The notes under the pieces were generated by a model. That model did no database searches and was not told the DNA's origin. It saw only the letters and a program-made list of their open reading frames with translations. A stretch of DNA of 38,889 bases from a virus: positions 1-38,889 of the IMG/VR virus record IMGVR_UViG_3300018476_000023. One strand, given 5' to 3'. This document shows, piece after piece, positions 1 through 38,889 of the stretch. How positions within the stretch are numbered: position 1 is the first letter of the stretch; each line of letters starts with the position of its first letter. The translations under genes and the position numbers were made by a program.

Positions 1-22
1 GCATATAAGCCCGGGGTTTTAA

Positions 23-3000
23 ATGGCAGGTATTCGGAACGTCAACAAGTCTCTGGATGGACGACATTCCGACGCGAAGCTTCCTCCTGGTGCATCCAGT
101 CGCCAGGGGAAGATCCCCCGCATCTTAGAAACTATGCCTGTGCAGGGAAATGGTGGAACCCCAGTGGGAGAGCCACCTGTAGATGAGATCTTCTTCATCA
201 CCCAGTCTCTCGCGAATGCCGCAGAGGGGTTCCCCTACAGCTTTACCGTACAGGCTATCTCAACCCTCGGGTCTGAGGTTGAATTCGTAATCACTTCTGG
301 GGATCTCCCAGAGGATACCTTTTTAGATCCCGCCAGCGGCATCATATCGGGAGTACCTATAGGTATTGGCTCCTATCCTCTCGTAATACAGGCATACGTC
401 CCGGGTTCTCAACCGCTGGTAGCTGGTTTTCAAGAGTTTACGATGAATGTGGCTACGGGACCCTTCAGTATAGATCCCTTAGCCATCACATCACCCTCCA
501 CTCTTCCTACAGGGGTACAGGGGGCCGCTTATAGCTACGTATTCCAAGGATACAGCTTCGCTGCCGGTAATCTCGTCTGGAGTGTCTCCGCTGGGTCCGA
601 TTTACCCCCAGGTTTACTCTTAGATCCAGATGGGACCATGTTAGGTGTTCTCTCCGAGTTCGGCGTACACACATTTGATTTAGATTTAGATGACGGCGTC
701 GAGCCTACTGTAACGGGTTCTTTTTCTCTCACCGTATTCCAACAGATACAGGGGCTCATTGTGATTACACTTAACTCGCCTATTCCGCAGACGATAGAAG
801 GTGACTACTACCAACAGCAGTTTACCGCTATCGGCAATACCTCTCCTATAAGCTGGACCGTAAGTGGTCAACCTACTGGTATGCATATCAATAGCGCCAC
901 GGGGTTGTTCTATGGTATCCCAGAGGAGAACGGTGACTTCACTTTAACGGTCACAGCGGCAAGTTCTACAGATATACCCGCAAGTAAAGACTTTGAGTTC
1001 ATAGTTCTCCCCGTACTACCCACGATCACTGTGGATACCCCCGCTAACTTCACGGCTGGACAGTCGGTTCTGATTGAATGGCACATCACTGACCCAATTA
1101 GCTTCACACCTAACTTTCAGGTGTACGCTCAACAGGGTGGATCGGCATTCGGCCCCCTGGATGTGACCCCTGTGGACGATGGAGGGGGCGATTGGCACGC
1201 TTGGCTGTCCTCACCGTACAGTACACCCGCCGGTTCCTACCAGTTTGCTGTTTTGGAGACGGTTACGAGCCAATATGGCTTCTCCCCGCCCTTTACTATC
1301 ACTGCTTACCCGGCAATCACCTTCACAACCACAAACCCCCTCCCAAATGCGACCGTAGGTGTCGCCTATAGCCAGTCTGTGGTGGCTACGGGGGGTTTAG
1401 GAGCCCTTACCTACTCCCAAAGTGGCCTTCCGGGTACTCTTCCTATGAGTTCTGGGGGAGCAATCACTGGAACCCCGCTTGCCTCTGGGCTTTTCACCAG
1501 TTTAGTGAACGTAACTGACGGTATTGGGCCAGGAACCAGCCAATACTACAACTTAGCCATCTTAGATCCGGGTGCAATCGTAATCACCACGGTCAATCCC
1601 CTCCCTGACGGGTTCGAGGGAGCGGCGTATAGCCTCCAGTTCACGCAAACAGGCGGAAGCTCCCCTACATGGTCTATCACGTCCGGGTCGATCCCTGGGG
1701 CTACCATGACCCCAGGAGGGCTCCTGGCGGGGACCCTGACTACACCTGGGGTTTACGTCATAGAAGTCACCGCTTCGGACGGGATAGCTCCTGATGGGGT
1801 GGAGGAATTCACCTTAGAAGTACACCCAGCCCTGGGTACCGCCTGGGTTAAAGTGATTAGCCGGGATGGGGCTGAAATTGTTATCCGAGAAGGTGACAAT
1901 TTCACACTCACAAACGGTTCGGCCTTACAGGATGTGTTAGGAAACCCCACAGGGTCCACTCTGAATCTCGCCTCAGCATCCCTGAATGCCCCTGGGACTT
2001 GCCCCGGGCTTAAGTGTAGGATGACCTTCGGGGACTGGGAGATTCTGAATGTGGGCTGGTGTGAGGGCATGGGAAGCCCCCAAACCAACGGTGTAGGCCA
2101 CCCCTTCTACTTTACTGATGTGAAGATGTACTGCCCCGGTAGGGAACCCCTCTTTGGTGCAGAATACTTCGGTGCCGTGCATCTTGGTGGAGATGTGTGG
2201 CATCTGGTTCAACCCTCAGATCCCAAGCACCCCTGCCGTGCGGCCAACATATTCATCTCTGTGGGTGGTATCCAGAGATATGCCCCCTCCCTCTCCAATC
2301 ATATGTTAGACGGTGGGGAGGCTATCCACTACCGGATAGTGCCTTCCACCTTCGCACACGAGACTCTCCCGAGTGCTGGAGATATAGCCGACGCCTTTAC
2401 GGTGATGCACATAGACGCCACCCGCATAGCCACTTGGCCCCTCTTGGAGTTTATGATCGACCTTCACAGGCACGATCCGGCTACCTATAACGTGGCTACG
2501 GCTCCCCAGAACTCCACCACGATGTCGTGGAATACATGGCAACCCAATCACCATGTGGCCCACCCTGGTACCACCACCAACCTGAACCCCAACCCATACC
2601 GTAAGTGGCACCATGCCATGCACGTTATGAGTCAGCAGAACAGCAACGGGACTAATGTGCGCCCCGGATGGTACAACTACCTGATCGCCTGGGCTCACTA
2701 CTGTATGAGGAACCCTACAGACCAGCTTAGCTACGACTACTTCCTGGCTCTGATGCGAAAGAAGATCACCGCTGGGATGAATAGGTTTGACTCTGCCAGT
2801 CTCTACAAGGGTCTGTGGAAAGCCGAAGGTACAGACACCTATGGTGCCTTCACTCCTCAGGTGGCCTTCTGTAAGCTTGGTACCGCAGCCACGATCTATT
2901 CGCAGTTTGAGAAGCAGTTTAATACGGATCTCGCCATTGCCAAGATGCTCACCCAGAGCACTCCTGATCCGGTTATAGATGACGCCTTTGATCGGTATAC

Positions 3001-3889
3001 CGACAAATTAGTTACCTTTGTCCCTTCGTGGACTGGGAGTATAGCTGGGTCTACTGGTGGGCTGAGACAGCCAGGGCACTACCTGAACGGACTGTGGAGG
3101 TTCTTTAAGGCTCACACAGTGCTGGGCAATGCGGCTACAGCAGCGGCTCTCAAAGCCAAGGCTGCTGGCATGATAGAGCAGATGTTCGTGTGCAGGGATC
3201 TCTCTGCCACATGCTCTGCTGCCTTAGGAGTGGCTACTAAGTGTAACTTCGTCCCCTGCACTTCCAATCCCAACGCTACCCCCATGTCTACCCCATCTAA
3301 CCTTGGTGGTACCCCGCCTCTCATCATCCCGGCTACCGCTGGCTACGGTGAAGGCTTATATGGTGCCATCACACGTTGGATGGTGGATGAGGGTACGAAT
3401 GCTGGAAGGTTAGCTGACTGGCAAACCATGTGTAACTGGTACTTCACCTACCAGTTCCGTAATCTCGGCACAGGGTCTATCCAGGGTGTTGCTGGTTCTG
3501 GGCCTCGCTATGAGGTTCCCTACCGTTTCTACCCCGATATGTCTGGTGGTGGAGCTACCTGGAATAGCCCAGGACAGCAGATTACCTCCGGGCAGAACCC
3601 AACCTACAATGGTTACTTCCATGCCTCCTGGGATCTCTGCATGGAGCCCTACATGACCTCATGGTTCCCTGGTGCTGTGGCCCCTCTGGGTCAAACCTGG
3701 GCTGTCCATTTTGAGCGTTTAGCTCGTCTGGGTTACGAAGATCCTAATACTTGGTTCGATGCAAGTGGTAATACCATAGGACTCGCAACTACCCACTCGG
3801 GTGGTAGTCACTCTGGTACTGGTTCTCTTAACTATGACATTTGGGCTGGCAAACACTCAGGCATTTGGTGCATGGGGGCGCTCGCCTAA
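23..3889 (+). CDS. Large Ig-repeat virion protein (tail fibre/appendage-like) with unknown C-terminal domain
   Basis: A protein of 1288 residues. The ATG directly follows an in-frame TAA at 20-22, so the start lies inside the window, although the upstream ribosome site is weak. After about 50 low-complexity residues come roughly six Ig-like units (about 53-145, 150-240, 243-330, 331-428, 428-515 and 516-603). Most carry the pattern of putative-Ig (He_PIG) domains, such as LPPGLLLDPDG and ATGLFYGIPEENG. The fourth unit is different. Residues 605-1288 form a large domain rich in Trp, His and Tyr, with HH pairs (QPNHHVAHPG, RKWHHAMHV), that looks largely alpha-helical. It could be a carbohydrate-active domain, but I recognise no catalytic signature. 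Size, Ig repeats and position among late genes suggest an appendage that binds or degrades surface polysaccharide. That role is inferred. Confidence 0.75.
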   Translation: MAGIRNVNKSLDGRHSDAKLPPGASSRQGKIPRILETMPVQGNGGTPVGEPPVDEIFFITQSLANAAEGFPYSFTVQAISTLGSEVEFVITSGDLPEDTFLDPASGIISGVPIGIGSYPLVIQAYVPGSQPLVAGFQEFTMNVATGPFSIDPLAITSPSTLPTGVQGAAYSYVFQGYSFAAGNLVWSVSAGSDLPPGLLLDPDGTMLGVLSEFGVHTFDLDLDDGVEPTVTGSFSLTVFQQIQGLIVITLNSPIPQTIEGDYYQQQFTAIGNTSPISWTVSGQPTGMHINSATGLFYGIPEENGDFTLTVTAASSTDIPASKDFEFIVLPVLPTITVDTPANFTAGQSVLIEWHITDPISFTPNFQVYAQQGGSAFGPLDVTPVDDGGGDWHAWLSSPYSTPAGSYQFAVLETVTSQYGFSPPFTITAYPAITFTTTNPLPNATVGVAYSQSVVATGGLGALTYSQSGLPGTLPMSSGGAITGTPLASGLFTSLVNVTDGIGPGTSQYYNLAILDPGAIVITTVNPLPDGFEGAAYSLQFTQTGGSSPTWSITSGSIPGATMTPGGLLAGTLTTPGVYVIEVTASDGIAPDGVEEFTLEVHPALGTAWVKVISRDGAEIVIREGDNFTLTNGSALQDVLGNPTGSTLNLASASLNAPGTCPGLKCRMTFGDWEILNVGWCEGMGSPQTNGVGHPFYFTDVKMYCPGREPLFGAEYFGAVHLGGDVWHLVQPSDPKHPCRAANIFISVGGIQRYAPSLSNHMLDGGEAIHYRIVPSTFAHETLPSAGDIADAFTVMHIDATRIATWPLLEFMIDLHRHDPATYNVATAPQNSTTMSWNTWQPNHHVAHPGTTTNLNPNPYRKWHHAMHVMSQQNSNGTNVRPGWYNYLIAWAHYCMRNPTDQLSYDYFLALMRKKITAGMNRFDSASLYKGLWKAEGTDTYGAFTPQVAFCKLGTAATIYSQFEKQFNTDLAIAKMLTQSTPDPVIDDAFDRYTDKLVTFVPSWTGSIAGSTGGLRQPGHYLNGLWRFFKAHTVLGNAATAAALKAKAAGMIEQMFVCRDLSATCSAALGVATKCNFVPCTSNPNATPMSTPSNLGGTPPLIIPATAGYGEGLYGAITRWMVDEGTNAGRLADWQTMCNWYFTYQFRNLGTGSIQGVAGSGPRYEVPYRFYPDMSGGGATWNSPGQQITSGQNPTYNGYFHASWDLCMEPYMTSWFPGAVAPLGQTWAVHFERLARLGYEDPNTWFDASGNTIGLATTHSGGSHSGTGSLNYDIWAGKHSGIWCMGALA

Positions 3890-3913
3890 TTTTCTCTGAC
3901 AGGAGTTTTTACT

Positions 3914-4045
3914 ATGAAGTACCTTAAGTACCTTGTGCTGATCGCGGTTCTCTGTGTCACGGTTGGTTGTGCATGTGATGCTGGTACCTACAAGGGTGAG
4001 GCGAAGCTTCCCTCTGTGCAGGTCCAGAATCCTGTCGCGAAGTGA
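3914..4045 (+). CDS. Small putative lipoprotein
   Basis: A protein of 43 residues with an AGGAG site just upstream. A lysine-containing start and a hydrophobic stretch (YLVLIAVLCVTVGC) end in a lipobox-like VTVGC, followed by a short polar tail. It should be exported and lipid-anchored. In T7-type phages small lipoproteins late in the genome are often outer-membrane spanins (Rz1), but the tail is not clearly proline-rich, so this is only a possibility. A perfect hairpin terminator follows at once. Confidence 0.6.
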   Translation: MKYLKYLVLIAVLCVTVGCACDAGTYKGEAKLPSVQVQNPVAK

Positions 4046-4057
4046 AACTTAGGTGGG

Positions 4058-4096
4058 AACCCTGGTAGGTATATATACCTACCAGGGTTTTCTCTC
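4058..4096 (+). terminator. Hairpin terminator after the small lipoprotein gene
   Basis: A perfect 32-base palindrome (4058-4089, arms AACCCTGGTAGGTATA and its complement) is followed by a pyrimidine run TTCTCTC. It separates the small lipoprotein gene from the next gene, so it is either a Rho-independent terminator or an RNA-processing hairpin. Confidence 0.6.
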
Positions 4097-4112
4097 GGGG
4101 GAGGAACCATAT

Positions 4113-4355
4113 ATGTCAGACTTGGCCCAGGGTGCGCTGTTAGGTATGGTGTTCGGAGATAAGCTTAACAAGTTAGAGACTGGTATTGCTGAGATCAAGA
4201 CTGGGATTGAGCAGATGGTTCAACTCTTTCACGGTATCCTCCAGAATGGACAGAAACCAGGACCTGTTATAGTAAACAACGGCCCTGAGGTTGCTCTGGT
4301 TGAAACCGGAGAGCCCATACAGGGTTTTCACAAGGACGAGGAAACCGAGGACTAA
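4113..4355 (+). CDS. Small acidic hypothetical protein
   Basis: A protein of 80 residues from an ATG with a strong GGGGGAGG site nine bases upstream. A start further upstream at 4053 would begin inside the terminator hairpin and is less likely. The N-terminal half (ALLGMVFGDKLNKLETGIAEIK) could form an amphipathic helix or short coiled coil. The C-terminus is acidic (HKDEETED). I recognise no family. It lies just upstream of another acidic coiled-coil-like protein and could act with it. Confidence 0.6.
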   Translation: MSDLAQGALLGMVFGDKLNKLETGIAEIKTGIEQMVQLFHGILQNGQKPGPVIVNNGPEVALVETGEPIQGFHKDEETED

Positions 4356-4379
4356 GTCCTCAGGATGAGGAGAGTGATA

Positions 4380-4784
4380 ATGACGAGTGAAACTGTAGAG
4401 GACACTAAGGTTGAACCTGAGGTTTCTGCTGAGGAGGGTAGCTCCGCTACGCTCGCTCCCGAGGACAACAAGGTTGGGTTGACTGGAGAGGTCCTCACCG
4501 ACCAGCAGAGGATAGAGAACTTAGAGCTTATCTTAGCCAAGTTTATCCCCAGTGTTGAGAAGGTTTTAGGTACCTACCGGGATGAGATCATAAAGACTCA
4601 GAAGTTTGTCCTTATGAGTCTGGAGAAGGGCACTAAGAACCAGAAGAAGCTTCTTACCCCTCCTCAGTATCGGAAACCTCACATCCGAAATGAGGAACAA
4701 ACTGTCGGAGAATCTGAGCATACCTCAGAGCTACTGGTAGACAACCAGGGAGAGCCTCTTACTTCTCCCCACGTACTAACGTAG
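4380..4784 (+). CDS. Acidic hypothetical protein with helical middle
   Basis: A protein of 134 residues from ATG 4380, seven bases after GAGGAG. An ATG at 4365 lies too close to any ribosome site. The first 35 residues are acidic and low in complexity (VEPEVSAEEGSS). Residues about 40-90 are predicted helical (QQRIENLELILAKFIPSVEK). The tail is polar. In T7 the small terminase and the spanins sit in this part of the late region, but I see no terminase signature. Function unknown. Confidence 0.6.
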   Translation: MTSETVEDTKVEPEVSAEEGSSATLAPEDNKVGLTGEVLTDQQRIENLELILAKFIPSVEKVLGTYRDEIIKTQKFVLMSLEKGTKNQKKLLTPPQYRKPHIRNEEQTVGESEHTSELLVDNQGEPLTSPHVLT

Positions 4785-5029
4785 GTAATTGTTTGATAAG
4801 GCGTATGATTTTTTTCATAGGTTTTTTGTTAGGAGGGAAGTACGCTTCGCTCCTTCCTTAGGTGGTGGAAGGTTCCTATATGGTTTAAACTGTATAGGAA
4901 CTAAGGTTTCCTCTCCTGGCTGAAGGAACCAGTAGTCGGATTCCCCTCCTACTAAACAAAAGAAAACCCTTTAAAAAGAAAAACTCCTTTTCCTCTGAGT
5001 GAATTATATCACTCCTCTGGAGGGTCATC
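4785..5029 (+). promoter_or_regulatory. Structured intergenic region in the late block
   Basis: A gene-free stretch of 245 bases. It has two poly-T runs near 4807 and 4821 and a hairpin 4872-4901 (GTTCCTATA with its complement). A second imperfect hairpin follows at about 4904-4930. A third short one (GAGTGA/TCACTC) sits near 4998-5013, immediately before the GGAGGG ribosome site of the next gene. It may hold a terminator, a phage promoter or a translation-control element. I cannot tell which. Confidence 0.4.
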
Positions 5030-5413
5030 TTGAAATATCTTCTAATTTTCTTCCTAAGCCTGACCTTAGGGTGTGCCTCAGTTGGTCATATGTTCACTCC
5101 AGGCTCACCTACAGAGCACTCTGAGTGGGCCAAGGGGGAGACTGTGAGGCTGTCTAAGCTGTACGGAACCTCACCTACTATCCCTACCCGATTCTTAGAC
5201 ATCCCAGCCCCAGGAGGGGTCCACGGTTGGGCAGAGCCCCACAGGATCACAGTCACCCTCAGAAACCAGGATGGCACCCCCAGGTCAACCAAAGGTATCC
5301 ATAGGGTGTGGTACCATGAATGGTACCACCACAAGGAAGGGATCATCAGGATAACCCCTCACGATCAAGAGTTCCAAACCCAACTAAAGGCTTTAAACTT
5401 ATGGCCAGAATAG
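5030..5413 (+). CDS. Putative lipoprotein with SprT/YgjP-like HExxH zinc motif
   Basis: A protein of 127 residues starting at TTG, with GGAGGG five bases upstream. Residues 1-15 form a hydrophobic signal ending in LTLGC, a plausible if imperfect lipobox. Near the C-terminus H96-E97-W-Y-H100 is a HExxH zinc-binding motif. H111 in HDQEF resembles the third ligand of SprT/YgjP-type gluzincins (H..xF). The protein would be an exported, lipid-anchored small metallopeptidase. The core is much shorter than cytoplasmic SprT proteins, so it may instead only bind metal. It overlaps the start of the next lipoprotein gene. A role in lysis or in changing the envelope is inferred from location alone. Confidence 0.6.
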   Translation: MKYLLIFFLSLTLGCASVGHMFTPGSPTEHSEWAKGETVRLSKLYGTSPTIPTRFLDIPAPGGVHGWAEPHRITVTLRNQDGTPRSTKGIHRVWYHEWYHHKEGIIRITPHDQEFQTQLKALNLWPE

Positions 5414-5583
5414 TCTTGTTTGTCCTCGTTTTGTCTCTCATTTTTACTACTGGATGTGCTGTGGACTCAGTGGCTGTGTCCTCAGGACCCGTTTACAGAC
5501 CCACACCGGTCTACTATACACCAGTCTATTACCAGCCCTCTCCGGTGTTTATCTATAGCCATGGTGGTCGTAGATGCCGGTGA
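5401..5583 (+). CDS. Small proline/tyrosine-rich lipoprotein (Rz1-like?)
   Basis: A protein of 60 residues whose ATG lies inside the last codons of the preceding lipoprotein gene (13-base overlap), so the two are probably translationally coupled. The hydrophobic leader VLFVLVLSLIFTTGC ends in a lipobox-like TTGC. The mature part is rich in Pro and Tyr (YRPTPVYYTPVYYQPSPV). Outer-membrane spanin subunits of the Rz1 kind are small, proline-rich lipoproteins, which makes a spanin role possible. No inner-membrane partner is evident in the window. Confidence 0.55.
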   Translation: MARIVLFVLVLSLIFTTGCAVDSVAVSSGPVYRPTPVYYTPVYYQPSPVFIYSHGGRRCR

Positions 5584-5633
5584 TGTCTTTGTCAGAACTG
5601 AACAAGCTTCTTTTTCATCAGGAGTTCTCTAAT

Positions 5634-5807
5634 ATGCCCGAGTTTACCCGTTTAGTTGATGCCGTTGTCCTCTTAGCCCAGGTTGCCAGCCAGCTTATCG
5701 CTGCCTATCAGGCTACCCCTTCGGCTGCTGAGGTCGAGGGTCTTGCCGTCCAGGTGGAGACTGTGATTGCCGATATCCAGGCGGCGCTTCCGGTGGCCCC
5801 CGTCTGA
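5634..5807 (+). CDS. Small hydrophobic hypothetical protein, possible holin
   Basis: A protein of 57 residues with AGGAG nine bases before the ATG. Residues 8-24 (VDAVVLLAQVASQLIAA) are hydrophobic to amphipathic and could form a membrane helix. The rest is alanine- and valine-rich with a few acids. It is the last gene before the 1.38-kb gene-free region. A small holin or membrane peptide is possible, but an amphipathic coiled-coil protein fits as well. Confidence 0.5.
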   Translation: MPEFTRLVDAVVLLAQVASQLIAAYQATPSAAEVEGLAVQVETVIADIQAALPVAPV

Positions 5808-5825
5808 GCCACATCTGGAGAGAAT

Positions 5826-5880
5826 GGTCTGGGGGAGCCTACTGTCGTCATTGTGGGCTTCCCCGCCCCTCCCCAAGACC
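5826..5880 (+). terminator. Nested hairpin after the last late gene
   Basis: GGGGGAGCC (5831-5839) pairs with GGCTTCCCC (5856-5864), with one G-U pair. An outer GGTCT/AGACC pair encloses it (5826-5830, 5876-5880). It follows the last late gene by about 20 bases. There is no T-run, so its action as a terminator is uncertain. Confidence 0.35.
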
Positions 5881-6181
5881 CTGTCTGGGGTACAAACTCA
5901 ATAGGAAGCCATTAGAGGCGTCCGAGGGGTTCTTAGACCAGTAGGACCTAAAAGCAATCCAAACGCCCCATAAGCCTTCCTGTGCCCTCCTGAAGCCTTC
6001 TAAGGGGGTACCCTGGGGCGACTGTGGTTTTGACACCCCCTCGGAGTACCTTCGGGGGTGGTAGGACCCATATGATGCTCGGGAAGGTCAGTCTAAAAAG
6101 TGGTGGGAATTTTTAAGAGGGTTTCCGAAACCGAAAATTCGGTTTTCCCCCCTGGCCACCCCTTGCAAATCCAAGGGGCTC

Positions 6182-6357
6182 GGCACGGAAATTGATTCCG
6201 GGGAGGCCCGGGGTTGGCACGGGGTTTGAAAGTGGGTTGGGCTCGGGTTGGCACGGAAATAGAATCGGGGGAGGCACGGGGTTTGGCACGGGGTTTGCGT
6301 ACGGCGAGCCCTTTGTTTTTTGCGTGAAACCGGCAGCCAACCCGGGGTTCGGCACGG
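6182..6357. repeat. GGCACGG repeat cluster with imperfect tandem duplication
   Basis: Six copies of GGCACGG start at 6182, 6216, 6250, 6273, 6285 and 6351. The blocks 6182-6229 and 6250-6299 are imperfect copies of one longer unit (GGCACGGAAAT...GAGGC...GGCACGGGGTTTG) offset by 68 bases. No gene covers the cluster. It could be part of a terminal repeat or a packaging or replication site. Confidence 0.6.
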
Positions 6358-6636
6358 CGTTTGAACTCAAACTCAACCCCCAAAACCGGGTAGGGCAACG
6401 GGCCGTCCCGGGCTTGCCCGCGTCCTGGGGCTCCGTGGGCCATCCTCGGGCTCTTTACCTAAACCGCAAGGGAACCCGGCGGCGGCCCCTTGAATTTCCA
6501 AGTAGTACTTGACATCCCGACCGCGACCACTCCCGAGTGGGCGTGACGAATGGTCACGGGAATCCGAGTAGACGGCCATACGCGGTTCCGCCCGTCGTGG
6601 TACACTTCTCTCAGTGCGAAGTGCGGTGGGGTGGGG

Positions 6637-6669
6637 GCCGTCCCCCGGGCGCGAAGCGCCGTCCCCCGG
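6637..6669. repeat. 12-base direct repeat with intervening hairpin
   Basis: GCCGTCCCCCGG occurs at 6637-6648 and 6658-6669. A GGCGC-GAA-GCGCC hairpin lies between and partly within the copies. Confidence 0.55.
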
Positions 6670-6693
6670 CTCTTTCTAATCTGGACGGTACAT

Positions 6694-6791
6694 CGGTCCC
6701 GCGACCATAACTCTGCGGTAACCCCGTAGTGAACAGCCGTTGAGCTTCATGCTCTATACAGGACTCACACGCGCAGAGCGGTCCCGCGACC
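6694..6791. repeat. 13-base direct repeat pair
   Basis: CGGTCCCGCGACC occurs exactly at 6694-6706 and 6779-6791, 85 bases apart, inside the gene-free region. Confidence 0.55.
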
Positions 6792-6849
6792 CAAAAACCG
6801 TATAGGTCTTTCACAAATTTGAACCGCGCCCACCACGAGCCAACCCGGC

Positions 6850-6904
6850 GAGCATGCCACGATCCTGTACGTACAGGGGAGCATGCCACGACCCAACCGG
6901 TTGG
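6850..6904. repeat. Direct repeats flanking a perfect palindrome
   Basis: GAGCATGCCACGA occurs at 6850-6862 and 6879-6891. Exactly between the copies lies the perfect palindrome CCTGTACGTACAGG (6864-6877). A second perfect palindrome, CCAACCGGTTGG (6893-6904), follows. This layout resembles an operator or replication-initiation site, but the function is unknown. Confidence 0.6.
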
Positions 6905-6992
6905 TGAATCTCGCTTCCCCTGGGGTTAGTCCTGGGGTTGACCATGCGGGACGGAGAAGCGCGGGAATACTTCGACATAGCAAACAACAGGG

Positions 6993-7157
6993 ACACTACG
7001 CACATACCACGCGAAAGTACGGGTTTACCGTACCTGAAAGTAAGAGTTAGTGCGTAGTGTGCCTATACCGTCATATCCTCCCTGCACTGTACACTACACG
7101 TTCATACGCACAGTGTAACAGGGCGCATATGGCGGTATAGGCTATACGCCAATAGTG
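6993..7157. repeat. Nested inverted repeats upstream of the first early gene
   Basis: ACACTACGCAC (about 6993-7003) is the complement of GTGCGTAGTGT (about 7051-7061). CCTATACCGTCATAT (about 7062-7076) pairs with ATATGGCGGTATAGG (about 7126-7140) with one mismatch, enclosing CCCTG/CAGGG and CACTGT/ACAGTG pairs. GTATAGGCTATAC is a further palindrome at about 7134-7146. These may be leader hairpins or operator sites of the early transcript. Confidence 0.5.
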
Positions 7158-7185
7158 GCGTGTACCACTCATGAGGTAAACAGCT

Positions 7186-7542
7186 ATGTCTCTCTCATCT
7201 TCAATCGTCGACCTGAAGCTTTCGATGCTCGGATTCTCGCCCGTCGATACCGTCAAGGTTGCCAGCGGGATTGTGAACGAGCTGAACAAGCTTCCGAGTC
7301 TGAAGTACGTGAACCTCGTCGCCCGCGACTTGGATGCGTACCGCCAGACGGAGGTTAACTCGGAGGCACGCAAGGAGGCGGAGGCCACGCTGGCAATCTC
7401 GCTTAAGCTCCTTGCCGACGATGCTATCAACAACACGGTCATTGCGTCGCAGGTGAAGAGCAAGGTGAAGACGTTCGAAACGCACAACGTCAAGCCGGTC
7501 GTGGTCAGCACCGTCGTTCCGCCCGTCAAGCCCACCAAGTAA
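7186..7542 (+). CDS. First early gene, hypothetical protein
   Basis: A protein of 118 residues, the first gene after the repeat-rich region. GAGG lies about ten bases before the ATG. It looks mostly helical: Ala, Leu and Lys are spread evenly, with stretches such as EARKEAEATLAISLKLLADD. It ends in a Pro/Val/Lys tail (VVPPVKPTK). I recognise no family. First early genes of T7-type phages usually act against host functions, but that is inference from position. Confidence 0.6.
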   Translation: MSLSSSIVDLKLSMLGFSPVDTVKVASGIVNELNKLPSLKYVNLVARDLDAYRQTEVNSEARKEAEATLAISLKLLADDAINNTVIASQVKSKVKTFETHNVKPVVVSTVVPPVKPTK

Positions 7543-7554
7543 AACTTGGAGTAG

Positions 7555-7586
7555 CCTACAGGTTGTCACTCGGAGCAACCTGTAGG
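7555..7586 (+). ncRNA. Intercistronic hairpin
   Basis: A perfect 11-base stem (CCTACAGGTTG with its complement) encloses the loop TCACTCGGAG. There is no T-run, and the ribosome site of the next gene lies six bases downstream. This suggests an RNA-processing or stabilising hairpin rather than a terminator. Confidence 0.5.
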
Positions 7587-7607
7587 ATGCTCGGAGGTTT
7601 ACCAGTT

Positions 7608-7757
7608 ATGGACCATGCATACCGAGTAACGCTATCTGATACTAACGGAACTAAATCGTACGTAACCCAACCTGCTACCACGCTATCAGAGGCTTGGGAT
7701 TTAGCAGTCGGGTTTTTCGGAAGCTACGGATACGTAGTGGAGGATATCGCAGCATGA
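7608..7757 (+). CDS. Small hypothetical protein
   Basis: A protein of 49 residues. ATG 7608 is chosen because GGAGG lies ten bases upstream, while an alternative TTG at 7563 lies inside the hairpin. The sequence suggests a small beta-beta-alpha protein (YRVTLSDTNGTKSYV, then SEAWDLAVGFF). The stop overlaps the next ATG as ATGA, so the two are probably coupled. Function unknown. Confidence 0.6.
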   Translation: MDHAYRVTLSDTNGTKSYVTQPATTLSEAWDLAVGFFGSYGYVVEDIAA

Positions 7758-7933
7758 ACCTGTTTCATATCGGCGCTATGGTGTGCTTTGTGGAGAATGA
7801 CAAATCCTATTCTGGGCGGGTAACGTCCAGTTGGATCTCGCCGCAAGATCACAAAGCGTATTACTGTATCGCTTTAGATTCGGGAAATATTGCAGTGGCC
7901 GTCCCTGAATACAAAATGGCAGAAGACGACTAA
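7754..7933 (+). CDS. Small hypothetical protein
   Basis: A protein of 59 residues whose ATG overlaps the previous stop (ATGA). Alternating hydrophobic residues (HIGAMVCFVENDKSYSG, then CIALDSGNIAVAV) suggest a small beta-barrel fold. A terminator follows directly. I recognise no family. Confidence 0.6.
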   Translation: MNLFHIGAMVCFVENDKSYSGRVTSSWISPQDHKAYYCIALDSGNIAVAVPEYKMAEDD

Positions 7934-7944
7934 AACCCACAAGT

Positions 7945-7985
7945 AACCTACAGTTAGTCACCCGGATAACTGTAGGTTATTTTTC
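7945..7985 (+). terminator. Rho-independent terminator
   Basis: A perfect 12-base stem (AACCTACAGTTA with its complement) encloses the loop GTCACCCGGA and is followed by ATTTTTC. It ends the first early gene cluster. The loop shares TCAC(C/T)CGGA with the hairpin at 7555-7586. Confidence 0.75.
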
Positions 7986-8017
7986 GGTTTTCCCTCTGTT
8001 AGTGCGATATTGATAGT

Positions 8018-8043
8018 CAGCCTGTAGCGCGTGCTACGTGCGA
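8018..8043. promoter_or_regulatory. Dispersed motif copy (CAGCCTGTAG...CTACGTGCGA)
   Basis: The two half-sites recur upstream of the portal gene (25637-25658), the second with one change, and a shorter version lies before the capsid gene (28434-28449). In this copy GTAGC/GCTAC can also form a hairpin. It is a candidate phage promoter or RNA element. Confidence 0.35.
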
Positions 8044-8081
8044 TTATTGATTATTATGATTATTACCTAAAGGTGATTATC

Positions 8082-8303
8082 ATGGATTTTGAATGCACAG
8101 AATGTGGATCTGAGTACAAGTTCCAAGTTACTGCTTGCGATTCCTGCGGTTACGATACCGTAGAACAGGTGAGGTATACACCAGATAATACTCCGGGTGA
8201 TCCTGAGGGAACTTGGGATGAATTCGAGTTTATCCCCGAAACTGATTTCGGTGATTACCCAAGTTATGAGGAGTTTGACGCAGATCCTACCTACATGGAG
8301 TAA
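8082..8303 (+). CDS. Small zinc-ribbon acidic protein
   Basis: A protein of 73 residues from ATG 8082, following AAAGGTGAT. An upstream TTG at 8031 lacks a ribosome site. Two knuckles near the N-terminus (CTEC about residues 5-8, CDSC about 18-21) make a short zinc ribbon. The rest is strongly acidic (GTWDEFEFIPETDFGDYPSYEEFDAD) and could mimic DNA or bind basic proteins. Function unknown. Confidence 0.65.
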   Translation: MDFECTECGSEYKFQVTACDSCGYDTVEQVRYTPDNTPGDPEGTWDEFEFIPETDFGDYPSYEEFDADPTYME

Positions 8304-8313
8304 AACTCGATCA

Positions 8314-8346
8314 CCCCACAGTATTACATTAGGTATTACTGTGGGG
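8314..8346 (+). ncRNA. Intercistronic hairpin
   Basis: CCCCACAGTA (8314-8323) pairs with TACTGTGGGG (8337-8346). No T-run follows. The CGGAGG ribosome site of the next gene lies five bases further on, the same layout as the hairpin at 7555-7586. Confidence 0.5.
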
Positions 8347-8361
8347 GAATCGGAGGTTACT

Positions 8362-8520
8362 ATGGAAAAGCTTGCACAGAAGTTCCGTGATGATGCTACG
8401 TATTGGAAACGTGAGGGGGATATCACCGCTGATACGGATTCGCATTACCGTGAATGGTGTTATGGGCAGTATGCAGCGTTTACGCTCGCATGGCAAACTG
8501 TGGAGGTTACGCAACCGTGA
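8362..8520 (+). CDS. Small hypothetical protein
   Basis: A protein of 52 residues from an ATG preceded by CGGAGG. It is aromatic and charged, probably helical (KLAQKFRDDATYWKREGDI, then YGQYAAFTLAWQTVE). Its stop overlaps the GTG start of the next gene. I recognise no family. Confidence 0.6.
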   Translation: MEKLAQKFRDDATYWKREGDITADTDSHYREWCYGQYAAFTLAWQTVEVTQP

Positions 8521-8726
8521 ACACTGATTATTGTGTCAATCGTGCTATCGAAACCCCAAAGCTGAAGCTGACAATGGTTTCGATCTACTGTAATGGTAAG
8601 ACCATTACGGTATTCGCACAATTGCCAATTCTGGATGGCAAAGCTGTCGCATCCTTGGATCTTATCCATGCTATGCTGTCAGATCTGGGATGTAATGGTA
8701 GAGGAGTAACATTCTCTATCGGATAG
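8517..8726 (+). CDS. Small hypothetical protein
   Basis: A protein of 69 residues read from GTG 8517, which overlaps the previous stop as GTGA. GGAGG lies about 11 bases upstream. Alternating hydrophobics (LTMVSIYCNGKTITVFAQL) suggest a beta-rich N-terminal half followed by a helix. I recognise no family. Confidence 0.5.
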   Translation: MNTDYCVNRAIETPKLKLTMVSIYCNGKTITVFAQLPILDGKAVASLDLIHAMLSDLGCNGRGVTFSIG

Positions 8727-8812
8727 TGAGAGGGCGGTTACTTATGATTGGCAGATAGATTAACTGCCTAAGCTCATATGACTATGCAGTATGAGACGAA
8801 GTTAGCATAGGT
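8727..8812 (+). ncRNA. Two-hairpin segment upstream of a tRNA-like gene
   Basis: This gene-free stretch has a GGCAG/CTGCC hairpin (about 8750-8769) followed by CTCATA/TATGAG (about 8773-8795), then the tRNA-like gene. It could be a processing leader or a decayed second tRNA. I found no T-arm. Confidence 0.3.
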
Positions 8813-8813
8813 A

Positions 8814-8884
8814 GGGTTGTTAGCTTAACGGTAGAGCGGCGCTATCAAATGCGTACTATATGGGTTCAAATCCCATACAACCCT
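8814..8884 (+). tRNA. tRNA-like gene with 8-base anticodon loop (anticodon unresolved, CAA or UCA)
   Basis: The 7-base acceptor stem (GGGTTGT/ACAACCC), the D-stem GCTT/GAGC and the T-arm ATGGG-TTCAAAT-CCCAT are intact, and the discriminator is T. The anticodon arm is abnormal: only GCGC/GCGT (8839-8842, 8851-8854) pairs, leaving the 8-base loop TATCAAAT. If T8845 is U33 the anticodon is CAA (Leu). If the loop is counted from its 5' side the anticodon is UCA, which would read UGA stop codons, but position 33 would then be A. It may be functional, degenerate or a frameshift or stop suppressor. CCA is not encoded. Confidence 0.55.
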
Positions 8885-8900
8885 GTTAGGAGTTATAAGT

Positions 8901-9008
8901 ATGTTCCAAATGATTATGATGGGGCTGTTTAGCCTTGTGGTCTTTGGTACGATCTTTTATACTTGGTGCTACATTAGTGCTGAGTATACGGAATGGGAGG
9001 GCTTTTGA
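8901..9008 (+). CDS. Small membrane peptide
   Basis: A peptide of 35 residues with AGGAG upstream of its ATG. Residues about 4-26 (MIMMGLFSLVVFGTIFYTW) form one membrane helix, followed by a short acidic end. It overlaps the next tiny reading frame. It could affect the host membrane early in infection. Function unknown. Confidence 0.5.
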   Translation: MFQMIMMGLFSLVVFGTIFYTWCYISAEYTEWEGF

Positions 9009-9079
9009 TACTCATTATAGCCCTAATAGTGGCTACTGTGATTATCTGGAGTATGGTGCTATATGAGGAAATCACATGA
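9005..9079 (+). CDS. Very small membrane peptide
   Basis: A peptide of 24 residues from a TTG start, with GGGAGG four bases upstream. Almost all of it is one hydrophobic helix (LIIALIVATVIIWSMVL). It overlaps the gene before it by four bases, and its stop overlaps the next start as ATGA. The chain of overlaps supports it, but the size makes it uncertain. Confidence 0.4.
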   Translation: MILIIALIVATVIIWSMVLYEEIT

Positions 9080-9246
9080 AACGAGAGAATGAAATCTACC
9101 TGTTCATGCGAGCATTGGAACAAAAGTGGTTCAAGTATCCTAACTTGCGCTTTTGTCAACTGATTTCCAATGCGCTCGCACAACCTGATATCTTCTATCG
9201 TGAAGATGCTTCTGCCTTGGATGCTATCAAGGCATATGAACCATGA
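9076..9246 (+). CDS. Small hypothetical phage protein
   Basis: A protein of 56 residues starting at the ATG that overlaps the previous stop. It contains KYPNLRFCQLISNAL followed by DIFYREDASALDAIKAYE. The motif P-x-L-R-F-x-Q-L-I-x-N-A is common in short phage and bacterial proteins of unknown function. The stop overlaps the next start as ATGA. Confidence 0.6.
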   Translation: MKRENEIYLFMRALEQKWFKYPNLRFCQLISNALAQPDIFYREDASALDAIKAYEP

Positions 9247-9455
9247 GTGTACGTCGTAGTCACTATAGGCGCACATTCTACGATGGTAAACCTGCTGATA
9301 TCCTGTGTGACTCATGTTATTCCATTAGGATTAATGTGAAGTACACACAGGCTAACATCGTTTTCACCTGTCGTAAGTGTGGTCATGTAGATAAGATGCC
9401 TCGTTACGAGTCTGCTAATCCTGAGATTAACAGGAGATTATCTGAGGTAACATGA
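9243..9455 (+). CDS. Small zinc-ribbon protein
   Basis: A protein of 70 residues, coupled on both sides by ATGA overlaps. The N-terminus is basic (VRRSHYRRTFYDG). Two CxxC knuckles (CDSC about 22-25, CRKC about 43-46) form a zinc ribbon like those in nucleic-acid-binding proteins. Function unknown. Confidence 0.65.
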   Translation: MSVRRSHYRRTFYDGKPADILCDSCYSIRINVKYTQANIVFTCRKCGHVDKMPRYESANPEINRRLSEVT

Positions 9456-9928
9456 AGTATAAGATTATCTTCTTAGATGTGGATGGAGTTCTAAACTCCT
9501 CCACATTTTTTCGTGATATGAAGGAGATAGGTAAGTTTCGCACAGACTTATGGAATCTTAATCCTAACTCCATCGCCCTGTTAAGGGTGCTGATTGCAGA
9601 AGATCCTACCATTAGGTTAGTCCTTAGTTCTACCTGGAGATTATATCCAGATGGGATTAAGGCTCTACATGAGGCTGGATTAGATTTCATAGCCTCTACT
9701 GTAGATTACCACGGTGCTAAATGTCGTGGTGAAGAGATACTCAGGTGGGTGATTGATAATGAGGATGATATCTTCTCCTATGTCATATTAGATGACCAGG
9801 ATGATATGCTTCCTCAGCAGTATAAGAGATTCGTGCGTACTTCCATGCGTGATGGTTTACTTCCTGTTCACTTAGAGAAAGCTAAGAGAATCCTATGTTG
9901 CCCAATGAACAGTCCAGTAGTGTTCTGA
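9452..9928 (+). CDS. HAD-family phosphatase-like protein (RNA-repair HAD type?)
   Basis: A protein of 158 residues. The HAD nucleophile motif lies at the N-terminus (IIFLDVDGVLNSS, with D9 and D11). The second motif is LSSTWR (about 58-62) and the acidic fourth motif ILDDQDDM has D114/D115, so all main catalytic elements are present. The DVDGVLN and SSTWR forms resemble the small HAD proteins linked to RNA and nucleic-acid repair (HAD_SAK type), which act as 5' or 3' phosphatases. Neighbouring tRNA genes would fit a role in RNA end repair, but this is inference. It overlaps its neighbours by ATGA and TGATG, so it is part of a coupled chain. Confidence 0.75.
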   Translation: MKYKIIFLDVDGVLNSSTFFRDMKEIGKFRTDLWNLNPNSIALLRVLIAEDPTIRLVLSSTWRLYPDGIKALHEAGLDFIASTVDYHGAKCRGEEILRWVIDNEDDIFSYVILDDQDDMLPQQYKRFVRTSMRDGLLPVHLEKAKRILCCPMNSPVVF

Positions 9929-10095
9929 TGGATAGGATTAGCGAGTTGGAATCCCAGATCGCTATTCTTACTGGTGTGGTCGTTCTTCTCCGTGGATTCC
10001 TGTTCAAGAACGATCTTCCAGAGGATCGTATGCTGATTGTGGTAGCTACTGAGAATCTCCTCAAGAGACAAAATGGCTACAACATTACACTCTAA
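9928..10095 (+). CDS. Small helical hypothetical protein
   Basis: A protein of 55 residues whose ATG shares the last base of the previous TGA. It begins with a coiled-coil-like helix (RISELESQIAILTGVVVLLRGFLF) and may associate with membranes. The end overlaps the next gene by 23 bases. I recognise no family. Confidence 0.55.
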   Translation: MDRISELESQIAILTGVVVLLRGFLFKNDLPEDRMLIVVATENLLKRQNGYNITL

Positions 10096-10642
10096 TCTAC
10101 TGGAGTTGTACCACAATGCCCCTCCTAATATTAAACAGGAGGGGCTTCTTTGGTATAGCTCAGCACGTACCTATTATTCTCAGTTAGCGCGTAAACTACA
10201 TCTTAAACCTCGTGTGGTCTTAGGTGTAGTTGCAGCTTTATCACCATTCGTCAAGTGGAGCACACAATTAGCTCTCACTGAGAAATTTATTACTGATGAA
10301 CTACATCAAAAAGGGTCTGGGTCTTTTCCTGGATTTCCTGCTAATCTTAGAACTGCTCGTTCTATTCTTGGTGGTACGCCTGTTCTGGAAGCGTTGAATG
10401 GCCCAAAGACACGGGCGTTCTATAAGAATCTTATCGGGAGGAAGAAACCTATTACTCTGGATAGGCACGCTATTAGTGCCGCATTAGGGAAGAAGATTAG
10501 CCCTAAAGAGAGGCATACTAAGGCTCAATTACGTGATATACACAGAGCATACGTGGAAGCCGCTAAGCAGGAACGTGTCGGTAACTGCGATTTCCAGGCG
10601 ATTGTGTGGTCAACTTGGAGGATTAAAGATGCGTCCCATTGA
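10073..10642 (+). CDS. DUF7178-like phage protein (HhH-type nucleic-acid binding?)
   Basis: A protein of 189 residues. The pattern VVAALSPFVKWSTQLAL, then FPANLRTARSILGG, then LNGPKTRAFYKNL and finally ITLDRHAISAALG matches a widespread phage family (DUF7178). Its GPK-x-x-x-F-Y and LD-x-H segments recall helix-hairpin-helix DNA glycosylases, but the catalytic function is not established. The ATG overlaps the end of the gene before. It may protect or process phage DNA. That is inference. Confidence 0.6.
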   Translation: MATTLHSNLLELYHNAPPNIKQEGLLWYSSARTYYSQLARKLHLKPRVVLGVVAALSPFVKWSTQLALTEKFITDELHQKGSGSFPGFPANLRTARSILGGTPVLEALNGPKTRAFYKNLIGRKKPITLDRHAISAALGKKISPKERHTKAQLRDIHRAYVEAAKQERVGNCDFQAIVWSTWRIKDASH

Positions 10643-10835
10643 TATTCTGACAGGTGGTAGGCATAGTGCTGAGATTGCAGCTATGACCTGTACATGGTGT
10701 AAGAAGGATGTGTTTGGTTTCAAGGATGAACTTTCTCGTACCGAATATGGTATCAGTGGGTTGTGTCAGGAATGCCAGGATGCTGTCTTTGTAGATCAGG
10801 AAGATTTCACTGAGGAGTACGAAGATGACGCATGA
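10629..10835 (+). CDS. Small zinc-ribbon phage protein
   Basis: A protein of 68 residues from ATG 10629 with GGAGG eight bases upstream. Further-upstream starts lie deep inside the previous gene. CTWC (about 24-27) and CQEC (about 49-52) make a zinc ribbon, and ELSRTEYGISGLCQECQD is a pattern often seen in small phage proteins of unknown function. The tail is acidic. It overlaps both neighbours. Confidence 0.7.
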   Translation: MRPIDILTGGRHSAEIAAMTCTWCKKDVFGFKDELSRTEYGISGLCQECQDAVFVDQEDFTEEYEDDA

Positions 10836-11172
10836 ATTTACGGTTGATATCTCAGCACCAGCGTACGATCAGGCGTTGAAGTTCTGTAATCTCAGGTTGG
10901 CTGAGAAAGGAATGCCAGCTATTACTGAGCTTCCTGCTGGTAGGGTAGGAGATCCTGGTAGTTGTCCATGTGCGGAAGCATGTGGCGTACGGGTGTACAC
11001 CAGGGATTGGTATTGGCCCGATGATACAGATGACCAAAAGTCAAGATCCTATCGCGACGATGATATGCCTCAGGATTTTGTATGGGAGTTTGATTTGAGT
11101 GGGGGTCGACTGCTGATTTTAAAAAATGAATGGGCGAATAACCCCTATATCCTCCCCATTCGTAAGCCGTAG
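10825..11172 (+). CDS. Hypothetical protein
   Basis: A protein of 115 residues, overlapping the gene before by 11 bases. The N-terminal half looks like a beta-strand followed by a helix (FTVDISAPAYDQALKFCNLRLAEKG). The middle has CPCAEACG, a possible metal site, and the C-terminal half is acidic and aromatic. It is the last gene before the tRNA block, followed by a hairpin. Function unknown. Confidence 0.6.
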   Translation: MTHEFTVDISAPAYDQALKFCNLRLAEKGMPAITELPAGRVGDPGSCPCAEACGVRVYTRDWYWPDDTDDQKSRSYRDDDMPQDFVWEFDLSGGRLLILKNEWANNPYILPIRKP

Positions 11173-11181
11173 TGATAACAA

Positions 11182-11204
11182 AACCCTACAATAAATGTAG
11201 GGTT
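11182..11204 (+). ncRNA. Hairpin before tRNA-Leu
   Basis: AACCCTACA pairs perfectly with TGTAGGGTT around the loop ATAAA. No T-run follows. It sits four bases before the tRNA and may help tRNA processing. Confidence 0.5.
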
Positions 11205-11208
11205 ACTC

Positions 11209-11282
11209 GCTCCTGTAGCCCAATTGGCAGAGGCACGGCACTTAAAATGCCGCAAGTGTGGGTTCGAATCCCACCAGGAGCA
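11209..11282 (+). tRNA. tRNA with anticodon UAA (Leu) but short variable loop
   Basis: The cloverleaf is complete: acceptor GCTCCTG/CAGGAGC, anticodon stem CGGCA/TGCCG with loop CTTAAAA (anticodon TAA at 11243-11245), and T-arm GTGGG-TTCGAAT-CCCAC, with discriminator A. The variable region is only five bases (11253-11257). Bacterial tRNA-Leu normally has a long variable arm, so this Leu anticodon in a class I body is unusual. CCA is not encoded. Confidence 0.85.
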
Positions 11283-11287
11283 TTCAC

Positions 11288-11359
11288 GCGCCCGTAGCAC
11301 AAGGTTGTAGTGTCCTCCTATTGGTGGAGGGGATGTAGGGTCAACTCCTACCGGGCGCA
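11288..11359 (+). tRNA. tRNA-like gene, anticodon ambiguous (UGG Pro or UUG Gln)
   Basis: The acceptor GCGCCCG/CGGGCGC, the D-stem GCAC/GTGT and the T-stem GTAGG/CCTAC are good. The T-loop begins G instead of T. The anticodon stem CCTCC/GGAGG closes the 7-base loop TATTGGT, which has A at position 33 by normal numbering (anticodon TTG). If U33 is the third loop base, the anticodon is TGG. Position 26 is missing and the variable loop has four bases. It may be degenerate. Confidence 0.6.
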
Positions 11360-11360
11360 T

Positions 11361-11430
11361 TCACCCTAATGGATAGTTACGATTAACTATAGGCCTACCA
11401 CGCCTTTACTGGAGATTAACATTAGGGTGA
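11361..11430 (+). ncRNA. Inverted-repeat segment between tRNAs
   Basis: TCACCCTAATG (11361-11371) is the exact complement of CATTAGGGTGA (11420-11430). Inside, ATAGTTA/TAACTAT forms a second hairpin (11373-11390). It may separate or protect the tRNA precursors. Confidence 0.45.
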
Positions 11431-11465
11431 CGGTAGCTTCAACCTCTGGGGCTACCGAGTTTTTT
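11431..11465 (+). terminator. Rho-independent terminator between tRNA genes
   Basis: CGGTAGC (11431-11437) pairs with GCTACCG (11451-11457), followed by AGTTTTTT. It would stop transcripts after the first two tRNA genes of this block. Confidence 0.7.
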
Positions 11466-11467
11466 AT

Positions 11468-11540
11468 GGGCTATTAGCTTAATGGTTAAAGCAATCCCCT
11501 CATAAGGGATAGAGTGTCAGTTCAATTCTGACATGGCCCA
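11468..11540 (+). tRNA. tRNA with anticodon CAU (Met, or Ile2 if modified)
   Basis: Acceptor GGGCTAT/ATGGCCC with one G-U pair, D-stem GCTT/AAGC, anticodon stem ATCCC/GGGAT with loop CTCATAA, T-arm GTCAG-TTCAATT-CTGAC and discriminator A. The paired first base argues against an initiator tRNA. Reading AUA after lysidine modification cannot be excluded. CCA is not encoded. Confidence 0.9.
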
Positions 11541-11555
11541 CTTTCGGAGGTAACT

Positions 11556-11678
11556 ATGTACGATTACGATGTGTTCGAGTGTGAACATAAGTGCGACATT
11601 TGTGGAGAAATCGTAGGTAACGAGCGGTGGCATCCTGGTATGCATGTGTGGATCTGTAATGATTGCTGGGAGGATTGA
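11556..11678 (+). CDS. Very small zinc-ribbon protein
   Basis: A protein of 40 residues with CGGAGG upstream of the ATG. CDIC (about 13-16) and CNDC (about 34-37) form a complete zinc ribbon and cover most of the protein, with an extra Cys and His near the start. It ends three bases before the next gene, also a zinc protein. Function unknown. Confidence 0.65.
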   Translation: MYDYDVFECEHKCDICGEIVGNERWHPGMHVWICNDCWED

Positions 11679-11681
11679 CCT

Positions 11682-11921
11682 ATGGAGGATGGACAGGAAA
11701 CCTGTCAACGTTGCAAGCGCAGCGGTGAAGATCGTAGAACCTTATGGATGGCTTGTTTCTACGCCATGCATGAGATAGAGCGTGTCCCATTTGACCATAA
11801 GGAGATTGAAGGTAACCCTAATCGTTTCTACACTCTACGGGTATGCAAATCCTGTAGAGCGTCCTGGATGCAAGCTATTGAAAACTGGTTTACTTCTCAG
11901 ACGATGGAAGATGGTGATTAA
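11682..11921 (+). CDS. Small zinc-finger hypothetical protein
   Basis: A protein of 79 residues. CQRC (about 8-11) and CKSC (about 54-57) lie far apart, as in treble-clef or ribbon folds. The region between is helical with aromatics (TLWMACFYAMHEIERV). Its TAA shares a base with the next ATG, so the genes are coupled. Function unknown. Confidence 0.65.
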   Translation: MEDGQETCQRCKRSGEDRRTLWMACFYAMHEIERVPFDHKEIEGNPNRFYTLRVCKSCRASWMQAIENWFTSQTMEDGD

Positions 11922-12601
11922 TGGTCCGTTCAATGCAAGTTACTCTTGATTCTCTCCGTACTCTCCCTACGCCTATCGCTAAGGGGAGGATTCATCGTCC
12001 TATCCGTTTCGATTATCTGGTGGAAACCCTACAGGATGTCTTTCGTCCTTCCGCTGTGAATATGGCGATTAACCCACAGGGTACTAAGATCCTGGGTACC
12101 TTGGAGTTTCAGAATGAAGGTTCTGATGGTTGGTATCGCACGGTGGGCTTCCGTACCTCTACCAATAGCAATTGGGCTCTTAAGCTTGTTGCTGGTGGGC
12201 GTGTTATCGCTTGCTTTAATGGGATGCTCAGTTCTGATGCTGTCCTGCTGAAGCATAACAACGATATCCGCTTGGATCTCGCTAATGCGCTTATCGCTAC
12301 GCTCCCTGGATTGGAGTGTAAGGCTCAGCAGTTCCAGTATAAGATTGATACTCTCAAGGATGAGAGTCTTACTGAGGAGGAAGGTTGCTATACGATCTGT
12401 GAGGGCGTTCGTAGGGGTATCGTGCCTGCTAATGAGGCTAAGAAGGTTATGGACATCTGGCACGATCCTTACGACTACCCGGAGAATAACGGGCGTACCT
12501 CGTGGACTCTCTACAATGCGTTCACCAGGGTGAACAGGGATACTGCACCTATGGCTCAGTTTGGTAGGACTGTGGGGATTGGTACCCTGTTCGGACTGTA
12601 G
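11921..12601 (+). CDS. DUF932-like phage protein
   Basis: A protein of 226 residues. The central part TVGFRTSTNSNWALKLVAG then GRVIACFNGMLSSD matches the recurring pattern of DUF932-type phage and plasmid proteins (a GxRxSxD-like turn, then VxxCxNxxxSxD). Members are ssDNA-annealing or replication-related in some phages, but the activity here is unknown. It is the last gene before a strong terminator and is coupled to the zinc-finger gene before it. Confidence 0.55.
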   Translation: MVRSMQVTLDSLRTLPTPIAKGRIHRPIRFDYLVETLQDVFRPSAVNMAINPQGTKILGTLEFQNEGSDGWYRTVGFRTSTNSNWALKLVAGGRVIACFNGMLSSDAVLLKHNNDIRLDLANALIATLPGLECKAQQFQYKIDTLKDESLTEEEGCYTICEGVRRGIVPANEAKKVMDIWHDPYDYPENNGRTSWTLYNAFTRVNRDTAPMAQFGRTVGIGTLFGL

Positions 12602-12612
12602 ATCACGCAGAG

Positions 12613-12649
12613 CAACCCCCGGTTCAACACTGGGGGTTGTTCATTTTTT
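12613..12649 (+). terminator. Rho-independent terminator
   Basis: CAACCCCC (12613-12620) pairs with GGGGGTTG (12632-12639), followed by TTCATTTTTT. It closes the gene cluster ending with the DUF932-like gene. Confidence 0.8.
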
Positions 12650-12667
12650 ACTGAACATAGGAGTAAG

Positions 12668-12814
12668 ATGAACAAATTTCAAGACTTCATGGAACAACTA
12701 AAGCAAATCATAGAGAACCACGCAGACTGCCCTCGTTTACCTGAGGACCATGATGAGTTCTGTGATTTCTACGATGATGTTGTGCATCTTGTGAAGGGAG
12801 TTCACATTGAGTAA
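12668..12814 (+). CDS. Small acidic hypothetical protein
   Basis: A protein of 48 residues with AGGAG seven bases before the ATG. It is helical and acidic (FQDFMEQLKQIIENH, then PEDHDEFCDFYDDVVH). It overlaps the next TTG start. I recognise no family. Confidence 0.55.
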   Translation: MNKFQDFMEQLKQIIENHADCPRLPEDHDEFCDFYDDVVHLVKGVHIE

Positions 12815-13163
12815 TCCAATCTGTCGTATCGTGGGTGCTAAGACCATTGCTGACTACGAGAATATCAAGAACCAGTGTGTCCTTCGGATTAAGGAGCTTG
12901 AAATCCCGACTATCGGGCTGGATCAGGTGACTATCGGTAGTGTGTGGTCGCATAATAGCTTTGGACTTACGGATCGGTACATTCTCACCTACTATGGTGG
13001 GGCTACCCGTGGTGAGAAGCTCCAACTCTCCTCCCTAAAACCAGATGGAACCCTGGCTACCGACGGGGTTAGCAGTTGCAACACCCCCAAGACGATCCAC
13101 GAGTGGCTGGTGTCCAACAAGGCTAAGTACCTGGGGCAAGCTAAGATCACGGTTGCCCTGTAG
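12807..13163 (+). CDS. Hypothetical protein with TTG start
   Basis: A protein of 118 residues read from TTG 12807, with AGGGAG about six bases upstream, overlapping the previous gene by eight bases. The N-terminal third is helical (TIADYENIKNQCVLRIKELEI). The middle is beta-like and the end is KAKYLGQAKITVAL. I recognise no family. Confidence 0.55.
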   Translation: MSNPICRIVGAKTIADYENIKNQCVLRIKELEIPTIGLDQVTIGSVWSHNSFGLTDRYILTYYGGATRGEKLQLSSLKPDGTLATDGVSSCNTPKTIHEWLVSNKAKYLGQAKITVAL

Positions 13164-13236
13164 ATCGGTTGTGGAGGCTTATGGGGCGTCTGGATCGGTT
13201 TTAGGTCCCAGTGGTCTAAGATCGGTCTGGACGCCC
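13163..13236. promoter_or_regulatory. Intergenic element with three GATCGGT repeats and an inverted repeat
   Basis: GATCGGT starts at 13163, 13193 and 13220. GGGCGTC (13184-13190) is the complement of GACGCCC (13230-13236), and TTAG/CTAA pairs inside. It precedes the gene block that leads to the RNA polymerase gene, so a promoter or regulator site is plausible but unproven. Confidence 0.4.
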
Positions 13237-13268
13237 TATAAACCTTCTGGGAGCTTTGTGGAGGGAAC

Positions 13269-13457
13269 ATGACCAAGAAGAACTACAAGAGTATCGCAAA
13301 GGCGATAAGTTGGGCCGTCTTTCATCGGTGTGACACCGAAGATGAAGTGGAGGTGGTGAACAGGGTAGCCCAAGAGATTGCCCTGGAGTTGGAGAAGGAC
13401 AACCATGCTTTCGACCGAAAAACCTTCATGCTGGCCTGTGGGCTACCCGAGAATTGA
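13269..13457 (+). CDS. Small conserved phage protein
   Basis: A protein of 62 residues, GGAGGG upstream of the ATG. It fits a widespread small phage pattern: an N-terminal YKSIAKAISWA helix, a middle helix VAQEIALELEKDN, then FDRKTFMLACGL. These proteins are common in phage early regions, and their function is not known. Confidence 0.65.
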   Translation: MTKKNYKSIAKAISWAVFHRCDTEDEVEVVNRVAQEIALELEKDNHAFDRKTFMLACGLPEN

Positions 13458-13508
13458 AAATAGTTCAAACAAACGACCTTTCCGCCTCGTACCTACTAAG
13501 GAGTTAAG

Positions 13509-13790
13509 ATGAGTCCTGAACGTGATGAGTTTATGTTTGTCTCTCCAAAGACCGTAGAAGGATTGAATGAAGTTATCAAATCCTGCAAGGATTTACAGAA
13601 GAAACTGAAGAAGAAACCAGAATATACTGTAGGCAAGCAGTATGGGACCTATAGGTTAGTTCAAATGTGTGTGAGTAATCTTCACACCGTAAATGGTTAC
13701 GGTTTAATGTCAGATGATTACAGAATCTATGACTTTGCTCCAACTATAAAGGAGTTATGTAACCATAATCCAATCTCAATGGCTATCTAA
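13509..13790 (+). CDS. Hypothetical protein
   Basis: A protein of 93 residues, AAGGAG upstream of the ATG. It has a lysine-rich helix (LNEVIKSCKDLQKKLKKKPE) and then an aromatic beta-like half. Its TAA shares a base with the next ATG. I recognise no family. Confidence 0.55.
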   Translation: MSPERDEFMFVSPKTVEGLNEVIKSCKDLQKKLKKKPEYTVGKQYGTYRLVQMCVSNLHTVNGYGLMSDDYRIYDFAPTIKELCNHNPISMAI

Positions 13791-14155
13791 TGTTCATAAA
13801 TGATTTACTGAGAGAGAATATGACACACTATTACAGTCGTGAATCTAAGACCGTATACAAGAATTTCACTGTTATGGAGGTTATTCCTGGAACACCTGAA
13901 CGTTTAGTTTGCAGGACTCCCAGAGGGGATGTAGCTGCACATCTGGTGACACAACTGAATTTGAAACCTATTCCTGTGAAGGCTGATCCGCCTCCTAATC
14001 CATTTAAGGTTGGAGATAAGGTTCAACATAAGGATAAGAGTACGTACCTCATCCTTCCTACCGGCTGTTGGTCTTTCGACGTTAGGGGTCTTTTTCCTGA
14101 ATCTGTAGATTACTTCAATAGGCACAATACCTTATACACTAAGGTTCCTGATTGA
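13790..14155 (+). CDS. Hypothetical protein upstream of RNA polymerase
   Basis: A protein of 121 residues if read from the ATG overlapping the previous stop (TAATG). ATG 13820, after GAGAGA, is an alternative start giving 111 residues. Two similar beta-like segments (FTVMEVIPGTPERLVCRTP and FKVGDKVQHKDKSTYLIL) suggest one or two small SH3-like barrels. It overlaps the TTG start of the RNA polymerase gene by four bases. Function unknown. Confidence 0.5.
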   Translation: MFINDLLRENMTHYYSRESKTVYKNFTVMEVIPGTPERLVCRTPRGDVAAHLVTQLNLKPIPVKADPPPNPFKVGDKVQHKDKSTYLILPTGCWSFDVRGLFPESVDYFNRHNTLYTKVPD

Positions 14156-16608
14156 GTACAGACGAGAAGCTTCTGAATACCTCTCAAGTTACCCAGTGGA
14201 TAGACTCCCTGGGTCTTGAGAGGTACTCTCGTACCATAATGAAAGCATCAGATCGTGGTCAGATGTCTACTACTAAGACAGGCCAGATGCTTATGGATGC
14301 TTGTATTACAGGATTCTCTAAGCACTTAGGAGAGTGGCTACAGGTTACACCTGATAATCATAAGTGTAAACAGTATGTCTCCCTAATTGATTCGGATGTT
14401 GTCTCTCTTCTGGTGTCTCAGATAATCATTGACAATATTACAATCTCAGCTCCCCTACAGACTACAGCTCTGATTATTGCTAATGCCTTAGAGGATGAGC
14501 TGAAGTTTAATATTGTTCGTAGAACACTCTCAGATGATTGGAAGAAGCTTAAGCGGAGATACAACTACGCTCACGAAGGGCATAAGAGGAAGGTCATAAA
14601 AGCTGCTGTCAATCGTATGGAGATTGACCATGAGCCATGGGATAAGAAATCGAAGTATGCTCTGGGTTTTCTGCTTATTGATTTCTTTGCTGCATCTACC
14701 GGTCTGGTTACTATTGAGTCTCCTTATGACTCCCAGAAGGGGAAGAAAAAGAGTTTCATAAAGCCTACGGAGGATGTCTTAAAATGGATGGCGGACACGA
14801 ACGATGATCTCAAAGCTAAGTATCCATTCTATCTCCCCCTGGTGGAACCACCGGAGGATTGGGTGGGTCCTAACGAGGGAGGGTATCCTGCGAATGTCCT
14901 TATGCGGTGGCCCCTTGTTCACCAATACAGTAAGAAAGCCAAGAAGCTCACGCCGGAAGAAATGCCGGAAGTCTACAAAGCGGTAAACCTTTTACAGAAA
15001 ACTCCTTGGAGGGTAAATGACTTTACATTTGCTGTCTTTGACCATTACTGGAAAGAAGGCAAAGAGGTTGCTGACATTCCTGGAGGAAATCTCAGACCTC
15101 TCCCTGACAAACCAGATGACATTGGAACTAACGAAGATTCACGACGAGAGTGGAAGCGTGCAGCTAACTGTATATACAACCTGAATGTCAAATTAAGCAC
15201 CAAGAAGATCCTATATGGCAAAATCCACTTTGTTGCACGGCACTATCAATATCAAGATTTCTGGTTCCCTTACAAACTTGATTTCCGAGGTAGAGCTTAC
15301 CCCATCCCAGCTTTTCTCAATCCTCAAGGGTGCCCGCTTGCTAAAGGACTCTTACGCTTCGCACAGGGTAAAGCATTGGTTTCGGACGAAGCAAGAGGAT
15401 GGTTCTTTATACATGGAGCTAACACTTGGGGATTAACAAAGGAGAGTTTTGATGATCGTGTGGAATGGGTTAGATCTCATAATGATTGGCTTCTTGCTAT
15501 TGCTGCTGATCCCCTTGGGAATCGTGGCTGGGAGGAAGCTGACTCCCCCTGGGAATTTCTTGCGTGGGTTGAAGAGTTTGCTCTTTGGACCGAAGATCCT
15601 GTAAACTTCAAAAGCTACCTACCGGTAGGAATGGATGGAACCAATAATGGACTTCAGATTTACTCGTTACTTCTCCGAGATCCCATCGGCGCTGAGGCGA
15701 CTAATGTTTCGCCCTCTGATAAGCCGAGGGATATCTACCAGGATGTTGCAGATGCAACTACCGTTCAGTTACTAAAGGATGCAGAGTATGGAAACGAAGT
15801 CGAGCAGAAGTATGCCAGGGATTGGCTTTCATTCTGCGGAGGGAATATCCCTCGTGCGTGTACTAAGCGACCAGTCATGGTGCTTCCATATGGAGGAACC
15901 CCGTATTCGCTCAGGGTGTATTTAGAGGAGTGGTATGAAGAACAACTGGAGGAAAGGGGTTTGGAACTTAACAGGCCGTTTCCTACAACGTTTAGTCATA
16001 CTCGCTACCTTACTAATATTGTCCTTACTTGTATCAAGGACCGTTTGGTTGGCGCTTCATTAGCAATGGATTGGCTCAGGAGGATAGCTGATATATGCAC
16101 ATCGAACAGTACTCCTATTATCTGGCGAACTTCGAGCGGATTCCAGGCATTCCAAGCTGTGTACAACTTAGATTGCATTACGATAAAGACGAGTCTGGGA
16201 AAATCGCATCGCTCACGCCAAGTATTCGAGCAGAACTTGAGGCTCTCCAAACGTGGGCAAATGAACGGCTTAGCTCCAAACTTCATCCACAGCCTGGACG
16301 CTGCGATTATGACCAAGACCACCAATACCTTTGCGCTTATTATCGAAGGCCCTCCTGAGAGCCCTACGGGGGCTTCTGCTGCGTTGAGCATGGCCCATGA
16401 CAAGTTCGCCACTCATGCTGCCGACTGCCCTGTAATGGCTTCCTGTCTGCGTACGGAGGTCGCTACGATGTTCTCGCGGGACCTACTCGCAGACTTCCGC
16501 GACCAGATCCAACATTTACTCGGGCCGACCGTAGAGTTACCTCCGGTCCCCGCTCTTGGGTCCTTAGATCCTAACTGTGTATTAGAATCGAGTTATTTCT
16601 TTGCGTAA
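14152..16608 (+). CDS. Single-subunit DNA-directed RNA polymerase (T7 gp1 type)
   Basis: A protein of 818 residues (T7: 883) from TTG 14152, with AAGG about six bases upstream and a four-base overlap with the previous gene. It should transcribe phage middle and late genes. Diagnostic segments are LDFRGRAYPIPAFLNPQG, then motif A VGMDGTNNGLQ with catalytic D495. Motif B follows as RACTKRPVMVLPYGG (R568, K572, Y580), then APNFIHSLDA, and motif C AHDKF with catalytic D750. All catalytic residues are present. In motif C, K751 stands where T7 has Ser. I could not deduce its promoter with confidence. Confidence 0.97.
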   Translation: MSTDEKLLNTSQVTQWIDSLGLERYSRTIMKASDRGQMSTTKTGQMLMDACITGFSKHLGEWLQVTPDNHKCKQYVSLIDSDVVSLLVSQIIIDNITISAPLQTTALIIANALEDELKFNIVRRTLSDDWKKLKRRYNYAHEGHKRKVIKAAVNRMEIDHEPWDKKSKYALGFLLIDFFAASTGLVTIESPYDSQKGKKKSFIKPTEDVLKWMADTNDDLKAKYPFYLPLVEPPEDWVGPNEGGYPANVLMRWPLVHQYSKKAKKLTPEEMPEVYKAVNLLQKTPWRVNDFTFAVFDHYWKEGKEVADIPGGNLRPLPDKPDDIGTNEDSRREWKRAANCIYNLNVKLSTKKILYGKIHFVARHYQYQDFWFPYKLDFRGRAYPIPAFLNPQGCPLAKGLLRFAQGKALVSDEARGWFFIHGANTWGLTKESFDDRVEWVRSHNDWLLAIAADPLGNRGWEEADSPWEFLAWVEEFALWTEDPVNFKSYLPVGMDGTNNGLQIYSLLLRDPIGAEATNVSPSDKPRDIYQDVADATTVQLLKDAEYGNEVEQKYARDWLSFCGGNIPRACTKRPVMVLPYGGTPYSLRVYLEEWYEEQLEERGLELNRPFPTTFSHTRYLTNIVLTCIKDRLVGASLAMDWLRRIADICTSNSTPIIWRTSSGFQAFQAVYNLDCITIKTSLGKSHRSRQVFEQNLRLSKRGQMNGLAPNFIHSLDAAIMTKTTNTFALIIEGPPESPTGASAALSMAHDKFATHAADCPVMASCLRTEVATMFSRDLLADFRDQIQHLLGPTVELPPVPALGSLDPNCVLESSYFFA

Positions 16609-16633
16609 GCCGTAAGGCGCTACGCTTCTTACC

Positions 16634-16792
16634 ATGATCTACATAACTGATAACCATGAATTCGAGCTACACGAAGATAGAACCGTAACTATTCGGAAGG
16701 TTTCACCTGGTTTTGGCGCTGATGATGAAGTGCTGTTAAACCCAGCAGAACTTGCAGATTTATATTTCTTTCTTGAGGAGTATTTGTACTAA
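16634..16792 (+). CDS. Small hypothetical protein
   Basis: A protein of 52 residues between the RNA polymerase and SSB genes. It looks beta-rich at first (MIYITDNHEFELHEDRTVTIRKV) and ends in an acidic helix (PAELADLYFFLEEYLY). The stop shares a base with the SSB start, so the two are probably coupled. The upstream ribosome site is weak. I recognise no family. Confidence 0.5.
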   Translation: MIYITDNHEFELHEDRTVTIRKVSPGFGADDEVLLNPAELADLYFFLEEYLY

Positions 16793-17430
16793 TGGCTAAC
16801 AAGAAGTTTGATCCCGGTGTCAACATTACCACCCCCGCTGGAACCCTGAAGTTCCCGTGGTTGCAGAAGCCGCAGGAGAATCCATTTGGGAAGGGGTATA
16901 TCTATAACTGTGAGTTGCTCTTGACTCCTGAGGAGGCTGCACCACTTATCGAGCAACTGGAGGGATTGTATAAGCAGAATCTCCAGAAGCAGGCGATCCT
17001 GAATAATGTGGAGAAGATCAAGGGTTCGGATACGAAGCCCTGGCGCGAGGATGTGGATTGGAAATCGAAGGAGCCCACGGGTTTAATCGCGTTCAAGTTT
17101 AAGAGCCCGTCTATGAGGGGGGATTATGAGTTCAAGCCTAAGCTGTTTGAAGCTAATGGTTTGCCTTTTGGGTATACCAGGAATGCCGAGGGGACTATTG
17201 AACCTCCTACCCGCGTACCGGCAATTGGAATGGGAACTATCGCAAAGATCTCCACCAATGCTCGTGGCTATTACAAGAACTCTAAGGCAGGAATTACCCT
17301 CAGCTTAGAGGCTGTCCAAGTTATCAAGCTGCGTGAAGCTGGGCGTAATACTGCGGATGCTTTTGGGTTCAAGCAGGAGGATGTGCCGCAGGATGATGGA
17401 ACGCAGGATGAAACGGATGGGCGCTTCTAA
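16792..17430 (+). CDS. Single-stranded DNA-binding protein (T7 gp2.5-like)
   Basis: A protein of 212 residues (T7 gp2.5: 232). It begins FDPGVNITTPAGTLKFPWLQKP, contains LIAFKFKSPS and KPKLFEANG, and ends in an acidic tail closing with Phe (DGTQDETDGRF). That tail is the interaction signature of T7-type SSBs for polymerase and helicase. It would coat ssDNA and coordinate the replisome. Place and order (SSB, endonuclease, primase-helicase, polymerase) match T7. Its TAA overlaps the next ATG. Confidence 0.85.
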   Translation: MANKKFDPGVNITTPAGTLKFPWLQKPQENPFGKGYIYNCELLLTPEEAAPLIEQLEGLYKQNLQKQAILNNVEKIKGSDTKPWREDVDWKSKEPTGLIAFKFKSPSMRGDYEFKPKLFEANGLPFGYTRNAEGTIEPPTRVPAIGMGTIAKISTNARGYYKNSKAGITLSLEAVQVIKLREAGRNTADAFGFKQEDVPQDDGTQDETDGRF

Positions 17431-17789
17431 TGTCAACAAGTCCGACCCAACTCTCCCTGAAGAAACTTCGGGGAGAGGGGTGGACCACTTGGATTGTAGA
17501 ACATTGGAACTCTTTTGCAAAAATCCGGCAGGACCTTTTTGGATTCGCAGATATCATTGCGATTCGAGAAGGGCTGCCGCCAATCTTGGTCCAGTGTACT
17601 ACAACCTCGAATATGTCTGCCCGTGTTGCAAAGATCGAAGCTAACCCTATAGCCCCTATATGGGGATCATTCGGGAGGATAGAAGTATGGGGATGGAAGA
17701 AGGTTAAGGGTAAGTGGGAAGTTAAAATGCGGTGGTGGTGTAAGGATACTAATAGGTTTTCGGAGACGTATAACAATGTTTCTTCGTGA
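17430..17789 (+). CDS. PD-(D/E)xK-type endonuclease (gp3 position)
   Basis: A protein of 119 residues. VEHWNSFAKIRQDLFGFADIIAI then ILVQCTTTSN and ARVAKI shows the nuclease core, with D41 and Q55 in the order D...(D/E/Q)xT. A conserved VWGWKK and Trp-rich end follow. The Q-containing variant is known in phage VRR- and resolvase-like nucleases. By position it corresponds to T7 endonuclease I (gp3), which resolves branched DNA and degrades host DNA, although the sequence looks like a different branch. It overlaps the next gene. Confidence 0.75.
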   Translation: MSTSPTQLSLKKLRGEGWTTWIVEHWNSFAKIRQDLFGFADIIAIREGLPPILVQCTTTSNMSARVAKIEANPIAPIWGSFGRIEVWGWKKVKGKWEVKMRWWCKDTNRFSETYNNVSS

Positions 17790-17982
17790 CTGTCAAGGTA
17801 CGCTGTTGAATCTTGGTGACAAGATTGCCTTCCCTACGTCCAAGTACATCAAGCTGAAGGTGGGAACTATTCAGAAGGTTCTGTGGCACGTTGGGGCTTA
17901 CCGGGATCTCCCTAAGGTTTACCTGAAGGAGCATAAGGTTTGGTTAACCCGTACAGATAGGATTGTCAAGGTTAATGGCTAA
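17776..17982 (+). CDS. Small basic hypothetical protein
   Basis: A protein of 68 residues, overlapping both the endonuclease end and the primase start. It is beta-rich and basic (LLNLGDKIAFPTSKYIKLKVGTIQKV), recalling small SH3-like folds. I recognise no family. Embedded in the replication operon, it probably assists DNA metabolism (inference). Confidence 0.6.
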   Translation: MFLRDCQGTLLNLGDKIAFPTSKYIKLKVGTIQKVLWHVGAYRDLPKVYLKEHKVWLTRTDRIVKVNG

Positions 17983-19606
17983 GATCCCCTGTGTGGAGTG
18001 TGGTTCCTCAGATGGCTGCGAAGTCTACGAGGACCACACTTTTTGTTTTGTGTGTAACCATTACAGTAAAACTACAGGAGAACCTAATGTGCATACCGGG
18101 TCCCCTGGACCTACAAATGCTGATAACAGCCGGGGTAATGCGACGTTTAGAAAAGGAGTGCCCATCAGTATTCCAGAAAGAAAACTCACAGAAGAAACCT
18201 GTAAAAAGTGGCAGTACCTTGTTGCCGATGACGGAACCCACATTGCCCAATACTACAGGGACAACGTAATTGTCTCGCAGAAGCTTAGGACACCATCTAA
18301 GAGCTTTCCTATCCTGGGTGAGAGCAAGAAACTTCCACTGTACGGTCAGCAGCTTTGGAATAAGGGTGGAAAGTACCTTACCGTGGTGGAAGGCGAGATA
18401 GATGCCCTTACAGTCTCACAGCTTAACGACCATAAGTGGCCGGTTGTCAGCGTGCCTAATGGGGCCTCAGGTGCTGCTAATTCTATTCGAGCTAATCTTG
18501 AGTGGGTTAGTAGTTTTGATTCTGTTGTATTCATGTTCGATATGGATGAACCCGGACAGGACGCAGCAAAAGCCTGTGCGGCCCTACTCAAGCCCGGTCG
18601 CGCCAAGATTGCCAAGCTCCCTCACAAAGATCCTAATGAATGTCTACAAAAAGGAGCAGGCAAAGCAGTAATAGACGCCTTCTGGCGTGCAGAAACCTTT
18701 AGACCAGACGGTATCTTAGACGGAGATCAGATATGGGAACTCCTACAAAATCACAAGACCCTCGCGCCTATCGCCTCTTTCCCGGTATCTTCCTTACAGG
18801 CCCTTACCAGGGGGATGAGGGCGGGGGAGATCATTACTATTTGTGCTGGGACCAAGATTGGGAAGTCGGAGTTTGCCCGAGAGGTAGCCCTGCATTGCAT
18901 TGTGAATGGCCTAAAAGTGGGCTACGTCGCTTTGGAGGAGAGCGTACCAAAAACCATCTACTCCCTTGTGGGCATGAAGCTGAATCATATAGTGAAATAC
19001 GAAGAAAAGCCTTTGGAAACACCCGGCTTCAAAGAGGCTTACGACAGTATACGCCCTAACATCATGGTGTATAACCATTGGGGGAGCACAGAGGAAGAGA
19101 ACCTTCTGAGTAAGCTGCGGTATATGATCCTGGGTGGAGAGTGCAAGATCATTGTGTTAGACCACATCTCTATTGTAGTTTCCGGCATGGAGACTGGGGA
19201 TGAACGTAGGTCTTTCGATACCCTTATGACACGGTTAAGGAGCCTCAGTGAAGAAACAGGAGTCGTGGTCATTCTTATCTCGCATCTTAAACGTCCATCT
19301 GGAGGCGTGCCGCTTGAAGAGGGCGGGCAAACTTCGCTCTCCCTCCTCCGAGGATCTGCGTCTATTGCACAACTTTCTGATACTGTCATTGGCTTGGAAC
19401 GAAATCAGCAAGACGAAGAGACAAAGTACATTACGACGGTTCGACTCCTTGCTTGCAGATTTACCGGTAACAGCGGGGTGGCCGGACTCTTAAACTACAA
19501 TAAAACCACCGGGCGACTTATAGAGATCGAACCAGAACAGGTAGAGGCTTTGACTGGGGAGAATACAAATGTGCAAGAAGGTAATCTGGGCGGTAGCGGA
19601 TTCTGA
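17975..19606 (+). CDS. Bifunctional primase-helicase (T7 gp4-like)
   Basis: A protein of 543 residues (T7 gp4A: 566) from ATG 17975 after AAGG. A TTG at 17963 is an alternative. Order: zinc-binding primase domain (C6, C9, C24, C27), TOPRIM (VVEGEIDALTV; VFMFDMDEPGQD), then RecA-like helicase. Walker A is AGTKIGKSEF with K297. Walker B is IIVLDH with D396. ISHLKRP and LRGSASIAQLSD follow. It would unwind the fork and make primers for the polymerase downstream. All key residues are visible. The small next gene overlaps its end. Confidence 0.95.
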   Translation: MAKIPCVECGSSDGCEVYEDHTFCFVCNHYSKTTGEPNVHTGSPGPTNADNSRGNATFRKGVPISIPERKLTEETCKKWQYLVADDGTHIAQYYRDNVIVSQKLRTPSKSFPILGESKKLPLYGQQLWNKGGKYLTVVEGEIDALTVSQLNDHKWPVVSVPNGASGAANSIRANLEWVSSFDSVVFMFDMDEPGQDAAKACAALLKPGRAKIAKLPHKDPNECLQKGAGKAVIDAFWRAETFRPDGILDGDQIWELLQNHKTLAPIASFPVSSLQALTRGMRAGEIITICAGTKIGKSEFAREVALHCIVNGLKVGYVALEESVPKTIYSLVGMKLNHIVKYEEKPLETPGFKEAYDSIRPNIMVYNHWGSTEEENLLSKLRYMILGGECKIIVLDHISIVVSGMETGDERRSFDTLMTRLRSLSEETGVVVILISHLKRPSGGVPLEEGGQTSLSLLRGSASIAQLSDTVIGLERNQQDEETKYITTVRLLACRFTGNSGVAGLLNYNKTTGRLIEIEPEQVEALTGENTNVQEGNLGGSGF

Positions 19607-19715
19607 TTGTAAGGATATCATTACTATGTGTGATACCCGTGAGGAAGCCCGTGCTATAGCCAGGGAGCCTTATGTTGAGGGACACGTAGTTCGCTATGTG
19701 AGGATTGATGACTAA
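19569..19715 (+). CDS. Small hypothetical protein overlapping the helicase end
   Basis: A protein of 48 residues starting 38 bases inside the helicase gene with GGGGAGA upstream. It has VIWAVADSDCKDIITMCDTREEARAIARE, a compact beta-alpha pattern common in small phage proteins (an 'x-xTREEARAxA' helix). The TAA shares a base with the next ATG. Function unknown. Confidence 0.55.
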   Translation: MCKKVIWAVADSDCKDIITMCDTREEARAIAREPYVEGHVVRYVRIDD

Positions 19716-19861
19716 TGCGTGATGCTAAAGCTATAGATGCACTTGCAACAGAAGAGTGTTTCAAGAGAGATAGTAAAAAGGGTTTACCCTTATCTTTCCC
19801 CTCCTGTTGGACCGAGGGTTTTATTGCCGGGTACAACCGTGCATTGGATGATGAAGTTTGA
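19715..19861 (+). CDS. Small hypothetical protein
   Basis: A protein of 48 residues, coupled on both sides by overlapping start and stop codons. It has a helix (DAKAIDALATEECFKRDS) followed by WTEGFIAGYNRALDDEV. FxAGYxxAL is a frequent ending in short phage proteins. Function unknown. Confidence 0.55.
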   Translation: MRDAKAIDALATEECFKRDSKKGLPLSFPSCWTEGFIAGYNRALDDEV

Positions 19862-19998
19862 TGGCTCAACGATGTGATTACTGTGGTGGGGGCAAGAGCT
19901 TCCACCACAAGGACGGGTGCCTTTGCCATGAGGACTGTGATTGTATGGGTTTTACTAAGGTGAGGAATGATACAGAATATAAGGATGATGAAGAATGA
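19861..19998 (+). CDS. Small cysteine-rich protein
   Basis: A protein of 45 residues with CDYC, then HHKDGCLCHEDCDC: seven cysteines and three histidines within about 25 residues. It could bind two metal ions. It is coupled to both neighbours by overlapping codons. I recognise no family. Confidence 0.6.
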   Translation: MAQRCDYCGGGKSFHHKDGCLCHEDCDCMGFTKVRNDTEYKDDEE

Positions 19999-20246
19999 GC
20001 TGCTCTTACTGTGATGAGCCACCGCCAGAACCTTGGAATAGGCAGATAGGGTTTCGAGTAAATAATAAGTGGGTTTCACTTGAGGACATAGCCCAGTTCG
20101 ACGATGAGATAGAGAGTTTGAAGCGACAGATAATCGACATTAACACCATCGTCACTAACCAGCAGAAAACTATCAACCGCCTCAAGAAGAAACTGAATAT
20201 GCCCATTACCTCTTTAGATAAAGAAAGGGCTAATGATGCTTTCTGA
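19995..20246 (+). CDS. Small coiled-coil protein
   Basis: A protein of 83 residues. The N-terminus has CSYC, and residues about 30-68 form a long coiled coil (FDDEIESLKRQIIDINTIV, then NQQKTINRLKKKL). It overlaps both neighbours. I recognise no family. A structural or regulatory role in replication is possible. Confidence 0.6.
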   Translation: MSCSYCDEPPPEPWNRQIGFRVNNKWVSLEDIAQFDDEIESLKRQIIDINTIVTNQQKTINRLKKKLNMPITSLDKERANDAF

Positions 20247-20380
20247 CAGTACCGACTGTCCACAATGCCACAACCCCTTCGTCCCCATGTGGGTAGGGAG
20301 TCAATGCCATTGTAGTAGGTGTGGCTACAGGACTATACAGGGAGTGGCTGTGGAACAACCGGAGAGAAACGGGAGTTTAA
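20234..20380 (+). CDS. Small zinc-ribbon protein
   Basis: A protein of 48 residues beginning inside the end of the coiled-coil gene. CPQC (about 9-12) and CHCSRC (about 25-30) form a zinc ribbon, followed by a basic, Trp-containing end (EWLWNNRRE). GGGC-type spacing before the ATG is weak, so it may be coupled to the gene upstream. Function unknown. Confidence 0.5.
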
Positions 20381-20384
20381 ACTG

Positions 20385-20573
20385 ATGGCACACTACTGGA
20401 CCCATATCTTTGCTGATGAATGTCCTTTGTGTCACGAAAAGAAAATGGTGGACTTGGATCTGAGTACGATGACACTCTATGGATATAAAGTAAGTGAAAT
20501 CCGTAAAGCCATTCGGTTCTGCCAGATGATGAACCATGATTTAAGGAACAATGAAACTAATCTTAGACATTGA
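20385..20573 (+). CDS. Small hypothetical protein upstream of DNA polymerase
   Basis: A protein of 62 residues from ATG 20385, ten bases after GGGAG. CPLC near the N-terminus gives half a zinc knuckle, with His and a later Cys available. The C-terminal half is helical and basic (SEIRKAIRFCQMMNHDLR). It overlaps the DNA polymerase start by 23 bases. Function unknown. Confidence 0.55.
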   Translation: MAHYWTHIFADECPLCHEKKMVDLDLSTMTLYGYKVSEIRKAIRFCQMMNHDLRNNETNLRH

Positions 20574-22344
20574 AACCAACGGGCTCCAACATGAGTACCA
20601 ACTCAGGGAGGTTGGGGCTACCCATGTGTGCGATAGGGTGTGGTGTATTTGTGCTATAGATGCGGATACTGGGGAGGAATACGCATTTGCCTCACACGGG
20701 TCTGAGATGTTCCATGAGTGGATAAAGGTTCTCGGACCAATTGAATTACTAATAGGCCACGACATCCAAGCCTTCGACCTTCCCGTACTGGAGAAACTAT
20801 ATGGGTTCAAATTCGGAGGAGAAGTATTCGACACTAAGCTTGCCGCCCGGTGCATTTATCCTGATACCAAGAGAGATGACTGGCGTTCAAAGCTTACAGG
20901 AGAACCTTGGCACGAAGTCCCTGGAAAACTATCTGGAAGTCATACCCTTAAAGCCTGGGGTATACGTCTTGGAGTCCATAAGGGGGATAGAACAGCGCAG
21001 GACTTCTCCCGGTATTCTAAGGAGATGCTGGAATACTGTATACAGGATTGTAGGGTCACCCTGGCGTTGTATAAGCACTTGGTGGCACAGAATCCCTCAG
21101 AAGCTATGCTTCGGTTGGAACATAGATTCTCACAGATCATCGACCAGCAGAAGCTTAACGGATTTTGCTTCGATATACGGGGCGCAGAAGCCCTTACACG
21201 AGTTCTTCAAACCGAAAGGCTGCGATTAGAGGATGAACTTAAGGACCTATTTCCTCCTCGTGTGGAAGTGTATTACACACCCGTCAAGCGTCTTGAACGG
21301 ACTAAAACTATTATTTTTAATCCTGCATCCAGGGATCATATCACATACAACCTTATTAAGAAGTATGGGTGGAAACCAAAGGAGTTCGGAGATAACGGAA
21401 AGCCCACACTGGATGCAGATGTTCTCGCAACATTGCCTTATCCAGAAATTAAACAACTCGTCAACTACTTCCTCATTCAAGACCGTCTTGGATCAATTAG
21501 TGAGGGCAAACAGGCATGGTTAAAACTGGTACACACTGATGGCAAGATTCATGGTGGAGTTAACACCAACGGTACGCCTCATGGACGATGTTCGCACATT
21601 GGTCCGAACATGGCTCAAGTTCCAAATATGGACTCCGCGTATGGAACGGAATGTAGAAAACTTTTCACAGCAGATCCTGGTTGGGCTCTTGTCGGGGCAG
21701 ACGCTTCAGGTATTCAGTTACGCGCCCTTGCCCACTATCTCTACCCCTACGACGGAGGAGAATATGCTAACTTAGTTTGCACAGGAGATCCCCATGAGCG
21801 ACACCGACAAGCACTTGGAGTTAATACGCGATCTGAGGCCAAGACTTTCATCTATGCGTTCCTCTTTGGGTCAGGTTCAACAAGGATTGGAGAAATACTT
21901 GGGGTTACGCAGCAAGTTGGCGCGTCCCTCATTAGGAGATTCCTACATGAGATCCCAGCTATTGCTCGATTACGAGCAGCGATTAACCGAACACTTGACC
22001 AGCGCGGATACCTTGTTGGACTTGATGGACGACATATTCCGATCCGAGGCAAGCATGTTGGGCTCAACTATCTCTTGACTGCGTTTGAAGCTGTGATTAT
22101 GAAGCAAACCGTGGTTGACTACCAGAGGAGACTTGAGGATTTATATGGATACCGAGACGGGCATTCATATAAGCAAGTGGGTATGGTACACGATGAGATA
22201 CAGGTAACCTGTGAAGCTAATCTGGCGGAACTCATAGGAGGAGAGATAGTTAAAACTATAGAGGATACTGGGGTGTTGTGGGGTTCTAAATGTCCTTTAA
22301 CCGGCAAGTATCATATAGGGAGGAATTGGAGTGAAACTCACTGA
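20551..22344 (+). CDS. Family A DNA polymerase with 3'-5' exonuclease (T7 gp5-like)
   Basis: A protein of 597 residues (T7: 704), AAGGA before the ATG. Exonuclease motifs are LDIETNGL (D6, E8), LIGHDIQAFDLPVL and YCIQDCRVT. Polymerase motif A is GADASGIQLR (D384), motif B RSEAKTFIYAFLFG (R427, K431) and motif C MVHDEIQ (D548, E549), so both activities should work. Between exonuclease and palm, the sequence runs from a short YYTPVKRLERTKT directly into IIFNPASRDH. T7 has there the long, basic insertion that binds host thioredoxin. The polymerase therefore seems to lack this processivity domain. Confidence 0.97.
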   Translation: MKLILDIETNGLQHEYQLREVGATHVCDRVWCICAIDADTGEEYAFASHGSEMFHEWIKVLGPIELLIGHDIQAFDLPVLEKLYGFKFGGEVFDTKLAARCIYPDTKRDDWRSKLTGEPWHEVPGKLSGSHTLKAWGIRLGVHKGDRTAQDFSRYSKEMLEYCIQDCRVTLALYKHLVAQNPSEAMLRLEHRFSQIIDQQKLNGFCFDIRGAEALTRVLQTERLRLEDELKDLFPPRVEVYYTPVKRLERTKTIIFNPASRDHITYNLIKKYGWKPKEFGDNGKPTLDADVLATLPYPEIKQLVNYFLIQDRLGSISEGKQAWLKLVHTDGKIHGGVNTNGTPHGRCSHIGPNMAQVPNMDSAYGTECRKLFTADPGWALVGADASGIQLRALAHYLYPYDGGEYANLVCTGDPHERHRQALGVNTRSEAKTFIYAFLFGSGSTRIGEILGVTQQVGASLIRRFLHEIPAIARLRAAINRTLDQRGYLVGLDGRHIPIRGKHVGLNYLLTAFEAVIMKQTVVDYQRRLEDLYGYRDGHSYKQVGMVHDEIQVTCEANLAELIGGEIVKTIEDTGVLWGSKCPLTGKYHIGRNWSETH

Positions 22345-22966
22345 TCCTTTAGGTGAAATTAGAGGGAGACTACTGAGGTTACTGGAATTTGTGGAGAAAA
22401 CTATGAAAGAGCCCTGCTCGGATGCGCCCGTGTGCGGCGATGTGGCGACTCCGTTCCAATGCGAGTGCGGCGCAACGGGACCGGGACCGCTGTGCCTGCG
22501 CCCTGGATGCAAGCGCCCGATGTCGGCAATGGTGCCCGTGGCGAAAGCGCCGGTCGAGCCTCCTTGCCCTGAGTGCGGATGGTTTGGCGTGCATCGTGAT
22601 GACAACCCGTACTGTTCACTCGCACGGAGGAAGCCCGCGCCGCCCGCCTGCGAGGACTGGCGACTCACGCCAATGGGACCAACGCCGTTCGCGGGCGAGC
22701 CTCCTGCTCTCGTTATGTGCCTCGTGTGCATGGGGCATGGCAGGTTCACAACTAATGGCGTTTGCTATGCGTGCAAAGGCACCGGAAAGGTTACCCACCC
22801 ATGCCAGAATCAGAGCCCGAGCGTTGCGAGTGCGGACACGAGCGATGGAAGCACGGCTGGGGACTTGCACCGACGCTTCCATAGCAAGGTCGGATGCGCC
22901 GGAGATGAGTGCTACGTCTGCGATGGCGAGGACGCATTCCTCGCCCGGCACCCGGAGACACGATGA
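22331..22966 (+). CDS. GC-rich, cysteine-rich zinc-finger protein
   Basis: A protein of 211 residues read from GTG 22331, overlapping the polymerase end. ATG 22403 is an alternative. It has about twenty cysteines. Residues about 130-155 form a DnaJ-like CxxCxGxG pair (CLVCMGHGRF, then CYACKGTGKV). Other knuckles are CECG, CPECG and CYVCDG. From about 22405 onward base composition is markedly more GC-rich than in all flanking genes, which suggests recent acquisition. A reading frame on the same strand in another phase (22422-23045) lacks such order and is treated as a shadow. Function unknown. Confidence 0.6.
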   Translation: MKLTDPLGEIRGRLLRLLEFVEKTMKEPCSDAPVCGDVATPFQCECGATGPGPLCLRPGCKRPMSAMVPVAKAPVEPPCPECGWFGVHRDDNPYCSLARRKPAPPACEDWRLTPMGPTPFAGEPPALVMCLVCMGHGRFTTNGVCYACKGTGKVTHPCQNQSPSVASADTSDGSTAGDLHRRFHSKVGCAGDECYVCDGEDAFLARHPETR

Positions 22967-23061
22967 TTGGCCTTGCGATGGCGGCGGCTTTTGCTCTGGG
23001 GGTCATAGTCGCATCTGTGGTTTGGCTGTGGGTGTTCTGGGATGACTGGAGGGTTAGATGA
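22963..23061 (+). CDS. Small membrane peptide
   Basis: A peptide of 32 residues coupled by ATGA to the gene before. Residues about 2-26 (IGLAMAAAFALGVIVASVVW) form one membrane helix with a Trp-rich boundary and a short charged end. It belongs to the GC-rich segment. Function unknown. Confidence 0.5.
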   Translation: MIGLAMAAAFALGVIVASVVWLWVFWDDWRVR

Positions 23062-23180
23062 TGTGGCAAATAGACGAAGTGTATAGTGGTGAAACTGTAG
23101 CTAACGATCTATCTTGGGCGGAAGTTATCGAGTGGTTAACAGAGAACCCGGAAACGGAGTATGTCGTTTGTCTAATGTAA
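23058..23180 (+). CDS. Small acidic hypothetical protein
   Basis: A protein of 40 residues whose start overlaps the previous stop. It is acidic with Trp residues (WAEVIEWLTENPETEYVV). It overlaps the likely TTG start of the homing endonuclease gene. I recognise no family. Confidence 0.45.
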   Translation: MMWQIDEVYSGETVANDLSWAEVIEWLTENPETEYVVCLM

Positions 23181-23587
23181 GCAGCCCGAGTCTCCAATAC
23201 ATCGCGGGGTTCTGCGATGGGGAAGCCTGCTTCCGATGGAATGCCCCAGGTGGAGCTAAACCAGGAATCGGCTCCCCCAGAGTGGAGATCAGTAATACTT
23301 ACCTCCCGATCTTAGAAACTATCAAATCTATGTTCGGGGGGACCGTACGTAAGGCGTACGAAACTAACGGGAACCAGAGAACATGCTATCATTGGTATAT
23401 AGATGGTTCAGACTGTCGGGATTTTATCCGGCTCGTGCTCCCCTACCTCATCGAGAAACAGGAGCAAGCGCAGCTTTTGCTTACCGCCTTTGGTACCCAT
23501 AGGATTCACCGGAAGGAACTACTGGACAAGGTTAGGGCTTTAAAGAGAATTGATAACACAGGAGGAGGCAGATATGAAAGCACGTAG
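23168..23587 (+). CDS. LAGLIDADG-type homing endonuclease
   Basis: A protein of 139 residues read from TTG 23168, nine bases after CGGAG. One LAGLIDADG helix motif is visible (LQYIAGFCDGEACFRWN), followed by VEISNTYLPILETIKSMFGG and YHWYIDG, typical of the saddle fold. With a single motif it should act as a homodimer on a near-palindromic site. It is free-standing between the polymerase and exonuclease genes, and I found no intron or intein around it. It overlaps the next gene by 14 bases. Confidence 0.8.
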   Translation: MSNVSSPSLQYIAGFCDGEACFRWNAPGGAKPGIGSPRVEISNTYLPILETIKSMFGGTVRKAYETNGNQRTCYHWYIDGSDCRDFIRLVLPYLIEKQEQAQLLLTAFGTHRIHRKELLDKVRALKRIDNTGGGRYEST

Positions 23588-23732
23588 AGTTATTGTGACG
23601 TTGGAGTTAGAAACTGTTGAGCCCATTAGCGCCCTCAGGAGTAAATCTGATTGGGAATATGTTTTAGGCCTTGGTGCCCACACGAGTATGACCGTTCTTC
23701 AGGTCCAGGCTAATGTGGTGAAGGGTAAGTGA
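23574..23732 (+). CDS. Small hypothetical protein
   Basis: A protein of 52 residues with a strong GGAGGAGG site upstream. It is beta-rich (VIVTLELETVEPISAL, then MTVLQVQANVVKGK). The end overlaps the exonuclease start by four bases. I recognise no family. Confidence 0.55.
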   Translation: MKARRVIVTLELETVEPISALRSKSDWEYVLGLGAHTSMTVLQVQANVVKGK

Positions 23733-24538
23733 ACATCCTAATCGACGGTGATATCGAACTATACAAAGCGTGTACTGGCGCAGAGGAGATCTTTACATGG
23801 GAAACTGACTTACATACCCTGGTGTCTGATTCCAAGGTGGCTAAGAAAACGATGGTGGAGAATATCACTAACCACCAGAAGGTTATTGAGAAGTGGCTTA
23901 GTTATCCTTGTTCTGTTACTGTGGCTTTCTCTGGCAGTAATAATTGGCGTAAAACTGTCTATCCCGATTACAAGAGCAATCGTGTGGGAGGGCGCAGGCC
24001 GATAGCCTTTAAACCTGTAAAGGAATGGTTTGTTAAGAACTACAATTGTGATATTAGAGTCGGCCTGGAGGCTGATGATGTTCTCGGCATACTGGCTACT
24101 GGTAACCGGGACGATTGTGTTGTTGTATCTATTGACAAGGATCTTCAGTCCATACCTGGATACCTCTATAACCCTGACAAACAGCGGCATCCTGAGTTGG
24201 TCAGCCTGGAACAAGCAAACTGGTTCCACGTTTACCAGACTCTTATGGGGGACAAGACAGACGGCTACCCAGGATGCCCCACCATAGGGCCTGTAAGGGC
24301 TGCTGCTGCGTTGGGAAAGCCTGGGGAGCATACTACTGATAAGCTCTGGGAACGCGCCTGGAGGCTTTATAGGGCAGCAGGGAGGTCATTAGAAGATATG
24401 CGGACTCAAGCTAAGGTGGCGAGGATCTTACGGAGGGGAGAATGGGATCAGGAGAAGCAGTTGTGCCTGTGGGATCTACCAGATTTAGAGTATACAGTGG
24501 CAATGAAAACTACGGATGGCGAGCCAGATCCAACTTAG
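23729..24538 (+). CDS. 5'-3' exonuclease (T7 gp6-like, FEN family)
   Basis: A protein of 269 residues (T7 gp6: 300) from GTG. The acidic residues of FEN nucleases are in place: ILIDGDIE (D6, D8), LEADDVLG (E114, D116, D117), VSIDKDLQ and GDKTDGYPG followed by the helix-hairpin-helix segment GCPTIGPVRA. YPDYKSNR supplies the usual basic residues. It would remove RNA primers, process DNA ends for packaging and help degrade host DNA. A small gene probably begins inside its last 97 bases. Confidence 0.93.
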   Translation: MNILIDGDIELYKACTGAEEIFTWETDLHTLVSDSKVAKKTMVENITNHQKVIEKWLSYPCSVTVAFSGSNNWRKTVYPDYKSNRVGGRRPIAFKPVKEWFVKNYNCDIRVGLEADDVLGILATGNRDDCVVVSIDKDLQSIPGYLYNPDKQRHPELVSLEQANWFHVYQTLMGDKTDGYPGCPTIGPVRAAAALGKPGEHTTDKLWERAWRLYRAAGRSLEDMRTQAKVARILRRGEWDQEKQLCLWDLPDLEYTVAMKTTDGEPDPT

Positions 24539-24600
24539 GCCCGTGCCCACAGGAGGATTGCCCTCTGTGTCAGACGACGAAGAGTGCGAACGAATCTTAA
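24442..24600 (+). CDS. Small cysteine-containing protein overlapping the exonuclease end
   Basis: A protein of 52 residues in a different frame from the exonuclease, which it overlaps by 97 bases. It is supported by a very strong GGAGGGGAG just upstream of the ATG. It ends in CPQEDCPLCQTTKSANES, a possible half zinc ribbon. Without the ribosome site it would not be called. Function unknown. Confidence 0.45.
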   Translation: MGSGEAVVPVGSTRFRVYSGNENYGWRARSNLGPCPQEDCPLCQTTKSANES

Positions 24601-24682
24601 TTATGTACCTTTTGTACTGTCACGATTGTAGGCATTGGGGTATGGAGCCCTTAGCCATCAATCAAATCAACTGGAGAAACAA

Positions 24683-24805
24683 ATGAATGAAACTAACACT
24701 CTGGCCCTTTGGTGTCTGCTTGATATGTTGTTTATTGGCGTCCCCCTGTGGGTGATGATGTTTAAGTTTAACCAGAATAGGGGAGGGCTTCGGGCCAATG
24801 CCTGA
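24683..24805 (+). CDS. Small membrane peptide
   Basis: A peptide of 40 residues with GGAG upstream of the ATG. Residues about 6-27 (LALWCLLDMLFIGVPLWVMMF) form one membrane helix, followed by a basic end. It overlaps the next gene by eight bases. Holin- or inhibitor-like roles are possible but unsupported. Confidence 0.5.
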   Translation: MNETNTLALWCLLDMLFIGVPLWVMMFKFNQNRGGLRANA

Positions 24806-25142
24806 TTACCCGCCGGGGACAATCATTGCCAAGAATGTTTGCAATCTTCCACTGGTAGAGGGGGTTAAGTTTGACAACGCCAAACCACGGTTTGACCTTA
24901 TCCCCCCTGTGGCTCTCCTTGAAGTGGCCCGAGTTCTCCAGCATGGTGCGTCTAAGTATGCACCTGATAACTGGAAGAAGCTGGACAACCTCCGAGGTAG
25001 GTATCTGGGGGCTGCTGGGAGGCATATAAATGCCTATATGAGGGGCGAAGAAGTGGACTTGGAGTCTATCACCCACCATTTAGCCTGTGCGATCACCAGC
25101 CTCATGTTCGTCTTAGAGAAGGATCTCAACCCTAAGCTATGA
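24798..25142 (+). CDS. dATP/dGTP diphosphohydrolase-like domain protein (DUF5664)
   Basis: A protein of 114 residues. VKFDNAKPRFDLIPPVALLEVARVLQHGASKYAPDNW then YLGAAGRHINAYMRGEEVDLES and HHLACAITSLMFVLE fits the DUF5664 family, linked to MazG-like all-alpha nucleotide pyrophosphohydrolases. It could hydrolyse purine dNTPs, changing pools or avoiding modified nucleotides. Its substrate is not shown by sequence. It overlaps both neighbours and sits between the replication and virion modules. Confidence 0.75.
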   Translation: MPDYPPGTIIAKNVCNLPLVEGVKFDNAKPRFDLIPPVALLEVARVLQHGASKYAPDNWKKLDNLRGRYLGAAGRHINAYMRGEEVDLESITHHLACAITSLMFVLEKDLNPKL

Positions 25143-25387
25143 AAAACTATCGTAATTCGTTCAATAGGACACGAGACACTCCTACGGATTCTACGGAAGT
25201 TTTGGAGTGCCCCCCTATAAACCCGCAGTTAATCGCGTGGTTAGAATCACAGTATCCCGTGCGTCGGTATCCCAAGGAAATCATCAGAGATCCTGGGTTT
25301 AACCTGATTGTGGCCTGTGATGAGGGCAGATATGAAGTAATCGACCAACTTAAGGTCGCGCTGCTAAAGCAGCAAGAGAAGGAATAG
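25139..25387 (+). CDS. Hypothetical protein
   Basis: A protein of 82 residues with ATGA overlap. The middle is aromatic and basic (AWLESQYPVRRYPKEIIRDP), and the end is helical (YEVIDQLKVALLKQQEKE). It is just ahead of the gp7.3-like gene. Small proteins of this type are common before the portal gene in T7-type phages. Function unknown. Confidence 0.6.
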   Translation: MKNYRNSFNRTRDTPTDSTEVLECPPINPQLIAWLESQYPVRRYPKEIIRDPGFNLIVACDEGRYEVIDQLKVALLKQQEKE

Positions 25388-25389
25388 CT

Positions 25390-25575
25390 ATGTGTATCCC
25401 GGGATTATTCGGTGGAGTACCAGACGCTCCTAAACCCCCTGGTCCTACCCCGGCTCCCCCTATAGAGGGGGCTGAGAATCCTATCTCGGGGCGCACTCGT
25501 AGGAAGCGATCCATTCTCAGTGAGGGAGCGGACTCGGGATCACTGATTATTCCTAATACGTTGAACATTCCGTAA
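25390..25575 (+). CDS. Small virion protein, gp7.3-like (tail assembly?)
   Basis: A protein of 61 residues, AAGGA upstream of ATG. It is proline-rich at first (GVPDAPKPPGPTPAPP). It ends in GRTRRKRSILSEGADSGSLI then NTLNIP, resembling the end of T7 gp7.3 (basic Arg/Lys patch, small-residue stretch, closing with Asn-Ile). Immediately before the portal gene is the T7 gp7.3 position. The T7 protein is needed for assembly or host binding. Homology is weak and inferred. Confidence 0.55.
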   Translation: MCIPGLFGGVPDAPKPPGPTPAPPIEGAENPISGRTRRKRSILSEGADSGSLIIPNTLNIP

Positions 25576-25636
25576 TCATCCCTATCCTGTTCGCGGGATA
25601 GGTTGTGCTGGGCCTTGAAGCTTGGCACCTTTTAAG

Positions 25637-25660
25637 CAGCCTGTAGTACTACGGGCGAAC
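25637..25660. promoter_or_regulatory. Dispersed motif copy (CAGCCTGTAG...CTACGGGCGA)
   Basis: It shares an exact 10-base half-site and a 9/10 half-site with 8018-8043, separated by two bases instead of six. Here GTAGTACTAC is a perfect palindrome. A shorter version precedes the capsid gene. It is a candidate phage promoter or RNA element. Confidence 0.35.
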
Positions 25661-25770
25661 AAAGGTTTTCCCCCAGTTGCACCCGAAAGCAACTGGGATC
25701 TATTCATCTACCTTGGTTTCGACCTGGGTATGCCTCACTGGTTGCTGAGTATAAGGGAGTAATTAACCTG

Positions 25771-25806
25771 AAAGCTCACCAAATGAACAGTGGGGCCTTT
25801 TTATAA
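25771..25806 (+). terminator. Possible terminator before the portal gene
   Basis: AAAGCTCAC pairs imperfectly with GTGGGGCCTTTTT around CAAATGAACA, ending in a T-run. Bulges make it uncertain. Confidence 0.35.
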
Positions 25807-25818
25807 CTGGAGATATAC

Positions 25819-27459
25819 TTGGCCTATTCTAAAGAACAAACAGCGGCCAGTATATATCAGAACTTAGAAGCAATCCGCAATAACTTTCTGCGCAGAGCGG
25901 AGGAGTGTGCTGCGCTAACTATCCCCATGTTAATCCCTCGTGGATCTAACATGCGCATAGGCCATATACAGGAGTTCGACACTCCGAGACAGGGTATTGG
26001 GGCTCGCGGTGTAAACCATCTATCCTCTCGTCTACTCCTAACTCTCCTTCCACCTTCGAGCCCCTTCTTTAAATTCAAGGTTGACCCCTTTGCATTAGAT
26101 GAGATCACCCAGTTAGCGCCTGAGATCCAGGCAGAGATAGCCAGTACGCTTGGTCAGATTGAGGACAGCGTAAACATGGTTATCAACACAGAGGGTTATC
26201 GTACACCCTCTGCTGAGTTGTTCAAGCACTTGCTCTGTTCTGGCAATGGAGCTACAGAGTTCCCCAAAGATGGGGGTATGAGGTTCTTTCCTCTCTCCGC
26301 TTATGTGGTCTGTCGTGACCCTGAGGGTGATGAGGAAATCGAGATCATCATAAAGGAGTGCATAGACAGAGCCTCCCTCCCAGAAGATCTACAGAAGATG
26401 GTAGACATGGAGGATGAGTACGAGAAAACCAAAGATAAACCTGTAAGGGTCATAAACCAAGCTGACGGTACCTCACAGGCTACAGTAGATTTCTACACCC
26501 GTCAGACCCGTATCTCTAAGAAGAGATTTGAGAAGTGGCAAGAGTTGTCTAACGGGACCATGATCCCAGGGACAAAGGGAACCTACAACGACGAGAACCG
26601 CCCCATACATGCCCACCGTTGGCTTATGGTGCCCGGAGAGGCATACGGACGGGGAATCGTAGAGGAACATAAGGGTGACCTCATCAACTGTGAGGCGCTC
26701 TCTCAGGCCATTATGGAGGGCTCTCTGGCTGCTGCCAGGGTGATTGGACTGGTCGCACCTAATGCCCAGACCCGACCCCAGGATATCAATGACGCAGCTA
26801 ATGGGGAGTTCGTTATCGGACGCCCAGAGGATATACAGTTTCTCTCTCTTGAGGGTAAGGTGGGTGATTTCAGGGTTGCCCTGGAGACACTCAGCCTTAT
26901 TACTAAGCGTCTGGAACAGGCTTTCCTCCTCAACTCCAGTGTTATTAGGGATGCTGAGAGGGTAACCGCTGAGGAAGTTAGGTTCGCTGCGCAGGAGTTA
27001 GAGACTACCCTGGGTGGAACCTATACTATCCTCGCGAGTGAGTTCCAGTTGCCGTTAGCCAAGTCGATTCTTGGCCGGTTACAGAAGAAGGGTAAGGTCC
27101 CGCAGTTCCCACCCTCGCTGAAGGATAAGATCAAATTAGTTATTGTGACCGGCGTGGATGCCCTTGGTAGGAATGAGGAATTAGAACGCCTTAAATCCGC
27201 TATGGGAACCATTGCCGCCGTATTAGGACCTGAGGTTCTGGCCGCTTCAGTGAATGTGGAGACGTTCACGACCTATGTGCTGTCCAAGAGTGGCGTCACG
27301 ATCAAGGGTATCTTTAAGACGAAGGAACAGAAGGAAGCTGAAGCGCAGCAGGCCCAGACGCAAGCTATGGCCCAGCAAGTGGTAGAGAAGGGTACAGGCC
27401 CAGCTATCAATGCTGTAAGTGCAGCTACTCAGCAGCAGAATGCACCACAAACAGGATAA
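25819..27459 (+). CDS. Portal (head-tail connector) protein (T7 gp8-like)
   Basis: A protein of 546 residues (T7: 536) from TTG 25819, six bases after CTGGAG. The segments NHLSSRLLLTLLPPSSPFFKF, LLCSGNGATEF, GRGIVEEHKGDLINCEALSQ and RDAERVTAEEVRFAAQELETTLGG are characteristic of T7-type connectors. It would form the dodecameric portal through which DNA is packaged and ejected. The end is Gln/Ala-rich (EAQQAQTQAMAQQV), as is common for this family. Confidence 0.95.
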   Translation: MAYSKEQTAASIYQNLEAIRNNFLRRAEECAALTIPMLIPRGSNMRIGHIQEFDTPRQGIGARGVNHLSSRLLLTLLPPSSPFFKFKVDPFALDEITQLAPEIQAEIASTLGQIEDSVNMVINTEGYRTPSAELFKHLLCSGNGATEFPKDGGMRFFPLSAYVVCRDPEGDEEIEIIIKECIDRASLPEDLQKMVDMEDEYEKTKDKPVRVINQADGTSQATVDFYTRQTRISKKRFEKWQELSNGTMIPGTKGTYNDENRPIHAHRWLMVPGEAYGRGIVEEHKGDLINCEALSQAIMEGSLAAARVIGLVAPNAQTRPQDINDAANGEFVIGRPEDIQFLSLEGKVGDFRVALETLSLITKRLEQAFLLNSSVIRDAERVTAEEVRFAAQELETTLGGTYTILASEFQLPLAKSILGRLQKKGKVPQFPPSLKDKIKLVIVTGVDALGRNEELERLKSAMGTIAAVLGPEVLAASVNVETFTTYVLSKSGVTIKGIFKTKEQKEAEAQQAQTQAMAQQVVEKGTGPAINAVSAATQQQNAPQTG

Positions 27460-27460
27460 T

Positions 27461-27580
27461 ATGGATAAAGACGAGTGGGATATATGCTCATGCTGTTCTC
27501 AACACTGGGATGATCACCCTACTGGGGACTGTAAGCATTTCTTCTATATGAAGGTTATAAGAGGAGAACAAGATGGTTGA
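27461..27580 (+). CDS. Small cysteine/histidine-rich protein
   Basis: A protein of 39 residues between portal and scaffold genes, AGGA upstream of the ATG. It has CSCCSQHWDDH then CKHF: four Cys and three His suited to metal binding. It overlaps the scaffold start by eight bases. I recognise no family. Confidence 0.5.
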   Translation: MDKDEWDICSCCSQHWDDHPTGDCKHFFYMKVIRGEQDG

Positions 27581-28325
27581 AAAGTTTGTACAGTCGGGAA
27601 TAGACTACACTAAAGACATTAACGCTGAGGTTACCCCAGAGGTCCCCCCGTGGATGCCTGAGAAGTTTGTCCGAGAAGGTAAGCCTGACTATAAGGCCCT
27701 CGCGGATAGCTACCAGGAAGCTCAGCAGTATATTAGCGGTAAGCAGCCTAAATCTGAACCCACTCCTCAGAAAGAGCCAGCCAAGGCCGCACCCAAGAAG
27801 GGTGACGAAACTAACCCTTGGTCTGAGACTAATCTGAATAGGTGGGCTCAGGAGGCGGCTGAGAATGGTGGTGTTCTGAATGAGGAATCCTACGCAGAGA
27901 TCCCTATTCCTCGTCCCTTCGTGGATATGTGGATTAAGACCATGACCGAGCGTACCCAGGGTGAGGCCGCGAAGGATGTGGAAGCATTCGGCGGGCAAGA
28001 CGGTTGGGTGGAGGTTCAGGCGTGGGCTAAGGCCAACTATACCCAGGAAGAGAAGGATGCATTTGCCCAGGCTCAGCGGGTTGGTGGTCCCATCAAGAAG
28101 ATGGCTATTGAGAACCTGAAGCACCGCTATGAGGCTGAGGTTGGCTCACAGCCTACCCGTAGGGTTACTGGTGACTTAGCTGGCCCTGGTGCTGGAGCCC
28201 CGTTCTCTACTCAGGCTCAGGTTACCAAGGCTATGTCCGACCCGCGTTATCGCATCGGTACTTCTACGTATGATGCCGAGTATGCTGAGAATGTTCGTGC
28301 TCGTGTCGCTGCTATGAAGAATTAG
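27573..28325 (+). CDS. Capsid scaffolding protein (T7 gp9-like)
   Basis: A protein of 250 residues (T7: 307), AGGAG before the ATG. It is acidic and helical, with VPPWMPEKFVREGKPDYKALADSYQEAQQYI near the start (a pattern shared by T7-type scaffolds), a charged Pro/Lys linker and long helices in the middle. It would guide capsid assembly and leave before packaging. Place between portal and capsid confirms the call. A tRNA gene follows it. Confidence 0.9.
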   Translation: MVEKFVQSGIDYTKDINAEVTPEVPPWMPEKFVREGKPDYKALADSYQEAQQYISGKQPKSEPTPQKEPAKAAPKKGDETNPWSETNLNRWAQEAAENGGVLNEESYAEIPIPRPFVDMWIKTMTERTQGEAAKDVEAFGGQDGWVEVQAWAKANYTQEEKDAFAQAQRVGGPIKKMAIENLKHRYEAEVGSQPTRRVTGDLAGPGAGAPFSTQAQVTKAMSDPRYRIGTSTYDAEYAENVRARVAAMKN

Positions 28326-28332
28326 TGCGAGT

Positions 28333-28404
28333 GGCCCCATAGTTTAAATGGTTAGAACCCGGCCTTTCAAGTCGGTAATCCAGGTTCGATTCCTGGTGGG
28401 GCTA
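28333..28404 (+). tRNA. tRNA-Glu (anticodon UUC)
   Basis: Acceptor GGCCCCA pairs with TGGGGCT (first pair G-T). D-stem GTTT/GAAC, anticodon stem CCGGC/GTCGG with loop CTTTCAA (anticodon TTC), T-arm CCAGG-TTCGATT-CCTGG, discriminator A. Position 26 seems absent. CCA is not encoded. It lies between the scaffold and capsid genes, so it would be made late. Confidence 0.88.
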
Positions 28405-28433
28405 ATTACTTTGCGAAGTCTTGCGAGAAGCGC

Positions 28434-28449
28434 GAGCCTGCCTACGGGT
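28434..28449. promoter_or_regulatory. Short dispersed motif before the capsid gene
   Basis: AGCCTGCCTACGGGTG resembles the core of the sites at 8018-8043 and 25637-25658. It lies about 85 bases before the capsid start. Confidence 0.3.
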
Positions 28450-28531
28450 GGAGAACTTAGTAGATCCTGACAGAAGCAAAGTTGCTGTGTCGTTACATAA
28501 CAATCTCTTGTTTCTACAAGGATCAACACAA

Positions 28532-29731
28532 ATGGTTACTCCGATTTCTCAATTCCCTCGTCCGGGTCTCCCTGGTGCGGTGAGTTCGAATCCGGTCGCC
28601 AATTTTCTTAAGGTTTTCGGTGGAGAGGTTTTCACGAACTTCGCCCAGGAGAATAAGCTTCTCCGCACCACGAGCATTAAGAACGTTAGCGGCGGGGCGA
28701 TCTCCTGGACCTTCCCGGCTGTCGGTACTGCGACGGTCAGCTATCACACTCCTGGGGCTAACGTCCTGACGGATAATGATGATGCTGGTCGCCCGTATCT
28801 TTCCAAGATTCTCTCCAACCAGCGTACGATTAACATGGACCGGGAAATGACCGCCTCCATCTTCGTTCACAAGCTGGACCGTAAGCTTAACCACTGGGAT
28901 GTCATGTCGCCTTATGCGGCTGAACTCGGTAAGGCTCTCGGTCGTACTGTGGACGCGAATATCCATCGTATGCTCTACAATATCGGTAACACTACGTCTG
29001 ATACCAACATGACCGTCTACGGGGTTTCCCCGGGTGGCCCTGCTGGTGGTGGAACGTACGGTAGTACCCGTATTGCGCTCTCGACGGCGTTCTCTGCCCT
29101 CACGCCTGCTCTGCTTGTGAAGGCCCTTTCTAATATGAAGGTGGCATTCGATAAGAAGGGTATCCCGCGAGATGGGCGTATTGCGCTCATGCCCCCGGAG
29201 ATCATGCAGCGCCTCCTGATGGATACCAACGGTGTCGTCGGTGGTACTGCTAACGGTCTGCTCCAGTGGGTTAATAGCGATTATAACCCCGGTGGAAACG
29301 GAAGTTTCTCCTCGGGTAAAATCCCTATGCTCTTTGGCTTCGAGCTGATCGAGCACAACAACCTGGACTTCCCGGCGTCTACCGCTACGTATGGCGTGTA
29401 CGACTGGTCGGCTGGTCAGGGTGGAGATGGTGCTGCTGCCGGAAACGACGACAACCTCTTCACCACGACTGGTAACCTGCCTATCACGTTTACGAACGAG
29501 ACGGCTACGGTTGCAAGCTCCAATGACTATTCGGCGGCTTATACGGCCACCGTGACTGAGCCCTATATCTTCTGTTACACCAAGGAGGCTATTGGCACGG
29601 TCAAGTTAGAAGATGAAGGCGTTGAGTCCGAGTACAAGATGGAGTACCGTGGTGATTTCATCATCGCGAGTATGACCCTCGCTCACGGCGTTAAGCGTCC
29701 TGAGTGTGTCGGCCTCATCTGCAATCAGTAA
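28532..29731 (+). CDS. Major capsid protein (T7 gp10A-like)
   Basis: A protein of 399 residues (T7 gp10A: 345). ATG 28532 is chosen because AAGGA lies ten bases upstream. Longer versions from 28421 would start just after the tRNA without a ribosome site. GGEVFTNFAQENKLLRTTSIKNVSGG, KLNHWDVMSPYAAELGKALGR, ALMPPEIMQRLL and AIGTVKLEDEGVESEYKMEYRGDFIIA follow the HK97-like fold of T7-type capsids. A Gly/Asn-rich insertion near residue 290-340 makes it longer. A strong terminator follows, as in T7. Confidence 0.95.
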   Translation: MVTPISQFPRPGLPGAVSSNPVANFLKVFGGEVFTNFAQENKLLRTTSIKNVSGGAISWTFPAVGTATVSYHTPGANVLTDNDDAGRPYLSKILSNQRTINMDREMTASIFVHKLDRKLNHWDVMSPYAAELGKALGRTVDANIHRMLYNIGNTTSDTNMTVYGVSPGGPAGGGTYGSTRIALSTAFSALTPALLVKALSNMKVAFDKKGIPRDGRIALMPPEIMQRLLMDTNGVVGGTANGLLQWVNSDYNPGGNGSFSSGKIPMLFGFELIEHNNLDFPASTATYGVYDWSAGQGGDGAAAGNDDNLFTTTGNLPITFTNETATVASSNDYSAAYTATVTEPYIFCYTKEAIGTVKLEDEGVESEYKMEYRGDFIIASMTLAHGVKRPECVGLICNQ

Positions 29732-29754
29732 TCCATAGTTACGGCCTCGATTCA

Positions 29755-29803
29755 GCCCCTTATTAAAGCTTGAGAACCCAAGTTTTAATAAGGGGCGCTC
29801 TTA
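29755..29803 (+). terminator. Strong terminator after the capsid gene (T-phi equivalent)
   Basis: A perfect 13-base stem, GCCCCTTATTAAA (29755-29767) with its complement (29784-29796), around a 16-base loop, is followed by GCTCTTATT. It is in the same place as the main T7 late terminator. CTTATTAAAG occurs again directly after the stem. Confidence 0.8.
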
Positions 29804-29815
29804 TTAAAGGTTCTC

Positions 29816-30418
29816 ATGGCAGCTATCAAAACCACCAGACTAAAGGCAGTGAACATTATCCTGTCTGCCGCTGGTAAGGGGCCGATCACGAACATTGTCA
29901 CGGGAGCCAGCATGGACTCCGACACTGCCCAGGGTTGTCTGGATGAAACCATAAATGTCGTTCTCTCTGAAGGTTGGTACTTCAATACCCGCAAGAATGT
30001 TACGCTTTCCCCTGATGTGAACAGCGAGATTCTTCTACAGGAGAACGTGATTAGATTAGAGTTCCCATATATCTTTACTGATGGCGTCAAGTATACCATC
30101 AGGGGGAACAAGTTATACAATGCCAACACTGGAACAACTAACGAGTTTGATGAAGCAGTCGTGGCAGACATTGTTGAGCTTCTGGAATGGGATGATCTCC
30201 CTGAAGCGGCTCGAATTTATATCGCTAAAAGTGCTGCCAGATTGTTTGTTGACCGTTTCATTAGCGATCCTAATAGGATACGTTCTACTGCCGCTGATGA
30301 AGCGATGGCGTATGCCAAGCTCAAGAGGGAGGATGTGAATACCTCCAACTCCCGGATCTTTGGCCCGGAGTTCTCCCGTATTGTAGATAGGGGTAAGCCC
30401 CTGGATTGGGTAAATTAG
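29816..30418 (+). CDS. Tail tubular protein A (T7 gp11-like)
   Basis: A protein of 200 residues (T7: 196). It begins KTTRLKAVNIILSAAGKGPITNI, contains WYFNTRKNVTLSPDVNSEIL and FVDRFISDPNRIRSTAADEAMAYAKLKRED, all typical of the T7 gp11 ring that joins portal and tail nozzle. AAAGG is upstream of the ATG. Confidence 0.93.
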   Translation: MAAIKTTRLKAVNIILSAAGKGPITNIVTGASMDSDTAQGCLDETINVVLSEGWYFNTRKNVTLSPDVNSEILLQENVIRLEFPYIFTDGVKYTIRGNKLYNANTGTTNEFDEAVVADIVELLEWDDLPEAARIYIAKSAARLFVDRFISDPNRIRSTAADEAMAYAKLKREDVNTSNSRIFGPEFSRIVDRGKPLDWVN

Positions 30419-30419
30419 T

Positions 30420-32909
30420 ATGCCGCTGGTTAGACAACCTGTGCCGAACCTTATCGGTGGTGTCTCCCAGCAATCAGCAGCCGTGCGCCCAAACGACCAA
30501 TGCACCGACCAGATTAACTGTTGGCCCTCTCCTAAGGATGGCCTCACCAAGCGTCAGCCCTCGCAGCACATAGCTAAATTAGTGGCTGGCCTGACTGGTA
30601 CCGCTCGTAATCACTTCATTAACCGTGATACCGCAGAGCAGTACCTTATGCAGTTCTCTACGACTGATGTGAAGATCTATACGCTTCTCCCCATAGGCAC
30701 CAAGATCGCAGGAGACTCCCTGACAGTTACGGGGACCTTTACCTATCTTGCCAATAGCCTCTCCAAGACGGCCCGTGATAGTCTCAGAGCTTACACGATT
30801 GCCGACTATACGTTCCTCCTCAACAACACCAAGACGACCGCTATGGATACTGCGGTTACCTCCACTGGTACGAATAGCGGCTCTGGGTTACGTGAGGCGT
30901 TCGTATTCGTACGCCAGGGCAACTACGGTACCAAGTATCGTGTCCGTGTCGCTGGTACTAACGGAGTAACCACCTTTGATAACACCGTAGAGGCTCGCAC
31001 ATATACCGGCCCTGGTGGTGGTGGTGGTCCTCCTACTGGTACCGGTGCTTTACTCAACACAATCAAAACCGATGATATCGCATTAGAACTTCAGCTCCAA
31101 CTTCAGAACCTCGGGATCTTCGTAGGTACCGGATCGGTTACACTGAAGGGGTCCGTAATTCGCATTGTGTGTGCAGGGAACTTCTCTGCCGTAGAAACTA
31201 TGGACTCTGTTGGTGACTCTACTCTTTCTGTTGTTTGGAAAACGGTACCTCGGGTTACTAATTACCTTCCTGAGATCTGCGTCAACGGTTATATCGTCAA
31301 GGTTGTTGGCGATGCTGAGATCGCTCAAGACGATTACTATGTCAAGTTTTTTACCAAAGAAACTGGGACGGTCTTTGGTAGAGGCGAGTGGCAGGAGGAT
31401 CTTGGATACGGACAGGAGTATCAATTCCTGGCCTCCACCATGCCGCATGTACTTATACGTACTTTCAACGGCTCTGGTGATCCACAGTTTGCTTGGCAAC
31501 CGGCAACATGGCTTCCTAAACTGGTTGGGGATACTGTTACTAACCCTCGCCCTTCTTTCATCGGCAAGGCGATAAGCAATATATCCTTCTATAAGGAACG
31601 TCTCCTCTTCTTGGCTGATGACAAGATCGTTTTATCAGAGACTCAGAGTAGGGACGGTGGTTCCATCTTTAATTTCTGGCGGGTGACCAACCTTGTGCTG
31701 GAAGATACGAGCCCTATAGATGTTACAAACAACTATACTCCTGTGGCAATCAGTAAATCAGCGACACCCTACAATCAGAATGTTATTCTCAAATCCGCAA
31801 GATCGCAATTCGTTCTCCGAGGGGCCGAGATATTATCCCCTCGTACTGTACAAGTTACCCCAGTGTCACAGTTTGAGTCCTTTGCCGACTTGGACCCAAT
31901 CGCTGCCGGACGATCCTTATTCTTCGGATTCAAGCGAGGAGACTATTCTGGACTGAGAGAGTTCTTCGAGATAAACTCAGAGAACGCTCAGTTTGACTCC
32001 ACGGATATAACCCTGAACATCCCCAATTACATCTACGGGGATATCTCATGGTTCGCCATCTCCACTCTGGAGGAGACTCTGGTATGCCAGACGATCCCCA
32101 ATAATCTCCTGTACGTCTACAAGTACATCTGGCAGGGGAACCAGAAGGTTCTCTCCTCCTGGGGTAAATGGGAGTTCAACTCCACGGCTACTGTGCGACA
32201 TTTCACCTTCATAGAGAATGTCTTATATCTTCTCATAGAGTACCCGGATGGTATGTATCTGGAGAAGGTTAACGTAGCCACTGGTCTGGTAGATACAGGG
32301 CAAACCTTTATTACCCACTTGGATCGCCGTGTGGACCAAACCAAGGTTACCAGTATGAGCTACGACCCATACGGGAACTTCACGGTGTTCACTCTGCCCT
32401 ATACGATTCATGCCTCTCATATCCCTCAGGTAGTCCAGAAGGTTACCGGCAGGCGATATCAGGTCACAGCCTATAGTACAACCCAGGTTTACGTCTTGGG
32501 TGATATCACGGCGGCTAACTTCTTTGTGGGTCTTAAGTACATAGGGTTCTACCTGTTCACCAAACCCGTCCTGAAGATCCCCGAAGGGCGGGGTATCAAC
32601 CCTGTGCCAGACTCCAAACAGATGGCCCAGCAACTGTGGGTGGAATATAATAGTTCTGGTGCATTCCATATAGATGTTCAGATAGGGAACGGTACCGTAT
32701 ATGCTACTGAGATAGCGGGGCCTGAAGCGGACTGGCAGTCTCTGGATGTGGATACTGTGACCCTCAAAACCGGTAGTGCGTATGTGCCTATAAACGGCAG
32801 ACCTACGGAGGTAGCTTGTCTAATAGTGATGGAAAGCCCCTATCCAGTGAACATAAGCTCAGCCGTGTGGGATCTGATGATCTCCTCACCGTATCGTTCA
32901 GTCAGTTAA
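30420..32909 (+). CDS. Tail tubular protein B (T7 gp12-like nozzle)
   Basis: A protein of 829 residues (T7: 794). The start PLVRQPVPNLIGGVSQQSAAVR then NQCTDQINCWPSPKDGLTKRQPS is diagnostic of the T7 nozzle protein. It begins one base after the gp11-like stop. Inner segments such as RLLFLADDKIVLSETQSR fit the beta-propeller body. The last 94 bases overlap the gp13-like gene in another frame. Confidence 0.95.
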   Translation: MPLVRQPVPNLIGGVSQQSAAVRPNDQCTDQINCWPSPKDGLTKRQPSQHIAKLVAGLTGTARNHFINRDTAEQYLMQFSTTDVKIYTLLPIGTKIAGDSLTVTGTFTYLANSLSKTARDSLRAYTIADYTFLLNNTKTTAMDTAVTSTGTNSGSGLREAFVFVRQGNYGTKYRVRVAGTNGVTTFDNTVEARTYTGPGGGGGPPTGTGALLNTIKTDDIALELQLQLQNLGIFVGTGSVTLKGSVIRIVCAGNFSAVETMDSVGDSTLSVVWKTVPRVTNYLPEICVNGYIVKVVGDAEIAQDDYYVKFFTKETGTVFGRGEWQEDLGYGQEYQFLASTMPHVLIRTFNGSGDPQFAWQPATWLPKLVGDTVTNPRPSFIGKAISNISFYKERLLFLADDKIVLSETQSRDGGSIFNFWRVTNLVLEDTSPIDVTNNYTPVAISKSATPYNQNVILKSARSQFVLRGAEILSPRTVQVTPVSQFESFADLDPIAAGRSLFFGFKRGDYSGLREFFEINSENAQFDSTDITLNIPNYIYGDISWFAISTLEETLVCQTIPNNLLYVYKYIWQGNQKVLSSWGKWEFNSTATVRHFTFIENVLYLLIEYPDGMYLEKVNVATGLVDTGQTFITHLDRRVDQTKVTSMSYDPYGNFTVFTLPYTIHASHIPQVVQKVTGRRYQVTAYSTTQVYVLGDITAANFFVGLKYIGFYLFTKPVLKIPEGRGINPVPDSKQMAQQLWVEYNSSGAFHIDVQIGNGTVYATEIAGPEADWQSLDVDTVTLKTGSAYVPINGRPTEVACLIVMESPYPVNISSAVWDLMISSPYRSVS

Positions 32910-33367
32910 ATCCGAGTATCTACCAAGATGCTTACGAGATAGCCTCCAGGATGCGCCAGGAGGACATTACAGAGGCCCTGGATCTCGGAGGGCTATCCCC
33001 TTCAGAGGCGATCCGGGTGGCTGTAAAGGCTTCCTGTGCCCCTGGGAAGGCTTATATAGCGTATGTCAACAAATCGCCTGAAGTCATATTTGGAGTGGCC
33101 CCGTCTGGAGCTTGCCTTGGGGTTGGTCATCCTTGGCTGCTTGGGACTGATGTTATATCTCGGTTGCCCATTAGGTTTGTTCGTGAGTCCCTGCGGTATG
33201 TAACCGAATGGTTACAAGAGTATCCCATACTAACTCACATCGTTGATGGTAGAAATACTACCCATATAAGGTGGTTAGAGCACATGGGATTCAAGTTTAT
33301 CCGAAACTGGGAGAATAGCGGCCCAGGACGTATCGTGGCTCGTCAGTTTGTGATGATAAAGGAATAG
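32816..33367 (+). CDS. gp13-like protein with acetyltransferase-like fold (DUF2833)
   Basis: A protein of 183 residues (T7 gp13: 138) read from TTG 32816, with GGAGG four bases upstream, inside the end of the nozzle gene. IYQDAYEIASRMRQEDITEAL then PEVIFGVAP and VDGRNTTHIRWLEHMGFKFI match the T7 gp13/DUF2833 pattern with GNAT-like form. In T7 it is needed for correct virion assembly. The first 30 residues are extra and encoded within the overlap. Confidence 0.75.
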   Translation: MSNSDGKPLSSEHKLSRVGSDDLLTVSFSQLNPSIYQDAYEIASRMRQEDITEALDLGGLSPSEAIRVAVKASCAPGKAYIAYVNKSPEVIFGVAPSGACLGVGHPWLLGTDVISRLPIRFVRESLRYVTEWLQEYPILTHIVDGRNTTHIRWLEHMGFKFIRNWENSGPGRIVARQFVMIKE

Positions 33368-33370
33368 TAT

Positions 33371-33925
33371 ATGTGTATACCAGCGTTACCCGCCATCGGG
33401 ATGGGGTTATCCCTGTTGGGTTCCGCTGGTAATATGGCCAACAGCATGGCTACCTACGAGTATCAGAAGGAAATCTCTGAGCGAAACGCGAAGCTTGCCA
33501 AACGTGCCGCGAACTCTCAGTACTCCCAGTTAGGGGAGAAGTACTATCAGGAAGGCGTAGGGCTGGCTGCTGAGGGTGAGAAGGCTGCCGCTGATGCTAA
33601 CGCGGCCCGTAGTAGGGTTAACGCTGCTGCTGCGGAAGCGGGAGTCTCCGGTAACTCTGTGGAAGCTCTACTGGCTGACTTCTCTCGGCAAGAGGGAAAC
33701 TACCTTACCGCCCTGGATACCCAGCGTAGTTTCCAGAAGTCTGAGCTGCACTACGCTAAACAAGGTGTCCGATCAGGGCTCGAAGCTCGCCTTATTAACG
33801 CTGCCCCTCCTGCAAGGCCGGACTTCTTTGGTCAAGCCCTGGGAGCCTTCTCTAACGCCTTCAGTTCTGGGTTGCAATTGGATCAGGTTAGTTACTCCCA
33901 CGGTGGAAATACCCTCTTCATATAG
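33371..33925 (+). CDS. Internal virion protein (T7 gp14-like)
   Basis: A protein of 184 residues (T7: 196), AAAGGA upstream. It begins MCIPALPAIGMGLSLLGSAG, a hydrophobic start like T7 gp14. An Ala-rich helical body follows (RVNAAAAEAGVSGNSVEALLADFSRQEGNYLTAL). In T7 this protein forms a channel in the outer membrane during ejection. Order between gp13- and gp15-like genes supports the call. Confidence 0.85.
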   Translation: MCIPALPAIGMGLSLLGSAGNMANSMATYEYQKEISERNAKLAKRAANSQYSQLGEKYYQEGVGLAAEGEKAAADANAARSRVNAAAAEAGVSGNSVEALLADFSRQEGNYLTALDTQRSFQKSELHYAKQGVRSGLEARLINAAPPARPDFFGQALGAFSNAFSSGLQLDQVSYSHGGNTLFI

Positions 33926-33934
33926 AAAGATCAC

Positions 33935-34480
33935 ATGCCTAAACGTTATGTAGAGAATGACCTAAACAAAGGGCCGTCTCTTCAGCCTACCGTTAGGCAA
34001 CGCGATGACTTCCAACAGGTACATGGGGTCGCTCTCAACCAAACCGATTGGTCAGCCCTTAGTCGCTCCCTTACTAACGCATTAGCCTCCTATACTGACC
34101 TCTACGGAACCGAACAGAGGAAGATGGGTGCTACGGAGTTTACAGAGGAGTTAGCCCGTGCAGAGCAAGAGCATGGGGATATGCAGAAAGCCTTTGCCCA
34201 AGCTGTGGCTAAAGGCGAGATGGCTATGGGGAAGAATCCGTATTTCAAGACGGGTTACCTGGAATCCTTAGCCGAGAATCTCTCAGGCAGAATGCACGCT
34301 GAGGCTTCACCCAAGATCAGACATGGGTACGACCTGGATAAAGTCCCCAATCCCGTGACTGGTGTAGCTCCCGCTGCGGAACCCAGTCAAGCCCCTGCAC
34401 AACCTGTCCCCGGTACTCACTATGTAACCAAGTGGCAGATGCCAGATGGTTCACTCTCTGATTGGAAGCCACCCGGTTGA
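33935..34480 (+). CDS. gp15-like internal virion protein, N-terminal part (ends at in-frame TGA)
   Basis: A protein of 181 residues. It begins with a polar region, then helical segments and GKNPYFKTGYLESLAENLSGRM, a pattern (NPxFxxGY) found near the start of gp15-type internal virion proteins. It ends in a Pro/Ala linker at TGA 34478-34480. The reading frame continues without a break past this TGA into the 954-residue product. So this is either a separate small protein or the short form of a readthrough product. Confidence 0.6.
   Translation: MPKRYVENDLNKGPSLQPTVRQRDDFQQVHGVALNQTDWSALSRSLTNALASYTDLYGTEQRKMGATEFTEELARAEQEHGDMQKAFAQAVAKGEMAMGKNPYFKTGYLESLAENLSGRMHAEASPKIRHGYDLDKVPNPVTGVAPAAEPSQAPAQPVPGTHYVTKWQMPDGSLSDWKPPG
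34478..34480 (+). other. In-frame TGA joining two gp15-like reading frames
   Basis: TGA between GGT and GCG. The frame is open from 33935 to 37426 except for this one codon. The codons 34481-34561 spell a Pro/Thr/Gln-rich linker in keeping with both sides. Readthrough would give a protein of about 1163 residues. A sequencing error or natural mutation is the alternative. Confidence 0.6.
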
Positions 34481-34561
34481 GCGGGCAAATCTTGCACCCC
34501 GGTCAGGGTTGCGGTAACTGCACCGTTACAGTGGACTCCCAAAGCGACTCCCCAGGCTCCT

Positions 34562-37426
34562 GTGAAACAGCAGGGGGTATCGCAAGGTCCCACACAGGGC
34601 ACCAGCACTCGTCCCTCCGCTACTAAGCAAGAGGTAATAGCCTTCCCTGAGATCTCTGGTTTACCTGAGTTCTCTGAGGCTCCTATTGTGGCCCCTCCCG
34701 CCGCCGTAGCTGGCGTTCCTAATGCCCAGATAGCAGGCGTAGCTCCGGTAAACCCCTTTAACCCTGAGGCTGCCGTTACGGAAACCTACAGGAATGTTAT
34801 GGGGTTAGTCCCGCAGAGCGTCCAGAAGGACCCTTGGTTCCGTAAGGCGTTCGCTAAGTCTTGGGATAAGGCGCACCAGAGCCTCATGGCTCAGGCTATT
34901 GAACACCAATACACAGCCCACACGGAGGCCGCTATAGAGCAGCGCAGTATGGAAGTCGGTAGGGCGATAGAGTCAGAACTCGGAAAAGCTTCACCAGATT
35001 ACGCCGGGTTAACTTCGAGGTTTTCAGGGCTTCACGCGGATGGCATCCAGAATCCCTCAGGTCTGGTCTTTGAACAGGTCCAGGCTGGATACCGGAAGCG
35101 TATCGCGGATGGCGACCCCGCTGGAGCCCAAGCCTACTTAGATAAGGCCGCCGATATTACCGTAGGTACCGCCAAGATTTCTGAAGGTAAGTACGCAGAT
35201 AACTTCCAGGCTCTCCGTCAGCACGCCTATGCAGCCAATAGGGCTAAGCAGGATGACGGTGGGGTGCATGAGATTAGGGATATGAAGAAAGCCCTGTCTG
35301 CCCACCCAGATTACCTTGCGATTGCTACCAGTAAGGACCCCGGTGCTGCCGCACAGTTGGGTCAACAGCTTATCGGGAAGATTGCTGCTGGTCAGATTCC
35401 GGGTGTTGAACCAAAGCACTTAGAAGCCGCCATGTCGGAGATCAGTCAGGCTACGGATATCGCTTCTCGACTGAGTAACAACGCTCAGATAACCATAGCT
35501 GCCCAGCATAGGTATAACGTTGACCACGGTAAAGAAGCTGAAGCCATCATTCAAGAGGAGACGCTGCTTACAGGTGCCCAGAAAAACGAGGCAATAAAAT
35601 ACCGTGAAACCCGTGCCGCCAACGTGAACAAGTACCGTAAGAGCAACGTGGATCGCAATGTGGCTGAGATGGAGCGACTGCGCTCTCATGCCTATGATAC
35701 AGACACAGCAAGTCAGGGATACGGACAGGCTATGCAGGATGAGATTGAAACTCTCCGAGAAGCCTTAGCTGACGGCATGGCTGGCCCTGAGCCACAGAAG
35801 TTCATGGCTGAGATTGCTCCTGGTTTAACTCAGGCTGCGAAGGACAAAGTGGAAGCCTGGAATCAGAAGATCAAAGATCGCTCTGAAGCCATGCAAACTC
35901 GTGTGGATGAGATCCTTGCGAATAACCAAGATCCCGAGGCGTTCATCAGAAGTATCGAAGGTAAGGATATCGGCCAGAAGGAAGCCGACAAGATGCGCAA
36001 CCGGGGACAGGAACTCTTCGCCCCAATAGCCCAATCCCGAATCAACGCACAGAATAGACTCCCCAACATCCTCCAGGAAGTTGACAAGTCTATGAAGGAT
36101 ACTACTAAGTACAACAAGGTCGGTAAAATCCTGACTGGACCTGGAGTAACCCTCGGTCTAATCAACAATGATCCTTCTAACTTGGTTGCGGTCCCCAACC
36201 CCTGGGGTGGAACTACGCTTACTATTAAAGAGACTGCTAACTATTCCCGGTGGAAGAATGATATCGGACAGCAGGCAATAGCTGCACACCAAGAATGGGT
36301 TAACTCCGATGCTGGCAAGAAAGCTAATGATGGGTCCAAGACTGGATTCCTAATTGCCTCTGACAATGCTATGAACGAGATTCAGCAGATCGTTAGGGAT
36401 CACGTAGATGGTGACAGTCCGTTAGGTAAGATAGACTTTAGTGCTGTAACTGGGAAGGGTGGTGGCCCGGATAAACCCCAGAAGCCAGTTAAACCCGCAA
36501 GTGAAACTGGAGCTGCCCCCAAGGAGGCCGCTGGTGCGTCCACAGAGATCACCCCCGAGGAAACCGCAAAGCTCCCCAAGGTTGGAGAGCGCGATACCGC
36601 ATACGATCAGGCTCAGTCCTCTTTCATGGAGTCGGATCTTATCCCCGCATTCCAGAACAAGTGGAACGGTGGGGGTTGGCCCCCTGGTAATGAGAATGAC
36701 CGGCTGCCTGACTATGATTTTGCTTCACTTAACAAACTGTCACAAGCCACCAAAACCCTCTCGGCTAACCTGCTGATTAACCCTGGTTTAATCCCAGGTA
36801 ATTCGGCTAATGAGAAGGGATATTCAGCCCTGCGTAAGAATCTTGGTTATGCCGGTGCTAAAGCGGAGCCACTCGCAAGCAGCTCTCTATTCCGTAAGGA
36901 CCAGCTTATAGACCGCTATGTATTGGGTGGGGCTGAGATGGCTGGTCGGAGAGGTAACAGTGGCGGTGGGGCGTTCCATCCGACGCCTATGGCTGCCTTC
37001 GTGTACCGTGCAAAGCAGGCTAATGATCCTGGAGCAAGGAAGTACCTGGAGTTAGCCCGTAAGAACAACCAGTATCTCCTGGGTACCATCATAGAGAAGT
37101 CTGGTGCAACCCCAGAGGAGATTCAGACGGCAGCTATAAACGCTACGTTCCACCTGGGTATCTCTAAAGCGGATATGCTGAAGGGAGCATACACCACTAC
37201 TAAGGGAGATATTCCGCTGGATGGAACCGCTATTGCATTCCAGGTTACCCCTCTGTTTGATAGTATGAGGGAAATGGTGGAGACTATGGAGGGTAACAAC
37301 AGGGAAGCTGCAATCATCTTCAACTTCCTTGGCATCCCCTTCGACCCCTCCAAACCAGTACAGACACATCCAAACTACGCCATATTTAGAGCTTACCAAG
37401 AACAAGCTCTTGAGAGGTTGCCGTAA
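34562..37426 (+). CDS. gp15-like internal virion protein, main part
   Basis: A protein of 954 residues if started at GTG 34562 (T7 gp15: 747). It is helical and acidic-basic mixed throughout, with KDPWFRKAFAKSWDKAHQSLMAQAI early on, long Ala-rich helices and a Pro/Ala/Glu-rich hinge at about residues 635-680. No ribosome site precedes 34562, and the same frame is open upstream to the TGA at 34478, so initiation here is doubtful. In T7 the protein is part of the inner core and forms the periplasmic channel during DNA ejection. The stop shares a base with the gp16-like start. Confidence 0.75.
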   Translation: MKQQGVSQGPTQGTSTRPSATKQEVIAFPEISGLPEFSEAPIVAPPAAVAGVPNAQIAGVAPVNPFNPEAAVTETYRNVMGLVPQSVQKDPWFRKAFAKSWDKAHQSLMAQAIEHQYTAHTEAAIEQRSMEVGRAIESELGKASPDYAGLTSRFSGLHADGIQNPSGLVFEQVQAGYRKRIADGDPAGAQAYLDKAADITVGTAKISEGKYADNFQALRQHAYAANRAKQDDGGVHEIRDMKKALSAHPDYLAIATSKDPGAAAQLGQQLIGKIAAGQIPGVEPKHLEAAMSEISQATDIASRLSNNAQITIAAQHRYNVDHGKEAEAIIQEETLLTGAQKNEAIKYRETRAANVNKYRKSNVDRNVAEMERLRSHAYDTDTASQGYGQAMQDEIETLREALADGMAGPEPQKFMAEIAPGLTQAAKDKVEAWNQKIKDRSEAMQTRVDEILANNQDPEAFIRSIEGKDIGQKEADKMRNRGQELFAPIAQSRINAQNRLPNILQEVDKSMKDTTKYNKVGKILTGPGVTLGLINNDPSNLVAVPNPWGGTTLTIKETANYSRWKNDIGQQAIAAHQEWVNSDAGKKANDGSKTGFLIASDNAMNEIQQIVRDHVDGDSPLGKIDFSAVTGKGGGPDKPQKPVKPASETGAAPKEAAGASTEITPEETAKLPKVGERDTAYDQAQSSFMESDLIPAFQNKWNGGGWPPGNENDRLPDYDFASLNKLSQATKTLSANLLINPGLIPGNSANEKGYSALRKNLGYAGAKAEPLASSSLFRKDQLIDRYVLGGAEMAGRRGNSGGGAFHPTPMAAFVYRAKQANDPGARKYLELARKNNQYLLGTIIEKSGATPEEIQTAAINATFHLGISKADMLKGAYTTTKGDIPLDGTAIAFQVTPLFDSMREMVETMEGNNREAAIIFNFLGIPFDPSKPVQTHPNYAIFRAYQEQALERLP

Positions 37427-38889
37427 TGCCAGACCCATATGAACCTGAGGAGCCGATCAATAGCGGACCTTATGTGGACAGGATCAATCCACAGGGGACC
37501 TCCGCGATAGATCGTATTATGGGACCGCAGTTTAGAGCCCAGGTTCTCCCGGCTGAACAGACGAAGGAACGCTATCAGCCGCATAGGTTCGGCCAGACGT
37601 ATAACCCGCAGGAGCATATGTCCTTTGGGGAGACTGTGGGTGATATCGCCTTAGCTCCCGTCCGTGGTGTCTACAATGCCGGTCGTGACCTGTACTCCCT
37701 GGTGGACCACCTGGGTAACGACAAGCTTCCTAACTGGGATAAGTGGGAGGCCAACAGTACAGCCGGACAGGTAGCCTCAGATGTATCCCAGATGATCGCC
37801 AGCTTCTACATTGGTGGGCTGGCTCTTAAGGGTATAGGGGTTGCCGGTAAGTTAGCCAGTCTCGGTAAGATCGGTAAGTGGACCGAGAGCGCACTCCAGG
37901 CTGAGATAGGGAGTGTACTGTCGTTCGAGAACCACTATAACCTCTCTAACTGGGCAAAGGAAAGTGGACTCCAGTGGGGCCTTACGGACCTCATGGCTAT
38001 AGATGAGGAGGACTCTGAGTTAACCGCGAGGTTCAAGAACTCATTTGAGTCTATTGGGCTCTCCCCGTTGCTCTCTCCTGTTATGCACCTTCTGGGGCGT
38101 GGCGCTAAAGCCGCTCTGGGCAAGATCCCGTTTAATAGGGTGCTGGACAAGTTCACCAAAATAGTGGATGATGTTTCGGATGTCTCTGTAGAGAAGATCC
38201 AGCCGCTCTCCCCGGGTCAAACCGATACTTTACTCGCAGCGGGCGGGTTAGATCCTGTGGTTATCCGAGAGAGTGTATTCGGTCACCTTGGGGTTAAGCG
38301 AGGGGATGTTACTCCAAATCTTGAGGGTACTGTTCCTAATCGTGTACCGGGAGAAAGCGTTACCCACCGCCCGGACACTCTAATGGACACTCTGGATTAC
38401 CCTAAAAGGGTAGATCAAGTTGAGCCTGCTACGGTAGATGAGTTTGCCCCCGACCGTCACCTTCGGGAGAGTATGCAACCAGAGGGTAAAGAGGTTGCTA
38501 TAGACTATCCTAAGAAGGTAGATTCCGGTCCCCCTCATGGGGATGAATTCACTCCAGATAGACACCTAAAGGACACCTTACAGCCCGAGGATGCTACGGT
38601 TGCGCTGGATTATCCTAAGGTGGTGGATCAAGTTGAACCGCCGACAAAACCGCCTGAGTTCGTCGGTGATAAGTCTACTCAAGATTATCTCTGGAACCCC
38701 TATGATCCGAATTCCCTTCTGAAGCAAGGTGAGATAGACACAGGACTACCTAATCCAGGTCCCGCGAAACCCAACACACCACTGACGAGAGCCCGGGATA
38801 GTATCGTTAAGATCCGTCCTACGGTGATTAGGAGCCTCACTCCTGAGGGTGTGGTTGGCTTCGCCCGTGGAGTCGAATCTCTCTACGAA
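37426..38889 (+). CDS. gp16-like internal virion protein, partial (runs off the window)
   Basis: A protein of at least 488 residues with no stop before the window end. The ATG overlaps the previous TAA. After a polar start it has GDIALAPVRGVYNAGRDLYSL and SDVSQMIASFYIGGLALKGIG, helical and partly membrane-like. A tandem repeat of about 36 residues follows (LDYPKRVDQ, IDYPKKVDS, LDYPKVVDQ). By position it matches T7 gp16 (1318 residues). The N-terminal part shows no lytic transglycosylase motif, which in T7 lies at the start. Confidence 0.7.
   Translation, partial: MPDPYEPEEPINSGPYVDRINPQGTSAIDRIMGPQFRAQVLPAEQTKERYQPHRFGQTYNPQEHMSFGETVGDIALAPVRGVYNAGRDLYSLVDHLGNDKLPNWDKWEANSTAGQVASDVSQMIASFYIGGLALKGIGVAGKLASLGKIGKWTESALQAEIGSVLSFENHYNLSNWAKESGLQWGLTDLMAIDEEDSELTARFKNSFESIGLSPLLSPVMHLLGRGAKAALGKIPFNRVLDKFTKIVDDVSDVSVEKIQPLSPGQTDTLLAAGGLDPVVIRESVFGHLGVKRGDVTPNLEGTVPNRVPGESVTHRPDTLMDTLDYPKRVDQVEPATVDEFAPDRHLRESMQPEGKEVAIDYPKKVDSGPPHGDEFTPDRHLKDTLQPEDATVALDYPKVVDQVEPPTKPPEFVGDKSTQDYLWNPYDPNSLLKQGEIDTGLPNPGPAKPNTPLTRARDSIVKIRPTVIRSLTPEGVVGFARGVESLYE
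38392..38640 (+). repeat. Tandem coding repeat in the gp16-like gene
   Basis: Units start at 38392, 38500 and 38605 (36 and 35 codons, then a partial third). They share (L/I)DYPKxVD, the middle (F)xPDRHL and the end QPE. The DNA has diverged more than the protein pattern. Confidence 0.65.

Follow-up and report, generated by a model that had tools for sequence, protein, structure and literature searches.

Gp15 of T7, part of the gp14-gp15-gp16 ejection cassette, is an octamer in the virion and a hexameric tunnel after ejection (PMC8954989). An in-frame stop within a virion protein gene is known from Q-beta, an RNA phage whose minor coat protein A1 is a product of UGA readthrough, made at a rate of about 1 in 15, with a long polyproline helix in its extension (PMC8067240). 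Among bacterial stops UGA leaks most, and leakiness in bacteria has been linked to A or C after the stop (PMC5289835). In alternatively coded phages UGA is used as Trp or Gly and suppressor tRNAs are present; recoded phages carry many in-frame stops (PMC10746230).

The window analysed here, the whole stretch of 38,889 bases, is a virus contig with T7-like gene order (RNA polymerase, primase/helicase, DNA polymerase, exonuclease, portal, scaffold, capsid, gp11/gp12 and internal virion proteins), and the phage is a divergent T7-like podovirus. Its locus resembles the T7 gp15 family in the order gp11-gp12-gp13-like-gp14-gp15-gp16, in an N-terminal motif, in a colinear match of the body and in a predicted all-alpha fold. 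It differs in its length of 1163 codons, as against 747 in T7 and about 600-800 in most relatives found, and in having an extra disordered linker of ~150 residues and an in-frame TGA. As in the Q-beta coat/A1 pair, the UGA follows a complete N-terminal unit of a virion protein and lies in a Pro-rich connection; however, the A1 extension is a minor domain of dispensable length, whereas the part after the stop is here the main body of the protein, and evidence of readthrough, available for Q-beta, was not found at this TGA. Like the alternatively coded phages, this one has a TGA within the frame of a late gene as well as an odd tRNA, but it has just one such TGA, and many of its genes end normally with TGA.

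The interrupted gp15 frame

The frame runs from ATG 33935 to a TAA at 37424-37426, and its sole break is the TGA (Table 1), in agreement with the original prediction of a frame of about 1160 codons interrupted once. Coding bias is strong in the same frame on both sides of the TGA (+42.8 and +306 bits). No stops or frameshifts are apparent in the other large genes; the record is therefore not generally poor sequence, which counts against the reading as a frame break taken up below.

Table 1. Positions of the gp15 frame, its neighbours and other features discussed in the text
Feature	Position	Strand	Evidence
tRNA gene with 6-nt anticodon loop and U-U mismatch below it	8813-8885	+	51.3 bits as tRNA; ARAGORN
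gp14-like internal virion protein, directly 5' of the gp15 frame	33371-33925	+	PHROG 805, E 9e-24
First ORF, 181 codons up to the TGA: gp15 N-terminal domain and start of linker	33935-34480	+	hhalign 31.1
Pro/Thr/Gln/Ala-rich linker insertion, residues ~125-276, TGA at residue 182	34307-34762	+	pLDDT 26-32; absent from relatives
In-frame TGA, next base G	34478-34480	+	sequence
About ten codons with abnormally weak frame-0 coding signal	34481-34510	+	score -3.2 over 9 codons
Part after the TGA, in frame for a further 981 codons: all-alpha gp15 body	34481-37426	+	hhalign 34.3; helical prediction
Possible internal start GTG, Shine-Dalgarno-like CTGAGGC, -5.6 kcal/mol	34688-34690	+	chance expectation 0.26 per stretch
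Possible internal start ATG, Shine-Dalgarno-like ACAGGAA, -4.3 kcal/mol, at conserved body edge	34799-34801	+	Shine-Dalgarno score
gp16-like internal virion protein	37426-38889	+	PHROG 6651, E 7e-6; phmmer match to relatives' gp16

Comparison of the frame with PHROGs and Pfam gave nothing above the cut-off, and direct sequence comparison linked it neither to T7 gp15 nor to any solved structure. Parts of gp15 were also used to query phage records, by near and by translated search, with no match, and the part after the TGA drew none from viral contigs. As the gp15 protein itself gave no direct matches, relatives were collected through gp12, which retrieved only distant ones (29-37% identity); a search with the RNA polymerase found relatives at 30-35% identity, and bacterial genomes yielded two fragments. 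None of these is close enough to reveal the ancestral codon. A profile was built from the gp15 proteins of about 40 distant relatives obtained through gp12, in which gp15 is one unbroken ORF between gp14 and gp16. To this profile, residues 4-95, before the TGA, align at columns 16-110 (score 31.1; null maxima of 19.6 in 100 shuffles and 20.9 in unrelated ORFs), and residues 281-429, after it, align at columns 154-304 (score 34.3; null maximum 21.0). The matches are weak but calibrated, and they follow the order of the family. Because they are colinear and lie well above the nulls, they show, at the level of sequence comparison, that the two ORFs belong to a single gp15 gene, as the original prediction had presumed. 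What is new here is this profile evidence, which shows by homology a gp15 N-terminus before the TGA and a gp15 body after it.

Details of the first ORF agree with this assignment. It begins as the gp15 of relatives does, with a short basic N-terminus followed by a motif ending LQPT(V/I), and the most conserved columns of the family, including R4, L42, A43, L46 and L50, fall within it. The flanking gp14-like and gp16-like genes stand in the same order as in the relatives. The gp16-like gene runs past the end of the record, which lacks most of gp16, so that the genome is either incomplete or permuted. At the other end of the record, positions 23-3889 of the + strand encode a protein of 1288 residues, probably of the tail or a fibre, in which there are five putative Ig (He_PIG) domains.

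The frame is predicted to be all-alpha, in a structure model of low confidence (mean pLDDT 47.6) that has helices at residues 39-92 and from 277 on and is unstructured between about 124 and 276. The linker insertion is predicted to be disordered and almost devoid of secondary structure. The stop thus falls in a disordered insertion that is peculiar to this phage among the relatives found. Gp15 of this phage would begin with a helical segment at its N-terminus and continue through a long disordered linker into an all-helical body, the part expected to build the periplasmic DNA-injection tunnel.

The codons after the TGA and the nature of the break

We consider it somewhat probable (about 0.55) that the TGA is a local frame break in the record, by sequence or assembly error or by a real nonsense or frame-disturbing mutation, rather than a functional recoding signal. 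Intact genomes of the phage would then make a single full-length gp15. The relatives found all have one unbroken gp15 ORF between gp14 and gp16. Of the two readings originally offered, readthrough found no positive support in the stop context, RNA structure, TGA use or relatives, and error or mutation is favoured, albeit in an altered form: the original prediction spoke of a change of a single base in one sense codon, and the signal past the TGA is more suggestive of a short frame disturbance.

This signal comes from the first codons past the stop. The nine codons after the TGA score -3.2 in frame 0, a value within the lowest 0.7% for in-frame windows in the phage's genes, and another frame outscores frame 0 just after the TGA, a situation seen in only 1.6 to 4% of gene windows. 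The frame-0 signal is back by about position 34511, ahead of any usable start, and is strong over 34535-34687. The linker was claimed to continue through the 27 codons after the TGA. Linker-like composition does hold over all 27 (P 0.0004, Markov null), but not over the first 11 (-3.8 bits), the signal coming from the last 16 (+10.2 bits). Since the first codons would be normal at a clean readthrough site or after a clean change of one base, a short frame disturbance fits better, and the weak coding signal fits such a disturbance whether by mutation or by assembly error. The non-coding-like stretch is itself a weak, small-sample signal, since it covers nine or ten codons within a linker of odd composition.

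On the reading as a frame break the TGA matters little, and the locus holds a divergent gp15 with a long disordered linker. A caution follows for records of uncultivated viruses, in which lone in-frame stops need a read check first.

Readthrough and a separate start as alternatives

Foremost among the alternatives is UGA readthrough, by which most ribosomes would stop to yield the 181-residue protein and a minority would make the 1163-residue gp15; we regard it as unlikely, and place the same low confidence in the TGA being a maintained recoding site that gives a short product (the N-terminal segment and half the linker) and a long gp15, possibly aided by the odd tRNA described below. One gene does extend over both sides of the stop, and the stop lies in a disordered interdomain linker, where truncation and readthrough would both be structurally tolerable. 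UGA is also the stop most prone to leak (PMC5289835), Q-beta A1 provides a precedent in a virion protein (PMC8067240), and, with gp15 an octamer in the T7 virion (PMC8954989), few copies would be needed per particle and a low rate could suffice. However, the base after the stop is G and not the A or C linked to leakiness (PMC5289835), and no stimulatory RNA structure was detected downstream of the TGA (z-scores +0.41 and +0.27). The TGA is absent from all relatives found, these being distant and lacking the linker. Readthrough does not predict the poorly coding-like codons directly after the stop, and it would ration a functional product, since the main body of a virion protein expected to be essential lies beyond the stop. 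A real TGA that is read through would make this the first T7-like ejection protein whose dosage is controlled by stop-codon readthrough, would link recoding in translation with the stoichiometry of the DNA-ejection apparatus, and would give the odd phage tRNA a function.

A separate start for the gp15 body would make the TGA the end of a distinct 181-residue N-terminal protein, with the body initiated at GTG 34688 or ATG 34799, and we hold such a split gene to be doubtful. The original prediction named GTG 34562 as the next possible start, and this is so, the 27 codons before it holding no in-frame ATG, GTG or TTG. Its Shine-Dalgarno sequence is indeed weak (-2.5 kcal/mol), but the argument drawn from a missing ribosome site is weak as well, because the start of gp15 itself, ATG 33935, scores only -0.9. 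None of the relatives found, all of them distant and without the linker, has a clear start just before 34562. Shine-Dalgarno-like sites at the two starts farther downstream match those of some real genes here in quality, and ATG 34799 stands at the edge of the conserved body (residue 289 versus 281). Yet sites of such quality are expected by chance at 0.26 (GTG 34688 type) and 0.6 (ATG 34799 type) per stretch of that length. A split gene would also have to be reconciled with the strong frame-0 coding signal over 34535-34687, well 5' of both starts, and with linker-like composition that begins before 34562, and no split gp15 is present in the relatives found.

TGA use and the odd tRNA

TGA is the commonest stop among the early and middle genes, where it ends 22 of the 44 called, including those of the helicase and the DNA polymerase. 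TGA is therefore an ordinary stop in this phage and is not reassigned. None of the nine major structural genes, this TGA left out, ends in TGA; this means little, because the structural genes of the relatives use TGA as a stop only about 10% of the time. Two wider explanations found no support: genome-wide stop recoding, in view of the single in-frame TGA and of the early and middle genes just named, and a selenocysteine UGA, there being no SECIS element after the TGA (no such family among Rfam matches up to E 10). For three other ORFs that end in TGA, at 9452, 17430 and 22331, the sequence past the stop matched no family. The ORF at 9452-9928 (+ strand) encodes a HAD-domain protein of the RNA-repair kind (HAD_SAK_2) and is followed by that of a DUF7178 protein at 10073-10642.

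Five tRNA genes are present in the record, and the one with the short anticodon loop (Table 1) is the sole candidate among them for reading UGA. ARAGORN assigns it to selenocysteine or leucine, its anticodon being reduced to CA; the loop contains UCA, which leaves the anticodon ambiguous between a UGA reader and Leu. A seven-base anticodon loop is the norm. The gene may be degenerate or have a missing base, and degeneracy is more likely than a role in reading UGA. Searches with it in phages and viral contigs gave no useful match, and no odd tRNA was found at the loci of the distant relatives.

Suppression by this tRNA, with late genes passing the stop as an incipient form of phage stop-codon recoding, is in our view very improbable. 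It would draw on the tRNA score of 51.3 bits, on the UCA in the loop and on the structural genes that do not end in TGA. The loop of six bases rather than seven and the U-U mismatch make decoding doubtful, the low use of TGA in structural genes is also that of the relatives, the helicase, the DNA polymerase and the other TGA-ended early and middle genes speak against a suppressed stop, and where recoded phages have many in-frame stops (PMC10746230) there is here one. Least probable of all is ribosome hopping, known from T4 gene 60, across the TGA and the non-coding-like codons that follow it. A Gly codon GGT directly precedes the stop and ~30 bases after it look non-coding, but all three GGT triplets after the stop are in the -1 frame, none giving frame 0, and landing on the GGC nine bases further along would not take the ribosome past the stretch.

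Two further observations concern the tRNA genes of this phage. A tRNA at 11209-11282 (+ strand) is typed Leu(TAA), and its variable arm is short, unlike that of ordinary class II leucine tRNAs. An inverted repeat of 61 bases, 82% complementary, has its arms at 5917-5977 and 13175-13235, 7.2 kb apart, and these span much of the early region together with four of the five tRNAs.
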